A stretch of 64,000 nt of DNA, from positions 1,984,001 to 2,048,000 of the forward strand of contig NZ_CP011308.1 in NCBI RefSeq assembly GCF_000987835.1, in the 5' to 3' direction. The position numbers and the translations under genes are program-made. The DNA is from Sulfurovum lithotrophicum. GTDB lineage: Bacteria > Campylobacterota > Campylobacteria > Campylobacterales > Sulfurovaceae. This document shows, piece after piece, positions 1 through 64,000 of this stretch. The notes beneath the pieces were generated by a model. That model saw only the letters and a program-made list of their open reading frames with translations. It was not told the DNA's origin and searched no databases. Each line of letters opens with the position of its first letter. Positions within the stretch are counted from its first letter, which is position 1.

Positions 1-439
1 GTGCAAAGATGATCATATCCTTGTATATCTTGATACCCACATTCTTTGAACCGGTCACGATCTTGTCTATAGGTTTGAGATCACGCGTCAGAATATCAAC
101 CGATTTGTCATCGTAGTTGGCTACGGCAACATAATTCTTCCCGATAACAAAACCGATAGCGGACTTGCTCGTTTTGTATTCTGCTTCCACTTTTTCCGTT
201 TTAGGATCAAATTTCACAATATAGCCATCACGACTGATCAGGTAGGCATCGTCACCATCAAACTTGATGATCCCGTGATTCATGTTATGCATATGTTCCA
301 TATGTCTTCTGGCCAGGCCATCCTCAATAACGGCAACCGATTCACTTTCACGCTCTACGACAAAATACTTTTCCTTTGCATTTAGCGATGCTGAAAAAAA
401 GGTTGTTACCAGAAGGAGCACAGAGAGGAGATATTTCAT
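1..439 (-). CDS. nirF: NirF-like heme d1 biosynthesis protein, 3' part missing
   Basis: Starts at an ATG (437-439) preceded by a good AAGGAT ribosome site and runs off the left edge, so only about 146 N-terminal residues are visible. The first 21 or so residues form a cleavable-looking signal peptide (MKYLLSVLLLVTTFFSASL). What follows is the repetitive beta-propeller style of the cytochrome d1/NirF family (KYFVVERESESVAVIEDG, DAYLISRDGYIVKFDPKT, GKNYVAVANYDDKSVDI). There is no CxxCH in the visible part, which favours NirF over a NirS copy. NirF acts in the periplasm late in heme d1 synthesis, the cofactor of NirS encoded nearby. It has its own FNR-type promoter rather than reading through from trkH. 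The nirF call is likely; another NirF/NirN-like d1 protein cannot be excluded without the C-terminus. Confidence 0.75.
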   Translation of the reverse strand, partial: MKYLLSVLLLVTTFFSASLNAKEKYFVVERESESVAVIEDGLARRHMEHMHNMNHGIIKFDGDDAYLISRDGYIVKFDPKTEKVEAEYKTSKSAIGFVIGKNYVAVANYDDKSVDILTRDLKPIDKIVTGSKNVGIKIYKDMIIFA

Positions 440-470
440 ATATTTATCCTTATCTTACAAAATTGGTTCT

Positions 471-513
471 ATTGTACTGAAAAATATATAACAACTCTGT
501 TGATAAATGTCAA
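471..513 (-). promoter_or_regulatory. FNR/CRP-type box and -10 element for nirF
   Basis: On the minus strand TTGAC-N4-ATCAA lies at 500-513, one base from a perfect FNR palindrome. A -10-like TACAAT lies at 471-476. The box centre is then about 42.5 bp upstream of the predicted start near 464, close to the class II activator position. Inference from sequence only. Confidence 0.6.
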
Positions 514-537
514 TTTAGGGAAAGGTACGAGAAAACA

Positions 538-1992
538 TTAAAATTTTTTCCAGAAAGTTCGGCTGAAGAGTAAGAATACCGTATAAAATTCAAGCCTGCC
601 AATGATCATCCCCATAGAAAGAACTATTTTATCAATATCCGAGAAGAACCCGTAATTATGTGCTGGCCCAGTCAGGGCAAATCCCGGCCCGATATTCCCT
701 ACACATGCCAAAGCGGTCGATACGGAAGTCATGGCATCAAATCCTCCTGCAAACAGATAGAGTGTCAGTAACATATTGGTCATCACAAAAAGAAAAATAA
801 ACCCTGTCGTGGACGAGATGATCTGGGACGAAACCTTCTGATGGTCTATGAAAACACTCAGTACTGCGTTGGGATGCAATGTTCTCTTAAACTGTACAGA
901 AATATTCTTGAACAATACAATGTAACGTATCACTTTCACACCCCCTGCCGTCGATCCGGCGTTTCCGCCTATCAGCATGGCTATAAAAATCACCGCGATC
1001 GCCATATGCCCCCATTGTTCATAGTCAAGCGTGGCAAACCCTGTTGTGGTCAGTACGGACGCAACCGTAAAAGAGGCATGTGTCAGGGCATGAAAATAAC
1101 TGTCATAGTCCACAAAGATATCAACACTGCTCAAGAGCAGTGAAAGCACAATAAATATAGCCAGATACCAAAGCACCTCTTCTCTTTTATACCCCTCTGC
1201 TTTACCGGTGGAAAAGAGTTTCAGGTGAGCCAGGAAGTTGATCCCTGAAAGGATCATGAAAAAGGTCGTGATCCATACAATCGTATTGGAATCATAATAC
1301 CCCAGTGAAGCATTTTTCGTAGAAAAGCCTCCCGTAGAGATAGTTGAAAATGCATGGTTTATCGCATCGAAACCGCTCATACCTGCCCATTTCAGGGCAA
1401 TGGTATCCACCACAGTAAAGAGTACGTAGATACCCCACAATCTTATGGCGGTATCTTTGACCTTTGGCGTGATCTTCTCCATCTTTATCCCTGTTGATTC
1501 AGCTTTGAACAGTGTCATGGAACCACTTGGGTTGATCAGAGAGAAAAGCCCTACCCCCAGTACGATGATTCCCATACCCCCAAGCCAGTGCATCAGGCTT
1601 CTGAGGTAGAGTATCGATTTTGGCAACGATTCAATGTCTGAAAAGACCGTAGCCCCTGTGGTGGTGAATCCGCTGACCGACTCAAAAAAGGCAGCAGCAG
1701 GCGTGATGTCGGTGTAAAGCAGAAAAGGGATCGCACCCGCTACCCCCAGAAGGATCCATATCAGATTGACCGAGAGTATGCCGCCTTTGATACTCAGCTT
1801 CATTCTGTGTTCTCTTAGCAGCAGATAAATGGTTCCGTTCAAAACGAGCAAGGCAAGATCGAAAGCAAAGAACCTGTTCATATTTTCCTGGTAGGCCCAT
1901 CCCACGACAATAGCCGTAAACAGAAAGAAACTCAACGCTATACCGATGACAGAGACGAATTTGAAAATATTTTTTAAAGCGTGTATATCCAC
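538..1992 (-). CDS. trkH: Trk-type potassium uptake membrane subunit TrkH
   Basis: A 484-residue polytopic membrane protein of the TrkH/KtrB family that moves K+ across the inner membrane under control of TrkA. Four pore-loop filter segments are visible: GFTTTG near residue 109, STGG near 219, TTTGF near 315 and VGNIG near 431. Each sits between hydrophobic helices, as expected for the four M1-P-M2 repeats. The start is a GTG lying inside the end of trkA (19-bp overlap), with AAGGA about 11 bases upstream, so translation is probably coupled to trkA. Length and motifs are typical and complete. Unusual only in position: the trkA-trkH pair sits between nirF and the nirS/nor genes on the same strand. 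Confidence 0.95.
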   Translation of the reverse strand: MDIHALKNIFKFVSVIGIALSFFLFTAIVVGWAYQENMNRFFAFDLALLVLNGTIYLLLREHRMKLSIKGGILSVNLIWILLGVAGAIPFLLYTDITPAAAFFESVSGFTTTGATVFSDIESLPKSILYLRSLMHWLGGMGIIVLGVGLFSLINPSGSMTLFKAESTGIKMEKITPKVKDTAIRLWGIYVLFTVVDTIALKWAGMSGFDAINHAFSTISTGGFSTKNASLGYYDSNTIVWITTFFMILSGINFLAHLKLFSTGKAEGYKREEVLWYLAIFIVLSLLLSSVDIFVDYDSYFHALTHASFTVASVLTTTGFATLDYEQWGHMAIAVIFIAMLIGGNAGSTAGGVKVIRYIVLFKNISVQFKRTLHPNAVLSVFIDHQKVSSQIISSTTGFIFLFVMTNMLLTLYLFAGGFDAMTSVSTALACVGNIGPGFALTGPAHNYGFFSDIDKIVLSMGMIIGRLEFYTVFLLFSRTFWKKF

Positions 1993-3299
1993 TGCTGTAT
2001 CTCTTCCTTATAGTCATATTCGCCAAAAACCGCGATAATATCTCCCTGTTCAAACTGAGTAATGTCCGAGAGGGCATAAAGTTTCTCTTCTCTTGAGAGC
2101 AGAAGCACTGATGTGCCTATCTTCACTTCTCTTGGCTTTTTGCCAATGAGCTCGGAATTGGGGTAGATCTTTCGCATGAACAGTATCCCGTTTCCTCCGC
2201 AATAGTGCCTCTGCGTAACGATAGAACTTGAAGAAATCTTCTCAAGGATCGCATAATGGGCCCCGGCCTTGCTGCCTCTGACAACCACAACACCCATTTT
2301 GTGCATGAGGTTGTAATAGGCTTTATCGTTATTGACCGCCACGACTTTTTCTATACCGTATTCTTTTGCTTCAATACATTTGACGATGTTTTTTTCATCA
2401 TCATGGCTCGCAGCGATGATCATATCGGCATTTTTAAGCCCCTCCTCTTCAAACAAACGCTGGTCCTCATAAGCCGAATTGATGATCGTTACCCTATGCT
2501 GCAACAGTTCCGAAGCGGCACGGCAATGGGAAATATCCTTTTCGATCATCTTGATATCCAGTTTTTTGTCCAACAATGCCTTCGCAATCTTCTGGGCCAG
2601 GGTATTGGCACCGAAAATGACGATCTTTTTAATGGAAGAAGGCATCTTTTCATCCAGTTTAGCCGAGATCTTTTCAATGGCATCCATATCACCAAACAGA
2701 TAGACAAGATCCCCTTTTTCAATGCGTTCCTCTTTGCTGGGAACAAAAAATCTCTTTTCTCTCTCAATCCCTACTATAGCTACAGCATCACTCATAAACT
2801 CATTAACACGATAAAGCATTTGCGCATCGTACTGTACCCGTATGGAAATAAGTTTGTGTTTTGTCTGGTGGAACATTTTGACATTGTTCGCTTTGGGGAA
2901 AGTAAAGAGTGCTTTGACCTTGTTAGCTGTCGTGATATCCGGGAATACCGCATAGTCTATTGAAAGCTTTTCAAGCACACGGCTTTTGAGAAAACCATCA
3001 TTTTTCAGCCTGATGATCTTTTTGTTTATCTCAACAACATCTTCCACAATAAGCGTAGAGAGCAGATTGGCTTCATCCGAATCCGTAACAGCTATGAACA
3101 GGTCTATTTTCTCAAGGTTGAGCATCTGGTAGGTTTTCGGGTTCTCAATATCACCATGGACGACCATGACATCTACATCTTCATCCAGTTTGTTGAGCTT
3201 GGAGATATCTTTGTCTATGACCATAACATTGTGCTGGTAGGAAAGTGTCTGGGCAAGACCGTACCCTACCGTTCCCGATCCGGCTATCATAATATCCAT
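1974..3299 (-). CDS. trkA: Trk potassium transporter regulatory subunit TrkA
   Basis: A 441-residue cytoplasmic protein with two tandem RCK units. The first begins with a Rossmann nucleotide-binding motif (GSGTVGYGL, residues 7-15) and the second with IFGANTLAQKIAKAL around residue 228. Each is followed by an RCK-C/TrkA-C segment. TrkA proteins bind NAD(H)/nucleotides and gate TrkH. The gene precedes and overlaps trkH and follows the pentaheme cytochrome gene by about 30 bp, so it may be co-transcribed with the denitrification genes. The ATG start at 3299 opens directly on the Rossmann strand (MDIMIAGSGTVG), as in other TrkA proteins. Confidence 0.95.
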   Translation of the reverse strand: MDIMIAGSGTVGYGLAQTLSYQHNVMVIDKDISKLNKLDEDVDVMVVHGDIENPKTYQMLNLEKIDLFIAVTDSDEANLLSTLIVEDVVEINKKIIRLKNDGFLKSRVLEKLSIDYAVFPDITTANKVKALFTFPKANNVKMFHQTKHKLISIRVQYDAQMLYRVNEFMSDAVAIVGIEREKRFFVPSKEERIEKGDLVYLFGDMDAIEKISAKLDEKMPSSIKKIVIFGANTLAQKIAKALLDKKLDIKMIEKDISHCRAASELLQHRVTIINSAYEDQRLFEEEGLKNADMIIAASHDDEKNIVKCIEAKEYGIEKVVAVNNDKAYYNLMHKMGVVVVRGSKAGAHYAILEKISSSSIVTQRHYCGGNGILFMRKIYPNSELIGKKPREVKIGTSVLLLSREEKLYALSDITQFEQGDIIAVFGEYDYKEEIQQWIYTL

Positions 3300-3328
3300 C
3301 TTGGCATCCTTTTAAAAAGCATACTCTC

Positions 3329-4450
3329 TTAAAACTTTAAAGTCTCTTGTTTAATAAGCTCTGGTTCCATCAGACTTTTGTCTTTAAGATCTATCGCTTT
3401 AGCACAGTCACTTTTGGCCAGCTGTACATAGAGTGAAACAGTTACGACATCACCTTTCTGTAGAGAAGGGATGTCATACGTCAGTATTTTTGTCTCTTTG
3501 GCATTAAGATTGTGTACACTGCCCTCTGTCGCTGTAGCAGGGACGATTATTTTTTTACCGTCTTTTTTAAAACTGTAGGAAAAATACCCCTGTGCATCTT
3601 CGGCAGGGTCTTGCTTGTAGTTTCGCCAGATCATTTTGCCTTTTCGCATGACCTTTATCTTTAAAAACTTTGCACGTGCAGGCTGTATGATCAACGGATG
3701 CTCCATTTTATTGTCCAGCATCACTTCCAGCTTTTTATTTTTCACTGTAAGTGTAATATCGACACCTGTTTTTCTGAATGCCTTGTCATGAATACCAAGG
3801 AATTTGTGGCTGGCATGCTGTCCTCTGGCACGCTTGTCCATCTTCTCTGCACCACCCTCTACCTCCGGCATATGGCAACGGATACACCCCAGACTGTTCT
3901 GTGTGTCATCCATGGCTTTAAAAATAGTAACATTGTTATCGTTCAGTTTATGCGAATGGCACCCCATACAGACCTTCTTGGCATAGACCGGATTCGATGC
4001 AGAAGAGTGTTTGTCACTCGCATCGGGATGGACCAGTCTGCCGTACAGCGTAGGCTTGTAGTGCTCCGCCTGTCTTGCTTTGGTATTGATATTGAACTGA
4101 TGTGCCTTCTTGACATAGGCTATCGTATGACAGAAATAGCATGAAATAGCATCAGTATGGGTCTTGTTGGCTTTATCGGGTCTTGCTTTGCCGCTTAGAA
4201 GATCATCCATATTGTCCGCCATGGGCATATGGCAGGTGGCACAGGCATATTTTTTACTGTCGGCAGTATCGGCTACCTTGCGGTGCAGTTCATCATTGAA
4301 ATAGCTTTTGGAATGCTGTGAGCTTTGAAATTCATCATAGATATTCTCATGACACTCTTTACAGGAATGGTTGTCCATATATTTGGCGGCAGAAAAAGAA
4401 AAAAGTGTGAGAAATAAAATCAGAAGCCTGATTAGCGCTGTCCGTTCCAT
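3329..4450 (-). CDS. Pentaheme c-type cytochrome with C-terminal beta-rich domain
   Basis: A 373-residue secreted or membrane-anchored protein with an N-terminal hydrophobic signal (LIRLLILFLTLFSFSAA) and five CxxCH heme-binding motifs: CKECH, CATCH, CYFCH, CMGCH and CIRCH. They are spread over roughly residues 30-190, with extra histidines available as axial ligands. The remaining 170 residues lack heme motifs and look beta-sandwich-like. The arrangement resembles the broad cytochrome c554/multiheme family. Its place directly after nirS suggests periplasmic electron transfer linked to nitrogen-oxide reduction, but that role is inferred. The ATG at 4450 is preceded by AGGATCACAG. A strong double hairpin separates it from nirS, so its expression may differ from that of nirS. 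Confidence 0.8.
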   Translation of the reverse strand: MERTALIRLLILFLTLFSFSAAKYMDNHSCKECHENIYDEFQSSQHSKSYFNDELHRKVADTADSKKYACATCHMPMADNMDDLLSGKARPDKANKTHTDAISCYFCHTIAYVKKAHQFNINTKARQAEHYKPTLYGRLVHPDASDKHSSASNPVYAKKVCMGCHSHKLNDNNVTIFKAMDDTQNSLGCIRCHMPEVEGGAEKMDKRARGQHASHKFLGIHDKAFRKTGVDITLTVKNKKLEVMLDNKMEHPLIIQPARAKFLKIKVMRKGKMIWRNYKQDPAEDAQGYFSYSFKKDGKKIIVPATATEGSVHNLNAKETKILTYDIPSLQKGDVVTVSLYVQLAKSDCAKAIDLKDKSLMEPELIKQETLKF

Positions 4451-4460
4451 CTGTGATCCT

Positions 4461-4520
4461 GGTAATTTATTGAGATGATCCTTGGATCATCTCAATAAAT
4501 TACCCTCTCCCGAAGGAGAG
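4461..4520 (-). terminator. Double hairpin at the 3' end of nirS
   Basis: Two hairpins in tandem, read on the minus strand just after the nirS stop. The first is CTCTCC-UUCG-GGAGAG (4505-4520), with the very stable C(UUCG)G tetraloop. The second is a perfect 21-bp stem with a 2-base loop (arms 4461-4481 and 4484-4504). No clear U-run follows. They could terminate transcription or protect the nirS mRNA end. Confidence 0.75.
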
Positions 4521-4533
4521 AGTAAGAGTTGGA

Positions 4534-6288
4534 TTAAGCACCCGGTACGTGTTGTCTATGCTCAACAGAGTATGTAAAGGTAGGTGTAGTCAAGTTTTCG
4601 ATGTACTTGATGAACTTACCTGTTTCTGATTCGTAGATACCGATTCTACCGGTGGTCCACTCAGAGATCATTGTCCACTTACCATGGTTCGCAGGCTCAG
4701 CGTGAAGGAGTCTTGGCTGCACAGGGTCTTTAACCTTGGCACCATGTTTTCCTTCTGCTACAGGAGGCATAAGCTTCTCGTTACTCATCTTGGAAGCTAC
4801 TTCGTTCACAGGTATTTTTTCATACTGTGTCGCATCCCATTCCTGAAGGACTTTTCCGCTTTTCGCATCGATCAGCTGACCCTTTGCTTTACCGACTTTG
4901 ATGATTCTGTCAGTCTCAAGTGTCTCTTTGTTGATCAGGTGCACTTCGTTGTACTTGTCTGGCTTGCCAAGAACACAGTCAGACCAGATCCATGGTGTAT
5001 CTTCTCCCGTACCGACGAAGAGGCCACCACCTGCTGTTTTTACCTTCTTCACAATGTTCCAGCCTGGAGATTCCCAGATGACCACTGAACCGAAGTTCAT
5101 AGAGTTCGTTGCATTGAGCTGCTTGCCGAGTTTCTTGTTGAACCAGCTTGAACCCTGACCTGGGTGCGGCTTGGATTTTTTACCGGTATGTACTTTGGCT
5201 GCCAAAGCTTTGGTTTTAAAGTCAACGATACCCATAAGATCTGAACCCTGTGAAGCGATCTGGAAGTATCTACCGAAATCTTCACCTTTATTCTCATTCA
5301 GGAAACAGTCATGGAGGATCTTACCGATGTTTGGAATATCACCCACGATTGGGAAGTCAGGCTTAGAGTAATCAATAATATAGGTATGACCTGCATCTTT
5401 CAATGCCACAGCGAAGTATGGCCCATACGGTGTATCGGCGATACCGGCAACTCTTGATGGTCCGATCTGTCCGTCAGGATCGATCACACGGCTGGTATCA
5501 TAGGCTTTTAGAGGCTTAAGTGTATGTGCATCACACAGTACGGCACCACCTGGATTGTAGTTACCCGCTATGACATATTTACCATCCGGAGATACAGCAA
5601 GGCCTCTTGACTCCTGTCCGACCTGTACAGAGGCGACAGCCGGCTGACCCGGTGCACCGATATCGAACATTGTCAATCTACCTGAACGTGAGATGGAGTA
5701 GGCATATCTAGGCTCTGCTTTGTTAGTCACTGTTACGTGTACCGCGAAGCCTGCTTTATGTCTGGAAAGTACTTTACCTGTTGTAGAATCGATAAAGTCA
5801 ACCAAAGAAGCATCTCTCTCTGTCGCAAAAGTAATGTCTTTTACATTTTTGACATCTCCGCCTTTATATTTAAGATTACCGTTCTTGTCTACAGGATACT
5901 TTTTAGCCAATGCATCGACATCTGCCAATTTAATCCAAGTCTGCTGCACTTTCTCAAGATCAAGTTTGAGCTCGACAGTGTTCTTCCAGTCCATCAGCCA
6001 GTTAACCATTCCCGCTGCATCGTCTTTTGAGAATTTAGCACTCCACGCAGGCATTGCTGTATTTTCTCTACCATGCAAGATAGTTGCAGCTAAATTCTCT
6101 GCATTCTTCTTTTTAAGTGCTTTAGGTCTAAGGTCGGAACCGACACCACCCTGGTGGATTGGACCGTGACATCCCTGACACTCTTTCTCATACATCTTGG
6201 CAAAATCCATATTGGATGTACCTGCAATAGCCAGTGTTGCTACAAAACTTGTTGCTGCAGCCAATCCTAAAATTCTGTTTAATTTCAT
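4534..6288 (-). CDS. nirS: Cytochrome cd1 nitrite reductase (NO-forming)
   Basis: A 584-residue periplasmic enzyme reducing nitrite to nitric oxide. A signal peptide covers about residues 1-22. A cytochrome c domain follows with heme motif CQGCH (C37, C40, H41) and a downstream AMPAW methionine region. From about residue 120 on is the eight-bladed heme d1 propeller, with typical segments (SRSGRLTMFDIG, RGLAVSPDGKYVIAGNY, DCVLGKPDKYNEVHLI). Histidines expected to line the d1 site are present in the propeller. The length is typical and the gene intact. The ATG at 6288 has AGGAG six bases upstream. It is bounded by a hairpin on the 5' side and a double hairpin on the 3' side, suggesting segment-specific mRNA stability. 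NO made here would be consumed by NorCB encoded just upstream. Confidence 0.97.
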   Translation of the reverse strand: MKLNRILGLAAATSFVATLAIAGTSNMDFAKMYEKECQGCHGPIHQGGVGSDLRPKALKKKNAENLAATILHGRENTAMPAWSAKFSKDDAAGMVNWLMDWKNTVELKLDLEKVQQTWIKLADVDALAKKYPVDKNGNLKYKGGDVKNVKDITFATERDASLVDFIDSTTGKVLSRHKAGFAVHVTVTNKAEPRYAYSISRSGRLTMFDIGAPGQPAVASVQVGQESRGLAVSPDGKYVIAGNYNPGGAVLCDAHTLKPLKAYDTSRVIDPDGQIGPSRVAGIADTPYGPYFAVALKDAGHTYIIDYSKPDFPIVGDIPNIGKILHDCFLNENKGEDFGRYFQIASQGSDLMGIVDFKTKALAAKVHTGKKSKPHPGQGSSWFNKKLGKQLNATNSMNFGSVVIWESPGWNIVKKVKTAGGGLFVGTGEDTPWIWSDCVLGKPDKYNEVHLINKETLETDRIIKVGKAKGQLIDAKSGKVLQEWDATQYEKIPVNEVASKMSNEKLMPPVAEGKHGAKVKDPVQPRLLHAEPANHGKWTMISEWTTGRIGIYESETGKFIKYIENLTTPTFTYSVEHRQHVPGA

Positions 6289-6317
6289 TTGTTCTCCTTT
6301 TTTAAAAACATCAATGT

Positions 6318-6350
6318 AACATAGATAAAATGGATCATTTTACCTATGTT
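6318..6350 (-). promoter_or_regulatory. 15-bp hairpin in the nirS leader
   Basis: Arms 6318-6332 and 6336-6350 form a near-perfect inverted repeat with a 3-base loop. In the minus-strand transcript the single mismatch becomes a G-U pair, so all 15 positions pair. It lies 30 bases before the nirS ATG, between the 53-residue gene and nirS. It may be an mRNA-stabilising or processing hairpin, or an operator. Confidence 0.6.
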
Positions 6351-6404
6351 TTACAATACGTTTTACGAAGAGCTAACCCATAGCCCTTCACAATATTGCA
6401 GGAT

Positions 6405-6566
6405 TTACTTTTCCTGCTGCAATCTCTTTTTCTCACTGAAATAGATCCAGAACATCGGTAAAATAATTATCGTATGTAAAAAGATCGTCAGTGTCAGAGG
6501 TCCCTGATTGAGCCAGCCAAAAAAACTTGGTACGACATCAGTAAACGGTTCAAATAACATTCCCAT
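6405..6566 (-). CDS. Small 53-residue membrane protein between norB and nirS
   Basis: A short ORF with an ideal ribosome site (AAGGAGAGAGAA before ATG 6566). It encodes 53 residues with one clear transmembrane helix (LTLTIFLHTIIILPMFWIYF) followed by a charged tail (SEKKRLQQEK). A second in-frame ATG lies two codons in. I do not recognise the family. The strong ribosome site, the position between norB and nirS on the same strand and the membrane topology suggest a small accessory to NO or nitrite reduction (assembly, stability or electron transfer), but no function can be assigned from sequence. Confidence 0.7.
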   Translation of the reverse strand: MGMLFEPFTDVVPSFFGWLNQGPLTLTIFLHTIIILPMFWIYFSEKKRLQQEK

Positions 6567-6589
6567 TTCTCTCTCCTTCTTTTTTAGTT

Positions 6590-6608
6590 GGTACGGAAGA
6601 TCCGTACC
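6590..6608 (-). terminator. Hairpin between norB and the 53-residue gene
   Basis: GGTACGGA-AGA-TCCGTACC, an 8-bp perfect stem ten bases after the norB stop codon. On the plus strand it is followed by a T-run; in the operon direction it is followed by AACTAAAAAAG. It may attenuate transcription or act as an mRNA processing signal rather than stop transcription fully. Confidence 0.5.
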
Positions 6609-6617
6609 TTTTTGTAT

Positions 6618-8063
6618 TTAGGCAGCCTGTGCTGCTTTTTGCTCTTTACCAATGGTAAGAAGATCCCACACAAGGTAGATGAATCCTACGAATGTCACCA
6701 CACCCATAATCGCTCTCCAGACCATAGCCTGAACAAACCAAGGCAACTCCTGCGCAGCAAAGAATGCAGTCCATCCGGCACCAAGCTCAGCTCTTTCTAC
6801 AAGTACCTGCTCATAACCGGCAATCGTCAAGGCTACAGTCATTCCCAGTACACCAAACACAATAAGGAAAATCCCCATTTTAGATTTAAAGGTTGCCTTT
6901 AATCTCTCAATACCATACGCATACTGAACACCCAGGTACATCATCCCGATAAGGATCGTAGCATAAGCCCCGAAGAATGCCAGGTGACCGTGAGCCGCTG
7001 TAAACTGTGTACCGTGTGTATAGATATTTACCTGTGGCAATGTGTGGAAGAATCCCCAAACACCTGCACCCAAAAAGTTACCAAACGCGTTTGTTACGAT
7101 CCATGCAATAGCCGGTCCATTATTTGCAACAGCCCCTTTATGACCTTCTGCTTTTGCTATACCCTGTTCTTTACCCCAGTCGTAGAGTACGTGAACAAAC
7201 ATTGCTACCAATGGAACTGGTTCCAGTGCTGAGAATAGCGCACCAATTTCCCACCAGTACTCAGGTGTACCGATCCAGAAGTAATGGTGACCCATACCAA
7301 GGATACCAGAACCAAATAACATAAGAACTTCGATCCATAGCCACATTTCAACGATCTCTCGTTTAGCACCGATGATCTTGATAAGTGAATACGCTGCAAG
7401 AACTCCTACAAATACTTCCCAAGTCGCTTCAACCCAAAGGTGTATAACCCACCACCACCAGAATTGGTCCATAGAAATGTTATCTGTGAAGAACATACCT
7501 GCAACATAAAGACCGGCAAGCGCAAGCAAGTCAGCGACCATCACTGTCATGATCCCTGTTTTCTGTCCCTTCATAAAGGTTGCAAAAACATTCCAGTAAA
7601 AGATAAGTACAACTACGACGATACCGATATCGGCCCATCTTGGTGCTTCAACATACTCTCTACCTTCGTTGATCAGCCAGATAGATGCTTCAGTACCGGC
7701 ACCGACCTGAATAAAGATATATACAAGTACAACCACTGTTACAGCAGCTGTTAGAACCCAGAATGCGAGTTTGCCAAGTCCGGCATGCACCAACTGTTCA
7801 CCTGTTTCATCAGAAAGCATGAAATAGACCGATCCGATCATTGCATAAAGCATCCAGACGACCAGTGCATTGATGTGTACCATTCTGGCAACGTTAAAGT
7901 CAAACAGTTCAAACAAGAACCCCGGAACCAGGAATTGTATCGCAGCGATAAGACCCATAAGAAGCTGTGCACCAAAGAGTATGATCGCTACTCTGAAATA
8001 CATCATTCCTAATTCTTTACCTTTATCACCCGCAAATTCATTTGTTTTAATACTAGTGAGCAT
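6618..8063 (-). CDS. norB: Nitric oxide reductase catalytic subunit NorB (cNor type)
   Basis: A 481-residue, twelve-helix heme-copper oxidase superfamily member that reduces 2 NO to N2O with electrons from NorC. The metal and heme ligands are visible: VIHLWVEATWE (FeB His plus the two conserved Glu), GMGHHYFWIG (two more FeB His) and AAHGHLAFFGAY (His ligands of heme b3 and low-spin heme b). An in-frame start exists 27 bp upstream. The ATG at 8063 is chosen because AGGAGG lies five bases before it and the family begins there; this gives an 11-bp overlap with norC. The length fits the short cNor form, without the extra N-terminal quinol domain of qNor. Confidence 0.97.
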   Translation of the reverse strand: MLTSIKTNEFAGDKGKELGMMYFRVAIILFGAQLLMGLIAAIQFLVPGFLFELFDFNVARMVHINALVVWMLYAMIGSVYFMLSDETGEQLVHAGLGKLAFWVLTAAVTVVVLVYIFIQVGAGTEASIWLINEGREYVEAPRWADIGIVVVVLIFYWNVFATFMKGQKTGIMTVMVADLLALAGLYVAGMFFTDNISMDQFWWWWVIHLWVEATWEVFVGVLAAYSLIKIIGAKREIVEMWLWIEVLMLFGSGILGMGHHYFWIGTPEYWWEIGALFSALEPVPLVAMFVHVLYDWGKEQGIAKAEGHKGAVANNGPAIAWIVTNAFGNFLGAGVWGFFHTLPQVNIYTHGTQFTAAHGHLAFFGAYATILIGMMYLGVQYAYGIERLKATFKSKMGIFLIVFGVLGMTVALTIAGYEQVLVERAELGAGWTAFFAAQELPWFVQAMVWRAIMGVVTFVGFIYLVWDLLTIGKEQKAAQAA

Positions 8064-8724
8064 TTGTGCCTCCTGCTTTGAATTGATCAACAGTTTTCGA
8101 GAAGTTTCTTGGGAAACCGTTGGTGTCGATACTACTCATATGCTTGAGGAAAGCTACCAATCCTTTTGCTTCATCTGCGGTAATACCGAGATTTGGCATC
8201 ATACGTGCATGTGTAGGATACTGTGAAGGATGCTGAAGGAATTCAGCCATTGCTTCCTCGACTGTACTCTTTCCTGTCATACCCTGAAGCGGTCCGCCTT
8301 TCTGCCATGCAGGATCCAACCATGCTTTTGTAAGATCCGGAGCAAAATAAGCACCGTTACCTAAAAGTGTATGACAATTCATACAGTTCTTTGCCTGAGA
8401 AGTCAGTTTACCAAGGTGTAGCAATGCTGCTGCATCCTTTTGACTCCACTCTTTACCGAAGAATGGCTGTTTTTCACCGATCACCGGTACCTCATGCCCT
8501 CTTTTTTTACTCATTTTGTAATCAATTTTATAATTGATAACCGTTGCTGCCGGTACTCTCTTGTCTACCCCGTTCTTAAGGTCTGCATCTGTACCCATAC
8601 TGATCTGTCCAAGCGTATCGAACGAAAGCCAGATAAGCAAAATCGTTGCAAATCCTGTTACCCATGCCGCTGAACGACGCCAGAATGGAATACTCGTCCA
8701 TACCGAAACATTTTTGTTAGCCAT
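8053..8724 (-). CDS. norC: Nitric oxide reductase cytochrome c subunit NorC
   Basis: A 223-residue membrane-anchored monoheme cytochrome c. One N-terminal transmembrane helix spans about residues 19-38, followed by a periplasmic domain. The heme motif is CMNCH (C114, C117, H118), and ARMMPN near 174-178 supplies the axial methionine. It passes electrons from bc1-reduced cytochromes to NorB. A longer reading from 8763 exists, but the ATG at 8724 follows AAAGGAGGACAC and starts a normal N-terminus. The protein is longer than the roughly 150 residues of classical NorC because of about 60 extra residues between helix and heme. Overlap with norB implies coupling. Confidence 0.93.
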   Translation of the reverse strand: MANKNVSVWTSIPFWRRSAAWVTGFATILLIWLSFDTLGQISMGTDADLKNGVDKRVPAATVINYKIDYKMSKKRGHEVPVIGEKQPFFGKEWSQKDAAALLHLGKLTSQAKNCMNCHTLLGNGAYFAPDLTKAWLDPAWQKGGPLQGMTGKSTVEEAMAEFLQHPSQYPTHARMMPNLGITADEAKGLVAFLKHMSSIDTNGFPRNFSKTVDQFKAGGTNAH

Positions 8725-8774
8725 GTGTCCTCCTTTTTTATTTATAAGACGCTTTTTGAACAAAGTCCAACAAA

Positions 8775-8821
8775 GCTACGCTAACGCTGAGCCAACTTCA
8801 GCAGTTGGCTCATGCAGCTGG
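8775..8821 (+). repeat. Dispersed stem-loop repeat, copy 1
   Basis: Begins with GCTACGCTAACGCTGAG and contains the hairpin GAGCCAAC-TTCAGCA-GTTGGCTC (8789-8811). A second copy with the same lead, the same loop and a different but still paired stem lies at 31618-31664 in the opposite orientation. It occupies the gap between norC and the 116-residue membrane gene. Confidence 0.75.
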
Positions 8822-8855
8822 CCGCATTGATATTTTGTTCACAAAACATACTTAT

Positions 8856-9206
8856 TTATTTTGTATCCTGCACCGTATCGTCTGCTTCTTCATATCGCTC
8901 ATCCGCTGCACTTATCAGATAAAAATAAAGATGCGGGATAAAGAAATACGCTACCATCGTTACCATCAGCACTTTTACGGTGAAATGGTTACTCTGGATG
9001 AGCATCGCGAAGTCGTACAGGAAGTAAGTTTGTAATGCCCAAAATAGATACCCTACAGGCATCCACTTTTTGGAAAAGTACCCCATTTTGGCAAGGGTGA
9101 TGATCGCTGCATACCCTATACCAAAAAGAAGTACCAGTGTCGATTCAATGAAGATCGGTAAGAACTGATCCAACGCGATCTCCGGACGAACGATTAACTG
9201 CTCCAT
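8856..9206 (-). CDS. Small multi-spanning membrane protein at the head of the nor genes
   Basis: A 116-residue protein with about three hydrophobic helices (FLPIFIESTLVLLFGIGYAA, MPVGYLFWALQTYFLYDFA, VKVLMVTMVAYFFIPHLYFY) and an acidic C-terminal tail (ADERYEEADDT). The ATG at 9206 follows AGGAGACATGA. I do not recognise a named family. It is the first gene downstream of an FNR-type promoter and precedes norC-norB, so a role in NO reductase assembly or in the same stress response is plausible. That is inference from position only. Confidence 0.7.
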   Translation of the reverse strand: MEQLIVRPEIALDQFLPIFIESTLVLLFGIGYAAIITLAKMGYFSKKWMPVGYLFWALQTYFLYDFAMLIQSNHFTVKVLMVTMVAYFFIPHLYFYLISAADERYEEADDTVQDTK

Positions 9207-9266
9207 TCATGTCTCCTGTTGAAATATCTATTTACTAAAGGGGTCAAAACCCTAGAGCATAGGTGT

Positions 9267-9308
9267 ATTATGACAGTTTAGAGGTTAGAAGAGCTTGACA
9301 TATATCAA
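9267..9308 (-). promoter_or_regulatory. FNR-type promoter driving the nor/nir genes
   Basis: A box TTGAC-ATAT-ATCAA lies at 9295-9308 and a -10-like CATAAT on the minus strand at 9267-9272. The box centre falls exactly 41.5 bp upstream of the predicted start near 9260, the classic class II FNR/DNR arrangement. The first gene starts at 9206. Confidence 0.7.
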
Positions 9309-9395
9309 GAAAAAGGAGAAAAATCAAGGAAATTTATTTCTTGATTAAGTAGTAATTATAGTTATGCTTCGGAAGAAAAAGTTATGGATGCATCG

Positions 9396-9761
9396 TTATT
9401 CAACGATACATCTCGCAGCAAAGAAAGGTCTTGCGTAATTGGGTGAGACAAAGTTGTCACCTTCAAGTCTCCAGTCGTTTTCCTTTGTAATATACACCGA
9501 CTGTGCCACTTTACGTTGCATTCTGCTTTCACAGATAACGGTCTGCCCATTCTCGAAAGCAGTTTGGACCGCTTCCATTCTGCTCGTGGTGATCTTGTAA
9601 TGCAGCCCTACCATGATGGCGATCACCAGTGATACCCACAAAAGCCCTCTCTTCCATGCACCTTTTGCCATGAACGGCCGCGTACCGACAAAAAGAGTGA
9701 TGAGAAGAATGATGCCGCCTAATATAAGGTAGGCACCTTCGAGATAGAAAAAGTTTTTCAT
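9396..9761 (-). CDS. Membrane-anchored protein of the denitrification block
   Basis: A 121-residue protein with two N-terminal transmembrane helices (YLILGGIILLITLFV and RGLLWVSLVIAIMVGLHY). A roughly 65-residue soluble, probably periplasmic, C-terminal part follows, containing two cysteines (VICESRM and AARCIVE) that could form a disulfide. No family recognised. It is divergent from the next gene pair and shares with it an FNR-type box, which ties it to the nir/nor genes. It could be an assembly or redox helper, but the sequence gives no direct functional motif. Confidence 0.7.
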   Translation of the reverse strand: MKNFFYLEGAYLILGGIILLITLFVGTRPFMAKGAWKRGLLWVSLVIAIMVGLHYKITTSRMEAVQTAFENGQTVICESRMQRKVAQSVYITKENDWRLEGDNFVSPNYARPFFAARCIVE

Positions 9762-9833
9762 AATATTATTTGCCTCTGTTTAGCGTAATTTAAATTGATA
9801 AATATATGGTAACACAGTTTCCCCTTGTCCTAA

Positions 9834-9875
9834 TTGATATTCATCAAGCCTGCTTTAAACAAAAACATCTATACT
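9834..9875 (+). promoter_or_regulatory. Perfect FNR-type palindrome and -10 box
   Basis: TTGAT-ATTC-ATCAA at 9834-9847 is a perfect FNR consensus palindrome. TATACT at 9870-9875 is a good -10, putting the predicted start at 9882 and the box centre at exactly -41.5. The same palindrome could also serve the divergent gene starting at 9761, although no convincing -10 was seen on that side. Confidence 0.75.
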
Positions 9876-9938
9876 TGCAGAAATCATTTTCATTACTATT
9901 ACAGCAAGTTTATAGCTGAATATTTCAAAAGGCCCACC

Positions 9939-10322
9939 ATGCAGAACATGCGAAAATATCTTCTACCCGCATTTTTCCTGGCTTTTCTCCTGATCGGCAT
10001 CAATGCCCTGATAGAGAGCAAACCCAGCCCGAAAAATACACGGGTCTACAAAACCGTACAACAGTTCAGCCCCTATGCACTCGAAAAACGTTTTGGCGGC
10101 TTGCAGATCATCAACAAAGAAGACCCGAAATTCAAAGAAAAACCCAACAATATGACCATCTTCAAAGAGTTCGAGCGCCTGGAAAAAGAGTGGGGCAAAA
10201 AGCATTTAAAACTTAAAAATGATACACTGGTCATACTGGACAATAACGGTACAACAGTCCATACGCTGCCTCTTCAAAGTAAAGAAGAGACAACGTTCAT
10301 ACATCATTACTACGGGATATAA
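9939..10322 (+). CDS. Small anchored periplasmic protein, FNR-box controlled
   Basis: A 127-residue protein with one N-terminal hydrophobic segment (YLLPAFFLAFLLIGINALI). About 100 polar, lysine-rich residues follow that should lie in the periplasm. The ATG at 9939 is preferred over an upstream in-frame codon because AAAAGG lies eight bases before it and the transmembrane segment follows at once; this leaves a leader of about 57 bases after the predicted promoter start. No family recognised. It is separated by two bases from the next small membrane gene, so the two form an operon. Function unknown; association with nitrogen-oxide respiration is inferred from the FNR-type box. Confidence 0.7.
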   Translation: MQNMRKYLLPAFFLAFLLIGINALIESKPSPKNTRVYKTVQQFSPYALEKRFGGLQIINKEDPKFKEKPNNMTIFKEFERLEKEWGKKHLKLKNDTLVILDNNGTTVHTLPLQSKEETTFIHHYYGI

Positions 10323-10324
10323 TT

Positions 10325-10513
10325 ATGCAGGATCTTGTCTTAACACTGGTCTTTTCCATTGTCATGCTGGTCTTCATGGCCTTCCCCGCTATGAAGATCT
10401 CCGACTGGCTGCAGGAGAAAATGGCATTCTCGGACAGAACTCATAATGTTCTCCAGATACTTCTCACTGTTTTCCTTTCCCTCTGCATAGGCCTTTTCCT
10501 TAAGTATGCATAA
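10325..10513 (+). CDS. 62-residue two-helix membrane protein
   Basis: Encodes two hydrophobic helices (LVLTLVFSIVMLVFMAFPA and VLQILLTVFLSLCIGLFL) joined by a short charged loop (KISDWLQEKMAFSDRTHN). It starts two bases after the stop codon of the preceding gene and is probably translated with it. No homologue is recognised by eye. The size and topology resemble small subunits or stabilising peptides of membrane complexes, but this is only an analogy. Confidence 0.65.
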   Translation: MQDLVLTLVFSIVMLVFMAFPAMKISDWLQEKMAFSDRTHNVLQILLTVFLSLCIGLFLKYA

Positions 10514-10587
10514 CCACATATTAACAACAATTTAGCTAAAATAATCCATTAATTTTACATCCGTATCGGGTGTCTTGGAGTATAACA

Positions 10588-11502
10588 ATGAATGAAGCAA
10601 AATATATCTGGATGGATGGAGAATTGATAGACTGGAAAGATGCCAAAGTGCATATTCTCACACATACAGTACACTATGGAAATGCTGTTTTTGAGGGAAC
10701 CAGAGCATACCAGACTGAAGATGGCTTAGCCATTTTCAGACTGGATGATCACTGCAAAAGACTTTTCAATTCTGCCAAGATTGTTGCTATCAAACCAAAT
10801 ATGGATTATGAAACAGTAAGGCAGGCACATATTGAAGTACTGAGAAGTAATGGATTTACCGGAAATGTATATATGAGACCTCTTATATTCCTGGGATATG
10901 GACAAATGGGGGTACATCATGTCAAAGCTCCTGTCAGAACGGCGGTTGCTGCCTGGGAATGGGGGGCTTACCTCGGTGATGAAGGCCTTGAAAATGGTAT
11001 TAAGGTCTGCACCTCGTCTATTACACGCAATCCGAACCGTTCTACTTTTGGCAAAGCCAAGGCAGCAGCAAACTACCTCAATAGTCAAATGGCCAAATAT
11101 GAAGCTATTGAAAATGGTTTTGAGGAAGCACTCATGCTTGACGAGAACGGTTTTGCAGCAGAGGGAACAGGTGAGTGTCTTTTTATCGTAAGAGATGGTG
11201 TTTTAATTTCGCCTCCGAACGATAATTCCCTGGAATCTATCACCCAGGATACTATTTTAGAGCTCGCAAAAGATGCCAATATACCAATAGAGCGCAGAAA
11301 TATTACCCGGGATGAGATCTATATCTGCGATGAAGCATTCTTTACCGGAACCGCAGCCGAAGTAACGCCGATCAACTCACTTGATCACAGAGTTGTCGGC
11401 AATGGAGCAAGAGGGCCCATGACAGAGCAGCTTCAAAGTGCCTATTTTGATGTTGTTTTTGGCAGAAATGAAAAATACAAACACTATTTGACTTATATTT
11501 AA
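10588..11502 (+). CDS. ilvE: Branched-chain amino acid aminotransferase
   Basis: A 304-residue class IV PLP aminotransferase catalysing the last step of leucine, isoleucine and valine synthesis. Visible hallmarks are MDGELIDW near the N-terminus, HTVHYGNAVFEGTRAY, the lysine region FGKAKAAANYLNSQ holding the PLP-binding Lys, and the phosphate-binding FAAEGTGECLF and FFTGTAAEVTP segments. The ATG at 10588 is chosen over an in-frame GTG 18 bases upstream because TTGGAG sits eight bases before it and the family starts at this point. It stands alone, followed 33 bp later by the SPFH gene. Confidence 0.95.
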   Translation: MNEAKYIWMDGELIDWKDAKVHILTHTVHYGNAVFEGTRAYQTEDGLAIFRLDDHCKRLFNSAKIVAIKPNMDYETVRQAHIEVLRSNGFTGNVYMRPLIFLGYGQMGVHHVKAPVRTAVAAWEWGAYLGDEGLENGIKVCTSSITRNPNRSTFGKAKAAANYLNSQMAKYEAIENGFEEALMLDENGFAAEGTGECLFIVRDGVLISPPNDNSLESITQDTILELAKDANIPIERRNITRDEIYICDEAFFTGTAAEVTPINSLDHRVVGNGARGPMTEQLQSAYFDVVFGRNEKYKHYLTYI

Positions 11503-11535
11503 CATATAAATACATCAAAAACAAAAAGGAATGCA

Positions 11536-12624
11536 ATGCCTGCAGACATGAACGACTATTTCAAAAAGAAAAAACCCAATAACAGCAATAATAACAATCA
11601 GGGAAACGGGAACAATAGTTTCCAAAACCCCATGGGAGGTATGGGAAAAGGTGCCTCATGGATACTCATTGTCATTGCCATTGCTTTTGGCCTTTTTGCC
11701 CTCAAACCTTTTACCATTATCAATTCCGGTGAGGTCGGCATCAAGATCAATACCGGTAAATTCGAGGACACTCCTTTACAGCCGGGACTACATTTCTATA
11801 TACCCATCCTACAGAAGATCGTACCGGTCAATACCCGTATCAGGCTCATCACCTACTCTGATATCTCTACAGGCGCACTGGGTGAAGGATACAGAAATTA
11901 TGAAGGCGGGCTTAAACGGAACCCTGCCATAACCGTGCTTGACAGACGTGGACTGACCGTCAATATCGATCTGGCCGTGCAGTACAGGCTGCGTGCCGAA
12001 ACAGCACCAAAGACCATTGAAAAATGGGGTACGAGTTGGGAAGAGAAGATCATCAACTCCAAAGTACGTGAAGTGGTACGTGATGTCGTAGGACAGTACA
12101 CGGCAGAACAGCTTCCCGAAATGCGTAATGAGATCGCTGCGGCTATTGAAACAAAGATCAAGCAGAGTGTACAGGAGCTTCCCGAGAAACCGGTCATCCT
12201 TACTTCTGTAGAGCTCAGGACCATCAATCTCCCCACAAAGATCAAAGAACAGATCGAGCGTGTACAGATCGCCAAGCAGGAAGTGACCATTGCCGAGCAG
12301 ATGAAAGAAAAAGCGAAACAGGAAGCACAGCGTAAAGCGGAGATCGCACGCGGTGAAGCGGAGAAGAACCGTATCGAAGCACAGGGTGAAGCGGACAAGA
12401 TCCGTATTGAAGCTGAAGAACAGGCCAAAGCGAACAAACTCATTTCAAATTCACTCACATCTGATCTTCTGCAGCTCGAGCAGATCAAGACACAGGGAAA
12501 ATTCAATGAAGCACTCAAGGTCAACAAAGATGCTCAGATCTTCCTGACACCCGGCGGTGCGGTACCGAACATCTGGGTAGATGCCAAAGGCAAAGAGCAA
12601 AAAGCCATCTCGGCTGCTCAATAA
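11536..12624 (+). CDS. SPFH/prohibitin-family membrane scaffold protein
   Basis: A 362-residue protein. An N-terminal low-complexity Asn/Gly-rich segment (about residues 10-35) precedes a single membrane helix (SWILIVIAIAFGLFAL). A Band 7/SPFH domain follows (about 60-240; EVGIKINTGKFEDTPLQPGLHFYIP). A long Ala/Glu/Lys/Arg-rich coiled coil spans about 245-300 (QEAQRKAEIARGEAEKNRIE). Such proteins form large membrane rings that organise proteases or microdomains. It resembles the prohibitin/HflK-HflC type. AAAAAGGA precedes the ATG. No protease gene is adjacent, so the partner is unknown. Confidence 0.9.
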   Translation: MPADMNDYFKKKKPNNSNNNNQGNGNNSFQNPMGGMGKGASWILIVIAIAFGLFALKPFTIINSGEVGIKINTGKFEDTPLQPGLHFYIPILQKIVPVNTRIRLITYSDISTGALGEGYRNYEGGLKRNPAITVLDRRGLTVNIDLAVQYRLRAETAPKTIEKWGTSWEEKIINSKVREVVRDVVGQYTAEQLPEMRNEIAAAIETKIKQSVQELPEKPVILTSVELRTINLPTKIKEQIERVQIAKQEVTIAEQMKEKAKQEAQRKAEIARGEAEKNRIEAQGEADKIRIEAEEQAKANKLISNSLTSDLLQLEQIKTQGKFNEALKVNKDAQIFLTPGGAVPNIWVDAKGKEQKAISAAQ

Positions 12625-12630
12625 TATCTC

Positions 12631-12701
12631 GTAGGGTGTGCCATTGCACACCGCAGATAAGAAGAACGGACATCATCGGTGTGCAATGGCACACCCCCTA
12701 C
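12631..12701. repeat. Inverted pair of REP-like palindromes
   Basis: GTAGGGTGTG-CCATTG-CACACC at 12631-12652 and its inverted copy at 12679-12701 face each other across about 25 bases. Each unit is itself a hairpin (GGTGTGC/GCACACC), giving a BIME-like arrangement between the SPFH gene and hisIE. Similar GTAGG-type palindromes occur at 13402-13431 and 25086-25107. Confidence 0.7.
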
Positions 12702-12718
12702 ACATGGAGAAATTTATC

Positions 12719-13384
12719 ATGACCATAGACTGGAACAAAAACCCCCTTATCCCCGCTATTGCACAGGATGCACAGACAAACGATGTCCTTATGCTTGCCT
12801 ACATGAATAAAGAAGCCTATGAACTCACCCTCTCTACAGGGTATGCACACTATTTCAGTCGCTCTAAACAGCGGATCTGGAAAAAAGGTGAAAGTTCCGG
12901 GCATACACAGGAAGTTAAAGATGTACTTCTTGACTGTGATGCAGATACCGTGATACTCAAGATAAAACAGAACGGTGTTGCCTGTCATACAGGACGTAAA
13001 AGCTGTTTCTTTACCTCTGTCTTGCAAGAGAAGGTCATTCTGGACAAAGAGGTCGATACCGATGCCATTTACGGTGTGATCGATACCCTTTACCATACCA
13101 TTCTTGAACGAAAAAATGCCTCAGCAGAACAGAAATCATGGACAAAAAAACTTCTGGATGACAAAGATCTCATGCTCAGCAAGATACGTGAAGAGGCGGA
13201 TGAAGTCTGTGTCGCTATCGATGAAGAGAGTGATGAACAGGTTATCTACGAAACTGCCGACCTGCTCTACCATACCCTTGTAGGACTCGGATACAGAGAG
13301 ATCTCTCCGGACAGAGTAAAACAGGAATTGGCAAGACGTTTCGGAATGTCAGGAATAGAAGAGAAAAAGAATAGAAAAAAATAA
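12719..13384 (+). CDS. hisIE: Bifunctional histidine biosynthesis protein HisIE
   Basis: A 221-residue fusion. Residues about 1-110 are phosphoribosyl-AMP cyclohydrolase (HisI), with the Zn/Mg motif region (FSRSKQRIWKKGESSGHTQ, DCDADT, GVACHTGRKSCF). Residues about 120-210 are phosphoribosyl-ATP pyrophosphatase (HisE; REEADEVCVAIDEES and ETADLLYHTLVGL). Together they carry out steps 2 and 3 of histidine synthesis. The ATG at 12719 has GGAG nine bases upstream and opens on the family N-terminus. A longer in-frame reading would run through the palindromic repeat and is rejected. The C-terminus ends in a lysine-rich tail. Confidence 0.95.
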   Translation: MTIDWNKNPLIPAIAQDAQTNDVLMLAYMNKEAYELTLSTGYAHYFSRSKQRIWKKGESSGHTQEVKDVLLDCDADTVILKIKQNGVACHTGRKSCFFTSVLQEKVILDKEVDTDAIYGVIDTLYHTILERKNASAEQKSWTKKLLDDKDLMLSKIREEADEVCVAIDEESDEQVIYETADLLYHTLVGLGYREISPDRVKQELARRFGMSGIEEKKNRKK

Positions 13385-13431
13385 CGGATTCATCCGTTGT
13401 TGTAGGTCGGGGTGAGGACACCCCAACCTAC
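13383..13431. terminator. Two hairpins between convergent hisIE and purF
   Basis: AACGGAT-TC-ATCCGTT at 13383-13398 overlaps the hisIE stop. It is followed by a 13-bp stem with one mismatch (arms 13402-13414 and 13419-13431; GTAGGTCGGGGTG ... CACCCCAACCTAC). The second resembles widespread REP palindromes. Placed between convergent genes they could terminate in both directions. Confidence 0.6.
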
Positions 13432-13438
13432 ACTGTAA

Positions 13439-14809
13439 TTAACACCCTCCGGCACACCCTGGACTCTCGGCACTTCCCCCCGCAAAATAATCCCCGTCAA
13501 AACTGACAAGTGAATAGTTTCTATCTTTTCCGAGAGACTCTTTCAATCCCTCTATGGACAAAAAACCAAGTGAATCGGCACCCATATTTTTAGCGATCTC
13601 TTCAGGAGTATATTTGGTAGAAACAAGCTCCTGCTTCGTCGGCGTATCGATACCGTATCGGCAGGGGTATTTGATCTCCGGTGCCGCGATGCGCATATGT
13701 ACTTCTTTGGCACCTGCCTCTTTCAGCATTCTGACGATCTGCTTGGAAGTCGTACCTCTTACCAGTGAATCATCAATGATCGCTACTCTTTTCCCACGAA
13801 TCAAATGTTTGATAGGAGAGAGTTTCATCTTCACTTTAAGGTCACGGATCTCCTGTGTAGGCTCAATGAACGTTCGCCCAACATAGTGGTTCCGTACGAT
13901 ACCCATCTCAAAAGGCACGCCCAGTCCGTCTGCATATCCTCTGGCGGCAGCCACACCCGAATCGGGTACCGGCAGAACCAGGTCAATGTCTGCCGGTGTC
14001 TCTTCGGCCAGTTTTCTACCCATTCTCAAACGCATTTCATAAACATTCTTACCATCGATAATAGAGTCCGGTCTTGCAAAATAGATATATTCAAAAGCAC
14101 AAGGGTGATAATCAGGTTCAAATATCTGCTCGGAAAGAGGTTCTTTCCCCTCTTCGAAGATCAGCATCTCACCGGGCTTGACATCACGTACGAACTCTGC
14201 ACCGACAAGATCAAAAGCACAGGTTTCGGAAGCGACTATCCATCCACCGTCTTTGAGCTTGCCAAGGCTGAGAGGACGAATACCGAATCTATCACGGATC
14301 ACGAACATTTTGGAGCGGCTCTGAATGGCCAGACAGTAGGCACCCTCTATTTTATATATCATATCTTTGATACGGTCGACCAGCGCATCATTTTGGCTTT
14401 TGGCAATAAGGTGAATGATATTCTCAGTATCCATATCGGTCTGGAAAATAGCTCCACGATCAATCAGTCTGTTACGCACTTCGTTTTTATTAACAAGGTT
14501 TCCGTTATGCACGACTGAGATCTCACCGAGTTTATATTTGGCAAATACAGGCTGGGAATCACCGGCAGATTCACTTCCGGCAGTAGAATAACGGTTATGC
14601 CCTACAGCACATCCACCTTCCATACTGTCGAGTGTCTCCTGTGAAAAAACGTCTGCCACCATACCGCGTTTTTTGTACATGAAGATACGCTCACCGTTCG
14701 CCGTGGAGATACCCGTAGCTTCCTGCCCGCGATGCTGCATCGCAAAGAGAGAGTAATAGGCTACCGTAGAAGCTTTTTTCGCACCGAACACACCGACAAT
14801 TGCACACAT
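13439..14809 (-). CDS. purF: Amidophosphoribosyltransferase
   Basis: A 456-residue enzyme converting PRPP and glutamine to phosphoribosylamine, the first step of purine synthesis. The N-terminal Ntn glutaminase domain starts directly with Met-Cys (MCAIVGVFG), so Cys2 becomes the nucleophile and there is no long propeptide. The PRPP loop is VAIIDDSLVRGTTS near residue 345. Two cysteines equivalent to Fe-S ligands of the Bacillus-type enzyme seem present (YHPCAFEY, KYPCRYG), but the CFTGxYP pair is replaced by VSFDGDYF. A complete cluster is therefore unlikely, despite the cysteine-rich end SPGCAGGC. GGAGCTTTATA precedes the ATG. dapB follows after 48 bp. Confidence 0.95.
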   Translation of the reverse strand: MCAIVGVFGAKKASTVAYYSLFAMQHRGQEATGISTANGERIFMYKKRGMVADVFSQETLDSMEGGCAVGHNRYSTAGSESAGDSQPVFAKYKLGEISVVHNGNLVNKNEVRNRLIDRGAIFQTDMDTENIIHLIAKSQNDALVDRIKDMIYKIEGAYCLAIQSRSKMFVIRDRFGIRPLSLGKLKDGGWIVASETCAFDLVGAEFVRDVKPGEMLIFEEGKEPLSEQIFEPDYHPCAFEYIYFARPDSIIDGKNVYEMRLRMGRKLAEETPADIDLVLPVPDSGVAAARGYADGLGVPFEMGIVRNHYVGRTFIEPTQEIRDLKVKMKLSPIKHLIRGKRVAIIDDSLVRGTTSKQIVRMLKEAGAKEVHMRIAAPEIKYPCRYGIDTPTKQELVSTKYTPEEIAKNMGADSLGFLSIEGLKESLGKDRNYSLVSFDGDYFAGGSAESPGCAGGC

Positions 14810-14857
14810 TATAAAGCTCCTTCTGAGTTTAGTGAATAGTTATAGTAATGTATCATT

Positions 14858-15625
14858 TTAGATTCCTAAACAATCATTGATGGAGTAAAGACCATTCTTC
14901 TGGTCTACCAGCCATTTTGCCGCTCTGATGGCACCTTTGGAAAAAGTCTCCCTACTGGTTGCCGTATGGTTGAGCTCGAGGAATTCACCATCATTGTAGA
15001 AACCGACCGTATGCCGCCCTACGATGTCACCGCCGCGCAGTGCCATTACCGCAATCTCATCCTTGGTTCTTGCACCGATCTGACCGTCCCTACCGGACAC
15101 TCTTACATCATCAAGCTCAAGTCCACGCCCTTTGGCAGCGAATTCGCCCAGTGTCAGTGCCGTACCGCTTGGTGCATCTACTTTGTGTCTATGATGCTGC
15201 TCTACGATCTCTATGTCGAAATCTTTCAACGTCGCTGAAACCTGCTCAACCAGCTGCTTTAAAAGAGCGATGCCCGCAGACATATTGGAAGAGTAGAGTA
15301 CCGGCATCTCTTTGGCCGCTTCAGTCAGAAGATTTTGCTGATGTGCCGTAAAGCCGGTCGTTGCAATGACAAGCGCCGTAGGATTCTTCAGCGCTTCTTC
15401 ACAAAGCTCCTGTGTGGCGACAGGGGCCGAGAAGTCTATCACGACATTAGAGGCCTTAAGTACTTCACTCATGGAATTGGTGATGAGCACTTCATCGGGG
15501 ACATCTACCGTCAGCTCATCGAACACATGCAGCGCAGCAAGCTCCAGCCCCTCTTCTTCAAGCACATTCTTGATCAGATGCGCACCCATTCTTCCTGTAC
15601 TACCGACGATTCCTACTTTTGTCAT
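14858..15625 (-). CDS. dapB: 4-hydroxy-tetrahydrodipicolinate reductase
   Basis: A 255-residue NAD(P)H-dependent enzyme of the diaminopimelate/lysine pathway. It has the N-terminal Rossmann motif (VGIVGSTGRMGAHL), the cofactor loop ATTGFTAHQ, the catalytic EQHHRHKVDAPSGTA segment (His-His and Lys) and a C-terminal substrate domain. Typical length, complete. It lies 10 bp downstream of trxB on the same strand, so trxB-dapB (and perhaps purF) form one transcription unit. Confidence 0.95.
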   Translation of the reverse strand: MTKVGIVGSTGRMGAHLIKNVLEEEGLELAALHVFDELTVDVPDEVLITNSMSEVLKASNVVIDFSAPVATQELCEEALKNPTALVIATTGFTAHQQNLLTEAAKEMPVLYSSNMSAGIALLKQLVEQVSATLKDFDIEIVEQHHRHKVDAPSGTALTLGEFAAKGRGLELDDVRVSGRDGQIGARTKDEIAVMALRGGDIVGRHTVGFYNDGEFLELNHTATSRETFSKGAIRAAKWLVDQKNGLYSINDCLGI

Positions 15626-15635
15626 ACTGTTATCC

Positions 15636-16577
15636 TTATGCCTGTTCTTGAATATATGAAATTACCTGCAATGCAGCTGTCGCACCGTCACCGGCTGCAA
15701 CCACGACCTGCTTTGGTGCCTCGACACGAAGATCGCCTGCGGCATAAAGCCCTTCTACCGATGTCCTCATACTCAGATCAACAATTACCTGACCCCAGTC
15801 GTTCATTTCACAGATGAATCCGCCGTTCTCATCTTGCAGTACTTCATTTCGTACATCATGCCCGACAAACACAAAGAGTCCTGTATTCTTCATATCTGTG
15901 ATCTCATCTGTTTTTATATTCTTGATCTTTACACCCTGAAGTCCCATCGCATCACCATACGCCTCTTCAATAACAGAATCGGTCACAAGATGAATATTCT
16001 CTTTTTTCTCGACTCTCTCCATCGTTGGAGGTGCTGCCCTGAATGCATCTCTTCTGTGTACTACATAGACATCAGAACAGATGTTGGAAAGATATAGTGC
16101 CTCTTCCAGCGCGGTATCCCCCCCACCCAGTACGGTAACAGGTTTGTCTTTATAAAAGAATCCGTCGCAGGTTGCACAGGTACTCACACCTTTACCAAAA
16201 AACTCATCTTCACCTTTGAATCCCGCACGTTTAGGTACTGACCCCGTACAGACAACAGTCGTTTTTGCTTCTACCTGCTCTCCGCCCTCAAGTATAATGG
16301 TAAAATGTTCACCTGTTTTTGCTATGCGTTCTACTTTTTTCATTTCATGCTTGAGACCAAAATGAAAACACTGTTTCTGCCAGGTATCCATAAAATCCAT
16401 ACCTGTTTTGTCATGCTCGAAAAATCCCGGATAGTTCTCTATCTCCGAACTCTGCGTGATCTGTCCGCCCGGCATTCCCATTTCGAACATGGTTACATTC
16501 TTCAGCCCGCCTCTGGTCGCATAGAGTCCTGCCGTAAGCCCAGCAGGCCCACCACCGATAATTGCACAATCTAACAT
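15636..16577 (-). CDS. trxB: Thioredoxin reductase
   Basis: A 313-residue FAD/NADPH flavoenzyme that reduces thioredoxin. FAD motif [12 protein letters not shown] is near residue 8, the redox-active disulfide is CATC ([11 protein letters not shown]) near 134, the NADPH motif is [12 protein letters not shown] near 152, and the C-terminal FAD segment is GLYAAGDLR. It lies downstream of trxA on the same strand, with a hairpin in between. Start ATG 16577 preceded by AAGGATT. Complete and typical. Confidence 0.96.
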
Positions 16578-16690
16578 ACTGAATCCTTGAAAAAGTTAAA
16601 ATTTTTAAACAAATAATTACTGAAATTATACACTTTAAATACTTGGTTAATAATTTTTAAAAGGAGTTTGGTTTGGTTTAAGAGGGAGTA

Positions 16691-16708
16691 CAGGAGGAAA
16701 ACCTCCTG
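16691..16708 (-). terminator. Hairpin between trxA and trxB
   Basis: CAGGAGG-AAAA-CCTCCTG, a perfect 7-bp stem sixteen bases after the trxA stop. There is no strong U-run in the operon direction, so it may only partly stop transcription before trxB. Confidence 0.45.
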
Positions 16709-16723
16709 CAGTTACAGCACAGC

Positions 16724-17041
16724 TTACAGCAGTGCGTTGATTTTTTCTGCAAATGCATCTTTGGAAGCGGCACCTACCATTTGGTCCGCTACTTCACCGT
16801 TCTTGAAGAAAAGGATCGCAGGGATAGATCTGATACCGTATTTAACAGCAAGTTCCTGCTGCTCGTCAGTGTTCACTTTAGCGATAGTCGCCTTGCCTTC
16901 GTACTCTTCTGCCAATTCCTCAACAACAGGAGCGATCATTCTACAAGGTCCGCACCATGGAGCCCAGAAGTCTACCATTGTTACACCTTCAGCTACTGTC
17001 GCGTCAAAGTTTTCGCTTGTCAATTCTACATATTTTGCCAT
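16724..17041 (-). CDS. trxA: Thioredoxin
   Basis: A 105-residue thioredoxin-fold protein with the canonical active site WAPWCGPCRM near residues 28-37, the cis-proline region RSIPAILFF and the C-terminal GAASKDAF helix. It is a general cytoplasmic disulfide reductant, recharged by the adjacent trxB product. Start ATG 17041 preceded by AAAAGGATTTAAAC. Complete. Confidence 0.97.
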   Translation of the reverse strand: MAKYVELTSENFDATVAEGVTMVDFWAPWCGPCRMIAPVVEELAEEYEGKATIAKVNTDEQQELAVKYGIRSIPAILFFKNGEVADQMVGAASKDAFAEKINALL

Positions 17042-17160
17042 GTTTAAATCCTTTTATTTTGGTTTGATTGAAAGATTATATCTTAAATTCATTAATGGGT
17101 TATAGCTTATATTTATTATTTTGTCAACTTTTTGAGCCAAATTACCTTTGGGAACATTTT

Positions 17161-17946
17161 TTAATCCAGCGGTACTTCTTCAAATTCCGAAGAGCGTGTG
17201 CCTTCTATCGCTTTATTGCTGCACCCTTTGACGGTATAGACAAAGGATATCTTCGGTTCATCCGTACTGTTCCTGTTGGCTCTATGTAACAATTTGCAGT
17301 GAAAAAGGACTACATCCCCTTTCTGCAGCGGGTAACACACTTTCCCCGTAATGGCCTTCCGGTTCTCTTCACAACTGTCGGAGAAGTAGTCTTTCTCATC
17401 GAATTGTGACGGAGCAAAATCCATTTTATGGCTCCCCGGAATAAATTCAAGCACGCCATTCTCTCCATTCTCTTCATCAAGAGCCAGCCATACACTCACA
17501 AGATTGTCATTTTCAAAGTGCCAGTAGCGGAAATCCTGATGCCATCTGGTCTCGGTAGAGGTATGCGGCATTTTAGTCATAATGGAATTATGATGGGCAA
17601 TGGTAATGGTCGGATTTTCTCCGAGTATCTGCTTCAGAACCGGACGTATCTTTTCATTCTCCATCCAGTGCTTGAATACAATATCGCGGTGATATACCTG
17701 TCTGAGGCGGCGAACCGTCACCTGTCCTTCAAAGAGATGTGCTTTCCCGTCCGAGATAAGCTTACGCTCCTCTTTGGTCTTGCCGACATACTCCAATTCT
17801 GTTTCGATCGGTGGTACTTTATGCTTCAGGTGTGCCAGAGCAATATCTCGTATCGTATCACAGAGCTCATGGTCTGCAAATTGGGGCAATAGCAAAAAGC
17901 CATTTGCTTCAAAATTCTGAAGCACTTCTTCTGTCAATCTCATCAT
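17161..17946 (-). CDS. Phytanoyl-CoA dioxygenase (PhyH) family protein
   Basis: A 261-residue Fe(II)/2-oxoglutarate-type oxygenase. The iron-binding facial triad is visible as WHQDFRYW (His-x-Asp) near residues 138-143 and FHCKLLHRANRN near 215, with the downstream Arg-Asn available for 2-oxoglutarate. FIPGSHKMDF is a family hallmark. The N-terminal segment EEVLQNFEANGFLLLPQF matches the usual PhyH opening. The substrate cannot be read from sequence; family members hydroxylate lipids, amino acids and secondary metabolites. ATG 17946 is immediately followed by a second ATG. It lies between yraN and trxA and does not obviously belong to a pathway here. Confidence 0.85.
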   Translation of the reverse strand: MMRLTEEVLQNFEANGFLLLPQFADHELCDTIRDIALAHLKHKVPPIETELEYVGKTKEERKLISDGKAHLFEGQVTVRRLRQVYHRDIVFKHWMENEKIRPVLKQILGENPTITIAHHNSIMTKMPHTSTETRWHQDFRYWHFENDNLVSVWLALDEENGENGVLEFIPGSHKMDFAPSQFDEKDYFSDSCEENRKAITGKVCYPLQKGDVVLFHCKLLHRANRNSTDEPKISFVYTVKGCSNKAIEGTRSSEFEEVPLD

Positions 17947-17977
17947 TCACTCTTTAAATATTTATTATTTGCAATGA

Positions 17978-18319
17978 TTATAGCGTAACATTCTCAATGA
18001 ATTCAACTTCATCACCACGGATAATGAGTGCATCTACGGAAAAAGAAACATCGATCTTTTTACTTTTCATATAGTAGTGTGCAGAGTTAATCACTTTTCT
18101 GAGCTTGTCAGGCGTCACATTATAGACAGGGTCAAAGTCCGCTTTCCCCGACTTCACTTCAATGAAATGCAGTACCTCATCTTTCTGGGCGATGATGTCG
18201 ATCTCACCTAGTTTTCTGGCGAAGTAATTCCGTTCGATGACAATAAAGCCTTCCTGCTCCAGGAACAGGGTAGCCAGATCCTCACTTTTATCACCAAAAA
18301 TTTTGGGGAGTTCACGCAT
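17978..18319 (-). CDS. yraN: YraN family protein (UPF0102, nuclease fold)
   Basis: A 113-residue protein with the PD-(D/E)xK-like core of the YraN/UPF0102 family: ARKLGEIDIIAQKDEVLHFIEVKSG gives G-E-I-D ... E-V-K, and VTPDKLRKVINSAHYY follows. The function is poorly established. It overlaps the ORF6N gene by 8 bp. In Campylobacterota yraN commonly lies close to trxA and hom; here it has been separated from hom by the island and the region to its right. Confidence 0.85.
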   Translation of the reverse strand: MRELPKIFGDKSEDLATLFLEQEGFIVIERNYFARKLGEIDIIAQKDEVLHFIEVKSGKADFDPVYNVTPDKLRKVINSAHYYMKSKKIDVSFSVDALIIRGDEVEFIENVTL

Positions 18320-18824
18320 CTTTTATAAATCCCATAACTTTTTCATCTGTTCTTTGTGTATCGTTCATAAGAGTATCTAAGATATCAAATACTTTTTTGA
18401 ACTGTTTATCATTTTTACGTTCAAGTTCTATAATTTTTTTACCCAAAGCATTGTAGTGTAAAGTAAATTCTCTGAGTTTCGTAAAGGTACGCATAATCTC
18501 TATACTCACATCTATAGCTACTTGACTTTTAAGTACCGCAGAGAGCATATAAACACCGTTTTCGGTAAAAACAAATGGTAATTTTCGTCTACCTCCATGC
18601 TTTTCCAAACTTGATATCACAAATTGTGATTTCAAGTTTCCATACTCTTCTTCTGTAAGTTGAAACATAAAATCTTCTGGAAATCTTTCTATGTTACGCT
18701 TAACAGCCTGATTTAAAATTCTTGTTTCTATCTGATACAATTCCGCTAAATCTTCATCAAGCATGATCTGCTTTCCACGTAGTGTGTATATTTTATCATG
18801 TATAGGTATAGTGAGTTCATTCAT
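18312..18824 (-). CDS. ORF6N-domain DNA-binding protein
   Basis: A 170-residue protein with an ORF6N (KilA-N-related) domain over about residues 1-90: KIYTLRGKQIMLDEDLAELYQ, ILNQAVKRNIERFPEDFMFQL and RKLPFVFTENGVYMLSAVL. The C-terminus is a lysine-rich helical or coiled region (GKKIIELERKNDKQFKKVF). ORF6N proteins are typical of phages and mobile DNA and are predicted DNA binders. AGGAGTACCC precedes the ATG. It marks the left edge of the accessory island. Whether it regulates the island or is cargo is unknown. Confidence 0.88.
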   Translation of the reverse strand: MNELTIPIHDKIYTLRGKQIMLDEDLAELYQIETRILNQAVKRNIERFPEDFMFQLTEEEYGNLKSQFVISSLEKHGGRRKLPFVFTENGVYMLSAVLKSQVAIDVSIEIMRTFTKLREFTLHYNALGKKIIELERKNDKQFKKVFDILDTLMNDTQRTDEKVMGFIKDA

Positions 18825-19010
18825 GGGTACTCCTGCCAGTTTATATTAGAAGTATAGAGGGAAAAAGAGGAAGGGGTTAAAAATATGTCATATTGTAATA
18901 CTTTTCAAGCATTACAATTATATTTGCAAGTGTAGATTCCCTACGGTCATGACATCTTTTTAATAATCTCTGACTAAGAATTTCATTCTAAACGTCTGAA
19001 ATGAAAAGAG

Positions 19011-19045
19011 AAAACCTTATAAAATTATATATTTTATGAGGTTTT
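19011..19045. repeat. Palindromic repeat at left edge of the island
   Basis: Inverted repeat with arms AAAACCTTATAAAAT (19011-19025) and ATTTTATGAGGTTTT (19031-19045), one mismatch. The same CCTTATAAAA/TTTTATAAGG core recurs twice at the other side of the island (22420-22452 and 22501-22540). The rest of the 18825-19103 gap holds a weaker palindrome (TTGTAAT 18893-18899 with ATTACAA 18911-18917) and the promoter of the next gene (TATACT at 19065-19070). Confidence 0.65.
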
Positions 19046-19103
19046 ATAAATAAGACATTCTTGCTATACTATTAATATTAAAATATCGTACTAAAGGAAT
19101 CAA

Positions 19104-20078
19104 ATGCCTCTCGATCTATCAGAATCTCTTGTAATTGGGATATCTGCAACCGCATTATTCGATCTTTCAAAAGCAGATAGCAATTTTCGTAAAAAAATAA
19201 AAAAAGATCCCGATACAGCTATTGAAAAATATAGAAATTATATGCTCAAGCATGAAAATGATCCACTTGACGATGGTACTGGTATGCCCCTTGTTAAAGC
19301 ATTATTAAATTTGAATAAATATCAAAAAGAAGGTGAACCTCCTATAGTAGAGGTTGTGGTTATGTCAAGAAATAGTCCAGAAACAGGGTATAGAGTTCTG
19401 AATGAAATACGAAGAAGAAAATTGAAGATATCCAGATCGGCTTTTACTGCAGGGGAATCAAATGTAGATTACTTGGATGCCTTTTATGTAGATTTATTTT
19501 TAACAACAAGTGAAAAGGATGCACAAAGGGTTATTGATAGTAATGTATGTGCCTCTGCAATTGTAAAAGCTCCACCAAAAATAAATAAGCATCTAGCAGA
19601 GGATCAAGTTCGTTTTGCATTTGATGCAGATGCAGTAATTTTTAGTGAAGATAGTGAAATAGTAAATCAGACTAAGGGGTTGCCTGCTTTCCATGAGAAT
19701 GAGGATAAGTCACAAGATATACCTCTGAGAAAAGGACCACATGCTAAACTTTTAATGAAGTTGGCAAAAGTTCAAGAGCGATTACCTGGAAGAATAGAGT
19801 TTTCCCCTATTAAAATCGCTATCATGACAGCACGGAATAGTCCTGCCGAAATGAGAGTTATCAAAACACTTAGAAGCTGGAATGTATATGTTGATGAAGC
19901 ATTTTTTCTAGGAGGTTTGCAAAAAAGCCGTTTTTTAAAAGCATTTAAACCCCACATATTTTTCGATGATCAAGACTCTCATTTGGATCCTGCAGCAGGA
20001 GATGTACCATCTGCTAAAGTCCTATACCCAAGTGGTTCACCACTTACGAAAATGATTAAGAAAAAGAAAAAACATTAA
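19104..20078 (+). CDS. Cytosolic 5'-nucleotidase family protein (NT5C1-like)
   Basis: A 324-residue HAD-related protein resembling the 5'-nucleotidase family PF06189 that dephosphorylates nucleoside monophosphates. Visible are VVVMSRNSPETGYRVLNEI near residue 87, the presumed nucleophile motif FDADAVIFSEDSE (Asp-x-Asp) near 176, the lysine region GPHAKLLMKLA, a second IMTARNSPAEMRV segment and FKPHIFFDDQDSH. The catalytic residues look intact. The C-terminus is poly-Lys. AAAGGAATCAA precedes the ATG. It is divergently placed beside the 2-deoxyribosyltransferase and SIR2-kinase genes and is A/T-rich like them. Nucleotide turnover in the same system is inferred from this context. Confidence 0.8.
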   Translation: MPLDLSESLVIGISATALFDLSKADSNFRKKIKKDPDTAIEKYRNYMLKHENDPLDDGTGMPLVKALLNLNKYQKEGEPPIVEVVVMSRNSPETGYRVLNEIRRRKLKISRSAFTAGESNVDYLDAFYVDLFLTTSEKDAQRVIDSNVCASAIVKAPPKINKHLAEDQVRFAFDADAVIFSEDSEIVNQTKGLPAFHENEDKSQDIPLRKGPHAKLLMKLAKVQERLPGRIEFSPIKIAIMTARNSPAEMRVIKTLRSWNVYVDEAFFLGGLQKSRFLKAFKPHIFFDDQDSHLDPAAGDVPSAKVLYPSGSPLTKMIKKKKKH

Positions 20079-20139
20079 CAATTTTTCTTGAACTGAACCC
20101 TAAATTCATAATAGTTTTGTCACAGCTTTAAATTGGTAG

Positions 20140-20568
20140 CTAGGCTAGACCTTCCAGCCAATGTACAACATCTTCTGCATTGTCAAAAATTTTATCTAAT
20201 GACATACTAATCATAGGATTATTCCCTGATGGTAGTTGCCTTCTTATATCAGTTTGTATCCCTATACATTTTTTATCTAAAGCATACATGTATCCAATTT
20301 CAAATGCAACACCTTCATCAATATGGGCACCATCTAAAATGGCGAGCAATATATCACAATTTTCCATAGCTGCAATATCTGCAGAAAAAATCTTTCTTTC
20401 CGCAATACTTAATGCTACTCCTTGATCAAGTAAGTTTTTAAGTAATAGTCCATCTTCTTGAGGTAAATAAACTTCATAACGAGAGGTCAATAAATTTTTT
20501 ATAGACTTATTGTATATTCTTTCCTGCTCATTAAATAATGGTGCTGCTAAATATATTTTTTTTTTCAT
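20140..20568 (-). CDS. Nucleoside 2-deoxyribosyltransferase-like protein
   Basis: A 142-residue protein of the nucleoside 2-deoxyribosyltransferase fold, which cleaves or swaps the N-glycosidic bond of (deoxy)nucleosides or nucleotides. Key segments are KIYLAAPLFNEQER, DIAAMENCDILLAILDG (D72, D79), EGVAFEIGYMYAL with E90 as likely nucleophile, and a C-terminal hydrophobic end. Its start overlaps the stop of the SIR2-kinase gene as ATGA, so the two are translationally coupled and probably act together. In bacterial conflict systems such domains have been predicted to act as nucleotide-processing effectors. A salvage role is the alternative. Confidence 0.85.
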   Translation of the reverse strand: MKKKIYLAAPLFNEQERIYNKSIKNLLTSRYEVYLPQEDGLLLKNLLDQGVALSIAERKIFSADIAAMENCDILLAILDGAHIDEGVAFEIGYMYALDKKCIGIQTDIRRQLPSGNNPMISMSLDKIFDNAEDVVHWLEGLA

Positions 20569-22166
20569 AAACTAATCCCGTCTTTTGCTAATTTTTCTAA
20601 GTTATTATGAAGATTTTTTTCATTGTAGTCATCGCAGAAAAGTACTTTAGCTGTATTTTTAATTGTGTCATGTAGAGAGCTTCGGCTATTTACTATACAT
20701 GTTGAGTAATTCTCTGCGTAGAGTTTTTTAGTTTTTATATTCAACTCACTCAAAAATTCTTCTGTCCATGAAGCTTTTCTTTTTGCAAGCAATCTGCCTT
20801 TTTGTTCTTTTACATCACTCTCTAAGAAAACAACATTACCAGGAACTACCATTAGTCCTTCTCCATTGCTAATCCCCTTCAACATACTTTCTGCTCGTTT
20901 CTTTTCTTCCTCCTTATCGGTGGTAAAACTAATGGGGTCTAAAGGGCTCCTGTCTACCAAGAAGAAACCTTCCTTTTGCTCAGTTAACCATTTATTTTTT
21001 TTGCAAAATTGTCCGTTAATCCATTCTTCAACCTGTTTCTTTTCCTCTATATCTAAATCACTAAATGGTTTTACTAGCTCTGGTGGTCGTTTATCTATCC
21101 ATTCCTCTAAAATATGAAAACTACCAAAATGTGATAGTATAGAAGACTTTCCAACAGCAACAGAGCCTACAAAATAATTTATAAACTTAACAGGTATCCC
21201 TAATTCTCTGGCAAATGATTGGAATTCTTCTGATTCTTGTGTAATTAGTTTAGCAAATTTACTAATTCCACTATCGTTAAAAAACAATGTAACTAAGTTA
21301 TATGTAGTGAAATTAGAATTGAATATTGCTTCCTTCTCCTCATTACTTAAATCTTCATTTGTATATCGTATGTAATAATGATAATTACCCGGTGACAAAA
21401 TAGCACTTTGCCGTAATAAATGTTTGAGCGTTGCATCCTCTAGTGATAAGCCAACTAATATACAAGTTTTCTTAGTAAATTGATTTAAAATCATATTGGA
21501 TTTCCCTGACATGCTATCTAGTAATTGGTCAGAGAATGATTCGTCTGAAAATATTAATTCTTCACTTTGTTGGCTATTTTCATCTTCTGGCAAAAAACCA
21601 TTAGGATGGTATATGACAGGAGAGTCTATCTTGTATTGACTATGGGATTCCCATAAGACTTGATATGGTTTCTGCATGTCTCCTTGATGATGCTCGGAAA
21701 GTATAAACTCTAACGTATCATCAAAATTATAATTTATCGTTATTTCTGAGTTTTGAATCATAGGAATAAAATCATTAAGATAAGGATGTGAAGCTATCTT
21801 ATCTTTTCTACTTTCAAGAGCATCACGATATAGAGACAAATAAATAATACCTCGCCAATCCGACAGTAATCTTTTTTTTATAAAATATTCATCTTCTCCC
21901 TCAAATTCCTTTATTCTTTTTAGTTTAAAATGCTGGAATAATATATCTGTTATACTTGATTGGGGAACGGATTCTTTTAGAGATTCATATAGTGTTATAC
22001 CATCAACCATGGGATGTTCTGCAATATCTTTAATAAGCTTTACCCATGATGGAAAACCTAAATTCATAGAGGCTCCTGCCCCGAACACAAGCCCAAGATT
22101 TTTATTCTTAAACTGTTGTCTTAAGTGAACAATCGCTTTATTATTTTCTTTTAATATATGTTCCAT
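20565..22166 (-). CDS. SIR2-like domain fused to a P-loop nucleoside/nucleotide kinase-like domain
   Basis: A 533-residue two-domain protein. Residues about 24-300 form a SIR2-like domain: LGLVFGAGASMNLGFPSW (NAD loop, 25-41), ITINYNFDDTLE (N147), VIYHPNG (H187) and ILVGLSLEDATL (236-247). The N-to-H spacing of 40 matches that known for SIR2 NADases of phage-defence proteins. Residues about 328-533 are a P-loop kinase-like domain: Walker A GSVAVGKSS (334-342), FFLVDRSPLDP (DRS motif, 401-411) and a lysine/arginine lid LLAKRKASW, reminiscent of thymidylate or deoxynucleoside kinases. The catalytic residues of both domains look present. The A/T-rich coding and the coupling to a deoxyribosyltransferase gene suggest horizontal origin and a nucleotide/NAD-based immune role; this is inference. 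Confidence 0.85.
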   Translation of the reverse strand: MEHILKENNKAIVHLRQQFKNKNLGLVFGAGASMNLGFPSWVKLIKDIAEHPMVDGITLYESLKESVPQSSITDILFQHFKLKRIKEFEGEDEYFIKKRLLSDWRGIIYLSLYRDALESRKDKIASHPYLNDFIPMIQNSEITINYNFDDTLEFILSEHHQGDMQKPYQVLWESHSQYKIDSPVIYHPNGFLPEDENSQQSEELIFSDESFSDQLLDSMSGKSNMILNQFTKKTCILVGLSLEDATLKHLLRQSAILSPGNYHYYIRYTNEDLSNEEKEAIFNSNFTTYNLVTLFFNDSGISKFAKLITQESEEFQSFARELGIPVKFINYFVGSVAVGKSSILSHFGSFHILEEWIDKRPPELVKPFSDLDIEEKKQVEEWINGQFCKKNKWLTEQKEGFFLVDRSPLDPISFTTDKEEEKKRAESMLKGISNGEGLMVVPGNVVFLESDVKEQKGRLLAKRKASWTEEFLSELNIKTKKLYAENYSTCIVNSRSSLHDTIKNTAKVLFCDDYNEKNLHNNLEKLAKDGISL

Positions 22167-22237
22167 AATTCTTTGAATCCTTTTATCTTTAGGGAAAGAC
22201 TATACTAAGTATTTTCTTTTGATCACTTATTCTGATA

Positions 22238-22369
22238 TTAGACTGTATCCATTGCATAAAAAGTGAGCCACTTCATAAATCCATCTACGATATGTATAGT
22301 TTGTGTATAAAGCTCTATCAATTCTTCTGGGAGTTTAATTTTATTTTCCTGTTCTGATGGGCGTACAAA
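22238..22369 (-). pseudogene. Possible remnant of a degraded gene upstream of the SIR2-kinase gene
   Basis: A 43-codon open stretch without a start codon, ending at 22238, reads FVRPSEQENKIKLPEELIEL followed by an aromatic, helix-like segment. The composition is protein-like rather than random. It is preceded by an in-frame stop. It may be the tail of a lost island gene. Weak evidence; it could be chance. Confidence 0.25.
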
Positions 22370-22419
22370 TTATCATTCAGTATGATATCAGCAAATTACA
22401 TAGGACATAATGAAAAATA

Positions 22420-22540
22420 AAAACCTCATAATCTAACATATTTTATAAGGTTATCCGCTGTAGCGACATTTGCGAGTCATAAACATATACCCTTCTATAA
22501 AAAACCTTATAAAATGTTCTATATAGGAGGTTTTATAAGG
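22420..22540. repeat. Two copies of the island-edge palindromic repeat
   Basis: 22420-22452 carries CCTCATAA ... TTTTATAAGG, and 22501-22540 carries CCTTATAAAA (22505-22514) with TTTTATAAGG (22531-22540). Both are related to the single copy at 19011-19045. Together with the remnant ORF and the SIR2-kinase promoter (TATAGT near 22199-22204, minus strand) they fill the 396-bp gap 22167-22562; nothing else was recognised there. Confidence 0.65.
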
Positions 22541-22555
22541 TCACAAACTGTGACC
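22539..22555 (-). terminator. Hairpin after the formate dehydrogenase gene
   Basis: GGTCACA-AAC-TGTGACC, a 7-bp stem eight bases after the stop codon of the formate dehydrogenase gene. It is followed in the transcript by an A/U-rich stretch, so it is a plausible but weak terminator. Confidence 0.5.
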
Positions 22556-22562
22556 TTTCAGA

Positions 22563-24674
22563 TTATCCGCAAGCGATCTCATCCCCTACAGGGATCACAT
22601 CCACCTTAACCGATTTGAATCTTGCTGTCATAATAAGCTCATCACACTCATCCCCAAAAAGCGCATTGATACGGCTTTTGGCATGGTGAAAGGTGCAGAA
22701 AAGTGTCTTTGCCTTTACCTTTTCGGTATATTTTACCGTCAGTGCCTCACTTTCTCCATATTCGCTTTTGAGGATCACTTTATCTCCGAACCTCTCCTCA
22801 TCTTCAAGTGATGCGAGCAGCACATCCTCATCATACTTAGTGTCGAGCTTGGAGCTTCTTTTGGTCTGGGCGGCATTGTTGTAGTGTGCCAGTGTACGGC
22901 CCGTTGTCAGGTAATACCCTTCAAGAGAGTCATTATAAAATCTCTTTTCCATGATCTCCTGGACCATGCCCCTTGGTTCATACTGCTTGTAGACATACTT
23001 TCCAAGTCCGTCATCCGTACGGAAATCAAGCAGATGAAGTACGGGGGTATCCTCATGGTAGATCGGCCACTGCATCCCTCTTTTTCTGTGACGTGCCAGC
23101 CTGTAGTAGTCTGCACCGCTGAATCTGCGTGGTGCCACTTCCCTTACCTCGTTCCAGACATCTTCGGATGTTTTGAAGTTGAAGTTCTCTCTGTCCCCAA
23201 GTTTCTGTGCCATTTGTGTAAGCACTTCCCAGTCATCAGGAAGATCAGATTTAACCAGTGGCTGTGAGAGGTGCAGACGGCGCATTGCATTGACATAGAC
23301 ACCTGTCTTCTCGTAGGCCGAACGCACACCGATGACCATGTCGGCACGCTGGGCAATATCGTTCATGAAAAGCTCCTGTACCATCAGGAACTCAAGCTCT
23401 CCGATCGCCTTTTCGGTCTTGTTGACATTGGGGTGGATATGGGTGATATCCTCTCCCATGTTGAGCAGCCCCTTAATACGTCCTTCTATCATCGCATCCA
23501 CAAGCTGCGGTGTCATCAGTCCTTCTACTTTTGGCTTCTGATAATCCGGTGCAAAGTATGGCAGACATCCCATATCGCAGGCACCCTGTACATTATTCTG
23601 TCCACGAAGCGGCATAAGTCCTGCACCGGTCTTTCCCACATTTCCCGTCATCAGCGCCAGGTGGGTGATCGCCATAACAGCATAGGAACCGTCCAGATGC
23701 TCGGTGATACCCAGACCCCAGAAAATCATCGATTTTTTGACCGCATACTCTCTTGCGATATTGGGGATCGTTTTTGCAAGATACTCATACCCTTCGACCT
23801 CTTTAAAGAAAGAGGGATCGGCATACGGATCATTCAGTATCTTCTCTTTGAATTCCTCAAAACCTTTGGTGCGGTTATTGATGAAACTTTCGTCGTACAG
23901 CTCTTCATCGATGATCACATAAGCCATCATATTGAGTATAAGAAGATTCGCTTCATAAGGAATGACGCAGTTGTGTTTGGCCAAGCGTGCCAATTTTGTT
24001 TCACGCACATCAATGACAGCCAGATTATTGTGTTTTTTTGCCATATCGACAATACGGTTCGCGATGATCGGATGTGCTTCCATCGTGTTGGAACCGATCA
24101 CGATCATATATTCACACTCATAGATATCGTTGTAAGGATTGGTCGCAGCCCCCTCCCCTATGGTTGCCCTCATCCCTTTGAGGCTTGGAGAATGACAGAC
24201 TCTCGCACAGTTGTCCACATGCGGAGAGTCCATGGTCTCACGACAGAACTTCTGGAAGGCATAAGCAGATTCACATGATGTTCTCGCACCTCCTATAGCA
24301 CAGAAACTGTCACTGCCGTACTTCTCTTTGATCTCAGAAAGTTTCATGGCAGCGATCGTGGTTGCCGTATCCAGATCGCAGGTCATATAATTGGTATCGA
24401 ATTCGGAAAGTTTTGAAGAAAACTGCTTCTGGATATGAGGATTTTTTTCCAAAAAAGTCTTTTTGATACGCGGTTCACGTATCCGGTCCTTTGCATCGAC
24501 AAAGTCATACCCGTACTTGCCTTTAATACAGAGTTTTCCTTCAGAAACCACCCCATCCTTCTGTGCAAATATCTTGACGATCTTGTTGTTCTCCACCACA
24601 CCGGTAATGTCGCACCCGACACCACAATAGGTACAGACACTCTCTATCTCTTCCCGTTCATATTTCTTTGTCAT
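22563..24674 (-). CDS. Molybdopterin-dependent formate dehydrogenase catalytic subunit, cytoplasmic type
   Basis: A 703-residue molybdopterin oxidoreductase. The N-terminal [4Fe-4S] site uses C14, C17, C21 and C49 (CTYCGVGC ... KLCIKGK). The Mo ligand is probably C160 in NCARVCHSPSLKGM, with the adjacent catalytic His161 found in formate dehydrogenases; there is no selenocysteine codon here. MTGNVGKTGAGLMPLRGQNNVQG and a C-terminal molydopterin-binding domain (YYLTTGRTLAHYNNAAQT) follow. No Tat signal is present, so it acts in the cytoplasm. No beta, gamma or electron-transfer subunit gene lies beside it. It could be a stand-alone enzyme using ferredoxin or a distant partner. The formate assignment is likely; another cytoplasmic oxidoreductase of the group is possible. 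Confidence 0.85.
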   Translation of the reverse strand: MTKKYEREEIESVCTYCGVGCDITGVVENNKIVKIFAQKDGVVSEGKLCIKGKYGYDFVDAKDRIREPRIKKTFLEKNPHIQKQFSSKLSEFDTNYMTCDLDTATTIAAMKLSEIKEKYGSDSFCAIGGARTSCESAYAFQKFCRETMDSPHVDNCARVCHSPSLKGMRATIGEGAATNPYNDIYECEYMIVIGSNTMEAHPIIANRIVDMAKKHNNLAVIDVRETKLARLAKHNCVIPYEANLLILNMMAYVIIDEELYDESFINNRTKGFEEFKEKILNDPYADPSFFKEVEGYEYLAKTIPNIAREYAVKKSMIFWGLGITEHLDGSYAVMAITHLALMTGNVGKTGAGLMPLRGQNNVQGACDMGCLPYFAPDYQKPKVEGLMTPQLVDAMIEGRIKGLLNMGEDITHIHPNVNKTEKAIGELEFLMVQELFMNDIAQRADMVIGVRSAYEKTGVYVNAMRRLHLSQPLVKSDLPDDWEVLTQMAQKLGDRENFNFKTSEDVWNEVREVAPRRFSGADYYRLARHRKRGMQWPIYHEDTPVLHLLDFRTDDGLGKYVYKQYEPRGMVQEIMEKRFYNDSLEGYYLTTGRTLAHYNNAAQTKRSSKLDTKYDEDVLLASLEDEERFGDKVILKSEYGESEALTVKYTEKVKAKTLFCTFHHAKSRINALFGDECDELIMTARFKSVKVDVIPVGDEIACG

Positions 24675-24805
24675 CGTACGCCTTTACAGTCAAAATGCTT
24701 CTTTTTTAATAAATAAGATTAAATTTATCCTATTTAGACTTAAATTAACGTTTATTTAAGCCCTTTGGGTTATTGTTGGGAACTATTATATCAAAAAGGA
24801 TAAAC

Positions 24806-25051
24806 ATGTTTACAATTACTGTAGAAAAAGAGTGTGGATGTTTCCAAAAAAGCGATTTCACGAACAATATATCGTTCGACAATAAAGACGATGCCCTCAT
24901 AGAAGCCATGGACATGGTAAAGCATATGAATGAAGAATTTTGCAACAAACACAACTTCAGACTCGAAGAGGACGGACAGCATTTCGATATCTTCGTAGCA
25001 GACACACCAAAAGCCCACTCAGGATGCTGCGGCGGGGGACACTGTGGCTAA
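24806..25051 (+). CDS. 81-residue protein with Cys/His-rich C-terminus
   Basis: Encodes a small soluble protein. The N-terminal half is beta-strand-like (MFTITVEKECGCFQKSDF) and an amphipathic helix with histidine follows (ALIEAMDMVKHMNEEFCNKH). The protein ends in SGCCGGGHCG, which looks like a metal-binding tail. AAAAGGA lies just before ATG 24806. It is divergent from the formate dehydrogenase gene, sharing the 24675-24805 intergenic region. No named family recognised. A metal or cofactor handling role beside a molybdoenzyme is possible but unproven. Confidence 0.7.
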   Translation: MFTITVEKECGCFQKSDFTNNISFDNKDDALIEAMDMVKHMNEEFCNKHNFRLEEDGQHFDIFVADTPKAHSGCCGGGHCG

Positions 25052-25085
25052 TCAGCCGTTCAACTGATTTGGAGTGCAGAAAAAT

Positions 25086-25107
25086 GGTGCGCAATTGCGC
25101 ACCCTAC
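25086..25107. repeat. REP-like palindrome touching the yajQ stop codon
   Basis: GGTGCGCAATTGCGCACC at 25086-25103 is a perfect palindrome followed by CTAC. On the minus strand the unit reads GTAGGGTGCGCAATTG..., and its TAG is the stop codon of yajQ. It belongs to the GTAGG-type palindromes seen at 12631-12701 and 13402-13431. Confidence 0.7.
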
Positions 25108-25604
25108 TTGAAGTTCCCAAAAGTCAATGGTGCTTTGAGATCCTCCATTTGCTTGACCAAGGCGATCACAGCCTGAAGATCATCGATCTTTTTTCCACTG
25201 ACACGTATCTCATCACCCTGAATGGAAGGCGTAACCTTCAACTTGGCATCCTTAATCGCCTTGACGATCTTCTTTGCCTCATCTTTTTCAATGCTGTCAA
25301 CGATACGGTAAACCACCTTCACATTTCCGCCGCTGATCCCTTCTGTTTTTACCTCATCAAGTGACTTGGTGGAAAGCCCACGCTTTATCATCTTGCTCAT
25401 CACGATATCTTTGAGTGCATCTATCTTACTGTCACTGGAACTGGAGAGATTCAGTACTTTCGCTTTTTCATTCAACTCTATCTCGGTCATTATTCCCTTG
25501 AAATCGAAACGTGTACTCACCTCTTTTTTTGCCTGCTCGATAGCATTTTTCATTTCCATCATGTCCAGCTTGGCAGATATATCGAAATAGTGCTCTTTTG
25601 CCAT
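25104..25604 (-). CDS. yajQ: YajQ family nucleotide-binding protein
   Basis: A 166-residue protein with the YajQ two-domain ferredoxin-like fold: HYFDISAKLDMMEMKNAIEQA at the N-terminus, STRFDFKG, the central SDSKIDALKDIVMSKMIKRG and the C-terminal SIQGDEIRVSGKKIDDLQAVIA. Members bind RNA/nucleotides, and some bind cyclic di-GMP. AAAAAGGAAAACTAAA precedes the ATG. Its last codon abuts a REP-like palindrome. Confidence 0.93.
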   Translation of the reverse strand: MAKEHYFDISAKLDMMEMKNAIEQAKKEVSTRFDFKGIMTEIELNEKAKVLNLSSSSDSKIDALKDIVMSKMIKRGLSTKSLDEVKTEGISGGNVKVVYRIVDSIEKDEAKKIVKAIKDAKLKVTPSIQGDEIRVSGKKIDDLQAVIALVKQMEDLKAPLTFGNFK

Positions 25605-25634
25605 TTTAGTTTTCCTTTTTGTATACTTTAATGA

Positions 25635-26645
25635 TCATACCAATTGATTCTTTAAATAAGAGATAAGTGACAATTCATTTACAAGTGTTATTTCATACAT
25701 ACTTGTTAATCCTTTAGCCTGTTCATCACTTAACCCAAATATACAAAGAATAAAATTTTCTTTTTTGATATCAAGTTTTTTTCTTAATGAAAAATATTTG
25801 TTTAAATCCTGTCTGAATTCACCTGTTTTACACTCTATACATACAGGATCATTATGATTATTAATGAAAAAAATATCTAATTCATTTTTGTCATTATTTG
25901 GAAAAATTATATTCACACTTCTTGCTATCGCCGGTGTTATATTTTTTTCTAAAAACAGATTTAGAATCTTTATCAAAACAAACCATTCCATCCACAGACC
26001 ATTAAAAAAACTTTTTATTTTAGGAATTTCCTGCAAGGTCATATAAATTACTTTTTCTTTTTTTTGAAAATGATATCGTGTAACAAAAGAATATGTATAT
26101 AGCATGTTACAAAATTTTACGATTGCCTGAATCTCTTTATCACTCTTTTTAGATAGTGCTAGTTTGACTGTATCATATTTTTTACTTTGTATATATTTTA
26201 TTTGACTAATGATTGGACCGATTGTATTAAAATCATCTCCAATACCAATAGCAATTTCATCAAAAAATCCTGTAGTATCCATCATCCCAGAATCAATTTC
26301 AGCTGTGATATTTTTATTCTTAAACCACTTAATTATAGGAGCATAATGCTCTTTTTGTGAAAAGAGATCTGTATTGTGAATATCTAAATTATCAATAGGT
26401 AAAGCATCATATACCTCAAGTATATCAACTTGATTCTGTAAACCATTTATATTTTGAAGTTCTTTTTTTAGTTCAGTTAACTGTTTACTTTGCAAGAGAT
26501 ATTTTTCTGTTAGCTTTTTGATATAGTTTACTGTATTTTGGACAATAGTCTGTTCTTGACATTTTGGACATTGTGCACGCCTACCTATATAGTCATTGGA
26601 TGTTTCCTGAATATGTCCACATCCACTGCATTTAAAAATTGCCAC
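25635..26645 (-). CDS. Zinc-ribbon protein with C-terminal PD-(D/E)xK (DUF1887/Card1-like) nuclease domain
   Basis: A 336-residue protein beginning with a zinc ribbon (CSGCG ... CPKCQ: C6, C9, C26, C29). A short coiled segment (about 40-75), an undefined middle region and a nuclease-like C-terminus follow. GLWMEWFVLIKIL near 216 and NELDIFFINN ... VCIECKTGEF give D257, E271 and K273, the pattern of DUF1887/Card1-type restriction-like nucleases. No CARF sensor domain is evident. The start is a GTG with AAAGG upstream. The gene is much more A/T-rich than yajQ and hom on either side, so it looks acquired. A defence function is plausible; substrate and trigger are unknown. Confidence 0.7.
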   Translation of the reverse strand: MAIFKCSGCGHIQETSNDYIGRRAQCPKCQEQTIVQNTVNYIKKLTEKYLLQSKQLTELKKELQNINGLQNQVDILEVYDALPIDNLDIHNTDLFSQKEHYAPIIKWFKNKNITAEIDSGMMDTTGFFDEIAIGIGDDFNTIGPIISQIKYIQSKKYDTVKLALSKKSDKEIQAIVKFCNMLYTYSFVTRYHFQKKEKVIYMTLQEIPKIKSFFNGLWMEWFVLIKILNLFLEKNITPAIARSVNIIFPNNDKNELDIFFINNHNDPVCIECKTGEFRQDLNKYFSLRKKLDIKKENFILCIFGLSDEQAKGLTSMYEITLVNELSLISYLKNQLV

Positions 26646-26692
26646 AACATAAACCTTTCTTTCACTTTAAAGCTACAGAGTACTATTTTATT

Positions 26693-27970
26693 TTACTTCT
26701 CAATCCTCATCATCGCAATCTCACCATGTACCACATCGAGTTTGCCAAGCGCTTTGATCGCATCCTGCATCTTGCTCTCCTGTGTCTTGTGCGTTGTGAA
26801 AAGAAGTTTTGCGATCTCTTCGTTGTGGGTCGGTTTCTGCAGCATGGACTCTATGGAGATACCGAATTCACCCAAGGTGGAGGTAATGGCAGCCAACACA
26901 CCGCTCTGGTCATCCACCTCCAGTCGGATGTAGTACTGTGTTACGATCTCATCTTTGCTCAAGAGTCTGAGGCCACTCTCCAACCCTTTTTTATATCCGA
27001 GCATAGGCCCCTGGTTCCCTCGCACGATGTCGACGATGTCGGCAATGACCGCGGAAGCGGTGGCATCGCCGCCGGCTCCCGGCCCGTAATACATCGTTTC
27101 ACCCACACGGTCACCGACAACGGTCACAGCATTCATCACACCGTCCACTTTGGCAATCATGCTCTCCTGTGGTATCATCGTTGCATGCACACGCAGCTCC
27201 ACACCGCTTTCACCGTTTTCATCTTGCACTTTTTTGGCAATGCCAAGCAGTTTAATCTCGTAACCGAATTCTTTGGCAAAGGCTACATCTGTCTGCGTGA
27301 TGTTCTCGATACCTTCTATGAGGATATCTTCCGGCTTGGCATCCAGGCCATACGCAATGGAAGCGAGGATCAGCAGTTTGTGCGAAGCGTCGAAGCCGCC
27401 TACGTCGAAGGTCGGGTCCGCTTCAGCATACCCCAGGTCCTGTGCCTCTTTGAGGATCTCGTCATACTGTGCGCCTTCGTTGATCATTTTGGTGAGCATA
27501 TAGTTACAGGTACCGTTCATGATCCCCTGAATAGATTCGATATGGTTGGCAGAAAGACCGGTTCTCAGAGCACCAATCACCGGGATACCCCCGGCAGTAC
27601 TCGCTTCGTACATCAAAGGGATGTCTCCTGCGATCTCCTGAAGCTCGTAACGATGGTAGGCAAGGAGGGCTTTGTTCGCCGTCACCACCGCTTTACCGTT
27701 TTCCAATGCTCTTTTAACCAGTGCATAGGGTTCTTCCACTCCCCCCATCAATTCCACAACGATATCGATCTCGGGATCATCCACCACATCCGAAGGATTG
27801 TCGCTCAATACGATATCGACTTCTCTCTTCTTGCTCAGGTCTCTAACCACACCTGACTTGACGACGATCTTTTTGCCGGCTCTTGCTTCGATAATGTCAC
27901 CGTTCTCTTCAAGTATCTTCGCAACACTTTCACCCACAGTGCCTACGCCCAAAATTCCTATTTTAACCAT
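26693..27970 (-). CDS. hom: Homoserine dehydrogenase
   Basis: A 425-residue NAD(P)-dependent enzyme reducing aspartate semialdehyde to homoserine for threonine and methionine synthesis. It has the Rossmann motif ILGVGTVGESVA near residue 5, the catalytic-domain signature AEADPTFDVGGFDASHKLLILA and a C-terminal ACT domain from about residue 345 (YYIRLEVDDQSGVLAAITSTLGEFGIS) for feedback control. It follows the aminotransferase gene by 13 bp on the same strand. Complete, typical length. Confidence 0.95.
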   Translation of the reverse strand: MVKIGILGVGTVGESVAKILEENGDIIEARAGKKIVVKSGVVRDLSKKREVDIVLSDNPSDVVDDPEIDIVVELMGGVEEPYALVKRALENGKAVVTANKALLAYHRYELQEIAGDIPLMYEASTAGGIPVIGALRTGLSANHIESIQGIMNGTCNYMLTKMINEGAQYDEILKEAQDLGYAEADPTFDVGGFDASHKLLILASIAYGLDAKPEDILIEGIENITQTDVAFAKEFGYEIKLLGIAKKVQDENGESGVELRVHATMIPQESMIAKVDGVMNAVTVVGDRVGETMYYGPGAGGDATASAVIADIVDIVRGNQGPMLGYKKGLESGLRLLSKDEIVTQYYIRLEVDDQSGVLAAITSTLGEFGISIESMLQKPTHNEEIAKLLFTTHKTQESKMQDAIKALGKLDVVHGEIAMMRIEK

Positions 27971-27983
27971 ATTTCAACTTCTT

Positions 27984-29219
27984 TTATTGAATTTTTTTCT
28001 TTTTATCCTCAAGTTCTTTCAGGAACTTCTTGATATTTTTTGCCGCCTGACGGATACGCTTTTCATTTTCGATCAATGCAATACGCACATATTCGTCACC
28101 GTACTTTCCAAATCCGATACCGGGACTCACAGCCACACCGGCATGGAGCAGCAACTGTTTGGAGAATTCAAGGGAACCCATATCCCGTGCCACTTCAGGG
28201 ATCTTTCCCCAGATGAACATAGAAGCATTCGGTTTTGCCAGTGGCCAGCCTGCATTGGTAAAGGCTTTGATCATCACGTCACGCCTTTTCTCATAAAGAG
28301 GGATGATCTGGTTCTCAGGTACATCATGATGTTCATTGAGTGCGACGGTCGCAGCGACTTGAATAGGCGTGAACATACCGTAATCCAGCCAGGACTTGAT
28401 CGCCTGCAGTGCACCGATAAGCTTCTTGTTCCCGACCACGAAACCAACCCGCCATCCCGCCATATTGTAGGATTTTGACATCGTATAGGCTTCCACAGCC
28501 ACATCTTTGGCACCCTCAACTTCCATAATGGAGGGTGTCTTGTACCCGTCAAAGGTGATATCGGCATAGGCGATATCGGAAATAATATAAAAACGTTTCT
28601 TTTTTGCCAGAGCGACCAGCTTTTCATAGAACTGCGGCGTTACCGTCGCCGTTGTCGGGTTGTGCGGGAAATTCACTACTAGGAACTTGGCCTGCGGCAC
28701 GGAGTTGTCCAATGCCTCTTCCAGATCGGAAAGGAAACGCTCCTCGTCCACTTCAAAGGTCTCTTCATCAAAGACCAGCTTCATCTTCTCAACATTCGCA
28801 CCTGCCAGTATGAATGCCTGCGAGTGGATAGGATAGGTAGGGTCAGGCACGATAGCCACATCTCCGGGATTGGAGATCGCCTGCACAAGGTGCACATATC
28901 CCTCTTTGCTTCCCATGGTCGCAACGATCTCTGTATCAGGATCAAGGTCTGCATTGTATTTTCTTTTATACCAGTCACTCATTGCCAAACGGAGTTTGTA
29001 GATTCCTTTACTGGCACTGTAGCCGTGTGTCTTGGAGCGGTTCGCCACTTCGCAGAGCTTGTCTATGATCGGCTGCGGTGTATCTGCATCAGGATTTCCC
29101 ATAGAAAAATCGATGATATCCTGCCCTTTGCGTCTGAGGTCCATTTTCAGATCATTGATCTCCGCAAAGAGGTATTTGGGCAATCTGTTTATCTTTTCAA
29201 ACTGTATTTCTTCAAACAT
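27984..29219 (-). CDS. PLP-dependent class I/II aminotransferase (LL-DAP/alanine type)
   Basis: A 411-residue fold-type I aminotransferase. Visible are DFSMGNPDADTPQPI near the N-terminus, GYSASKGIYKLR, the FPHNPTTATVT asparagine motif, DIAYADITFDGY, and the PLP-lysine motif TMSKSYNMAGWRVGF. The C-terminus FGKYGDEYVRIALIENEKRI carries the substrate-carboxylate Arg. It resembles the group annotated as LL-diaminopimelate, alanine or aspartate aminotransferases. The exact substrate cannot be set by eye. It is located in an amino-acid operon with hom, and its C-terminal tail is lysine-rich. Confidence 0.85.
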   Translation of the reverse strand: MFEEIQFEKINRLPKYLFAEINDLKMDLRRKGQDIIDFSMGNPDADTPQPIIDKLCEVANRSKTHGYSASKGIYKLRLAMSDWYKRKYNADLDPDTEIVATMGSKEGYVHLVQAISNPGDVAIVPDPTYPIHSQAFILAGANVEKMKLVFDEETFEVDEERFLSDLEEALDNSVPQAKFLVVNFPHNPTTATVTPQFYEKLVALAKKKRFYIISDIAYADITFDGYKTPSIMEVEGAKDVAVEAYTMSKSYNMAGWRVGFVVGNKKLIGALQAIKSWLDYGMFTPIQVAATVALNEHHDVPENQIIPLYEKRRDVMIKAFTNAGWPLAKPNASMFIWGKIPEVARDMGSLEFSKQLLLHAGVAVSPGIGFGKYGDEYVRIALIENEKRIRQAAKNIKKFLKELEDKKKKIQ

Positions 29220-29234
29220 GTTTTTCTCTCTTAC

Positions 29235-29753
29235 TTAATTTTCTGAACTGTCTATTTCATGATCGTTTTGTGCCGTACCTGTCTCATTCTTATCTGCGGC
29301 AAGTACATTTTGGATACTGAGTTCTTCAATATCCTCTACCTTGTTTTTGGAAATGCTCGTCTTCACACTCTTGGCTTCATTGAAAGGCAGTAGCTCTTTG
29401 AGTTGTGACCGGTCGTATTTCATAAAAAAGAACCATGACGCATATCCCAGCAGAAGAGGAACGATCAGCCAAAGCCATTTCGATCTTCCTCTCTTCTCTT
29501 CCATGATTGGCAGTCCCATCGTCACACTCTCTTCTGTACGATGCTGATCATAATAGTCCAGGGCATCTTCTCTGAGTTTGTTCAGATCAATGCCGTATTC
29601 TCTCTCCAGGATCGAGATGAATCCCAAAGTCTTGACTTTTTTAATAGTGCTAAAATCATTGTTCAACAGGTACTCCAGATTCTCTTCAGAGATCTTCGTT
29701 CTCTGGCTGATCGTTTTTATGCTGTTCTCTTCAAGCAAATCATTTAACTGCAT
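29235..29753 (-). CDS. RodZ-like protein: N-terminal helical domain, one membrane helix
   Basis: A 172-residue protein. The first 75 residues resemble a helix-turn-helix-type domain (LLEENSIKTISQRTKISEEN, FISILEREYGIDLNKLRE). A basic linker and one transmembrane segment (KWLWLIVPLLLGYASWFFFM, about 92-111) follow, then a polar low-complexity outer tail. This cytoplasmic-HTH plus single-helix layout recalls RodZ, but the family is not certain. It overlaps the end of rlmB by 14 bp and precedes the aminotransferase gene. No function assigned. Confidence 0.65.
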   Translation of the reverse strand: MQLNDLLEENSIKTISQRTKISEENLEYLLNNDFSTIKKVKTLGFISILEREYGIDLNKLREDALDYYDQHRTEESVTMGLPIMEEKRGRSKWLWLIVPLLLGYASWFFFMKYDRSQLKELLPFNEAKSVKTSISKNKVEDIEELSIQNVLAADKNETGTAQNDHEIDSSEN

Positions 29754-30426
29754 AACCCATCCTGTGTATTAAAATTGCTGCTGCCGCACTGACATTCAGC
29801 GAGTCGAATGCATGTTTCATCTCTATTGAAATGAGATGGTCTATCTTTCCCTGTGCCTTTTTGGAAAGCCCTTTGCCTTCACTGCCCAGTATTAATGCGC
29901 GTTTGCGCTCGAACTCCATTGACTGTACTGCTTCACCTTCCATAGCCGCACCGTAAAGCTTGAAGCCCACCTGATGAAGCTCATTGCAGACATCGAGGAT
30001 GTTCGGTATCAGCAGAAAAGGCATATCCAGCAGCGCTCCGGAGCTGGTCCGGGCTATCGCTTCAAAATTCAACTGTTTGACCCCCGTTGCTATCACGGCA
30101 TCTGCTCCCAGCGCATAAGCACTGCGCACAATGGCACCGATATTCCCTACATCAGTAAGTCCGTCAAGGATCACAATGAAATCCTCCCGTTTCACGTCTG
30201 AAAGGAAAGGCTGTTCAAGCTCGGAGATCTCCAGAAGCAAACCCTGATGATTTCCGCCTTTGCTCATGGATTGTGCCCATTTCTCTTCGAGGAACTTTAT
30301 CTTGTCGTGGAACTGGTGAAAAAGCTTTTGCGGCAAGATCCCTTTTTTAGCGACATAAACAGTGCTGACTGTATCGGGGTGCTTCTCCAGTGCATAGAGG
30401 CACACCTGCTTTCCATAAATAATCAT
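29740..30426 (-). CDS. rlmB: 23S rRNA (guanosine-2'-O)-methyltransferase RlmB-type (SpoU/TrmH)
   Basis: A 228-residue SPOUT methyltransferase. An N-terminal substrate-binding domain opens on MIIYGKQVCLYAL. The SpoU motifs are VILDGLTDVGNIGAIVRSAYALGADAVI, LILGSEGKGLSK and the C-terminal SIEMKHAFDSLNVSAAAAILIHR. It would methylate a ribose in 23S rRNA (G2251 in E. coli numbering) or a related site. The start at ATG 30426 matches the family N-terminus. An in-frame TTG 18 bases upstream is the alternative, as neither has a strong ribosome site. It is preceded by rsmI in the same operon. Confidence 0.9.
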   Translation of the reverse strand: MIIYGKQVCLYALEKHPDTVSTVYVAKKGILPQKLFHQFHDKIKFLEEKWAQSMSKGGNHQGLLLEISELEQPFLSDVKREDFIVILDGLTDVGNIGAIVRSAYALGADAVIATGVKQLNFEAIARTSSGALLDMPFLLIPNILDVCNELHQVGFKLYGAAMEGEAVQSMEFERKRALILGSEGKGLSKKAQGKIDHLISIEMKHAFDSLNVSAAAAILIHRMGYAVK

Positions 30427-30465
30427 AGGATAGATTTTATCCAATTTTTACTTGAGGGTGGTTTT

Positions 30466-31278
30466 CTAATGTTTAATTAAGGTTTCATACCACTCTTTAA
30501 CAGGTCTGTCACTGAGCTGTGCCAGCAGTTTTGCCTTGACCTTCGGTGGTAGATCAAGCGTGAGAACCTCATCGAAACTGAGAGACTTGTGCAGGCTTTT
30601 TTTTGCTTTGATGACCACGACCCATTCACCGCGTATCGTCATCTCTTGAAAGTCATCTCTGAGGGATTTGGCATTGCCTCTATAGTAATGCTGATACTTT
30701 TTACTGATCTCTTTTGCCAGAAAAAGTTCACGTTCTGCATCCATCTCCACGATCTCGTCAAGCAGTTTTGCCAAACGGTGTGGGGCTTCATAGAGTACGG
30801 TATTGTATCCGTTGTTCATCGCTTCACTCAATGCGGTATTCCGCTCTTTTCCCTTGTGTGGCAAAAAAGCGTAAAAGAGGAACTTTCCCTCTTCAAAACC
30901 CGAAGCTGCATAGGCAGTCGTAACCGCAGAGGCGCCGGGAAGTACATCATATGCTATCCCGTTCTGCTGGCAATAGGCTACCAGTATCTGCCCCGGATCA
31001 GAGATGACAGGCATACCTGCATCGGAGACATACACTACCTCTTTACTCTCCAAGATATCACCAAACTGTGCAAGTCTTTCTTCTCCGTTATGCTCATTGA
31101 AAGAGTGGAACTGGGCATCGGGATACACCATACCGAACCGCTCTTCAAGCAGTTTCAAAAGCCGTTTGGTCTGGCGTGTATCTTCACACAGGAAAAGTTC
31201 GGCTTTTTCAAAAAGCTTCATCGCGCGAAGTGTGATATCCTGTGGATTTCCGATAGGTGTTGGAATAAATGTGAGCAT
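30466..31278 (-). CDS. rsmI: 16S rRNA 2'-O-ribose C1402 methyltransferase
   Basis: A 270-residue tetrapyrrole-methylase-fold enzyme that methylates the ribose of C1402 in the ribosomal decoding centre. Family signatures visible are TPIGNPQDITLRAMKLFEKA, CEDTRQTKRLL, VYVSDAGMPVISDPG and DVLPGASAVTTAYAASG. The C-terminal extension (LTLDLPPKVKAKLLAQLSDRP) is normal for RsmI. It follows rpmE, with terminator-like hairpins between. Complete. Confidence 0.94.
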   Translation of the reverse strand: MLTFIPTPIGNPQDITLRAMKLFEKAELFLCEDTRQTKRLLKLLEERFGMVYPDAQFHSFNEHNGEERLAQFGDILESKEVVYVSDAGMPVISDPGQILVAYCQQNGIAYDVLPGASAVTTAYAASGFEEGKFLFYAFLPHKGKERNTALSEAMNNGYNTVLYEAPHRLAKLLDEIVEMDAERELFLAKEISKKYQHYYRGNAKSLRDDFQEMTIRGEWVVVIKAKKSLHKSLSFDEVLTLDLPPKVKAKLLAQLSDRPVKEWYETLIKH

Positions 31279-31332
31279 TGTATTACTTTAAAAGTTTGAA
31301 AGAAAGAGACGTTCTGTGAACGTGGGTTTTGT

Positions 31333-31351
31333 GCCCCGCAGATCGCGGAGC
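31333..31351 (-). terminator. Hairpin after rpmE
   Basis: GCCCCGC-AGATC-GCGGAGC (7-bp stem including one G-U pair on the transcript) lies 16 bases after the rpmE stop. A second small stem (ACGTTC-TGT-GAACGT) follows and then a U/C-rich run (CTCTTTCTTTC). Plausible terminator between rpmE and rsmI. Confidence 0.5.
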
Positions 31352-31366
31352 GGTACATAAGAAAAA

Positions 31367-31567
31367 TTAACCGAGGTTGTATTTTTTCTTAAATTTGTCA
31401 ACTCTACCTGCAGCATCAAGGATCTTCTCAGAACCTGTGAAGAACGGGTGACACTCGTTACAGATATCGATGCTCATTTCGGGCTTGTTTGATCTTACTT
31501 CAAACTTGTTCCCGCAAGCACAAGTTACTTTACATTCCATATATTCAGGGTGAATACCTTTTCTCAT
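31367..31567 (-). CDS. rpmE: Ribosomal protein L31
   Basis: A 66-residue large-subunit ribosomal protein of the zinc-binding type. Cysteines of two CxxC-like pairs are present (VTCACGN and DICNECHPF), followed by the hallmark [22 protein letters not shown]. The ATG at 31567 is preceded by AAAAGGTCTCAAA. It has a 252-bp leader/intergenic region upstream containing a dispersed stem-loop and a GC-rich structured stretch. Confidence 0.97.
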
Positions 31568-31617
31568 TTTGAGACCTTTTCATAGTTTTTTTAAGTAAGG
31601 CGTAAAAAACAAAGCAA

Positions 31618-31664
31618 CTAGTTGCTTGAGCCTGCTGCTGAAGCAAACTCAGCGTTAGCGTAGC
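31618..31664 (-). repeat. Dispersed stem-loop repeat, copy 2
   Basis: On the minus strand it reads GCTACGCTAACGCTGAG followed by hairpin GAGTTTGC-TTCAGCA-GCAGGCTC (31628-31650). Compared with copy 1 (8775-8821) the loop is identical while the stem differs but still pairs through G-U and compensatory changes. It lies about 50 bases upstream of the rpmE start. Confidence 0.75.
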
Positions 31665-31699
31665 AAATGAGAGCTTTGCTCGATTGCGTCCTTTTAATG

Positions 31700-31797
31700 A
31701 CAGGCAACTAACCTGTTCTAACCGGATCCCGGTTCTTCCGCTGTATTCACAGGGGTCGCTGCAACGGTCTTTGCCGAGACAACTTTAGGGCAGAATT
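31700..31797 (-). other. GC-rich structured stretch between rsmE and rpmE
   Basis: Much richer in G and C than the surrounding intergenic DNA, with several small hairpins: ACAGG/CCTGT (31700-31716), AACCG/CGGTT (31720-31734) and CGG/CCG stems around 31765-31780. It has no ORF and matched none of tRNA, SRP RNA, TPP, cobalamin or FMN motifs that I know. It might be an rpmE leader element or a small RNA. Function not assigned. Confidence 0.3.
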
Positions 31798-31819
31798 ATA
31801 TCGAAAAAATTTTAAAGAA

Positions 31820-32488
31820 TCATAAAAGCAGTTTTGATGCCACCGCACAGACAGCACTTTCACTCTTCAAGATAAGCGGTGTATCGAACCCAACGATATT
31901 CTCCGGGGCAAAAAGTGCAACTTCACCCTCATGAAATCCGCCTTCACAGCCTATCACTATCGTCTCCACTTCACCCTCTGAAATAAAATTGTTTTCAGAG
32001 AAGTTCAGCATTTTGCTCTGAGGATACTCTTTAAGAAAACTTTCCAGGTCTTCAGCCAGCTCAAGTTGCATCATAACTGATCTTCCCGACTGCTGTGATG
32101 AATTCAGGAGTATCTTTTCCAGACGTTTGAAGTCAGGCTTGAAACTTTTTTGGGAACGTTTGCAGTAGATAAAAGTGATCTTCTCCACTCCCATTTCATT
32201 CAGTGATGGCAGTACTTTCTCAATATTTTTGGGGTCGATAACACACCATCCGATATGCAGTGGCTTTGATGCCTTGACTTCAAGTAGACTGCTCTCCTGC
32301 AACGCGAGGATCGCGGAGCGTTTGTCTATATGTGTGACCGTATAGCGGTAGAGCAGGCCATCTTTGAGGTTACGCAGGTAAAGGATATCATCAGCCTTGT
32401 GACGGCGTACTTTAAACAGGTAACGGTGTGCATCACCCTCCAGTATCAGCTGTGGTCTTCCGGCCTCTTCGTTATAAAGATACTGCAC
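31820..32488 (-). CDS. rsmE: 16S rRNA m3U1498 methyltransferase
   Basis: A 222-residue SPOUT-class methyltransferase of the RsmE family. The N-terminal PUA-like part is HRYLFKVRRHKADDILYLRNL. The C-terminal SAM-binding knot is CKRSQKSFKPDFKRLEKILL, SSQQSGRSVMMQLE and VIGCEGGFHEGEVALF, followed by LRSES-like ILKSESAVCAVASKLL. It starts at a GTG inside the preceding membrane-protein gene (17-bp overlap). It modifies the mature 30S subunit. Complete. Confidence 0.92.
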   Translation of the reverse strand: MQYLYNEEAGRPQLILEGDAHRYLFKVRRHKADDILYLRNLKDGLLYRYTVTHIDKRSAILALQESSLLEVKASKPLHIGWCVIDPKNIEKVLPSLNEMGVEKITFIYCKRSQKSFKPDFKRLEKILLNSSQQSGRSVMMQLELAEDLESFLKEYPQSKMLNFSENNFISEGEVETIVIGCEGGFHEGEVALFAPENIVGFDTPLILKSESAVCAVASKLLL

Positions 32489-32897
32489 CCTTGGCTTCCA
32501 TTATTTTAAGTACGACCATAGCAACGACAAGAAGGACCTGTACCGATGAAATTTTGATGAAAAGGCTCTTGAGCAACGCATGTTTCGCCGGGTCCTGAAC
32601 ATCTGTCACTTTGATCACTTTGTACTTTTTGATCTCGATGAACATCATCGCACCCCAGATGAGGATCATAAGAACGATACTCAAACTGAATCCATAATCA
32701 CCCATTACCATTGCCACCAGACCGGTAAATGCGATCATTGAAGCGAGCGCCTGGAAGATCATCGTATAGATGAAGCTGGCCTTCCTGAACTTCAAAGGAT
32801 CTTTTGCCGTCATTTTCGGAATAAAAAATCCTGCAAGCAAAAAAACCAGAAATATCTTGACCAGTATACTGTGCGAAATAATGACCTGTTCTACCAT
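32472..32897 (-). CDS. Four-helix integral membrane protein, unknown function
   Basis: A 141-residue protein with about four hydrophobic helices: ILVKIFLVFLLAGFFI, SFIYTMIFQALASMIAFTGLVAMV, LSIVLMILIWGAMMFIEI and VQVLLVVAMVVLKIM. A basic, charged loop lies between helices 3 and 4. The ATG at 32897 follows AACAGGAG. No enzymatic motif. It overlaps rsmE, so the two are co-translated. The family is common in related Campylobacterota by my recollection but has no assigned role. Confidence 0.7.
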   Translation of the reverse strand: MVEQVIISHSILVKIFLVFLLAGFFIPKMTAKDPLKFRKASFIYTMIFQALASMIAFTGLVAMVMGDYGFSLSIVLMILIWGAMMFIEIKKYKVIKVTDVQDPAKHALLKSLFIKISSVQVLLVVAMVVLKIMEAKGAVSL

Positions 32898-33004
32898 AAA
32901 AACTCCTGTTGGGGCCATGTCACCCGTAAATTAAAAGTGGATTATACCCTATTTTGATATAATCACTCCAAGTAGAAACAATCTTATCATATAAAGGTAA
33001 ACTA

Positions 33005-34222
33005 ATGGCTATTAGCATTTCCGAAGCCTTGGATATCGTCTATCAAAACACCCCTGTTGTTGATGACGAATGGATCCCCATTGAAGAGGCAGTAGGCCGT
33101 GTCATTGGAGAAGACTTGATCGCACAGTTTGACCTACCGCGTTTTGACAACTCTGCCATGGACGGCTATGCGGTCAAGCAGAGTGATGCCGGCACTTCCG
33201 TACCCTGCACCGAACATATCTATGCAGGAGACGACCCGAGGAATGAACTGCATGAGGGTTCGGCCATGAAGATCATGACAGGTGCTCCCATTCCCAAAGG
33301 GTGTAACGCCATCGTTCCCATAGAAGAGGTTCAGGTCTATGAGGACAAGATCATTCTTCCTGTATCCATCAAGAAAGACGCCTTTATACGCTGGGCGGGG
33401 GAAGATATTAAAAGCGGCACGGTCTTTCTTGAAAAAGGCGAAAAGGTGACGGCCTATACTGTTGCCATGCTTGCTTCCCAGGGGATGAGCCATATCAAGG
33501 TCAAACGAAAGGTGCGGGTCGCCGTCTTTGGGACCGGTGATGAACTCAAGCCACACTTCGAGAAGATCGAACCCCATCAACTTTACAATTCCAACACACC
33601 TATGTTCCTTGCACGCGCCAAAGAACTTGGCTGTGAAACACAGTATATACGTAGTTCCAAAGATACCATAGCAGCACTGCAGGAATCTATCGGGCAGGCA
33701 CTTCATGCCGATATCATCATCACCAGCGGTGGGATCAGTGTGGGAGACAAAGACTTTACCAAAGAAGCATTTACCCAACTGGGTATGGAACTCCATTTTG
33801 AAGGTGTGGAGATTAAACCGGGTAAACCTACTGCATTCGGAAAAATCGGCAATACGGTCATCATAAACCTGCCCGGAAATCCACTGGCCTCTATGGTCAA
33901 CTATGAAGTCTTCGTCCGTGCGGCTATTCGGAAAATGGGTGGCCTCAAAGCCTTTTACCATAACACGCTCACAACACCGATCAGAGAGACATTGAAACTG
34001 AAAAAAGGGAAGTTTACCGTTAAACTCGGCCGATTTGACGGAAAAAGCTTTGAAGCCATTCCTCTTCAGATGCCCGGTATGGTCTCACCGATGCAGGCTG
34101 CCGACGGAATGATCATCACAGAGCCTGAAGCAGAACAGCTCGAAAAAGGGAGTCTTGTCCATATGCTCCCCATTGCATGGGAGTTGGTAAGTGAAAAAAA
34201 AGAAGACCTTTTTACACGTTAG
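33005..34222 (+). CDS. moeA: Molybdopterin molybdenumtransferase
   Basis: A 405-residue enzyme inserting molybdate into adenylyl-molybdopterin. Domains visible are the N-terminal DLPRFDNSAMDGYAV motif, AGEDIKSGTVFLEKGEKVT, the MoaB/Mog-like central domain with FGTGDEL ... NSNTPMF and TSGGISVGDKDFTKEA, GKPTAFGKIGNTVIINLPGNP, and a C-terminal beta domain. It is a single gene and stands apart from moaA at 42 kb. It supports molybdoenzymes such as the formate dehydrogenase in this window. The following 286 bp are occupied by a repeat element. Confidence 0.96.
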   Translation: MAISISEALDIVYQNTPVVDDEWIPIEEAVGRVIGEDLIAQFDLPRFDNSAMDGYAVKQSDAGTSVPCTEHIYAGDDPRNELHEGSAMKIMTGAPIPKGCNAIVPIEEVQVYEDKIILPVSIKKDAFIRWAGEDIKSGTVFLEKGEKVTAYTVAMLASQGMSHIKVKRKVRVAVFGTGDELKPHFEKIEPHQLYNSNTPMFLARAKELGCETQYIRSSKDTIAALQESIGQALHADIIITSGGISVGDKDFTKEAFTQLGMELHFEGVEIKPGKPTAFGKIGNTVIINLPGNPLASMVNYEVFVRAAIRKMGGLKAFYHNTLTTPIRETLKLKKGKFTVKLGRFDGKSFEAIPLQMPGMVSPMQAADGMIITEPEAEQLEKGSLVHMLPIAWELVSEKKEDLFTR

Positions 34223-34229
34223 ACCAACC

Positions 34230-34501
34230 ATAGGGCATCTCTAAAAACCCCAGATACTCATAATGGGTTTTGCAAATGTGAGATTTTGTAAGAGGCTTTC
34301 AAGTCCTAGCCAAAGCTAAGACGAAGTAAGCATCTTGTAAAAGATTGCGTTTGCAAAGCCCACCCTGTGGGCATCACTAGCTTTCGCCTATACGTCGTTA
34401 CTCTTTTTTGACTTAGCTACGGCTAGGCCTGCAAAAGAGTGCCTAGCCTAGACAAAAGCTAGAGATGTTATGAGCATATGGGGTTATTAGAGGTGCCCTA
34501 T
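34230..34501. mobile_element. 272-bp MITE-like element with 34-bp terminal inverted repeats
   Basis: Left end ATAGGGCATCTCTAAAAACC... (34230-34263) and right end, reverse-complemented, ATAGGGCACCTCTAATAACC... (34468-34501) match at 30 of 34 positions. The interior has no ORF but holds further partial inverted repeats built on CTAGCC/GGCTAG and AAAGCTA/TAGCTTT. It fills almost all the space between moeA and queD, and its right end contains the queD stop codon. It looks like a non-autonomous transposon or large intergenic repeat unit. Confidence 0.75.
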
Positions 34502-35079
34502 ACCTTTTGGGGATTGAGCAGCTTCTCCCCTTTTAGAAGTTTCTTCCAAAGCGCAGGATCACTCCACTCCAGACTGACCTGCTCTGAGAAAACAATATCT
34601 TCAAGTGCGATCTTTCCCATCAGTTCACTGTACGCATCTTCCATGAACCCCTGTGCATAACCCGTTTCCGTCTCATGTATGATGATACTGTGCAGTTTCA
34701 CCTCTCTCTCGCCATTACGCATTTCCGTACACGCAAGGACACGTTCCACCATCAGGTAGATCACACGGCTGAACTGTTCTGCAGAGGGAGAAACGGGAAG
34801 TTCTACCCAGCGGCTGCTGTAACGTTTCATCGCTTCGATATAGGCAGGATCATCTTTCGACCAAAGAGTGATCGCATGGTCAAAAGAGTCGATCAGCTCT
34901 TTGATATAGAGTTTGGTCAGCCCGAAATCATACACCATCTGCCCGTTATCAAGATAGTTCGATTCAAGCAGCACCTCCACTTTATAGGAGTGCCCGTGTA
35001 TGTTCTCACTGCAACGTCGGGTAGAACAGTCACGTACAATATGGGCATTTTCAAATTTAAAAAGTTTTCTGATCAGCAT
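34498..35079 (-). CDS. queD: 6-carboxytetrahydropterin synthase-like protein (QueD/PTPS family)
   Basis: A 193-residue PTPS-fold enzyme of the queuosine (preQ0) pathway. Visible are the zinc-ligand histidines (FENAHIVRD, HGHSYKVEV), CSTRRCSENIHGH containing the catalytic Cys, DFDHAITLW with the Asp-His pair, and the glutamate region IIIHETETGYAQG. It is longer than the minimal 120-residue QueD because of inserts and a C-terminal extension, as in other Campylobacterota. Its final TAG codon lies within the inverted-repeat end of the neighbouring element. queE is at 41 kb. Confidence 0.9.
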   Translation of the reverse strand: MLIRKLFKFENAHIVRDCSTRRCSENIHGHSYKVEVLLESNYLDNGQMVYDFGLTKLYIKELIDSFDHAITLWSKDDPAYIEAMKRYSSRWVELPVSPSAEQFSRVIYLMVERVLACTEMRNGEREVKLHSIIIHETETGYAQGFMEDAYSELMGKIALEDIVFSEQVSLEWSDPALWKKLLKGEKLLNPQKV

Positions 35080-35196
35080 CTTGATCCTTAACAGGAGTAT
35101 ATAAGTCTGATTTTAACCAATATAACTTAAGGGCACCTATACTTTTACCCAGGCAACCTATCTGTTCTGGGGGGGCTCAACAACTACGTTCTGATA

Positions 35197-35217
35197 TTCC
35201 CACGAGCATCGTGGGAA
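35197..35217. repeat. Short palindrome TTCCCACGA-GCA-TCGTGGGAA
   Basis: A perfect 9-bp stem with a 3-base loop between queD and the peroxiredoxin gene. It lies 24 bases downstream of the peroxiredoxin stop, so it may serve as its terminator. The flanking G-run (GGGGGGG at about 35169) is unusual. Confidence 0.55.
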
Positions 35218-35241
35218 CAAGAAAGTATTATCTGTCTATAG

Positions 35242-35949
35242 TTACGACATAATCTCTTCTATGGTAATATAGTCACCAACTCTGCCTGTCATCTGCTCTG
35301 CATCCGTATTTACAGGAAGTGTTTTTTTACCCGGTCTCCAGCCTGCAGGACAGACTTCACCTGTTTTTGTTGCATGTTGCCATGCTTCTACCTGTCTTAA
35401 AAATTCATTTACATTTCTACCCACTGAAGGAGCTTGTACTTCTTGCGCAACAACTACACCATCAGGATTGATAAGAAATCTTCCCCTGAGTGCAATACCC
35501 TCTTCTTCTATCATCACACCAAATGCTCTACTTACTGTACCCGTTGAGTCTGCACCTATAGTAAGTTGCAAACCTTTTAAAAGAGGCTCTGTCTCAACAA
35601 ATCTTTTATGTGAGAATTTGGTATCGGTCGATACGGCTAAAATATCTACACCCATAGCTTGAAATTCATCATATTTTGCATTCATTGCTGCAATTTCTGT
35701 TGGACATACAAAGGTAAAATCAGCAGGATAAAAACAAACTACATACCATTTTCCTTGATAGTCTTCACTATTAACTGTTGTATAGTGTCCTGTTTTAGCG
35801 TCATACGCTTCCATTTTAAATTCTGGTGCTTTTCTCAATACTAATGATGAACTCATCTTTTGTTCCTTGTTATTTTCACTGTTTACATTAACTTCTTCCG
35901 AAGCACGCTCTGTTTCTTTTATAGGTTCTGTACCTGTATCACAAGCCAT
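35242..35949 (-). CDS. 2-Cys peroxiredoxin (AhpC/Prx1 type) with optional N-terminal extension
   Basis: A 235-residue thiol peroxidase that reduces H2O2 and organic peroxides. The peroxidatic cysteine is C82 in FTFVCPTE and the resolving cysteine is C200 in GEVCPAGW; the YF-type C-terminus is replaced by DYITIEEIMS. The first 31 residues (MACDTGTEPIKETERASEEV...) are acidic and not part of the Prx fold. Two starts are possible: ATG 35949 with AAAAGGAAAACAA, and internal ATG 35856 with AAGGAACAAAAG. The second gives a normal 204-residue Prx. Both ribosome sites look functional. Monocistronic. Confidence 0.93.
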   Translation of the reverse strand: MACDTGTEPIKETERASEEVNVNSENNKEQKMSSSLVLRKAPEFKMEAYDAKTGHYTTVNSEDYQGKWYVVCFYPADFTFVCPTEIAAMNAKYDEFQAMGVDILAVSTDTKFSHKRFVETEPLLKGLQLTIGADSTGTVSRAFGVMIEEEGIALRGRFLINPDGVVVAQEVQAPSVGRNVNEFLRQVEAWQHATKTGEVCPAGWRPGKKTLPVNTDAEQMTGRVGDYITIEEIMS

Positions 35950-36121
35950 TTGTTTTCCTTTTCTAATAAGGATATTTTTTATCCAATAAGATTATAGTAT
36001 TTTAAAACTTAAAAGATAATAAATATCGTTTAATAACTATTGTCCAATTTAACTTTATGGTATTTTGAGAGCTTCCATCTCTTCACCCAAAGAGAGAACA
36101 TAGTATTCTCCAAAATTTAAG

Positions 36122-37330
36122 TTATTTTAATTTTTTGCTGATATAAAAACCCCATATCAGCAACAGTATACTTAAAAGATAGATAACAGCATAACTGCCT
36201 ATGAACTTAAGAATTACCCCTCCCAATACCGGAAAAAAAAGGCCCAAAGAAACAATATTGGTCTGCAAGGCAGTATAGATCGGCCTTTTATCTTCCGGTG
36301 CTATCTCTATGACCAGATTCATCCCGGAGATATTGAAACCGTCCAATGCCACACCAAAAAGCAAAAAGATCAACGCATAGGCATATACATTTGCAGCAAA
36401 CAGTGCCAAAATAAAAGCAGCGATCATAAATAGAAAACTGAGTGAAAGCATTTTTTCATAATCGTGGATCCTTCTCCATAAAAATGTGCTTCCTACAATG
36501 CTTCCCAGCATCTGTACGGTAATAAAACCGCCCAGCATCCACCCGGTCAAAGTGAAAGAACTGTTGGCATTCAAAATAACAAAGGGCATAGAGAGAAAAT
36601 AGCTGTAACTCAGAAAAATAGCAAAGATCTGCTGTTGCAGGCGCTTGTCCTCTTTGAGTGTCGCTACAGCATTTTTAATGAACAAACCAAAGTTTTTCTC
36701 TTTATGTGAAATGTTTTCCTTAACGGGTTCTTCTATGGTAACAAATGTCACAAAGCCTATGACCATAAAGAGGCTGCTTACCATGAACAGATAGGCATAA
36801 TTCAAAGGGGCTTCATAATGATTGAGCACATACCCTGCAACACCCCCGCTGATAATAGACGCAATGGAGCCTGCCACCTGTCTGTTCGCCATCGTCTTGC
36901 CACGATATTGTTTGGAGAAAAGTTTGGCTTGCAGTTCTTTAAAATAGATCGCACCGAATCCGGCCGTAAAGGAGAAGAAAAAAAGTCCCAGCCCGATGAA
37001 AAAGAGTGTCAGGGATTTATTGCTGTCCCCGATAAAGAAAATACTCAGTCCGATCGCAAACCATGAGATCCAGCGAAAGAAAAAGACTTTTCCCAAATAG
37101 GGCAATACGCGTTTATATGCCTGGGCATGAAATGCAGCATAAAGCTGTATCATGATTGCCCCGCCACGAAGCAAAGAGGCAAAAACCCCTACGATGACCA
37201 TACTGTCACTGAAGTGGTGTACCATTAAAGGTAAAATAGTAGACGGCTCGGCGATCGTGATCGCCAGAGCCAAAAAGAAAGCATGCGTTACATTTTTGTA
37301 GTTATTTTTAGGATCATCGATTTTGAACAT
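36122..37330 (-). CDS. Major facilitator superfamily transporter
   Basis: A 402-residue, twelve-helix membrane transporter with the typical MFS pattern of two six-helix halves. A basic central loop lies near residues 195-210 (EEPVKENISHKEKNFG) and RGKTMANRQVAGSIASIISGG is a cytoplasmic loop. The substrate is not predictable by eye. It is followed downstream by queD-region genes and preceded by the FccB-like gene on the same strand, with a 94-bp gap. It may be transcribed alone. Confidence 0.8.
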   Translation of the reverse strand: MFKIDDPKNNYKNVTHAFFLALAITIAEPSTILPLMVHHFSDSMVIVGVFASLLRGGAIMIQLYAAFHAQAYKRVLPYLGKVFFFRWISWFAIGLSIFFIGDSNKSLTLFFIGLGLFFFSFTAGFGAIYFKELQAKLFSKQYRGKTMANRQVAGSIASIISGGVAGYVLNHYEAPLNYAYLFMVSSLFMVIGFVTFVTIEEPVKENISHKEKNFGLFIKNAVATLKEDKRLQQQIFAIFLSYSYFLSMPFVILNANSSFTLTGWMLGGFITVQMLGSIVGSTFLWRRIHDYEKMLSLSFLFMIAAFILALFAANVYAYALIFLLFGVALDGFNISGMNLVIEIAPEDKRPIYTALQTNIVSLGLFFPVLGGVILKFIGSYAVIYLLSILLLIWGFYISKKLK

Positions 37331-37424
37331 AGATCAGCTTTGAAAAGCTGAACGGATCGTCTCGACCTGTTTTAACTCAAATTTCATTTTCTCTCTTCAT
37401 TTTTATTAGTCACATACATTTGTT

Positions 37425-38759
37425 TTAGTAGAACATATTCTTAAACATACTCTCTGCCCAATTGTACGCAACCTTTTCCTTACCTAGACCATTTGTTTTC
37501 CATGCTTCATCTGTTATATTGTTTTGAAAATCCATTCCATCATTTTTTGTGTATTTATATTCTGTATAAAGAGATATTTCTCTTTCTGGTTTCGTGGACA
37601 GCAATGAAAAACAAATCGTAACCGGTGTTTGCCATTTGGGGGTTTTATGGTTTATCTCATCCGCTATCATCTGTGCTACATTCATACCTTCTGAAAATGC
37701 CGTATTTCCTGATTTGGAAAAACCCATAGGTCTTGCATCTCCACAAACATAAATATTGTTTGTACCTTTTACTTTATAAGTATTTCTATTGATATCTGCT
37801 TCTACTCTGTTAAAAGGTGTAGATCTGGTCATATGAAGCTTTTCCAAAATATAAGGTGCTTTAACATTGGGGTAAAAACTGGCATCTTCAAAATGTATTT
37901 CATCAAAATCTGTCTCTACTACCTTCTTGTCAAGATCGAATTTCAGTATCTTTGCTGAGGGCATATATTCTATGTGGTCTTTATACAGTTCATTGAATAC
38001 AGAGGAAAACCCTTTGTCTTTAATGCGTATTTTATTGCTCTCATCCATGATGACCACTTTCCCATCTATGTTATGGTGCATAAAATAATCGGCGATCAGG
38101 CAGGCCCTTTCATAAGGCGCAGCCAGACAACGGTAGTTGCCTTCGGGTACGGTCAGTATGAAATTTCCGCCTTTGAAGTTTTTGATCTTATGTTTAAGCG
38201 TAATATGTTCAGAACCGGGAATGAAGGCAGCGGGATATTCATTTTTCAATCTTTCCTCTAAAACACTGTCACCTTTGGCCCAGGCATCGTAGTCGTACTC
38301 TATCCCTACAGCAAACACAAGATAATCATACGCTATCTCCCCTCTGCTTGTTTTTAAAATATGCTTTTTCTTGTCTGCATCTATAGCTGTAGCATTGAGG
38401 AATGTATAGTTATTGTTTTGTGAGGCATCAATGTAACTGTGTGTCAAGAATTCCAGATCTACCAGATCTACAAGCCATTCGTTACTCATCGGGCATGAAA
38501 CAAAATGGTCTCTTTTCTCCACCATCACTACCTCAGCCTGGGGAGCAAAAATTTTTACATGTTTGGCAAGTGACAAGCCAGCCCAACCGCCTCCCACAAC
38601 AACGACTTTGGAATTTTTCCTTTTTTTCGGCACAGCAGAAGATTTTATTTTTGCTTTCTTGTGAGTTTCTTTTTCGTTTACATCGTTACTTCCATATCCC
38701 GCTGTCAGTGTAGAAACGAATGCCAGTGAGGCTGCTTTGAGTACGTCTCTTCTTTTCAT
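37425..38759 (-). CDS. Flavocytochrome c sulfide dehydrogenase-like flavoprotein (FccB-like)
   Basis: A 444-residue Tat-exported (MKRRDVLKAASLAF) FAD protein. The FAD motif VVVVGGGWAGLSLAKH is near residue 52. Two cysteines expected to form the redox disulfide of sulfide dehydrogenases are in place (SCPMSNEW, C89; YRCLAAPYERA, C211), with NIYVCGDARPMGFSKSGNTAFSEG near the C-terminus. FccB normally pairs with a diheme cytochrome FccA, but none is adjacent here. It may use another periplasmic c-type cytochrome. It probably oxidises sulfide or polysulfide in the periplasm; the substrate is inferred from the family. Confidence 0.85.
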   Translation of the reverse strand: MKRRDVLKAASLAFVSTLTAGYGSNDVNEKETHKKAKIKSSAVPKKRKNSKVVVVGGGWAGLSLAKHVKIFAPQAEVVMVEKRDHFVSCPMSNEWLVDLVDLEFLTHSYIDASQNNNYTFLNATAIDADKKKHILKTSRGEIAYDYLVFAVGIEYDYDAWAKGDSVLEERLKNEYPAAFIPGSEHITLKHKIKNFKGGNFILTVPEGNYRCLAAPYERACLIADYFMHHNIDGKVVIMDESNKIRIKDKGFSSVFNELYKDHIEYMPSAKILKFDLDKKVVETDFDEIHFEDASFYPNVKAPYILEKLHMTRSTPFNRVEADINRNTYKVKGTNNIYVCGDARPMGFSKSGNTAFSEGMNVAQMIADEINHKTPKWQTPVTICFSLLSTKPEREISLYTEYKYTKNDGMDFQNNITDEAWKTNGLGKEKVAYNWAESMFKNMFY

Positions 38760-38777
38760 TCTGTCTCTCTTTCACCT

Positions 38778-40121
38778 TTATTTTTTTGCACCCTCTTCTT
38801 TCAGGAAGGATTCAATATGCGCTTCGCTGACCTCTTCTGCATCATATTTGATCACGATCAGCCCTTCTGTCTCATTGACATAAAAGTCTGTCACACCGTC
38901 GAGTGTTTTGAGCCCCTGGAGTTTACTTTTATCGTAGCTGTCAAAATCTAAAAAGAGATTGGCTCTCAAGCCGGGATTTCTCATACCGATGATCCAGAGT
39001 GCCCAGAATACCGAAAGTATCACCACAAAGACTGTCACGCCTTCCGCATTGTAATGTCCGTAGATCCAACCGCCGATCGCACCGCCGAGGAAAACACCCA
39101 CATAGGCAAAGGTATTGGCTACCCCCAAAGCAGCACCTTTTTGGTGTACCTTGGCAAATTTGGCCACAAAACTCTGCAACAGCGGCTCAAACATATTGAA
39201 GCCGATGAAAAAGAAGGTTGCCCCCACAGCGAACCATACAAAACTGTTTGAAAAGCCCATCAGAAGGAAAGAGGCAACGATAAATCCGATGGAAGCAAGG
39301 AAAACTTCTTTTCCTTTACTGTATTTTTCTCCGAAAATCGCAGCAGGCGCCATCGCCAAAATACCGAAGAATACCGCAGGCAGATAGACTTTCCAGTAAT
39401 CCATCGTTGTCATATCAAACTTCTCTTTCATCACGATCGGGATAATGAAAAAAGCGATCGCCATCGTTCCACTGTGAAAAAGGAAAGTGATATACATACG
39501 TACCAGGTCTTTGTCTTTAAAAACATGTTTGATCTTTGCTTCCTCCTCACTGTAGTGATGTACGATCTTCGGAGGTTCCGGTACTGCCGTAAATAAAATA
39601 ACCAAAGCAGAAAGAGACAATGCCGCTGTAAGCCAGAAGAGAGAAGAGACAGAGAACACCCCTGCCATCACCGGACCGATGATCATTGCAGCAGCGAAAC
39701 TCATTGCGATCGTCATACCCATCACTGCCATAGCATGGGCTCGCTGGTCTTCTCTTACATGGTCAGCGATCATAGCAGTTACCACCGAACCGATCGCTCC
39801 TGCACCCTGCAGGAAACGTCCAAGGAGCAGAATGTAAATATTGTCAGCCAACGCAGCGACCACTGAACCAGCTGCAAAAAGCAGCAAACCGAATAAAATA
39901 GTCTTTTTACGCCCTATTTTATCACTCATTACACCGAAAGGTACCTGAAGCACCGCCTGGGTCAATGCATACCCACCCAAAGCAACCCCGGCAAGGAAAG
40001 CATTACCTCCCGGCAGGTCTTTCGCATACTGCGACAATACGGAAAGTACAATGAACAGTCCAAAAAAACGAAGAGCGACTATGAGGCTCAGCGGTAAGAC
40101 TTTTTTAACGATCTCTTTCAA
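38778..40121 (-). CDS. YajR-like MFS transporter with C-terminal ferredoxin-like domain
   Basis: A 447-residue MFS protein with the drug/H+ antiporter motif A (GVMSDKIGRKKTILFG, near residue 62). Its first half closely recalls E. coli YajR (YALTQAVLQVPFGV, AAGSVVAALADNIYILLLGR). A roughly 60-residue soluble C-terminal extension (LQGLKTLDGVTDFYVNETEG...) resembles the YAM/HMA-like domain of YajR. The start is a TTG, chosen because AAGGAG lies six bases upstream. The substrate is unknown. It is 18 bp upstream of the FccB-like gene on the same strand, so the two are likely co-transcribed. Confidence 0.85.
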   Translation of the reverse strand: MKEIVKKVLPLSLIVALRFFGLFIVLSVLSQYAKDLPGGNAFLAGVALGGYALTQAVLQVPFGVMSDKIGRKKTILFGLLLFAAGSVVAALADNIYILLLGRFLQGAGAIGSVVTAMIADHVREDQRAHAMAVMGMTIAMSFAAAMIIGPVMAGVFSVSSLFWLTAALSLSALVILFTAVPEPPKIVHHYSEEEAKIKHVFKDKDLVRMYITFLFHSGTMAIAFFIIPIVMKEKFDMTTMDYWKVYLPAVFFGILAMAPAAIFGEKYSKGKEVFLASIGFIVASFLLMGFSNSFVWFAVGATFFFIGFNMFEPLLQSFVAKFAKVHQKGAALGVANTFAYVGVFLGGAIGGWIYGHYNAEGVTVFVVILSVFWALWIIGMRNPGLRANLFLDFDSYDKSKLQGLKTLDGVTDFYVNETEGLIVIKYDAEEVSEAHIESFLKEEGAKK

Positions 40122-40238
40122 TTTTGACTCCTTGAGTTTTAATAAGGAGGATATTACTCCTATCTAAATATAATTTGCCTTATTCTATATGTTAAAATTA
40201 TATTTTTCATTATTCTATCTTATTTAAGGAAACCGTTT

Positions 40239-40976
40239 GTGAATGACTATCTACTCTACAGCAGTATTGCCTTTGTACTCTCCACTGTTTTCTCCATGGG
40301 AGGAACCGGTTCGGGAATCGCATTGATCCCTGTACTCAACTTTTTTGGTATAGAATTCATAGTCGCGAAGGCAACCGGTCTCTTTGCCGGAGCCTCTACC
40401 ACCATAACTTCAAGTATAATGAACATAAAACGTAAAGTACTTGACTTCTCTTTTATCTGGCCTATTGCACTTATGATGCTGATTTTTGCACCGATTGGAG
40501 CCTACAGTAGTCAATTTATCAACGAGAGCCTTGTAAAATCTCTCTTTATTCTGCTTCTTTTTTACAGTGCAACCATGATGATATTCGGAAAGAAAAAATC
40601 TCTCACACATACTAAAGGGAAAGCGATACTGTTTATAGTAGGAGCGTTTGTAGGATTTTTGGCAGGACTGCTTGGCGTAGGAGGGGGTAATATTTTAATG
40701 CCGTTGCTGATACTGCTGGGATTTGATTCTAAGAAGGTAGCGGTAACGGTCAGCTCCGTAGTACCCTTTGCAGCACTCAGCTCCTTCCTTACCTATGCCA
40801 GCTATGTCAAGCTTGACTGGATACTGCTTATCTGTGTGATGCTTGCTTCCATTGCCGGAGGGTACATTGGAAACTACCTCATGCATTTTAAGCTTGATCA
40901 GGCGAAAACCAAAAAACTTATGGGGGCTATACTTTATATATTGGCAATTAAAATGCTGTATAAAATGCTGTTTTAG
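40239..40976 (+). CDS. TauE/SafE family sulfite/anion exporter permease
   Basis: A 245-residue membrane protein of the TauE/SafE family with about eight helices. The two internal repeat hallmarks are GTGSGIALIPVLNFFGI near residue 23 and LLGVGGGNILMPLLILLGF near 145. Members export sulfite, sulfoacetate or related organosulfur anions. The start is a GTG with AAGGA nine bases upstream. It converges on queE with a 4-bp overlap of stop codons. Its position divergent from the YajR-like and FccB-like genes suggests a role in sulfur metabolite export, which is inferred. Confidence 0.85.
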   Translation: MNDYLLYSSIAFVLSTVFSMGGTGSGIALIPVLNFFGIEFIVAKATGLFAGASTTITSSIMNIKRKVLDFSFIWPIALMMLIFAPIGAYSSQFINESLVKSLFILLLFYSATMMIFGKKKSLTHTKGKAILFIVGAFVGFLAGLLGVGGGNILMPLLILLGFDSKKVAVTVSSVVPFAALSSFLTYASYVKLDWILLICVMLASIAGGYIGNYLMHFKLDQAKTKKLMGAILYILAIKMLYKMLF

Positions 40977-41731
40977 ACACCCTGCGTCGTATCAAATACC
41001 CTGATATGCAGTCTGTCACTGTAGCGAAAATTATGTTTCATACAGAATTCAAAAACTGCTCTGTCATTTTTCCAGATTGTATCTCTGCTCTCCCCTACAG
41101 GCATACAGAAGACTTCCAACCTAGGCAATATCTTTCTTATTTCATTGATTTCATCAATTGCCGTTGTTTCAACAAGATTTTTATCTATTGTAAATTTTAA
41201 GAATGTCTCTTTTGAATAGTTTTGCAAATTTTTAAGCGCCTGAGGAACAATTCGTTTAGATGCAGGTTCTCCGCTGTTTGCAAGTTTAATTGAAAGTGCA
41301 AATACACAATTTTTATAGGCAGGAAATTTATCAAAATCGATCTCGATCGTGCCGTTCGTCTCAAAGGTGATCCGAATCCCTTCTTCTATCAGCCAATTGA
41401 CAATTGTGTAAAATGTTTTATCATTGTAATACATCAAAGGTTCACCGCCGGTGATGACCACGTCGGGCTTGTAACCTATGATTTCAAACTCCTGCTGCAG
41501 CTTTTCCATCAGAACAGTACTGTCATCCACCCTGCTCCACTGTCTGGCATAAGCACTGTCCACAGCGAAATAGGTATCGCATCCGTAACGGACTTCTCCA
41601 TCAACTTCATATGTTGCGCCAAAGCCCGGACAGGAGAGGTTGCATCCCCCCGTTCTTAAAAAGTAGGAAGGTACCCCTGCATATTTCCCTTCACCCTGAA
41701 TGGAGAAGAATTGCTCGGTCAGATAGAACAT
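40973..41731 (-). CDS. queE: 7-carboxy-7-deazaguanine synthase (radical SAM)
   Basis: A 252-residue radical SAM enzyme making the deazapurine core for queuosine. The N-terminus FSIQGEGKYAGVPSYFLRTGGC is the family signature. The cluster cysteines are C30, C34 and C51 (CNLSC then GCDTYF), a C-x3-C-x16-C spacing instead of the usual C-x3-C-x2-C. ITGGEPLMYY is the SAM-binding GGE motif and TFETNGTIEID follows. It starts at the TGATG junction with moaA, so translation is coupled to it. Confidence 0.9.
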   Translation of the reverse strand: MFYLTEQFFSIQGEGKYAGVPSYFLRTGGCNLSCPGFGATYEVDGEVRYGCDTYFAVDSAYARQWSRVDDSTVLMEKLQQEFEIIGYKPDVVITGGEPLMYYNDKTFYTIVNWLIEEGIRITFETNGTIEIDFDKFPAYKNCVFALSIKLANSGEPASKRIVPQALKNLQNYSKETFLKFTIDKNLVETTAIDEINEIRKILPRLEVFCMPVGESRDTIWKNDRAVFEFCMKHNFRYSDRLHIRVFDTTQGV

Positions 41732-42711
41732 CAGCCGCCGGTCTCATAAAAGGCACGGCTGGAGACTTCCTGCCCTTCTTCGAGTTCACCCTCGATCCAG
41801 CGGTTCTCTTTGGGTTTGTCTTTCAGCACAGTCGCTAAAACCTGTGATGCTTCCTCGATATCACCCTTTTTGACCGCTTCAGCAATACTCAAAGCCTCAT
41901 CAAAGTAAAGGCAGGGGATCAAAAAGCCCTCCGCTGTCAGCCTGATACGGTTGCAACTCTCACAGAAGTCATGCTTGTGCGGATCGATAAGGCCGAACTC
42001 ATAACCGTTCTCTTCGATGGTATAGTTGAATGAAGGACTGGCACCTTCACGCCCCAATGCATGGATCGTGTATTTCTCTTTAACCTTGGAAAGGATCTCT
42101 TTACCATGCATACCTTTGAGGGCTTCCAGAGCATGGCGGTTCTCCATATACTCGATGAAACGGATCTTGATATTGCGATCCATACAGTATTCCATCACAT
42201 CCAGGATCTCATTATCGTTGATACCCTTGAGCGGTACCATATTGATCTTGACACCCAGTCCTACTTCCAGGGCTTTGTCTATCCCTTTAAGCACCTGGCC
42301 CAGAACATCTTTCTGCGCGATCTGATGTGCCACTTCAGGCTTGAGGGAATCAAGCGAAATGTTCAAACGCTTCAATCCGGCATCTTTGAGCTTTTGCGCC
42401 GTCTGCGGAAGCAGATAGGCATTCGTCGTCAATGCCAGATCGATATCGGGTTTGTAGTCATGGATCATTTTAATAAAACTGTCCAGATCTTCTCTAAGCA
42501 GCGGTTCGCCTCCAGTAATGCGTATCTTGTTCACACCTTCATCCATAGCTACTTTCATAAACAAAAAGAGTTCTTCAAAAGAGAGGAGATTCTCTTTTGG
42601 TACCCATGAAAAAGGTTTCTCCGGCATACAGTACTGGCATCTGAAGTTACAGCGTTCCGTTACAGAAACACGCAGATAGTCAACTGTCCGGCCATGTCCG
42701 TCTATTAGCAT
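41731..42711 (-). CDS. moaA: GTP 3',8-cyclase MoaA
   Basis: A 326-residue radical SAM enzyme starting molybdopterin synthesis. N-terminal cluster [10 protein letters not shown] (C-x3-C-x2-C), GGEPLLRED, a second [4Fe-4S] site in the C-terminal part ([20 protein letters not shown]) and the essential C-terminal Gly-Gly tail (YETGG). All required elements are visible. The stop codon overlaps the queE start. An imperfect FNR-type box lies upstream at 42766-42779. Pairing with queE rather than other moa genes is unusual but fits a shared radical SAM operon. Confidence 0.96.
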
Positions 42712-42765
42712 AATTATCCAATATATTGATTTTCGTTAGGGTATCCAAATGTAGATAAAAAGGGG

Positions 42766-42779
42766 ATGATTTATATCAA
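42766..42779 (-). promoter_or_regulatory. Imperfect FNR-type box upstream of moaA
   Basis: ATGAT-TTAT-ATCAA, one mismatch to the palindrome, centred at 42772.5. At class II spacing the -10 would be TACCCT, which is poor. The box also lies just downstream of petC. Low confidence. Confidence 0.3.
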
Positions 42780-42840
42780 TGGAGTTTATTAAAATACTCG
42801 AGAAAAAATTTGTTTTACGGTAGATTGTCGTAAATTTGAA

Positions 42841-42911
42841 GGTTGTTGCGAAGGAGTGTACACCCAGTACATGACTGAGCAAACTCCTTCAAAGATGCGA
42901 TAATATATCGC
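42841..42911. repeat. Complex hairpin element after petC
   Basis: Nested inverted repeats: AAGGAGT (42851-42857) with ACTCCTT (42883-42889), inner GTAC (42858-42861) with GTAC (42867-42870), then GCGATA (42897-42902) with TATCGC (42906-42911). The layout and the words ATGAC, GA and TCAAAGAT parallel the element after porB (51232-51353). Probably a repeat family and/or terminator of the pet operon. Confidence 0.5.
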
Positions 42912-42918
42912 AAAAGAA

Positions 42919-43824
42919 TTAGTGGTGGCCTTTCCACATTGCTTTCTTCCAACCATACGCAAGGAACGTAAAGATAAAGAAGAACGCAAGTACCCATGGT
43001 CCAACCTGGCCTCTTGCTTCTTTACTCGGATCACCTGTCTTTTCAAGGTAAGCCATAACTTCTTCCGTACCTTCTTTGGTCAATCCTACTCTAGGCATCG
43101 CTGTACCAGGAAGCTGAGACTGTGGATTTTCTATGAGTGTATGCAGGAAATGCTCGTTTCTTGCTCTAATAATAATAGAAAGATCCGGCGGCAATTTACC
43201 CATATAGTCTGCCAGTTTGTTCTGATAAACACCAAGATTCTTCTTGAAGTCAAGTGCTGCAAGATCTACACCCGTTTTGATGTTAGACTTTGTCTTAGGT
43301 ACATCACCGATCTGTGTCCATTTGTCATATCTGTTCGCGTGACAACGTCCACAGGCAAACTCATACGCCTCTTTCGGTGTCGCTTCTTTCGGAGCGATAG
43401 ACTTGAAGTAAGCTACGATATCCGCTGCATCCTGCTCGCTTCCTGCACTTGGAGGCATTGCAAAGTGCTTGGACTTTGTCACTTCTGCCGGATTAAGCAG
43501 GAAGTGTACAAAGAATTTGTCATCCAGCATTTTACCTGCAAGGCTTAGATCAGGCGGGTTAACACCGTAAGCCTGTGCCGATGCAACAGCATCCATAGGT
43601 GCCGGCATATTTTTTGCATTGATAGAGTGACATCCCACACAGGCAGCGGCCAAAGCTTCACCTTTTGCCGCATCACCTTTTGCCGCTACCGGCTTCAGGT
43701 CACTATATTGGAAGTTGTCACCCTCAACATGTTTATGCATTTGAGAGTGCGCAAACGGCTCAACACCCCAATAGAGTACCAGAGTAAAGACTGCTACAAT
43801 CCCAAATATTTTTAATTCTTTCAT
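42919..43824 (-). CDS. petC: Diheme cytochrome c1-type subunit of the bc1 complex
   Basis: A 301-residue membrane-anchored diheme cytochrome c, the electron exit of the bc1 complex in Campylobacterota. There is an N-terminal hydrophobic anchor (about 6-20). The heme motifs are CVGCH (C62, C65, H66) and CGRCH (C158, C161, H162), with methionine ligands in AMPPSAGS and TAMPRVGLT. A C-terminal transmembrane helix (GPWVLAFFFIFTFLAYGW) ends in a basic tail. The two-heme form replaces the monoheme c1 of mitochondria. AGGAG precedes ATG 43824. Last gene of petABC. Confidence 0.92.
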   Translation of the reverse strand: MKELKIFGIVAVFTLVLYWGVEPFAHSQMHKHVEGDNFQYSDLKPVAAKGDAAKGEALAAACVGCHSINAKNMPAPMDAVASAQAYGVNPPDLSLAGKMLDDKFFVHFLLNPAEVTKSKHFAMPPSAGSEQDAADIVAYFKSIAPKEATPKEAYEFACGRCHANRYDKWTQIGDVPKTKSNIKTGVDLAALDFKKNLGVYQNKLADYMGKLPPDLSIIIRARNEHFLHTLIENPQSQLPGTAMPRVGLTKEGTEEVMAYLEKTGDPSKEARGQVGPWVLAFFFIFTFLAYGWKKAMWKGHH

Positions 43825-43834
43825 TCTCTACTCC

Positions 43835-45055
43835 TTATAGTTTTTTTTCTTTGGCTGTAATGATCGGTAATGCGATCCACAATGCCATAAATGTCAATGC
43901 TGCAATCAATCCGATCGTACTCCAAGCACCTTCCGGCGGAAGTTTACCCATGAATGTCAGAACGATCATGTCGATCAACAATGCCCAGAACCAGTACTTA
44001 AACAATCCTCTTCTGCTTGCAGGAGCAACATTCGGGCTTCTGTCAAGGAACGGAAGCGTGAAGAATATCACCTGTGCAATCGCAAATGCGATCAGACCTA
44101 CATTGGTAGAGAATGGTCTCAGGATCTCATATGACCAGAGGAAATACCACTCAGGGTAAATGTGTGCCGGTGTCTTCAACGGATCTGCCGGGTCAAAGTT
44201 GACCGGGTCCATCGCAAATTCGAAATGGTAGAATACCAGATAGAAGAAGAGAATGAAGTAAATACCCATCACAAAGACATCTTTACTCAGGAATACAGGG
44301 TTGAAAGGAATCACTTTGGATTCTTTGACATTACCTGCTTTATACTGTTCAGCAGCTTCTTCAAAGTCAAATTCCTCACCATCCTGGTTGTTAACGTGTG
44401 GGATCCTGAGTGTACCAAAGTGAAGTACGATCACACCGATAATTGCCAATGGTACAAGCAGTACATGAAGCATGAAAAATCTGTTCAGGAATGCCTGACC
44501 AGGAACATAGTCTCCTCTGATCCACTCAACAAGGAAGTCTGCATGCAGTCCACCACCTGAGAAGAGGTTGGTAATAACCATACCCGCCCAGTAAGACATC
44601 TGTCCCCATGGAAGCATATATCCGGAGAAAGCCTCTGCCGAGAAGAGTACGAAAAGCAGCATACCTGACAGCCAGATAAGCTCTCTACCTCTCTTGTATG
44701 AACCATAGTAGATACCCGTGAACATATGAATATAGATGATCAGGAATACGATCGACGCACCCACACCGTGAATGTGTCTCCATAACCATCCATACCCTAC
44801 TTCGGACATGATCGTATAGTTTACCGAGTCAAAAGCCAAATTGACATTTGGCTGATAATACATCAAAAGGAAGATACCGGAGATCAACAATACTCCAAAT
44901 GTAGCAGCGAGTACCATACCCATTGCCCACAGGAAGTTGATGTTCTTCGGAATCCAATATTCAGTTGAGAGTACACGCTTAAGTGTATCTACAGCAAGTC
45001 TTTCGTTCATCCATTTATGACTGAACGGTTTTGCATTTTCATCAAAATGTGCCAT
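43835..45055 (-). CDS. petB: Cytochrome b subunit of the bc1 complex
   Basis: A 406-residue integral membrane diheme cytochrome b that oxidises quinol. The heme-binding His pairs are in GWLWRHIHGVGASIVF with HMFTGIYYG, and in the helix around HVLLVPLAIIGVIVLH. The Qo-site motif is PEWYFLW. The N- and C-terminal cytochrome b domains are both in one polypeptide. Electrons go to PetA and PetC and then to periplasmic cytochromes feeding NirS, NorC or an oxidase. GGAGGGGTAA precedes the ATG; petA lies 10 bp upstream. Confidence 0.97.
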   Translation of the reverse strand: MAHFDENAKPFSHKWMNERLAVDTLKRVLSTEYWIPKNINFLWAMGMVLAATFGVLLISGIFLLMYYQPNVNLAFDSVNYTIMSEVGYGWLWRHIHGVGASIVFLIIYIHMFTGIYYGSYKRGRELIWLSGMLLFVLFSAEAFSGYMLPWGQMSYWAGMVITNLFSGGGLHADFLVEWIRGDYVPGQAFLNRFFMLHVLLVPLAIIGVIVLHFGTLRIPHVNNQDGEEFDFEEAAEQYKAGNVKESKVIPFNPVFLSKDVFVMGIYFILFFYLVFYHFEFAMDPVNFDPADPLKTPAHIYPEWYFLWSYEILRPFSTNVGLIAFAIAQVIFFTLPFLDRSPNVAPASRRGLFKYWFWALLIDMIVLTFMGKLPPEGAWSTIGLIAALTFMALWIALPIITAKEKKL

Positions 45056-45065
45056 TTACCCCTCC

Positions 45066-45611
45066 TTATACCGGCATTGTGATGCCGTCAGCCAGCATCT
45101 TTTCATATTCCGGTCCAGTTTCACCCAGAACAAGCTTAGTACCGTCAATTTTATATGGCGGAATATCCAATCCTCTTGGAGGCGGTGCTTTTGTCACTTC
45201 TGCCGTAATATCATAAAGGCCTCCATGACATGCACAGAGAAAATCCTGCTTTTCGGGACGGAAACCAGGGATACATCCCAAGTGTGTACACAATCCTACA
45301 CATACGGTATAGTGTCCATCTCCGATCTTGATCAGTCTTTTCAGATCATCCGGCTTTTCTGCCTTCAACTTCTTAATAGTGTCTGCAGACTGCTTTAAAA
45401 CAAAGATCGGTTTCCCTCTCCATTTCTCAACAACCAGTTCACCCTCTTTATAATCATCCATATTAAGAGTAGTGAACCCAGCCGCTTTAACACTTGGCAA
45501 CGGATCCCAAGTACGTTTCATCGCATACAGTGCGCCAATACCGCCCAAGGCAGTAAAACCACCCAAAGCCATACCCATAAAGTCTCTACGACCTTTTGTA
45601 TTGTTAGCCAT
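45066..45611 (-). CDS. petA: Rieske iron-sulfur subunit of the bc1 complex
   Basis: A 181-residue protein with a Tat-type N-terminus (KGRRDFMGMALGGFTALGGIG) that also anchors it in the membrane. The Rieske [2Fe-2S] domain has CTHLGCIPGF and CACHGGLYD, supplying two Cys and two His ligands. First gene of the petABC operon. AAGGAATTAGT precedes ATG 45611. The promoter upstream carries a perfect FNR-type palindrome, so the operon is probably induced when oxygen falls or nitrogen oxides are used. Confidence 0.97.
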   Translation of the reverse strand: MANNTKGRRDFMGMALGGFTALGGIGALYAMKRTWDPLPSVKAAGFTTLNMDDYKEGELVVEKWRGKPIFVLKQSADTIKKLKAEKPDDLKRLIKIGDGHYTVCVGLCTHLGCIPGFRPEKQDFLCACHGGLYDITAEVTKAPPPRGLDIPPYKIDGTKLVLGETGPEYEKMLADGITMPV

Positions 45612-45646
45612 ACTAATTCCTTCCTTCTATATATTTTTAGCGATTG

Positions 45647-45688
45647 ATTATAGGAAATTTGTGCTTAAATATGATTGATTTGTATCAA
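45647..45688 (-). promoter_or_regulatory. FNR-type class II promoter of petABC
   Basis: A perfect palindrome TTGAT-TTGT-ATCAA lies at 45675-45688 and a perfect -10 TATAAT on the minus strand at 45647-45652. The box centre is exactly 41.5 bp before the predicted start at 45640, the same geometry as the nor/nir promoters. Confidence 0.8.
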
Positions 45689-45746
45689 TTGCATTATTAA
45701 AGCTTCTTATGTTTATAATCTATAGCTATTAAAGTATGGTCCCATA

Positions 45747-45777
45747 CCAAGTATATAAATATTATTGATATACTTGG
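45747..45777 (-). terminator. Hairpin at the end of the gene upstream of petABC
   Basis: CCAAGTATAT (45747-45756) pairs with ATATACTTGG (45768-45777), 10 bp. The right arm is the coding end of the 285-residue gene that stops at 45762. Plausible terminator. Confidence 0.5.
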
Positions 45778-46619
45778 GTAATTTTACTGATGTTTATTTT
45801 AGGTATTTTACTCTCACCTGGAAGCGGCATACGTTCCAACATCTCTTTTGTCTTTACGGTATCAAACCCTGAAACGACCCCTACACCATATTTCTCCAGG
45901 AGATGATCTGGGTAAAGTGCTTCTTTTCCCAGATCGATATAGATAACATCTGCACCTGCCGCTTTTGCTTCAAGTGCCGTCTGGGCAGAAGCTGTTACTA
46001 CGCTGCTGCTGCTTTTGATCAGGTCTGTATACTCTTCAGGTTCATAAAGACTGTTAAAAATTTTTGCCAGATCGTCTTCATACTTGACAAAAAAGTAGTT
46101 ACCCAGCAGCAGCTCCATCTCAAAAGACTGGAAAAAAGATGCATTGTTCAAAATAGTCTTATCGTGATCCATGTCCTGCAGGAAGAAGAGTATACGGTCT
46201 TCTTTGTCTTCTTTTTCAAAATAGGTATCATTCACAATGACCGCACTTAGACACTCATCATCTTTACAGTCAACTCTGAAAAGGGTTTCTCCATGAATAG
46301 ACCTGTCCTCCGCATCATGTGCGAAACGCCAGACATGTTTGAAATCCGAACAGTATTTCACCAGTCTGCCATGGTCATCCTCATTCGAATCAATGATCAC
46401 TGAATCCCCCGTGACGGCAACTGCATCGATGTCCTGGATCGTCTCTATCGTAACATATTCACCGATCCCCAGGTCTCTGGCGGCCAGTCCAGCCCGGAAA
46501 TCATTCAGCAGCAGTCTGCACTCAACCCCCTCTTCTGCAAGCTTCTTGATGACAGCGGCAGCTCTTCTTAGCCTGTCCAGGCCTATCTTGTGTCCTGTGT
46601 GTGCATAGTAATACAACAT
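45762..46619 (-). CDS. Glycosyltransferase-like (GT-B/PseG-type fold) protein, function unknown
   Basis: A 285-residue protein opening with YYYAHTGHKIGLDRLRRAAAVI, similar to the His-Thr-Gly-His starts of PseG and other GT-B-fold nucleotide-sugar enzymes. A later SSSSVVTASAQTALEAKAAGADVIYIDL segment resembles the nucleotide-binding half. No signal peptide or membrane segment. It starts on the last base of the mnmG stop (TAATG), so it is co-translated with mnmG. The assignment to a sugar enzyme is tentative; no pathway partner is adjacent. Confidence 0.55.
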   Translation of the reverse strand: MLYYYAHTGHKIGLDRLRRAAAVIKKLAEEGVECRLLLNDFRAGLAARDLGIGEYVTIETIQDIDAVAVTGDSVIIDSNEDDHGRLVKYCSDFKHVWRFAHDAEDRSIHGETLFRVDCKDDECLSAVIVNDTYFEKEDKEDRILFFLQDMDHDKTILNNASFFQSFEMELLLGNYFFVKYEDDLAKIFNSLYEPEEYTDLIKSSSSVVTASAQTALEAKAAGADVIYIDLGKEALYPDHLLEKYGVGVVSGFDTVKTKEMLERMPLPGESKIPKINISKITQVYQ

Positions 46620-48490
46620 TATATTTTTCCTCGCTGACTCATCTTGATGTAAACATGGATAATTTCCAGTGCTGCCGGTGTCACACCCGATATCTCGGAG
46701 GCAGCGAAGAGTGTCGTCGGATTGGCTTTTTCAAGTTTTTCCACAATTTCGTTGCTCAGTCCCGAAACATTTTTATAGGTAAAATCCTCAGGTATCTTGA
46801 TCTTCAGCATATCTTTCATCTGATCGATCTGTATCTGCTGTTTCTCGATATAACGGCTGTATTTGGCTTCTACCAGTATCTGCTCCATCACCTCATCATC
46901 ATATTTATCGAATTCCGGTAAAAGGGAAACCAGTTTGTCTCTGTTAAAATCACCACGCCCGATCACATCGATCCAGCAGGTCCGGTCATTGATCTTCACC
47001 GCGCCGATCTGTTCAAGTTTGGCAAGGAACTCTTTGGTCGGTGTTACGTAATTCTCCCGCAAATAATTCAAGGCTTCTTCAATATTTTTCTGCTTCTCTT
47101 CAAATTTGGCGATATACACATCATCAAGCAAGCCCAGCATTTTGCCGTATCTGGAGAGCCTCATGTCCGCATTGTCCTCACGTAGCAGCAGTCTGTACTC
47201 CGCACGACTGGTGAACATACGGTAAGGCTCTTTGGTCCCTTTGGTGACCAGGTCATCGATGAGTACACCGATATAGGCTTCATCCCGTCTGAGGATCAGC
47301 GGTTCCTTTCCCTGTATGCTCAACGCGGCATTGATCCCGGCCATCAGCCCCTGTGCCGCAGCCTCTTCATAGCCGGTCGTTCCATTGATCTGTCCTGCCG
47401 TATAAAGCCCTTTGATCTTCTTGGTTTCAAGGGTATGTTTCAATTCTGTAGGGTCCACATAGTCATACTCTATGGCATAACCGTAACGCACGATCTTGGC
47501 ATTTTCCATCCCTTCGACAGAACGGACCATCTCCAGTTGCACATCGATGGGCAGGGAAGTACTCATACCGTTGATATAGTACTCCGTCTCATCAATCGTC
47601 TGCGGCTCGACGAAAATCTGATGTCTCGGTCGGTCCCTGAAACGGTTGATCTTGTCTTCGATACTCGGACAGTAACGCGGTCCTACTCCTTCGATCTGTC
47701 CTGAGAACATCGGTGCCCTGTAAAAGTTGCTCTCGATGATCTCATGCGTTCTTTCATTGGTATAGGCGACATAACAGGGAAGCTGTTTGGGGTTGAAGGT
47801 ACTTTTATCCGTCCTGAATGAAAATGGCGGCGGCGGTGTATCACCTGGCTGTATTTCCATCACCGAGATATCGACCGATTTGGCATCGATCCTTGCACAG
47901 GTACCTGTCTTGAGGCGGCCGATATTCAGTCCAAGCCCTTTAAGATACTCTGCCAGCTCCACAGAAGCAAACTCCCCCTGTCTTCCTGCCGTCTGCTTTT
48001 TATCTCCGATATGGATAAGCCCGTTAAGGAATGTTCCGGCCGTGATGATCACTTTGGAAGCCGTATATCGGTTGCCAAGCTGTGTCGTCACCCCCTTGAC
48101 TTCACCCTCTTCCACAATCAGCCCGTCAGCGATCTCCTGCTTGACATCAAGGTTCTCCGTATTGAGTACCACATTGCGCATATAGATACGGTATTCATCC
48201 ATATCGATCTGGGCACGTGACCCTCTGACCGCAGGCCCTTTTGAAGCATTGAGGGTACGGAACTGTATCCCGGTAGCATCCGTACAAAGCCCCATCTCAC
48301 CGCCGAGCGCATCGACCTCTCTGACCAGGTGTCCTTTGGCAAGCCCGCCGATGGCCGGGTTACATGAGGAGGCACCTATCTGTTCCGCTAAAATTGTAAC
48401 AAGCAGTGTTTTTACACCCATACGCGCAGAAGCCAATGATGCCTCTATGCCTGCATGACCGCCGCCGATAACTATAACATCGTAATTCAT
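46619..48490 (-). CDS. mnmG: tRNA uridine-5-carboxymethylaminomethyl modification enzyme MnmG (GidA)
   Basis: A 623-residue FAD- and NADH-dependent enzyme that with MnmE modifies the wobble uridine of several tRNAs. The FAD motif is [14 protein letters not shown] at the N-terminus. Family signatures are [46 protein letters not shown] and [15 protein letters not shown]. The ATG at 48490 is chosen because AGGATATTTT precedes it and the family starts there; an in-frame extension upstream would run through a palindromic repeat. Complete. Confidence 0.96.
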
Positions 48491-48525
48491 AAAATATCCT
48501 ACTGTTTTTCTACAATCCACACCCA

Positions 48526-48551
48526 TAGCGTGGGCAGGAATGCCCACGCTA
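48526..48551. repeat. REP-like palindrome between divergent mnmG and ribE
   Basis: TAGCGTGGGCA (48526-48536), loop GGAA, TGCCCACGCTA (48541-48551): a perfect 11-bp stem. It belongs to the same general class of short GC-rich intergenic palindromes seen near hisIE and yajQ, but with a different stem. Confidence 0.6.
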
Positions 48552-48560
48552 CAAACTATT

Positions 48561-48578
48561 TTCGCTATAATTAGCGAA
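48561..48578 (+). promoter_or_regulatory. Palindrome containing a -10 box upstream of ribE
   Basis: TTCGCTA-TAAT-TAGCGAA is a 7-bp inverted repeat that includes TATAAT at 48566-48571, about 33 bases before the ribE ATG. It is a likely ribE promoter. The overlapping palindrome may be an operator. Confidence 0.5.
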
Positions 48579-48603
48579 TTATATCCAAATTAATTGAGGT
48601 CAA

Positions 48604-49221
48604 ATGTTTACAGGACTTATCCGCGAGATCGCCACTGTCAAAAGCTACAAGAACAATGTTCTTACCATTCAGTCAAAGCATAAAGCCAAAGTGGGTGACT
48701 CCATTGCCGTCAACGGTGTCTGCCTGACCGTCATCAAGGTCAACAGTGACGGTTTTGACCTGGAAGTTGCAGATGAGACTCGTTCGATCGTGCCGGCTGA
48801 AAAGTTTCAGGGCAAAGTCCATATAGAGCCTGCCATGCAGATGAATGACCGTTTCGAGGGTCACATCGTACAGGGACATGTGGATTGCATAGGTGAAGTG
48901 ACACAGATCACCAAACGGGAGAACGGAACAGATTTCATCATCAAAGTGGATCCCAAATATATCACATATATCATTCCCAAAGGTTCGATCACCATTGATG
49001 GTATTTCCCTGACTGTCAATGATGTTTATGATGACTGTTTTCGTATCACCATCATTCCGCATACACTGGAAAATACTTTGATAAGAAACTATAAAGTGGG
49101 GACAAAGGTCAATATCGAGACTGATGTTTTCGCTCGATACATTGACCATATATTGGCACACAGGTCTTCCAAAAACTCCATGGGTTGGGATGATATCGAT
49201 AAAATACAGATGAGTTATTGA
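48604..49221 (+). CDS. ribE: Riboflavin synthase alpha chain
   Basis: A 205-residue enzyme dismutating 6,7-dimethyl-8-ribityllumazine to riboflavin. It has the characteristic MFTGLIREIA start and two lumazine-binding repeats: GDSIAVNGVCLTV and VADETRSIVPAEKF in the first; FEGHIVQGHVDCIGEV and GSITIDGISLTVNDV in the second. Length typical. No FMN riboswitch consensus was seen in the short leader. The cupin gene follows 15 bp later. Confidence 0.95.
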   Translation: MFTGLIREIATVKSYKNNVLTIQSKHKAKVGDSIAVNGVCLTVIKVNSDGFDLEVADETRSIVPAEKFQGKVHIEPAMQMNDRFEGHIVQGHVDCIGEVTQITKRENGTDFIIKVDPKYITYIIPKGSITIDGISLTVNDVYDDCFRITIIPHTLENTLIRNYKVGTKVNIETDVFARYIDHILAHRSSKNSMGWDDIDKIQMSY

Positions 49222-49236
49222 CACAAAAGAATATGA

Positions 49237-49530
49237 ATGAATGTTTTTAACTATACCACTCCCAAACATGGTGAAATGTTTACCATCCTGCTTGAGCATA
49301 AAAATATCAGGATCAACCGCATTGTAAGCTCGAACGATAGTGAACAGATCGAATATATACAGGAAGAAGATGAATGGGTTGTTGTTTTGGAGGGTAAGGC
49401 CACTCTGCTTTTAGAAAGTGAAGAAAAAACACTCTTCAAAGGCGATACCCTTTTGATCCCTGCCCAGACTCCTCATAAAGTTTTAAAAACAGAGCAGGGT
49501 ACCCTTTGGCTGGCTGTGCATATCTACTGA
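49237..49530 (+). CDS. Small cupin-domain protein
   Basis: A 97-residue single-domain cupin: IEYIQEEDEWVVVLEGKATLLLE and FKGDTLLIPAQTPHKVLKTE correspond to cupin motifs 1 and 2. Motif 1 lacks the usual His-x-His pair and only the motif 2 histidine is clear, so metal binding is uncertain. It might be a sugar-binding or regulatory cupin. It follows ribE closely and converges with the MnmC-type gene, overlapping its end by 7 bp. Confidence 0.8.
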   Translation: MNVFNYTTPKHGEMFTILLEHKNIRINRIVSSNDSEQIEYIQEEDEWVVVLEGKATLLLESEEKTLFKGDTLLIPAQTPHKVLKTEQGTLWLAVHIY

Positions 49531-50309
49531 TAGCTTTTATCTTTCATGCTTTCAGCCATAGGATTTCTTACTTTTTTCAACTCCATATCAATATACTCCA
49601 AATCTTCCAGCATTTTCAAAGAGGCAATAGTCGAAAAACGCATCATCTGAGCTCTATGTACAAAAATATAAAATCCATTTTCGTACAGTCCCAGACGGAC
49701 AGCCGCTGCGGTTGAGTAGGTAGTGAGTATCACATCATCTTTTGAGACGGCTCGGATATCATGAAAATGTTCGTAGGTCCAGAGCAGTGGATTATGCGCA
49801 GGGGAAAATGCATCCTGATAAATAATGTCTATCTTCTCTTTTATTTTGGGAATACTCTCTCTTGCATCTCCGGGAAGTATCTCTATTCTGAACTGTTCAT
49901 CTTCATAGTAGAGATCTTTACTGACCGCCTGGATGATGCTTTTGATATCACCAAATTCCGTGGGATATTCAAAAGAGTGGAGAGAATGGACTAGCGCTTC
50001 ATCGAATTCCGGTGAGAGGATATGTACTTTGGTATCCAAACAGTTTTTTTTAATATAATAAAGTGTGGCAAAGGTATTGTAACCAAGCCCGAAACAGATA
50101 TCCAGAATAGTCAGTTCCCTCTTCCCTCTGCTGAACTTTAAAGCCGGCTTAACATGTTTCTCCAGGGATTCATGCAAAGCCCCGTCTTTGGTAGAATGGT
50201 AGGGTTCATCAAACTCTTTGGAGTAAAGGGTATTTGTGCCGTCTTCACAGGGAACAATCTCTTTTTGAGGACGTAATGTTTCATTATACAAGTTACAGTC
50301 CGATCTCAT
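49524..50309 (-). CDS. MnmC-type tRNA methyltransferase domain protein
   Basis: A 261-residue SAM-dependent methyltransferase resembling the N-terminal domain of MnmC: STKDGALHESLEKHVKPAL, the SAM motif ILDICFGLGYNTFATLYY, DIIYQDAFSPAHNPLLWTYE (post-I and catalytic region) and LTTYSTAAAVRLGLYENGF. No FAD oxidase domain is fused. It would methylate nm5U34 of tRNA, acting after MnmEG, whose mnmG is nearby. The ATG at 50309 is preferred over an in-frame TTG at 50348 that would increase the overlap with the next gene to 56 bp. Confidence 0.85.
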   Translation of the reverse strand: MRSDCNLYNETLRPQKEIVPCEDGTNTLYSKEFDEPYHSTKDGALHESLEKHVKPALKFSRGKRELTILDICFGLGYNTFATLYYIKKNCLDTKVHILSPEFDEALVHSLHSFEYPTEFGDIKSIIQAVSKDLYYEDEQFRIEILPGDARESIPKIKEKIDIIYQDAFSPAHNPLLWTYEHFHDIRAVSKDDVILTTYSTAAAVRLGLYENGFYIFVHRAQMMRFSTIASLKMLEDLEYIDMELKKVRNPMAESMKDKSYQ

Positions 50310-50598
50310 CCAGTTCTTTGAATTTGAATGCTTCAATGATATCTTCAATGGTCTCTTCTTCCCGCACGACCAATACCATCATTCCTTCATTCATATAATC
50401 GATATAGTTCTCGAATTTATTGGAAAGAATGATGAAATCAACCCACTCCCCTCCAAGCTCATCGATAGTATCGTAAAACTCAAGACTCTTGACCTTCCCT
50501 TCATCGAAATCTACCAAGGCCCACTTTGAAGCTTCAAGCTGTGGTATGATCTTCGATACTTTGCCATTGTCACTATCTACCGGGATCCAGATGCGCAT
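50293..50598 (-). CDS. NifX/dinitrogenase cofactor-binding fold protein
   Basis: A 101-residue protein with a start (MRIWIPVDSDNGKVSKIIPQ) like the NifX/NafY/NifB C-terminal fold, followed by WALVDFDEGKVKSLEFYDT and VDFIILSNKFENYI. Such small proteins bind iron-sulfur or molybdenum cofactors in nitrogen fixation, but relatives occur widely without nitrogenase. No nif gene is in the window. It sits two bases downstream of luxS and overlaps the MnmC-type gene. Confidence 0.65.
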   Translation of the reverse strand: MRIWIPVDSDNGKVSKIIPQLEASKWALVDFDEGKVKSLEFYDTIDELGGEWVDFIILSNKFENYIDYMNEGMMVLVVREEETIEDIIEAFKFKELDEIGL

Positions 50599-50599
50599 T

Positions 50600-51109
50600 T
50601 TACAATCCTTTTAAAAGTTTTTTGCTGAGTTTCAACTTCTTGTTATTCATAATACCGATACCTCTGTCCAACACGTTTTGTGCGATCTCCTTAGCCTCTT
50701 TGAGAGAATGCATCTTGTAGGAACCACACTGATAGACATTGAGTTCCGGGATATCCTTCTGCGATTTCACATTCAACACATCTTTCATCGATGCTGCCCA
50801 GGCTTTGGCAACTCTTTTAGATTTCGGCGTACCCAGAAGAGACATATAGAATCCTGTTCTGCACCCCATAGGTGAGATATCAATAATCTCCACTTTTTTT
50901 GAGTTGAGATGCTCTCTCATGAAACCAGCGAAAAGGTGTTCAAGCGTATGGATACCTTTGGAAGGCATTCTCTCTTCATTGGGTTTGCAGAAACGCAGGT
51001 CAAAAACGGTAATGTCATCACCGCATGGTGTTTTCATTCTCTTGGCAACTCTCACTGCGGGAGCGATCATTCTAGTATGGTCAACGGTAAAACTGTCTAA
51101 TAGTGGCAT
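50600..51109 (-). CDS. luxS: S-ribosylhomocysteine lyase LuxS
   Basis: A 169-residue Fe-dependent enzyme of the activated methyl cycle that releases homocysteine and the AI-2 precursor DPD. The metal site is HTLEH (H54, E57, H58) with C128 in [24 protein letters not shown] and [13 protein letters not shown] are family hallmarks. Complete. Its product may signal, but a purely metabolic role is equally likely. Confidence 0.97.
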
Positions 51110-51229
51110 GGGTTTTCCTTATATAATTTTTCAAATTATAACGGAAAAAATTAGTAAGTAGCAGTTAGCAAGTAGTAATTATGGAAAAAATGAGTTTTAT
51201 TTGGAAATGTAACACACAAAGAATCTAAA

Positions 51230-51355
51230 GATTTCGTGTTAATTTGCTATAGATTTGATTGAATGGCGTGAGTGGAATGAGAGAGCATACATCAAGTATG
51301 TGACCGAATGGAACGAAGCCATTCGGTCAAAGATTTAGTGAAGTAACACGAAAGA
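51230..51355. repeat. Complex palindromic element after porB
   Basis: Outer arms TTTCGTGTTA (51232-51241) and TAACACGAAA (51344-51353) are perfectly complementary. Inside are CATAC/GTATG (51286-51300) and a 10-bp hairpin GACCGAATGG-AACGAAG-CCATTCGGTC (51302-51328). It begins a few bases after the porB stop. The layout parallels 42841-42911. It is probably a dispersed repeat doubling as terminator; the rest of the 51110-51229 gap shows nothing clear. Confidence 0.55.
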
Positions 51356-52309
51356 TTATATACGAGCTTCTTCGCGGCGCTGTAGCATTTCCCAATACTC
51401 ATTGATATTTTTCTGGATCTGATCGATCACGTGTCTGTTCTCAGGCTTGAAGAGATGTTTGTAACGTCCCTGAGCCCCAAGGTAATCTTCTACTTTCAAT
51501 ACATTTTTAGGTCTGTAAAGAATGTTAAGTTCATGTCCGTCAATAATTTCATAGAGCGGGAACATCAATGTATCTGTTGCCAGGTCAGTCAGAAGGATCG
51601 TATCTTTTGGATCGAATCTCCATTCTGTTGTACATGGAGAGACCGTGTTGATGAAACAAGGCCCTTCCGTTTCAAGTGCTTTCTGGAAACCTTTAGCCAT
51701 AGACTTCCACTTGTTCGGAGCCAATTGTGCAACATATGGAGCACCATGTGCAGCCATAATAGCGACAAGATCTTTTTTCTTCTCTTTCTTACCGTAAGAA
51801 TGTGTTCCTGCCTGCGCTGTAGATGTTGTAGCACCGATAGGTGTAGCCGATGATCTCTGTCCACCTGTATTGGCATAGTTCTCATTATCCAGACAGATGT
51901 ATGTAAAGTCATGGCCTCTCTCTACGGCACCGGAAAGCCACTGGAAACCGATATCGTAAGTAGAACCGTCACCACCGAAAGCGACAAACTTTACCGGAGC
52001 ATCATTGTCTTTGAGCGTACCTTTTTTCTTTCTTGCTTTATGCATTGCCTCTGCACCGGTCACTGCAGTTGCAGCATTTTCAAATCCGATATGGATCCAT
52101 GATGTATCCCATGAAGTAAATGGATAAACTGCTGTAGACACTTCAAGGCAACCTGTATTGGAAGAGATAACGAGATTGTCATCTGTACAGTTCATCAGCT
52201 CTCTGACGATCATAGAGTGGGCACATCCGGGACACAGAGTATGCGCACCCTCAAATCTGTCGTTATTTGTCGAAAATTCTTTTAAGTTCTTAATTGATGT
52301 AATAGCCAT
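51356..52309 (-). CDS. porB: Pyruvate:ferredoxin/flavodoxin oxidoreductase beta subunit
   Basis: A 317-residue thiamine-diphosphate subunit: HTLCPGCAHSMIVRELMNC supplies cysteines for a [4Fe-4S] cluster, and GGDGSTYDIGFQWLSGAVER with DNENYANTGGQRS forms the TPP/Mg site. It acts with PorA, PorD and PorC in interconversion of pyruvate and acetyl-CoA. In autotrophic Campylobacterota the carboxylating direction belongs to carbon fixation with the reductive TCA cycle. Last gene of the operon, two bases after porA. A different 2-oxoacid substrate is possible. Confidence 0.92.
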   Translation of the reverse strand: MAITSIKNLKEFSTNNDRFEGAHTLCPGCAHSMIVRELMNCTDDNLVISSNTGCLEVSTAVYPFTSWDTSWIHIGFENAATAVTGAEAMHKARKKKGTLKDNDAPVKFVAFGGDGSTYDIGFQWLSGAVERGHDFTYICLDNENYANTGGQRSSATPIGATTSTAQAGTHSYGKKEKKKDLVAIMAAHGAPYVAQLAPNKWKSMAKGFQKALETEGPCFINTVSPCTTEWRFDPKDTILLTDLATDTLMFPLYEIIDGHELNILYRPKNVLKVEDYLGAQGRYKHLFKPENRHVIDQIQKNINEYWEMLQRREEARI

Positions 52310-52311
52310 GA

Positions 52312-53544
52312 TTAACCTCTTTGTGTTTGGAAATACCCAAGGTGTGGACCTCTAAGTCCTGAGAACTGTTGGATATCTGTTGTAATATGTCCAGCATCTG
52401 CATTTGCCTGCTGCTCTTTAAATATTCTCTTTGCTTCATCGATGGAGAAGTCACGTCCGCCAAGACCGTAGATATAGTTCGTTACCAGTGGTCTTGTATC
52501 TGTCGTATAGAGTGCTGCCGATACTTCGTTAAAGAATGCACCCATTGCACCGCCTGGGCTTGACCTGTCCATAACAGCGATCGATTTGGCACCTTTAAGT
52601 GCTTCTCTTACCTGATCGAACGGGAACGGTCTGAATACTCTGATACCCACTACACCAGCTTTGATACCCTCTTCTCTCAACTCTTCCGCTGCAACGACAG
52701 CAGTTTCAACCGTTGTACCAAGACCTACGATCACAACATCTGCATCTTCCATCATATAGCTTTCGACTCTGTTGTATTTTCTACCTGTCAGTTTTTCAAA
52801 TTCAGCAAATACTTCATCGATAACCGGGCGTGAATCCATCAGTGCTTTATGCTGTTTTGCCTTATGTTCAAAGTGCCAGTCTTCTTCCGTCTGCGCACCG
52901 TACGTCACAGGTCTGGAGAAATCAAGCAGATCGTCAACCGGCTGAAAATCACCGATGAAGTTATATGCCGCCTCATCTGTCAACGGATAGACATTCTGAG
53001 CCGTATGTGAAGTGATGAACCCGTCCTGATGAACCATGACCGGAAGTCTTACTGAGTGGTCCTCACCGATCTTAAATGCACATAATGCCAGGTCATAAGC
53101 TTCCTGTGCATTGAATGCATCGATCTGGATCCAACCGGAATCTCTGCCGAGATACATATCGGCATGGTCACCACGTACGTTCAGCGGAGAAGCCAGAGCC
53201 CTGTTGACTACATTGAGTACAATAGGAAGTCTCATACCGGATGCCTGATACAATACCTCGACCATGAGGGCAAATCCCTGGGAAGAGGTAGCCGTAGCGA
53301 CACGTCCGCCTGCTGCAGATGCACCTACACACCCTGACATTGCGGCATGTTCAGACTCGACCATCACATATTCACCGTCAATATAGCCGTTCGCAACATA
53401 AGCTCCGTAATTTTCCACGATTGGGGTAGAAGGCGTAATAGGATACGCCGCGACAACATCGACCTGTGCCTGTCTCAGTGCCTGGGAAGCAGCATAATTC
53501 CCGTCCCAGACTTCTCTGTCATTTAAATCAAATTTTTCTGCCAT
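52312..53544 (-). CDS. porA: Pyruvate:ferredoxin/flavodoxin oxidoreductase alpha subunit
   Basis: A 410-residue subunit. The N-terminal pyrimidine-binding domain has AYPITPSTPIVE and ESEHAAMSGCVGASAAGGRVATATSS. The central domain has GTTVETAVVAAEELREEG and IAVMDRSSPGGAMGAF. These match PorA rather than the 2-oxoglutarate enzyme by my reading. Located between porD and porB on the same strand with short gaps. Complete. Confidence 0.92.
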   Translation of the reverse strand: MAEKFDLNDREVWDGNYAASQALRQAQVDVVAAYPITPSTPIVENYGAYVANGYIDGEYVMVESEHAAMSGCVGASAAGGRVATATSSQGFALMVEVLYQASGMRLPIVLNVVNRALASPLNVRGDHADMYLGRDSGWIQIDAFNAQEAYDLALCAFKIGEDHSVRLPVMVHQDGFITSHTAQNVYPLTDEAAYNFIGDFQPVDDLLDFSRPVTYGAQTEEDWHFEHKAKQHKALMDSRPVIDEVFAEFEKLTGRKYNRVESYMMEDADVVIVGLGTTVETAVVAAEELREEGIKAGVVGIRVFRPFPFDQVREALKGAKSIAVMDRSSPGGAMGAFFNEVSAALYTTDTRPLVTNYIYGLGGRDFSIDEAKRIFKEQQANADAGHITTDIQQFSGLRGPHLGYFQTQRG

Positions 53545-53553
53545 TACAGTTCC

Positions 53554-54006
53554 TTACTTCTCTTCTTTTTTCTTTTTTTCCGGCCATGCAGCAAGTGCTT
53601 CATCCAGTCCTGACTGCTCACTGAACATTAAAAGTGATTTCGGGTTTGTCGGACATACTTCAACACATACCCCACATCCTTTACAGTGGTCATAATCGAT
53701 CCCCAGCATCTGCTTGTCTCTGGAGATAATAGATGTATCCGGACACCATACCCAGCAATTCTGACAATCGATACAAACATCGATGTTAAATACCGGCTTC
53801 TCCACTCTCCATGAAGCAACGGATGCTACATATGAATTAAAGTCTGAGTAGTGTCTCTGCTCTGCTTTCTGATGAACGATGTCCGTTGCATCTCCGTCAA
53901 AAGAGGTCAGAATAATACCCTGTGTCACTTCATCCCAACCGACATGTTCACCACCAAGCTGTTTGCTTCCTCTTTTTTCTGTTGCACATAAATGTAAATC
54001 TTGCAT
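53554..54006 (-). CDS. porD: Pyruvate:ferredoxin oxidoreductase delta (ferredoxin-like) subunit
   Basis: A 150-residue subunit with two [4Fe-4S] ferredoxin motifs, CIDCQNCWVWCP and CKGCGVCVEVCP, that carries electrons from the TPP site. The N-terminal 70 residues are an extension of the kind seen in other PorD proteins of this group. The C-terminus is lysine-rich. It lies between porC and porA in the gamma-delta-alpha-beta order found in Helicobacter-type por operons. Confidence 0.92.
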   Translation of the reverse strand: MQDLHLCATEKRGSKQLGGEHVGWDEVTQGIILTSFDGDATDIVHQKAEQRHYSDFNSYVASVASWRVEKPVFNIDVCIDCQNCWVWCPDTSIISRDKQMLGIDYDHCKGCGVCVEVCPTNPKSLLMFSEQSGLDEALAAWPEKKKKEEK

Positions 54007-54017
54007 TGTCTTCCCCT

Positions 54018-54581
54018 TTATTTAACTTCGTTATATGCTCTGGTTATTGCTTCCATATTCGCATCAATGATCTTTTGCGGGAATTTTTTAAGCACTCTTT
54101 TCATATTTTCAAGAAAATAATCCAGTTCAAACATGCCTGACACTTTTACAAAAGCACCCAGCATCGGTGAATTCGGCATGGATCTGCCAATGGTATCAAG
54201 AGAGATCTGAATACAGTCGACGACAAATACTCTGTCTTCTTTCCCCTGAAGGTCGGGAATACCCGCGATCAGTTCCTCTTTGCTGAGGTGTGTTGTAATG
54301 ATATATTTTGTTTCATCTTTCTCATGTTCAGTAATCGTATCCGTATAGGCCAATGCCGGGTCGATGACCAATACATAGTCAGGATGCATGAATTTTGCAT
54401 GGTTCAGGATCTGCTCATCGGCAATTCGGTTGTATGCCCTCAAGGCAGCTCCCCTTTTGGCTGAACCGTAAAGTGCAAATGCCTGTACTTCTTTTCCTGT
54501 TGTCGCGACAACATCTCCCAGACCCTTGGCACCACTCACGGCACCCTGACCGGCACGGCTGTGCCATCTAATTTCAGTCAT
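54018..54581 (-). CDS. porC: Pyruvate:ferredoxin oxidoreductase gamma subunit
   Basis: A 187-residue subunit beginning EIRWHSRAGQGAVSGAKGLG, the standard opening of 2-oxoacid oxidoreductase gamma subunits. It continues with FALYGSAKRGAALRAYNRIAD and PNSPMLGAFVKVSG. First gene of the porCDAB operon. Complete. The nearest upstream gene is on the same strand but 92 bp away, so por likely has its own promoter in that gap. Confidence 0.92.
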   Translation of the reverse strand: MTEIRWHSRAGQGAVSGAKGLGDVVATTGKEVQAFALYGSAKRGAALRAYNRIADEQILNHAKFMHPDYVLVIDPALAYTDTITEHEKDETKYIITTHLSKEELIAGIPDLQGKEDRVFVVDCIQISLDTIGRSMPNSPMLGAFVKVSGMFELDYFLENMKRVLKKFPQKIIDANMEAITRAYNEVK

Positions 54582-54673
54582 AATCTCTCCTATTAAATCT
54601 ATAGTAACATGTCCATCATTGTAATGTTCACACTCTTAAAGCATGTTGAAATTATAATATTTTTAATCTCATG

Positions 54674-55321
54674 CTATTTTTTTGCTATGAAAGTAACGGC
54701 TTCAAGCGAATTTTTACACAGTAAGTCACTGCATTTCGACAACTGTTCGACAGTACCATATCCACAGCTTACAGCAACGCCCTTAATCTTTGCTGATGTT
54801 GCAGCGTGCATGTCCATACAGGTATCTCCGATCATCCAGATCTCCCCCTCTGGAGGATGCGGCAGTCTCTCCAACGCTTTATAGATAGGCTCAGGATGCG
54901 GCTTGGGATGTTCCACATTCTCTCGGCCTATGAGTACATCAAAATAGTCCATCAACCCCATATGTTCGAGCAGCTCAATAGAGTACTCTGCCGTCTTGGT
55001 GGTCACCACGCCGAGCATTGCAAACTCCGAAGCCCTCTCTACAGCCTCTTTGGCCGAGGGGAGCAGTACGGTCTTGGCTTTGCTGATCTTTCGGTAATGC
55101 TGCTTATAGGCTGCCACATGGTCCCAGATCTTCTCTTCTTCTACCCCAAGCTTCAGGAACATCCAGTCCAGAGGGTGCCCGATCTGCGCCTTGATCAGTT
55201 CATCCTCAGGAACTTCTTCCTCAAACTGCTTGAACGCAACAGCAAAGCTTTCCAGGATCGCTTCAGTCGAATCGATCAGGGTTCCGTCAAGGTCAAATAA
55301 TATAATGGTCTCTTTTGTCAT
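54674..55321 (-). CDS. HAD-family phosphatase (phosphoglycolate phosphatase-like)
   Basis: A 215-residue HAD hydrolase: motif I LFDLDGTLIDST (nucleophile Asp), motif II VVTTK, motif III lysine in HPKPHPEPI and motif IV WMIGDTCMDMHAA. Cap domain of the Gph/PGP type. Substrate likely a small phosphorylated metabolite such as 2-phosphoglycolate. Its ATG overlaps the stop of the ABC ATPase gene (ATGA), so it is the last gene of the yej-like operon, an odd partner for a transporter. Confidence 0.85.
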   Translation of the reverse strand: MTKETIILFDLDGTLIDSTEAILESFAVAFKQFEEEVPEDELIKAQIGHPLDWMFLKLGVEEEKIWDHVAAYKQHYRKISKAKTVLLPSAKEAVERASEFAMLGVVTTKTAEYSIELLEHMGLMDYFDVLIGRENVEHPKPHPEPIYKALERLPHPPEGEIWMIGDTCMDMHAATSAKIKGVAVSCGYGTVEQLSKCSDLLCKNSLEAVTFIAKK

Positions 55322-56931
55322 GATTCCTCTTTTTGTATAGGTGGTGGCTTGGGTACGGCTTTGAGCAGTGTACGTGTGTATTCGTGCTGAGGGTTATGCA
55401 TCACCTCATCCACAGGTCCCTGCTCTACCAGTTTGCCCTCCTGCATGACAGCTACTTCGTCTGCAATGGAGGGAATGATGGAGAGATCATGGGTGATGAA
55501 AAGGTAGGAGACAGCAAAGTCATCCTGCAGTTCTTTAAGCAGGGAAAGAACCTGTGACCTTACCGTCACATCCAGCGCAGAAGTAGGTTCATCACAAATG
55601 ATCAGTTCAGGTTCTACCGCCAGTGCTCTGGCAATACCGATACGCTGTCGTTGACCCCCGGAGAACTCATGCGGATAACGCTCGGTATACTCTTTTTTCA
55701 ACCCTACCTTTTCAAGCAGTTCCCCTATACGAATATCCTGAGCCTCTTTCTCTTTCGGGCCGACCTTCAGGCTTACCATCCCTTCACGGATGATCTCACC
55801 GATGGTCATACGGGGATTGAGTGCCGAGTAGGGATCCTGAAAAACCACCTGAATTTTACTTCGGTAGGCTTTCAGGGACGCTTCATTCAATGCTGCAATA
55901 TTCACATCTCTGAAGGCTATGGTCCCTTTTGTGATATCCAGCAGACGCAAAATGGCTTTGCCGATCGTACTCTTGCCGCTGCCCGATTCTCCTACCAGTG
56001 CAAGCGTTTTGCCTTTGGGTATGGCAAAGCTGACACCATCCACGGCTTTGACATACCCGACCGTACGCTGCAAGAGACCTTTTTTGATCGGAAAATAGAC
56101 TTTGAGATCTTTGACTTCAAGCAGTGTCTTTTCTCCTTCTTCTCCGGTCTCTTTCGCCTGCATCGCAATGGCATCTTTCAGAAGCCGCTGCGTATAGGGA
56201 TGTTTGGGCTGCTCAAAAAATGTATCACAGGGTGCTGTTTCAAGCAACTCTCCCTCTTTCATTACGGCGATCCTGTCCGCCATCTGTGCGACTACCCCCA
56301 TGTCATGGGTAATGAAGAGTATGGAAAGTTTTCTCTTCTCCCTGATCTGCTTTAGCAAAGAGAGCACCTGTGCCTGTATTGTTACATCCAGCGCTGTTGT
56401 AGGTTCATCGGCGATCAGCAGATCAGGTTCACATGCCAGTGCCATTGCGATCATTACACGCTGTTTCTGCCCACCGGATAGCTGATGCGGATACCAGTAA
56501 TAACGCTCTGAAGGGTCTTTGATGCCCACCTCATCAAAGAGGGAGATCACTTTCTTTTTTACCGCTTCTTTTGTGAGTCCCAGATGCAGTCGGATCACTT
56601 CAGCCACCTGCTCTCCTACTGTCATCACCGGGTTGAGCGCAGACATAGGCTCCTGAAAGATCATCGCTATGGACTTGCCCCTGATCTTCTGCATCTGCGA
56701 CTCCGTAATGTCAAAAAGAGAATGTTCTTTGAGTCTGATATCTCCCGTACCTACATTGATGCTGTCAGGAAGCAGCCGCATAATGGCCAATGAGGTCAGC
56801 GATTTCCCGCTACCGGATTCTCCGACCAATGCAAAGATCTCCCCCTCTTTGATCTCGAAGCTGACAGAGCGCAAAAGCTGCTCTCTAGCTATAGCAAGAC
56901 TCAGGTTTTCTACACTCAGTATAGTACTCAT
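55318..56931 (-). CDS. Dual-ATPase subunit of a peptide/oligopeptide ABC transporter (YejF-like)
   Basis: A 537-residue protein with two complete ABC ATPase domains. The first has Walker [11 protein letters not shown], signature LSGGQKQR and Walker [13 protein letters not shown]. The second, from about residue 270, has [19 protein letters not shown] and [12 protein letters not shown]. The fused layout matches YejF/DppDF-type transporters of peptides. It powers the two permeases encoded upstream, with an ATGA overlap. Confidence 0.93.
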
Positions 56932-58325
56932 GACTTGTTCCTCGGGTCAAGTACGGTCTGTACGCGGTCGGAGAGCAGATTGGCCGCCAGAACCAGAATG
57001 AACATGAAAATGAAAGCCGAGAAGAGCAACCACCACACCATCGGTTCTCTTGCCATCTCCAGTCGGGCCTGGTTGATCATATTTCCCCAGCTGTACATGG
57101 TCGGATCCACCCCGACGCCTACATAAGAGAGTACTGCTTCGGCCAGAACCAGTCCCGAGAAGTCCAGTACCACAGAGATGAGAATGATGTGCATCAGGTT
57201 GGGCATGATGTGCCTGAAGATGATCTTCCATTTACTCACACCAAAGGCTTTGGCAGCAGTCACAAACTCTACCTGTGAAATCTTCAGTGTCTCGGCACGC
57301 AGCAGACGGCACAGGCCTGTCCAGCTTGTTACCCCCAGGATCATGATCAAAAAGAGCAACCTGAGGTCCGAACGCTCCAGCGTAGTCTCGAACCACTGGG
57401 GATGATTGTCCATCATCACCTGCATCACCAGTACGGCAGCAGCAATGAGCAGGACACCCGGAATGGAGTTGAGCGTGGTATAGATATACTGTATAACATC
57501 GTCTATCCAGCCTCCGAAGAATCCCGCAGAAATTCCCAGAACGATCGAGACGGGCAGCATCACCAGTGTGGTCAGTATGCCTATGAGCACCCCGGTACGG
57601 ATACTTTTGAGACTTTGATAAAAGACATCTCCCCCCACTTTATCCGTACCCAGAACATGGTAATGGTAGCTCAGTATATAGAGCCATACGAAGGTAACGG
57701 TCAGCAGCAGGAAAGTAAGATATGCCGTTCTCCAGGGAAGTTCTGTCTCTCCCCGCCAGACATGACGCACTTTTTCACTGAAGCGTTCTTTTCCTTTCAA
57801 TAACAAATGCAGGAAGACCAGTATCAGACTTGCAAACAGACCAAGCCCAAACGCCCCCAGCGATCGCCGGACGATATCCTCCGTTTCAGACTCTCCGGCA
57901 GGGATATTGACATATTTTAAAGGCAGATACGCCTGACGTGTAACATTGTCCTTTTCATCCACCACGATGGACTTGGCATACTCGTGCGTGGCGAACGGTG
58001 CCGAGTAGGTACGTTCCGTATGTTCAATGGTGTGGGCAAAAAGAAGGTCCAGCAGACTGACCATTTCACCTTTGTAGTGCACTTCCGCAGAAGCGCCCTG
58101 TCCTGACTTATCCTGTACTGTATGGCGCATATGCACCGAATCCAGCAGCGCGAAAGAGAGATAGAAAAGCAGGACGATCGCAGATGCCATCGCAATACGT
58201 GACCTGAAAATAGTACGCCACTGTTTTTTAACCTGCGGCGACCGTGAGACTACCCATCCCCACCCCATGAGTGCAAAGATCAGTATCCATACCATAATAT
58301 CGGTCCAGAGCAGTGTCAGATTCAT
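56928..58325 (-). CDS. ABC transporter permease (YejE-like, OppC family)
   Basis: A 465-residue membrane permease, longer than standard OppC because of an N-terminal region with two helices and a large periplasmic segment (about residues 50-160). The BPD-transp-1 domain follows, with the EAA loop AKAFGVSKWKIIFRHIMPNLMHI. The start at ATG 58325 overlaps the preceding permease stop (ATGA); a much longer in-frame reading extends over that gene and is rejected. The large periplasmic insert is typical of YejE. Confidence 0.9.
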   Translation of the reverse strand: MNLTLLWTDIMVWILIFALMGWGWVVSRSPQVKKQWRTIFRSRIAMASAIVLLFYLSFALLDSVHMRHTVQDKSGQGASAEVHYKGEMVSLLDLLFAHTIEHTERTYSAPFATHEYAKSIVVDEKDNVTRQAYLPLKYVNIPAGESETEDIVRRSLGAFGLGLFASLILVFLHLLLKGKERFSEKVRHVWRGETELPWRTAYLTFLLLTVTFVWLYILSYHYHVLGTDKVGGDVFYQSLKSIRTGVLIGILTTLVMLPVSIVLGISAGFFGGWIDDVIQYIYTTLNSIPGVLLIAAAVLVMQVMMDNHPQWFETTLERSDLRLLFLIMILGVTSWTGLCRLLRAETLKISQVEFVTAAKAFGVSKWKIIFRHIMPNLMHIILISVVLDFSGLVLAEAVLSYVGVGVDPTMYSWGNMINQARLEMAREPMVWWLLFSAFIFMFILVLAANLLSDRVQTVLDPRNKS

Positions 58326-59299
58326 GAGAGCTTCACCCTCGGATCGAACAGCGTATAGGAGATATCCGTCAGGATCAGTCCGACAATGTAGAGTACCGAT
58401 CCCAGAAAGACCATCGCTTTGACGATGGCAAAATCCTGTGAGTTGATGGCATCGATGGTGTAGGAACCAAGACCGGGAATACCGAAAAAGGACTCCATGA
58501 CAAGACTTCCCATGAAGAGTGAGGGGATCACCACGACAACGCCAGTCAGAATTGGCAGCATTCCGTTCTTGAGCACATGTTTGAAAAGCACGGAGATCTC
58601 TGAGAGCCCTTTGGCCCTTGCAGTACGGACATAGTCCTGATTCATCTGCTCCAGAAAGATACTTCTGTACCAGCGTACACCCGCTCCCATCCCTGCAAAC
58701 ACACCTATAAGCACAGGGAGGATCACAAATTTGACGGCACTCCATCCCGGTTCATAGCCAGATATAGGCACCCAGTGCCAGACCTTGGAGAAAAGTACCT
58801 GTCCGGCGATGATGTAAAAGAGTCCGGAGATCGACATGATCATCACGGCAATGACCATCATACTGGTATCAAGTACAGATCCTCTGAAGAGCACCAGTAG
58901 AAGCGCCAGCGATATATTGGTGACCAGGGCAATGAAAAAAGTAGGCAAGGCGATGGCAAGACTCGGCCCCATACGCTCTTTGATATCCGAACCGATATCC
59001 CGGTTGGCATCTGAAAAACCAAAATCAAAGGCGAAGAGTTTCAGAGACTCCTGCATAAAAAGCGTGTCACTGATCTTTTCGACACCTGCAGCTTTCGGAT
59101 TGAGAAAAAGCGGTTTGTCATATCCCTTTTCCACTTTCCATGCCTCTATCATCTGTGGTGTAACCTGTTTGGCACCGAGCTGTGCCCGCGCCATATCATC
59201 AGGGCTGTTGATCATGAAAAAGAGTACGAAGGTAATGAGGTTCACCCCGATCAGGATCGGTATGGCGTACAATATTCTACGCAAAATATAGGCCAGCAT
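58322..59299 (-). CDS. ABC transporter permease (YejB-like, OppB family)
   Basis: A 325-residue permease with N-terminal MLAYILRRILYAIPILIGVNLITFVLF (OppB signature), five further helices and the EAA loop ARAKGLSEISVLFKHVLKNGMLPIL. It pairs with the YejE-like permease. Its start codon lies directly after the stop of the binding-protein gene. Complete. Confidence 0.92.
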   Translation of the reverse strand: MLAYILRRILYAIPILIGVNLITFVLFFMINSPDDMARAQLGAKQVTPQMIEAWKVEKGYDKPLFLNPKAAGVEKISDTLFMQESLKLFAFDFGFSDANRDIGSDIKERMGPSLAIALPTFFIALVTNISLALLLVLFRGSVLDTSMMVIAVMIMSISGLFYIIAGQVLFSKVWHWVPISGYEPGWSAVKFVILPVLIGVFAGMGAGVRWYRSIFLEQMNQDYVRTARAKGLSEISVLFKHVLKNGMLPILTGVVVVIPSLFMGSLVMESFFGIPGLGSYTIDAINSQDFAIVKAMVFLGSVLYIVGLILTDISYTLFDPRVKLS

Positions 59300-61480
59300 C
59301 TACTTCCTCCTCTTTCTTATCACAGTTTTCTGTCGGTTGTTATAGGCACGATAGAGCAGCCAGGCCATCAGCAGCACAAAGACAATGAGCAGTACCAGAG
59401 GCAGGATCACCGGCTGGTTCCACTCCTGCTGTTTTTTGGCTCTGAGCGCTGCATCGATCTTTTTGTATTTTAACGTATTGTTCGCCATGGCATTGGGCAG
59501 CACATTCCGGAACCACTGATGTGAGAGTGCAAGCGACTTGGGGTGAAAACCCCAGACCCAGGGGGCATCCTCTCTGGCGATCTGAACCATCTTCTCTATC
59601 TTCACTTTTCTCTCAGGCGTATTCTTCATTGTTTTAATCTCATTGAAAAGGCTGTCAAATTCAGGATTCTTGTAGTTGGAACTGTTGATCCCCGCCCCGT
59701 TAGTATCGACCGAAGCATTGCCTCCATACAATAAAAAAAGAAAGTTTTCCGGGTCGGGGTAGTCCGCATTCCATCCCCAGGAGAATATCTGCGTTTTTCC
59801 TTTTCTGATCTTGTCCTGAAAACGGTTATAGTCCGTAGCACGGATCACCAGCTGGATCCCCAGTTTGGCAAACTGCTTGCGCCTCCAGTCCATCAGTGCC
59901 CGGTCATCCGGACCTGTAGCCGTCGAATCATAAAAGAGTTTCAGCTGTTTGCCTGTCTTTGAGGAAATGCCTCCGGGATAGCCCGCCTCGGCCAACAATC
60001 TTTTGGCTACAGAAAGCGGCTTTCTGACCCTTTTGCCCTCTTTCCAGTCATAGACCACCTTGTTGGTCCCCGCTTCACCTTCTTCATATCCGAAAATACC
60101 GGGAGGAATGGGTCCCTGTGCCGGGATACCGCGTTCATTCATGAAAATGGAGATATACTCTTCCTGATTCTGCGCGATACTGATCGCCTGACGCAGTTTT
60201 CTGGCAGATTCGGAGTAACCTCCTACCACAGGATCAACCATATTGAATGCCATATAGAAGATGGAAGGCTGTACGGAGCCCTTCAGTTCTATCCCTTTTT
60301 TTCTCATCTCCTCGCTCAGGCCCATAGTACCCGAAGCGGAAATCTGTACTGCCTGGTCAAAGGCTTCCGAGGAAATGCCTGAAGCATCATAATATCCCTG
60401 TAGAAACTTGTTCCACAGAGGGATATTCTCTTTTTCAAGCGAATAGATAATTTCATCGATGAAAGGGAGTTTTTTCCCTGCATCTTTGAGCAGCGATACA
60501 TCGATACCTTCAGCTTTGGCCGATTCTTTATCCAATGCCGGGTAGCGCTCCTCATGAAAATTGGGATTGGCTTTGAGCCGCATCACTCTGTTGGGATTGT
60601 TCTCGGCCAGATAATAGGCTCCCGTACCCACAGGATACCAGTTAAGAGTCATGTTTTTGGCAATGAGCCCCTTTTGCTGATAGAAAAGATCAGCCTCCCA
60701 GGGGATAGGGGCGAAAAAGTTCATAGAAAGCCAATAGAGAAATTGCGGATAGCGTCCCTTAATCGTGATGACCAGCGTGTTGTCATCGGCGACACGGACA
60801 CCTTCTATATGGTAAGGTCTAAGGTCCAGCCGTTCCTCTTTCTCCTTTTTCTCTTGAGCGATTTTGCTGATCTTTTCGGAAAAGGTATCCAGTCCGGTGA
60901 TATATTCTGTCATCGTATCAAGTATGGGGGAGTGGTTCTGCCTGACAGCCATCCGTTTGATGGCATAGGCATAATCTTCTGCTTTGAGCCTGCGTGTTGA
61001 CTGCTTTTTGAAATCTTTTAGAGAGTCGATGGATGCCAATGCTTTTTCATCCAGATGGCCATAGAGCAGTTCCCCTTTTTCATTTTTGACAAAAGCGGGA
61101 TGGTCCTGATAACGGATATTTTTTCTCAAAGTCAATGTATATTCTGTAAATGCGACACTGCTGCTGTTCTCATCCACCTCTGTACCGTTCGCATCCAGGT
61201 AATGCACCAGAGGCATTTTGGTCAATGTCAACGGTTCAAGTTCATAGGGACGTTTCAGATAATTGTACTGCAAAGGCGGTTCATAGATCTGTCCGATGAA
61301 GGCCCATTCGTTGGCATTATAGGAGATAACGGGGTCAAGACGTTTGGGCGGCAGGGAAAAAGCGGAAAAGAGTATATTACTTTTCACTTTATTCACTTCG
61401 TGGGGGCTATTCCAGACGGCACTCTGCAATGATATAGAAAAACCCAACAGTAACAGAAGAGAAAAAAAGTACCTATACAT
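59300..61480 (-). CDS. ABC transporter substrate-binding protein (YejA-like, SBP family 5)
   Basis: A 726-residue periplasmic binding protein of family SBP_bac_5, with signal peptide FFSLLLLLGFSISLQSA. Typical segments are KRLDPVISYNANEWAFIGQIYEPPLQY, NWYPVGTGAYYLAENNPN, and AGINSSNYKNPEFDSLFNEI. The C-terminus has an additional transmembrane helix (VILPLVLLIVFVLLMAWLLY) and a basic tail, so the protein is probably anchored to the membrane rather than free. First gene of the five-gene yej-gph operon. Ligand probably peptides; not provable from sequence. Confidence 0.9.
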   Translation of the reverse strand: MYRYFFSLLLLLGFSISLQSAVWNSPHEVNKVKSNILFSAFSLPPKRLDPVISYNANEWAFIGQIYEPPLQYNYLKRPYELEPLTLTKMPLVHYLDANGTEVDENSSSVAFTEYTLTLRKNIRYQDHPAFVKNEKGELLYGHLDEKALASIDSLKDFKKQSTRRLKAEDYAYAIKRMAVRQNHSPILDTMTEYITGLDTFSEKISKIAQEKKEKEERLDLRPYHIEGVRVADDNTLVITIKGRYPQFLYWLSMNFFAPIPWEADLFYQQKGLIAKNMTLNWYPVGTGAYYLAENNPNRVMRLKANPNFHEERYPALDKESAKAEGIDVSLLKDAGKKLPFIDEIIYSLEKENIPLWNKFLQGYYDASGISSEAFDQAVQISASGTMGLSEEMRKKGIELKGSVQPSIFYMAFNMVDPVVGGYSESARKLRQAISIAQNQEEYISIFMNERGIPAQGPIPPGIFGYEEGEAGTNKVVYDWKEGKRVRKPLSVAKRLLAEAGYPGGISSKTGKQLKLFYDSTATGPDDRALMDWRRKQFAKLGIQLVIRATDYNRFQDKIRKGKTQIFSWGWNADYPDPENFLFLLYGGNASVDTNGAGINSSNYKNPEFDSLFNEIKTMKNTPERKVKIEKMVQIAREDAPWVWGFHPKSLALSHQWFRNVLPNAMANNTLKYKKIDAALRAKKQQEWNQPVILPLVLLIVFVLLMAWLLYRAYNNRQKTVIRKRRK

Positions 61481-61616
61481 TCGTAAAAATCATTCCTTCA
61501 ATAATATAGTAAATAGTGAAGGATTTTAGCATATTTTTCTATAGAATGATATACAAAATTAAATAGGGTACAATAACTCCTTATTTCATCAGTTTATTTG
61601 ATGAATAAGATCAGTA

Positions 61617-61649
61617 GTTCAGTGAAAAAATCATTTTTTTTCACTGAAC
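61617..61649. promoter_or_regulatory. Long hairpin in the yej-sqr divergent region
   Basis: A perfect 14-bp stem: GTTCAGTGAAAAAA (61617-61630), 5-base loop, and its complement 61636-61649. It lies between divergent genes, so it is not a normal operon-end terminator, although the U-run on its right arm looks terminator-like. An operator or the relic of an older gene end is possible. A weaker palindrome around CATCA/TGATG precedes it. Confidence 0.5.
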
Positions 61650-61730
61650 ATAATTTAAACCATAATAACTGATTATAATCATAATTGAATTGTAAAGTTT
61701 AATTTAGTTTTAAATGAGCTTGGCCTAAAA

Positions 61731-61736
61731 TATAAT
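61731..61736 (+). promoter_or_regulatory. Likely -10 box of sqr
   Basis: TATAAT, 30 bases before the sqr ATG, preceded by periodic A/T tracts but no clear -35, as usual for Campylobacterota sigma-70 promoters. The leader would be about 23 bases with AAGGAAGG as ribosome site. Confidence 0.6.
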
Positions 61737-61765
61737 TGTCTAAAAATTAATTAAGAAGGAAGGAT

Positions 61766-63217
61766 ATGGCACGATTAGTAGTTATGGGTGGTGGCGTCTC
61801 AGGACACACTGCTGCAACATTTGCAAAAGATTGGCTGGGTGACGAGCACGAAGTAGTGGTTGTAACTCCAAATTCACAATGGAACTGGATTCCATCAAAT
61901 ATATGGGTAGGTGTAGGTCAAATGACCAAGGAGGAAGTTGTCTTCCCTTTGGCACCCGTGTATGAAAAAGCAGGTATCGATTTCAGACAGGCAAAAGCAG
62001 TTTCCATTCATCCAAACGGTGGAGAGAAGAGTGACAAAGAGTATATCACGATCGAATATACAGGACAGGGCAAAGAGGGACAGACCGAAGAAATTACTTA
62101 TGATTACCTCATCAATGCTACAGGTCCAAAACTGAACTTCGGTGCAACACCTGGTTTGGATGAAGGTCACACTGTTTCTGTCTGTACTGCCGACCATGCG
62201 GTACATGCGAACCTTGAGCTCAAGAAGGTCTTCGAAAAGGCAAAAACAGAGAAGCAGAAAATTCTTGTCGGTACCGGTCACGGTATGTGTACCTGTCAGG
62301 GTGCCGCGTTCGAATATATCTTCAACATCGAGCACGAAGCGAACAAAGCAGGCGTCAGAGACAACCTTGAGATCAAGTGGATCTCCAACGAATCATTCCT
62401 CGGTGACTTCGGTATCGGTGGTCTACACATGAAACGTGGGGGTTATGCTGCCTCTTCAAGACTTTTCGCCGAATCACTCTACTCTGAGAGAGGGATCCCT
62501 TGGATCATTGGAGCACATGTCTCTAAAGTTGAAGCAGGAAAGGCACACTACGAACTTCTTGATGGTTCGACCGGAGAAGAAGAGTTCGATTTTGCAATGC
62601 TCATTCCGCCATTTGCAGGTGTGGGGCTCAAAGCATACGATAAAGACGGTTCAGACATCACTGACACGATCTTCGCACCGAACGGCTTCATGAAAGTTGA
62701 TGCAAAGTATGATGCCGGTGCCTACGAGAACTGGAAAGCGTCTGACTGGCCAAGAACGTATCAGAATCCGACATATTCAAATATGTTCGCATGCGGTATT
62801 GCATTCGCACCTCCGCACCTGATCTCCAAGCCGATGTCATCAGTGAACGGTACACCGATCAACCCGACACCGCCAAGAACAGGTATGCCTTCAGGTATCA
62901 TCGGTAAAAATGTAGCACACTCCGTATGTGACCTGATCAAAAAAGGTCCTGACGCACACCTTCATGAAGCCTCCATGGCGGAAATGGGTGCAGCGTGTGT
63001 TGCATCTGCAGGTAAAGGTCTTACAGACGGTACGGCTGCAGCATTGACCGTTTATCCTGTCGTTCCTGACTTCGAGAAATATCCGGGACTTGGACGTGAC
63101 CTTGACTATACCTTTGGTGAGATCGGACTTGCAGGGCACTGGATCAAGCATATCCTGCATCACCTGTTCATCTATAAAGCAAAACTCAAGCCAGGCTGGA
63201 CTCTCATCCCAGAGTAA
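61766..63217 (+). CDS. sqr: Sulfide:quinone oxidoreductase
   Basis: A 483-residue FAD flavoprotein that oxidises sulfide and reduces quinone at the membrane. The FAD motif is VVMGGGVSGHTAATFAKDWL (residues 5-24). Cysteines candidate for the redox site are C140, the GMCTCQG pair C175/C177 and C343 in FACGIAFAPP, the three regions expected in SQR. The C-terminal amphipathic and hydrophobic helices (GHWIKHILHHLFIYKAKL) suit monotopic membrane binding. It is longer than the classical type with an extended C-terminal third, so it belongs to one of the larger SQR types; I do not assign the type number. A 54-residue gene follows. Confidence 0.93.
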   Translation: MARLVVMGGGVSGHTAATFAKDWLGDEHEVVVVTPNSQWNWIPSNIWVGVGQMTKEEVVFPLAPVYEKAGIDFRQAKAVSIHPNGGEKSDKEYITIEYTGQGKEGQTEEITYDYLINATGPKLNFGATPGLDEGHTVSVCTADHAVHANLELKKVFEKAKTEKQKILVGTGHGMCTCQGAAFEYIFNIEHEANKAGVRDNLEIKWISNESFLGDFGIGGLHMKRGGYAASSRLFAESLYSERGIPWIIGAHVSKVEAGKAHYELLDGSTGEEEFDFAMLIPPFAGVGLKAYDKDGSDITDTIFAPNGFMKVDAKYDAGAYENWKASDWPRTYQNPTYSNMFACGIAFAPPHLISKPMSSVNGTPINPTPPRTGMPSGIIGKNVAHSVCDLIKKGPDAHLHEASMAEMGAACVASAGKGLTDGTAAALTVYPVVPDFEKYPGLGRDLDYTFGEIGLAGHWIKHILHHLFIYKAKLKPGWTLIPE

Positions 63218-63300
63218 AAAAGGCTTAAAGCTTTATACGAGAAAAATGGTGTCCTGACAATGTTTGGATACCAAAAGATAAATTAATAAAAAGGAAAGAC

Positions 63301-63465
63301 ATGCAAAGAATTGAAGAAACAGTTAAACCTTATGACCAGAACTTTACAACTATGGTACCAACAGGTTTTGTAAAATTTATGAGAACATGCCTTATCTGGC
63401 AATTTCTCAGATTTATCGCGATCAATATCAAAATGATCATCGTTGTTAGAAAAAGCCACGGCTAA
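63301..63465 (+). CDS. 54-residue basic membrane-associated protein downstream of sqr
   Basis: A short ORF with a strong ribosome site (AAAAAGGAAAGAC). It encodes MQRIEETVKPYDQNFTTMVP and then a hydrophobic, arginine-containing helix (CLIWQFLRFIAINIKMIIVV) ending in RKSHG. It is 83 bp after sqr, on the same strand, and ends just before a hairpin, so it is likely in the sqr transcript. No family recognised. It could help attach SQR to the membrane or be an independent small protein. Confidence 0.65.
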   Translation: MQRIEETVKPYDQNFTTMVPTGFVKFMRTCLIWQFLRFIAINIKMIIVVRKSHG

Positions 63466-63474
63466 TCTTCTATT

Positions 63475-63500
63475 CGCACTCCTCTTTTTTAGGGAGTGCG
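63475..63500 (+). terminator. Terminator-like hairpin after the sqr unit
   Basis: CGCACTCC (63475-63482) pairs with GGAGTGCG (63493-63500) across a T-rich loop. It lies ten bases after the 54-residue gene. No U-run follows, so terminator strength is uncertain. Confidence 0.55.
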
Positions 63501-63576
63501 GATATCTAGACTTTCCTTATTTTAAAATAGAATTTCAATTTCCATTCTGTTTCACAATAAAGAAAAAGAAGACACT

Positions 63577-64000
63577 ATGGTACAAAAACTGGTTATCTAC
63601 CCCGACGACAGGATGAACTGCACCTCAACGGATGTACGTTCTTTCAACCAAACGCTCTGGGACGTATTGGAAGATATGCGCGATACAATGCTGGCACATG
63701 ACATCAAAGCTATGGCTGCTATGCAGATTGCCTATCCCTACAACATTATTCTTATCAAAGAGGGTGAGGAGTATCACGAATATATCAATCCGCGTATCAT
63801 CAAGAATGAAGACCTTTTCGACTCTGAAGAGAGCAGCATCCATTACCCGGATGTAACGGTCACCATCCCTCGTTACGGGAAGATAAAACTGGTGTATGAA
63901 GACCGAAACGGAAAGGTACATTACGAAGACATCGAAGACAGAGAACTTGCTGCGATACTGCAGAGAAAGATAGATATTACCTTTGGTGGAAACATACTCG
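63577..64000 (+). CDS. Peptide-deformylase-like protein lacking catalytic residues, 3' end missing
   Basis: Starts at ATG 63577 and runs off the window; 141 residues visible. The fold signature of peptide deformylase is recognisable end to end (WDVLEDMRDTMLAHDI, then INPRII, then GKIKLVYEDRNGKVHYEDI). The three active-site motifs are altered: GxGLAAxQ reads IKAMAAMQ, EGCLS reads EESSI (Cys to Ser86), and HExDH reads RKIDI (130-134), losing both His and the Glu. It should not bind the catalytic metal. It may have a non-enzymatic ribosome or chaperone-like role. A true def gene is expected elsewhere. Confidence 0.8.
   Translation, partial: MVQKLVIYPDDRMNCTSTDVRSFNQTLWDVLEDMRDTMLAHDIKAMAAMQIAYPYNIILIKEGEEYHEYINPRIIKNEDLFDSEESSIHYPDVTVTIPRYGKIKLVYEDRNGKVHYEDIEDRELAAILQRKIDITFGGNIL

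Follow-up and report, generated by a model that had tools for sequence, protein, structure and literature searches.

Intergenic RNA hairpins as candidate boundary elements in the nor-nir gene cluster of Sulfurovum lithotrophicum

Layout of the cluster and its putative promoter

We analysed a 64,000-nucleotide stretch of the Sulfurovum lithotrophicum genome (the window), which holds a gene cluster for the reduction of nitrite to nitrous oxide with RNA hairpins in its intergenic gaps. The cluster is read from the minus strand in the order y121, x116, norC, norB, a gene for a 53-amino-acid protein (53-aa gene), nirS, cytM and trkA, and contains the following features:

9396-9761 (-), y121
9295-9308 (-), Crp/Fnr-type box TTGATATATGTCAA of the inferred operon promoter upstream of x116
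8856-9206 (-), x116
8748-8829 (-), copy of a dispersed ~86-nt three-hairpin repeat in the x116-norC gap, including the hairpin at 8788-8812
8053-8724 (-), norC, Cytochrom_C match
6618-8063 (-), norB, COX1 match
6590-6608 (-), norB-53aa hairpin, 8 bp, loop UCU
6405-6566 (-), 53-aa gene after norB, without Pfam match
6352-6400 (-), nirS leader hairpin A, core GAAGGGCU-AUGGGUU-AGCUCUUC
6318-6350 (-), nirS leader hairpin B, 15 bp, one G-U pair
4534-6288 (-), nirS, cd1 nitrite reductase, Cytochrom_D1 match
4500-4525 (-), trailer stem 1, UUCG-capped, 11 pairs, terminator-like, followed by UUUAUU
4461-4504 (-), trailer stem 2, 21-bp perfect inverted repeat with 2 nt between the arms, abutting AGGA before cytM
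3329-4450 (-), cytM, cytochrome c554-like multihaem protein, Cytochrome_C554 match

The centre of the TTGATATATGTCAA box lies ~41 nt ahead of the inferred start upstream of x116. The main promoter of the cluster is probably located here, because nearly all relatives examined have a Crp/Fnr-type box 74-104 nt upstream of x116. Two Crp/Fnr-type regulators are encoded in the S. lithotrophicum genome, and Campylobacterota have been described as lacking FNR, ArcA and NarP orthologues (PMC6682613). In six related loci (L034, L067, L075, L078, L079 and L092), a Crp/Fnr-type box (9-10 of 10 positions) also lies in the gap upstream of nirS, which suggests that their nor and nir promoters are separate. 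We could not recognise such a box in the 53-aa-nirS gap of the window, and nirS thus probably relies on readthrough from the x116 promoter in this strain. A palindrome, TTTACTTAAGTAAA, followed by TTACACTT or TACACTT, is located upstream of nirS in six other loci (L036, L040, L043, L049, L060 and L073) and is absent from the window's gap before nirS; it is a possible operator or promoter.

In every locus where we located both genes, the 53-aa gene directly follows norB; this includes L162 and L163, where nirS lies elsewhere. Its product perhaps belongs to NO reductase as a small subunit or an accessory protein. In L158, L159, L161 and L167 the 53-aa gene is followed by a different, more distant NirS-like gene with the N-terminal motif DRCAGCHGMLRKGALGP, and those of these loci with a short gap after the 53-aa gene have no leader hairpins.

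Folding of the gaps and the repeat before norC

An initial annotation had placed strong hairpins at four junctions of the cluster, and every arm was found as placed. The hairpin leading into norC (annotated at 8789-8811) spans 8788-8812 with 10 bp and a loop of 5 nt, the norB-53aa hairpin (6590-6608) has 8 bp and a loop of 3 nt, and the 15-bp stem before nirS (6318-6350, loop of 3 nt) is fully paired in RNA when its one G-U pair is included. Both the UUCG-capped stem (4500-4525) and the perfect 21-bp stem (4461-4504) are present after nirS. When compared with dinucleotide shuffles, the x116-norC, norB-53aa, 53aa-nirS and nirS-cytM gaps have folding z-scores of -5.1, -4.4, -6.5 and -9.4, respectively, and for each gap none of 200 shuffles was as stable as the real sequence.

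For the genomic background we sampled twenty stretches of 20 kb (400 kb in all) from the same genome, which yielded 86 co-directional gaps 25-150 nt long. Only seven of these have a z-score below -4 and none contains a perfect stem of at least 15 bp; the four cluster gaps score -4.5, -3.9, -6.7 and -9.5 in this comparison, with perfect stems of 10, 8, 15 and 20 bp, respectively. The gaps flanking nirS fold about equally to or better than any of the background gaps. Six co-directional gaps in the window have a z-score below -2, four of which belong to the nor-nir cluster. Searches with Rfam covariance models, at gathering and at relaxed thresholds, returned no credible match on the cluster hairpins or on the norC-leader repeat, and matches to MIR1508 and preQ1-II were dismissed as far below threshold. 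Elsewhere in the window, a convergent gap (34223-34497) folds to -118.6 kcal/mol (z-score -9.9) and bears imperfect terminal inverted repeats (GGCATCTCTAAAAACCCC / GGGGTTATTAGAGGTGCC); it looks like a miniature transposable element.

The annotation had also read the four junctions as segmented by design. At the level of conserved RNA structure this is supported for three of them, which are conserved across the family and include a trailer that stays with nirS, and it is not supported for the norC leader, a dispersed repeat missing from most relatives including the closest. The norC-leader hairpin forms the centre of the repeat copy at 8748-8829, within an x116-norC gap of 131 nt. The repeat, whose sequence is about AATGCGACTAGTCGCATGAGCCAACTGCTGAAGTTGACTCAGCGTTAGCGTAGCTTTGTTGGACTTTGTTCAAAAAGCGTC, has a second copy in the window at 31606-31664 (+) and further copies in L094-L098 and L103-L114. 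There are six copies in the S. lithotrophicum genome; the repeat is present in 69 of 78 genomes of the genus, and in 52 of 249 genomes of the order Campylobacterales, from 17 genera. Across 13 aligned copies, 96% of the cells in the three helices are paired, and changes on both sides affect 13 of the 24 pairs. The copies in L061, L094 and L097 contain extra sequence in the middle hairpin. In 36 of 49 family loci the x116-norC gap is shorter than 25 nt, and the locus closest in norB (98%; L055, whose genome we take to be that of Sulfurovum NBC37-1) has a gap of 11 nt without the repeat. A few relatives (L061, L073 and L054) share the repeat at this junction. We read the x116-norC hairpin as a repeat insertion that is no conserved feature of the operon and stands outside the set of candidate boundary elements.

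This norC-leader element, alone among the cluster hairpins, is comparable to REP/RAYT-type palindromic repeats, which are likewise short, structured and found in many copies per genus; it differs from them in being a three-hairpin unit of ~86 nt without an Rfam match. The genome contains three Y1_Tnp genes, and no copy of the repeat was found within ~1.5 kb on either side of them, leaving a RAYT-linked REP identity unsupported. Like hairpins of the form GGTGCTGTG-TCCT-CACAGCACC and GGTGTTGTC-AGGA-GACAGCACC recur in the same genome (L220, 8113-8208; L221, 7548-7676; L234, 11417-11517). They sit in several co-directional gaps and are possibly a second dispersed hairpin repeat.

Conservation of the three remaining hairpin sets

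We fetched 60 loci of the family and located their genes. Comparison of these loci indicates that three of the four hairpin sets are conserved in position and structure while differing in sequence, with some family members lacking one or another hairpin; our counts of compensatory changes cover the nirS elements, that is leader and trailer. At the norB-53aa junction, a perfect stem of at least 7 bp (G-U allowed) is found in 37 of 53 cases, versus 5.7 in base shuffles. The sequences of these stems differ among species, and the median z-score of the gap is -3.5 over 46 loci. The 53-aa gene has such a hairpin in front of it in L075 and L168 too, two loci in which no norB was found upstream. The norB-53aa hairpin of the window is terminator-like on the opposite strand only; on the coding strand no U-rich tract follows either this hairpin or the 15-bp leader hairpin, and the minus-strand list of terminator-like stems includes neither of them. 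For these two hairpins we rejected the idea that all hairpins are terminators.

The nirS leader contains, in addition to the 15-bp hairpin B, the larger hairpin A, which the initial annotation had missed. The 53-aa-nirS gap has a z-score below -2 in 41 of 56 loci (median -3.0). Many relatives' leaders carry a GAGGRCU-GGGUAG-AGYCCUC hairpin followed by a second hairpin and GAUUUUAUC. Pairing in the first of these hairpins reaches 90.8%. Over the whole leader model we counted 24 double-changed cells versus 7.4 in shuffles; pair counts for the second hairpin are a lower bound owing to its misalignment by MAFFT. A covariance model of the leader gives strong matches upstream of nirS only, and its only other matches in 31 whole genomes are two weak ones (E 0.03 and 0.08). 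Leaders differ among families, and the model, built from relatives, does not match the window's own leader. Hairpin A of the window resembles the relatives' first hairpin in a divergent version, and their homology thus rests on position and on the similar stem and loop.

The conserved loop GGGUAG and GAUUUUAUC, which lie beside covarying stems and essentially only before nirS, could also be part of a cis-regulatory RNA through which a signal or regulator governs the translation or termination of nirS, with the trailer being a separate element. We regard this as quite unlikely, given that the leader sequence varies strongly between genera and between families, with a divergent version in the window itself, and that we identified neither an alternative terminator nor a sequestered ribosome-binding site.

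Stem 1 of the trailer has 11 pairs, five of them GC, and is followed by UUUAUUGA, in line with the GC-rich stem and U-rich tract of an intrinsic (Rho-independent) terminator. It shares its GC-rich stem, tetraloop and UUUAUU tail with such terminators; unlike theirs, its tail is short and also supplies the 5' arm of stem 2. As nucleotides 4500-4504 belong to both stems, the two cannot form at full length together. Trailers have a z-score below -2 in 56 of 61 loci (median -4.4). Among trailers of the window's type from 22 species, 22 of 27 pairs show compensatory (double) changes versus 9.8 in shuffles, and the signal is lost when the partner is slid by one column. G-U outnumbers A-C by 53:11 in stem 2 and by 19:7 in stem 1 (counts from related sequences, which are not independent), pointing to trailer stems that act as RNA of the coding strand. 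A comparison of folding energies between the two strands was uninformative, since coding controls have the same bias. Our search for a second genomic copy of the trailer found only the trailer itself and its own inverse, and on this ground, together with the excess of G-U over A-C, we set aside the 44-bp palindrome as a DNA-binding site or mobile repeat.

The hypothesis that every hairpin is an inserted repeat with no role in the operon is true of the norC-leader element and very unlikely for the set as a whole. It is contradicted for the nirS elements: the trailer is single in the genome, the leader model matches essentially nirS only, and both hold their place across genera with compensatory changes. 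The tandem trailer hairpins stay with nirS regardless of whether its downstream neighbour is cytM, trkA or a different gene, in keeping with boundary elements that separate nor, nir and cytochrome segments.

Judged from nirS loci of other families, a hairpin immediately downstream of nirS is general in the order. The Arcobacter/Poseidonibacter family and others have one hairpin only, which often carries a U-rich tail and looks like an ordinary terminator; the extra ~20-bp stem is seen in two families only, the window's and one other (f6). A rival reading is that of ordinary transcription units, in which stem 1 terminates nirS, a nirS promoter lies in the gap, the other hairpins add little and no processing takes place. 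The terminator-like stem 1, the single hairpins of other families and the Crp/Fnr-type boxes before nirS in several relatives, where separate transcription may suffice, all argue for such units. However, the window's gap before nirS has no such box, the ~20-bp stem 2 exceeds the needs of a terminator yet is conserved in two families, and the norB-53aa hairpin is conserved without a U-tract. We give this explanation a modest chance of being correct. Given stem 1 and the boxes before nirS in several relatives, ordinary transcription control may still explain part of any difference in level.

Possible roles at the segment borders

The hairpins at 6590-6608, 6318-6400 and 4461-4525 are, on balance, better explained as RNA boundary elements of a composite nor-nir cluster, which would let its segments reach different levels. 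The three conserved sets probably mark off separate message segments, bracketing a norCB-53aa segment, a nirS segment and the following cistron; cutting and stabilisation of the transcript at these borders are plausible. Stem 1 would most likely act as a leaky intrinsic terminator and as a block at the 3' end. Polymerases that read through would produce the ~20-bp stem 2, which may either stop 3' exonucleases or serve as a substrate for RNase III, with cleavage just before the downstream ribosome-binding site. RNase III takes duplexes of 11-20 bp (PMC8687705); its gene is present in the genome, and by length the 21-bp stem 2 qualifies as a predicted RNase III site. The nirS 5' end would derive from an internal promoter in several relatives or, as is likely in the window strain, from processing of a nor readthrough transcript, with the structured leader shielding the nirS message from 5' attack. 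Campylobacter and Helicobacter have been described with RNase Y and J and without RNase E (PMC8687705, PMC11821409), and a structured 5' leader could thus protect nirS RNA from such enzymes.

A bolder possibility is that the leader array (the GGGUAG-loop hairpin with its GAGGRCU and AGYCCUC arms, GUCU..AGAC, GAUUUUAUC and a further stem before the ribosome-binding site) and the tandem trailer stems form an undescribed pair of cis-regulatory RNAs dedicated to cd1 nitrite reductase, matching NirS output to NO reductase; we consider this rather unlikely.

For the boundary elements, the closest known systems are the intercistronic stem-loops that set segment abundance in the puf, E. coli and cip-cel operons. 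Differential decay governed by such stem-loops was reportedly described for the puf operon by Chen et al. in 1988. Stable RNA structures also underlie differential decay in E. coli operons, where the protective ones lie mostly within coding regions and use RNase E (PMC5927463). The cip-cel operon undergoes selective RNA processing and stabilisation and has several intergenic stem-loops, with orthologous ones in related species (PMC4423207). The nor-nir hairpins resemble those of puf and the E. coli operons as stable structures inside one operon, at segment borders and conserved in relatives, and those of cip-cel in that several intergenic stem-loops of one operon have orthologues in relatives. 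They differ from the E. coli structures in lying in gaps between genes, and RNase E is reported to be lacking in Campylobacter and Helicobacter; processing sites and transcript ratios were measured for cip-cel, whereas the nor-nir elements are known by their structures and conservation. In common with boundary stem-loops, the gaps hold stem-loops beyond chance expectation, and at three of the four junctions these are conserved in orthologous operons.

We found no paper describing denitrification as controlled at the RNA level in these vent bacteria, and nothing direct in titles and abstracts on Sulfurovum nor-nir transcripts or on processing at nirS hairpins. Nitrite reductase makes toxic NO, which NO reductase removes, and the ratio of the two enzymes therefore matters. 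The conserved RNA elements at the nor-nir borders provide defined places at which an RNA-level setting of the NirS/NO reductase ratio may be tested, in a group where the species studied so far rely on RNases Y, J and III instead of RNase E.
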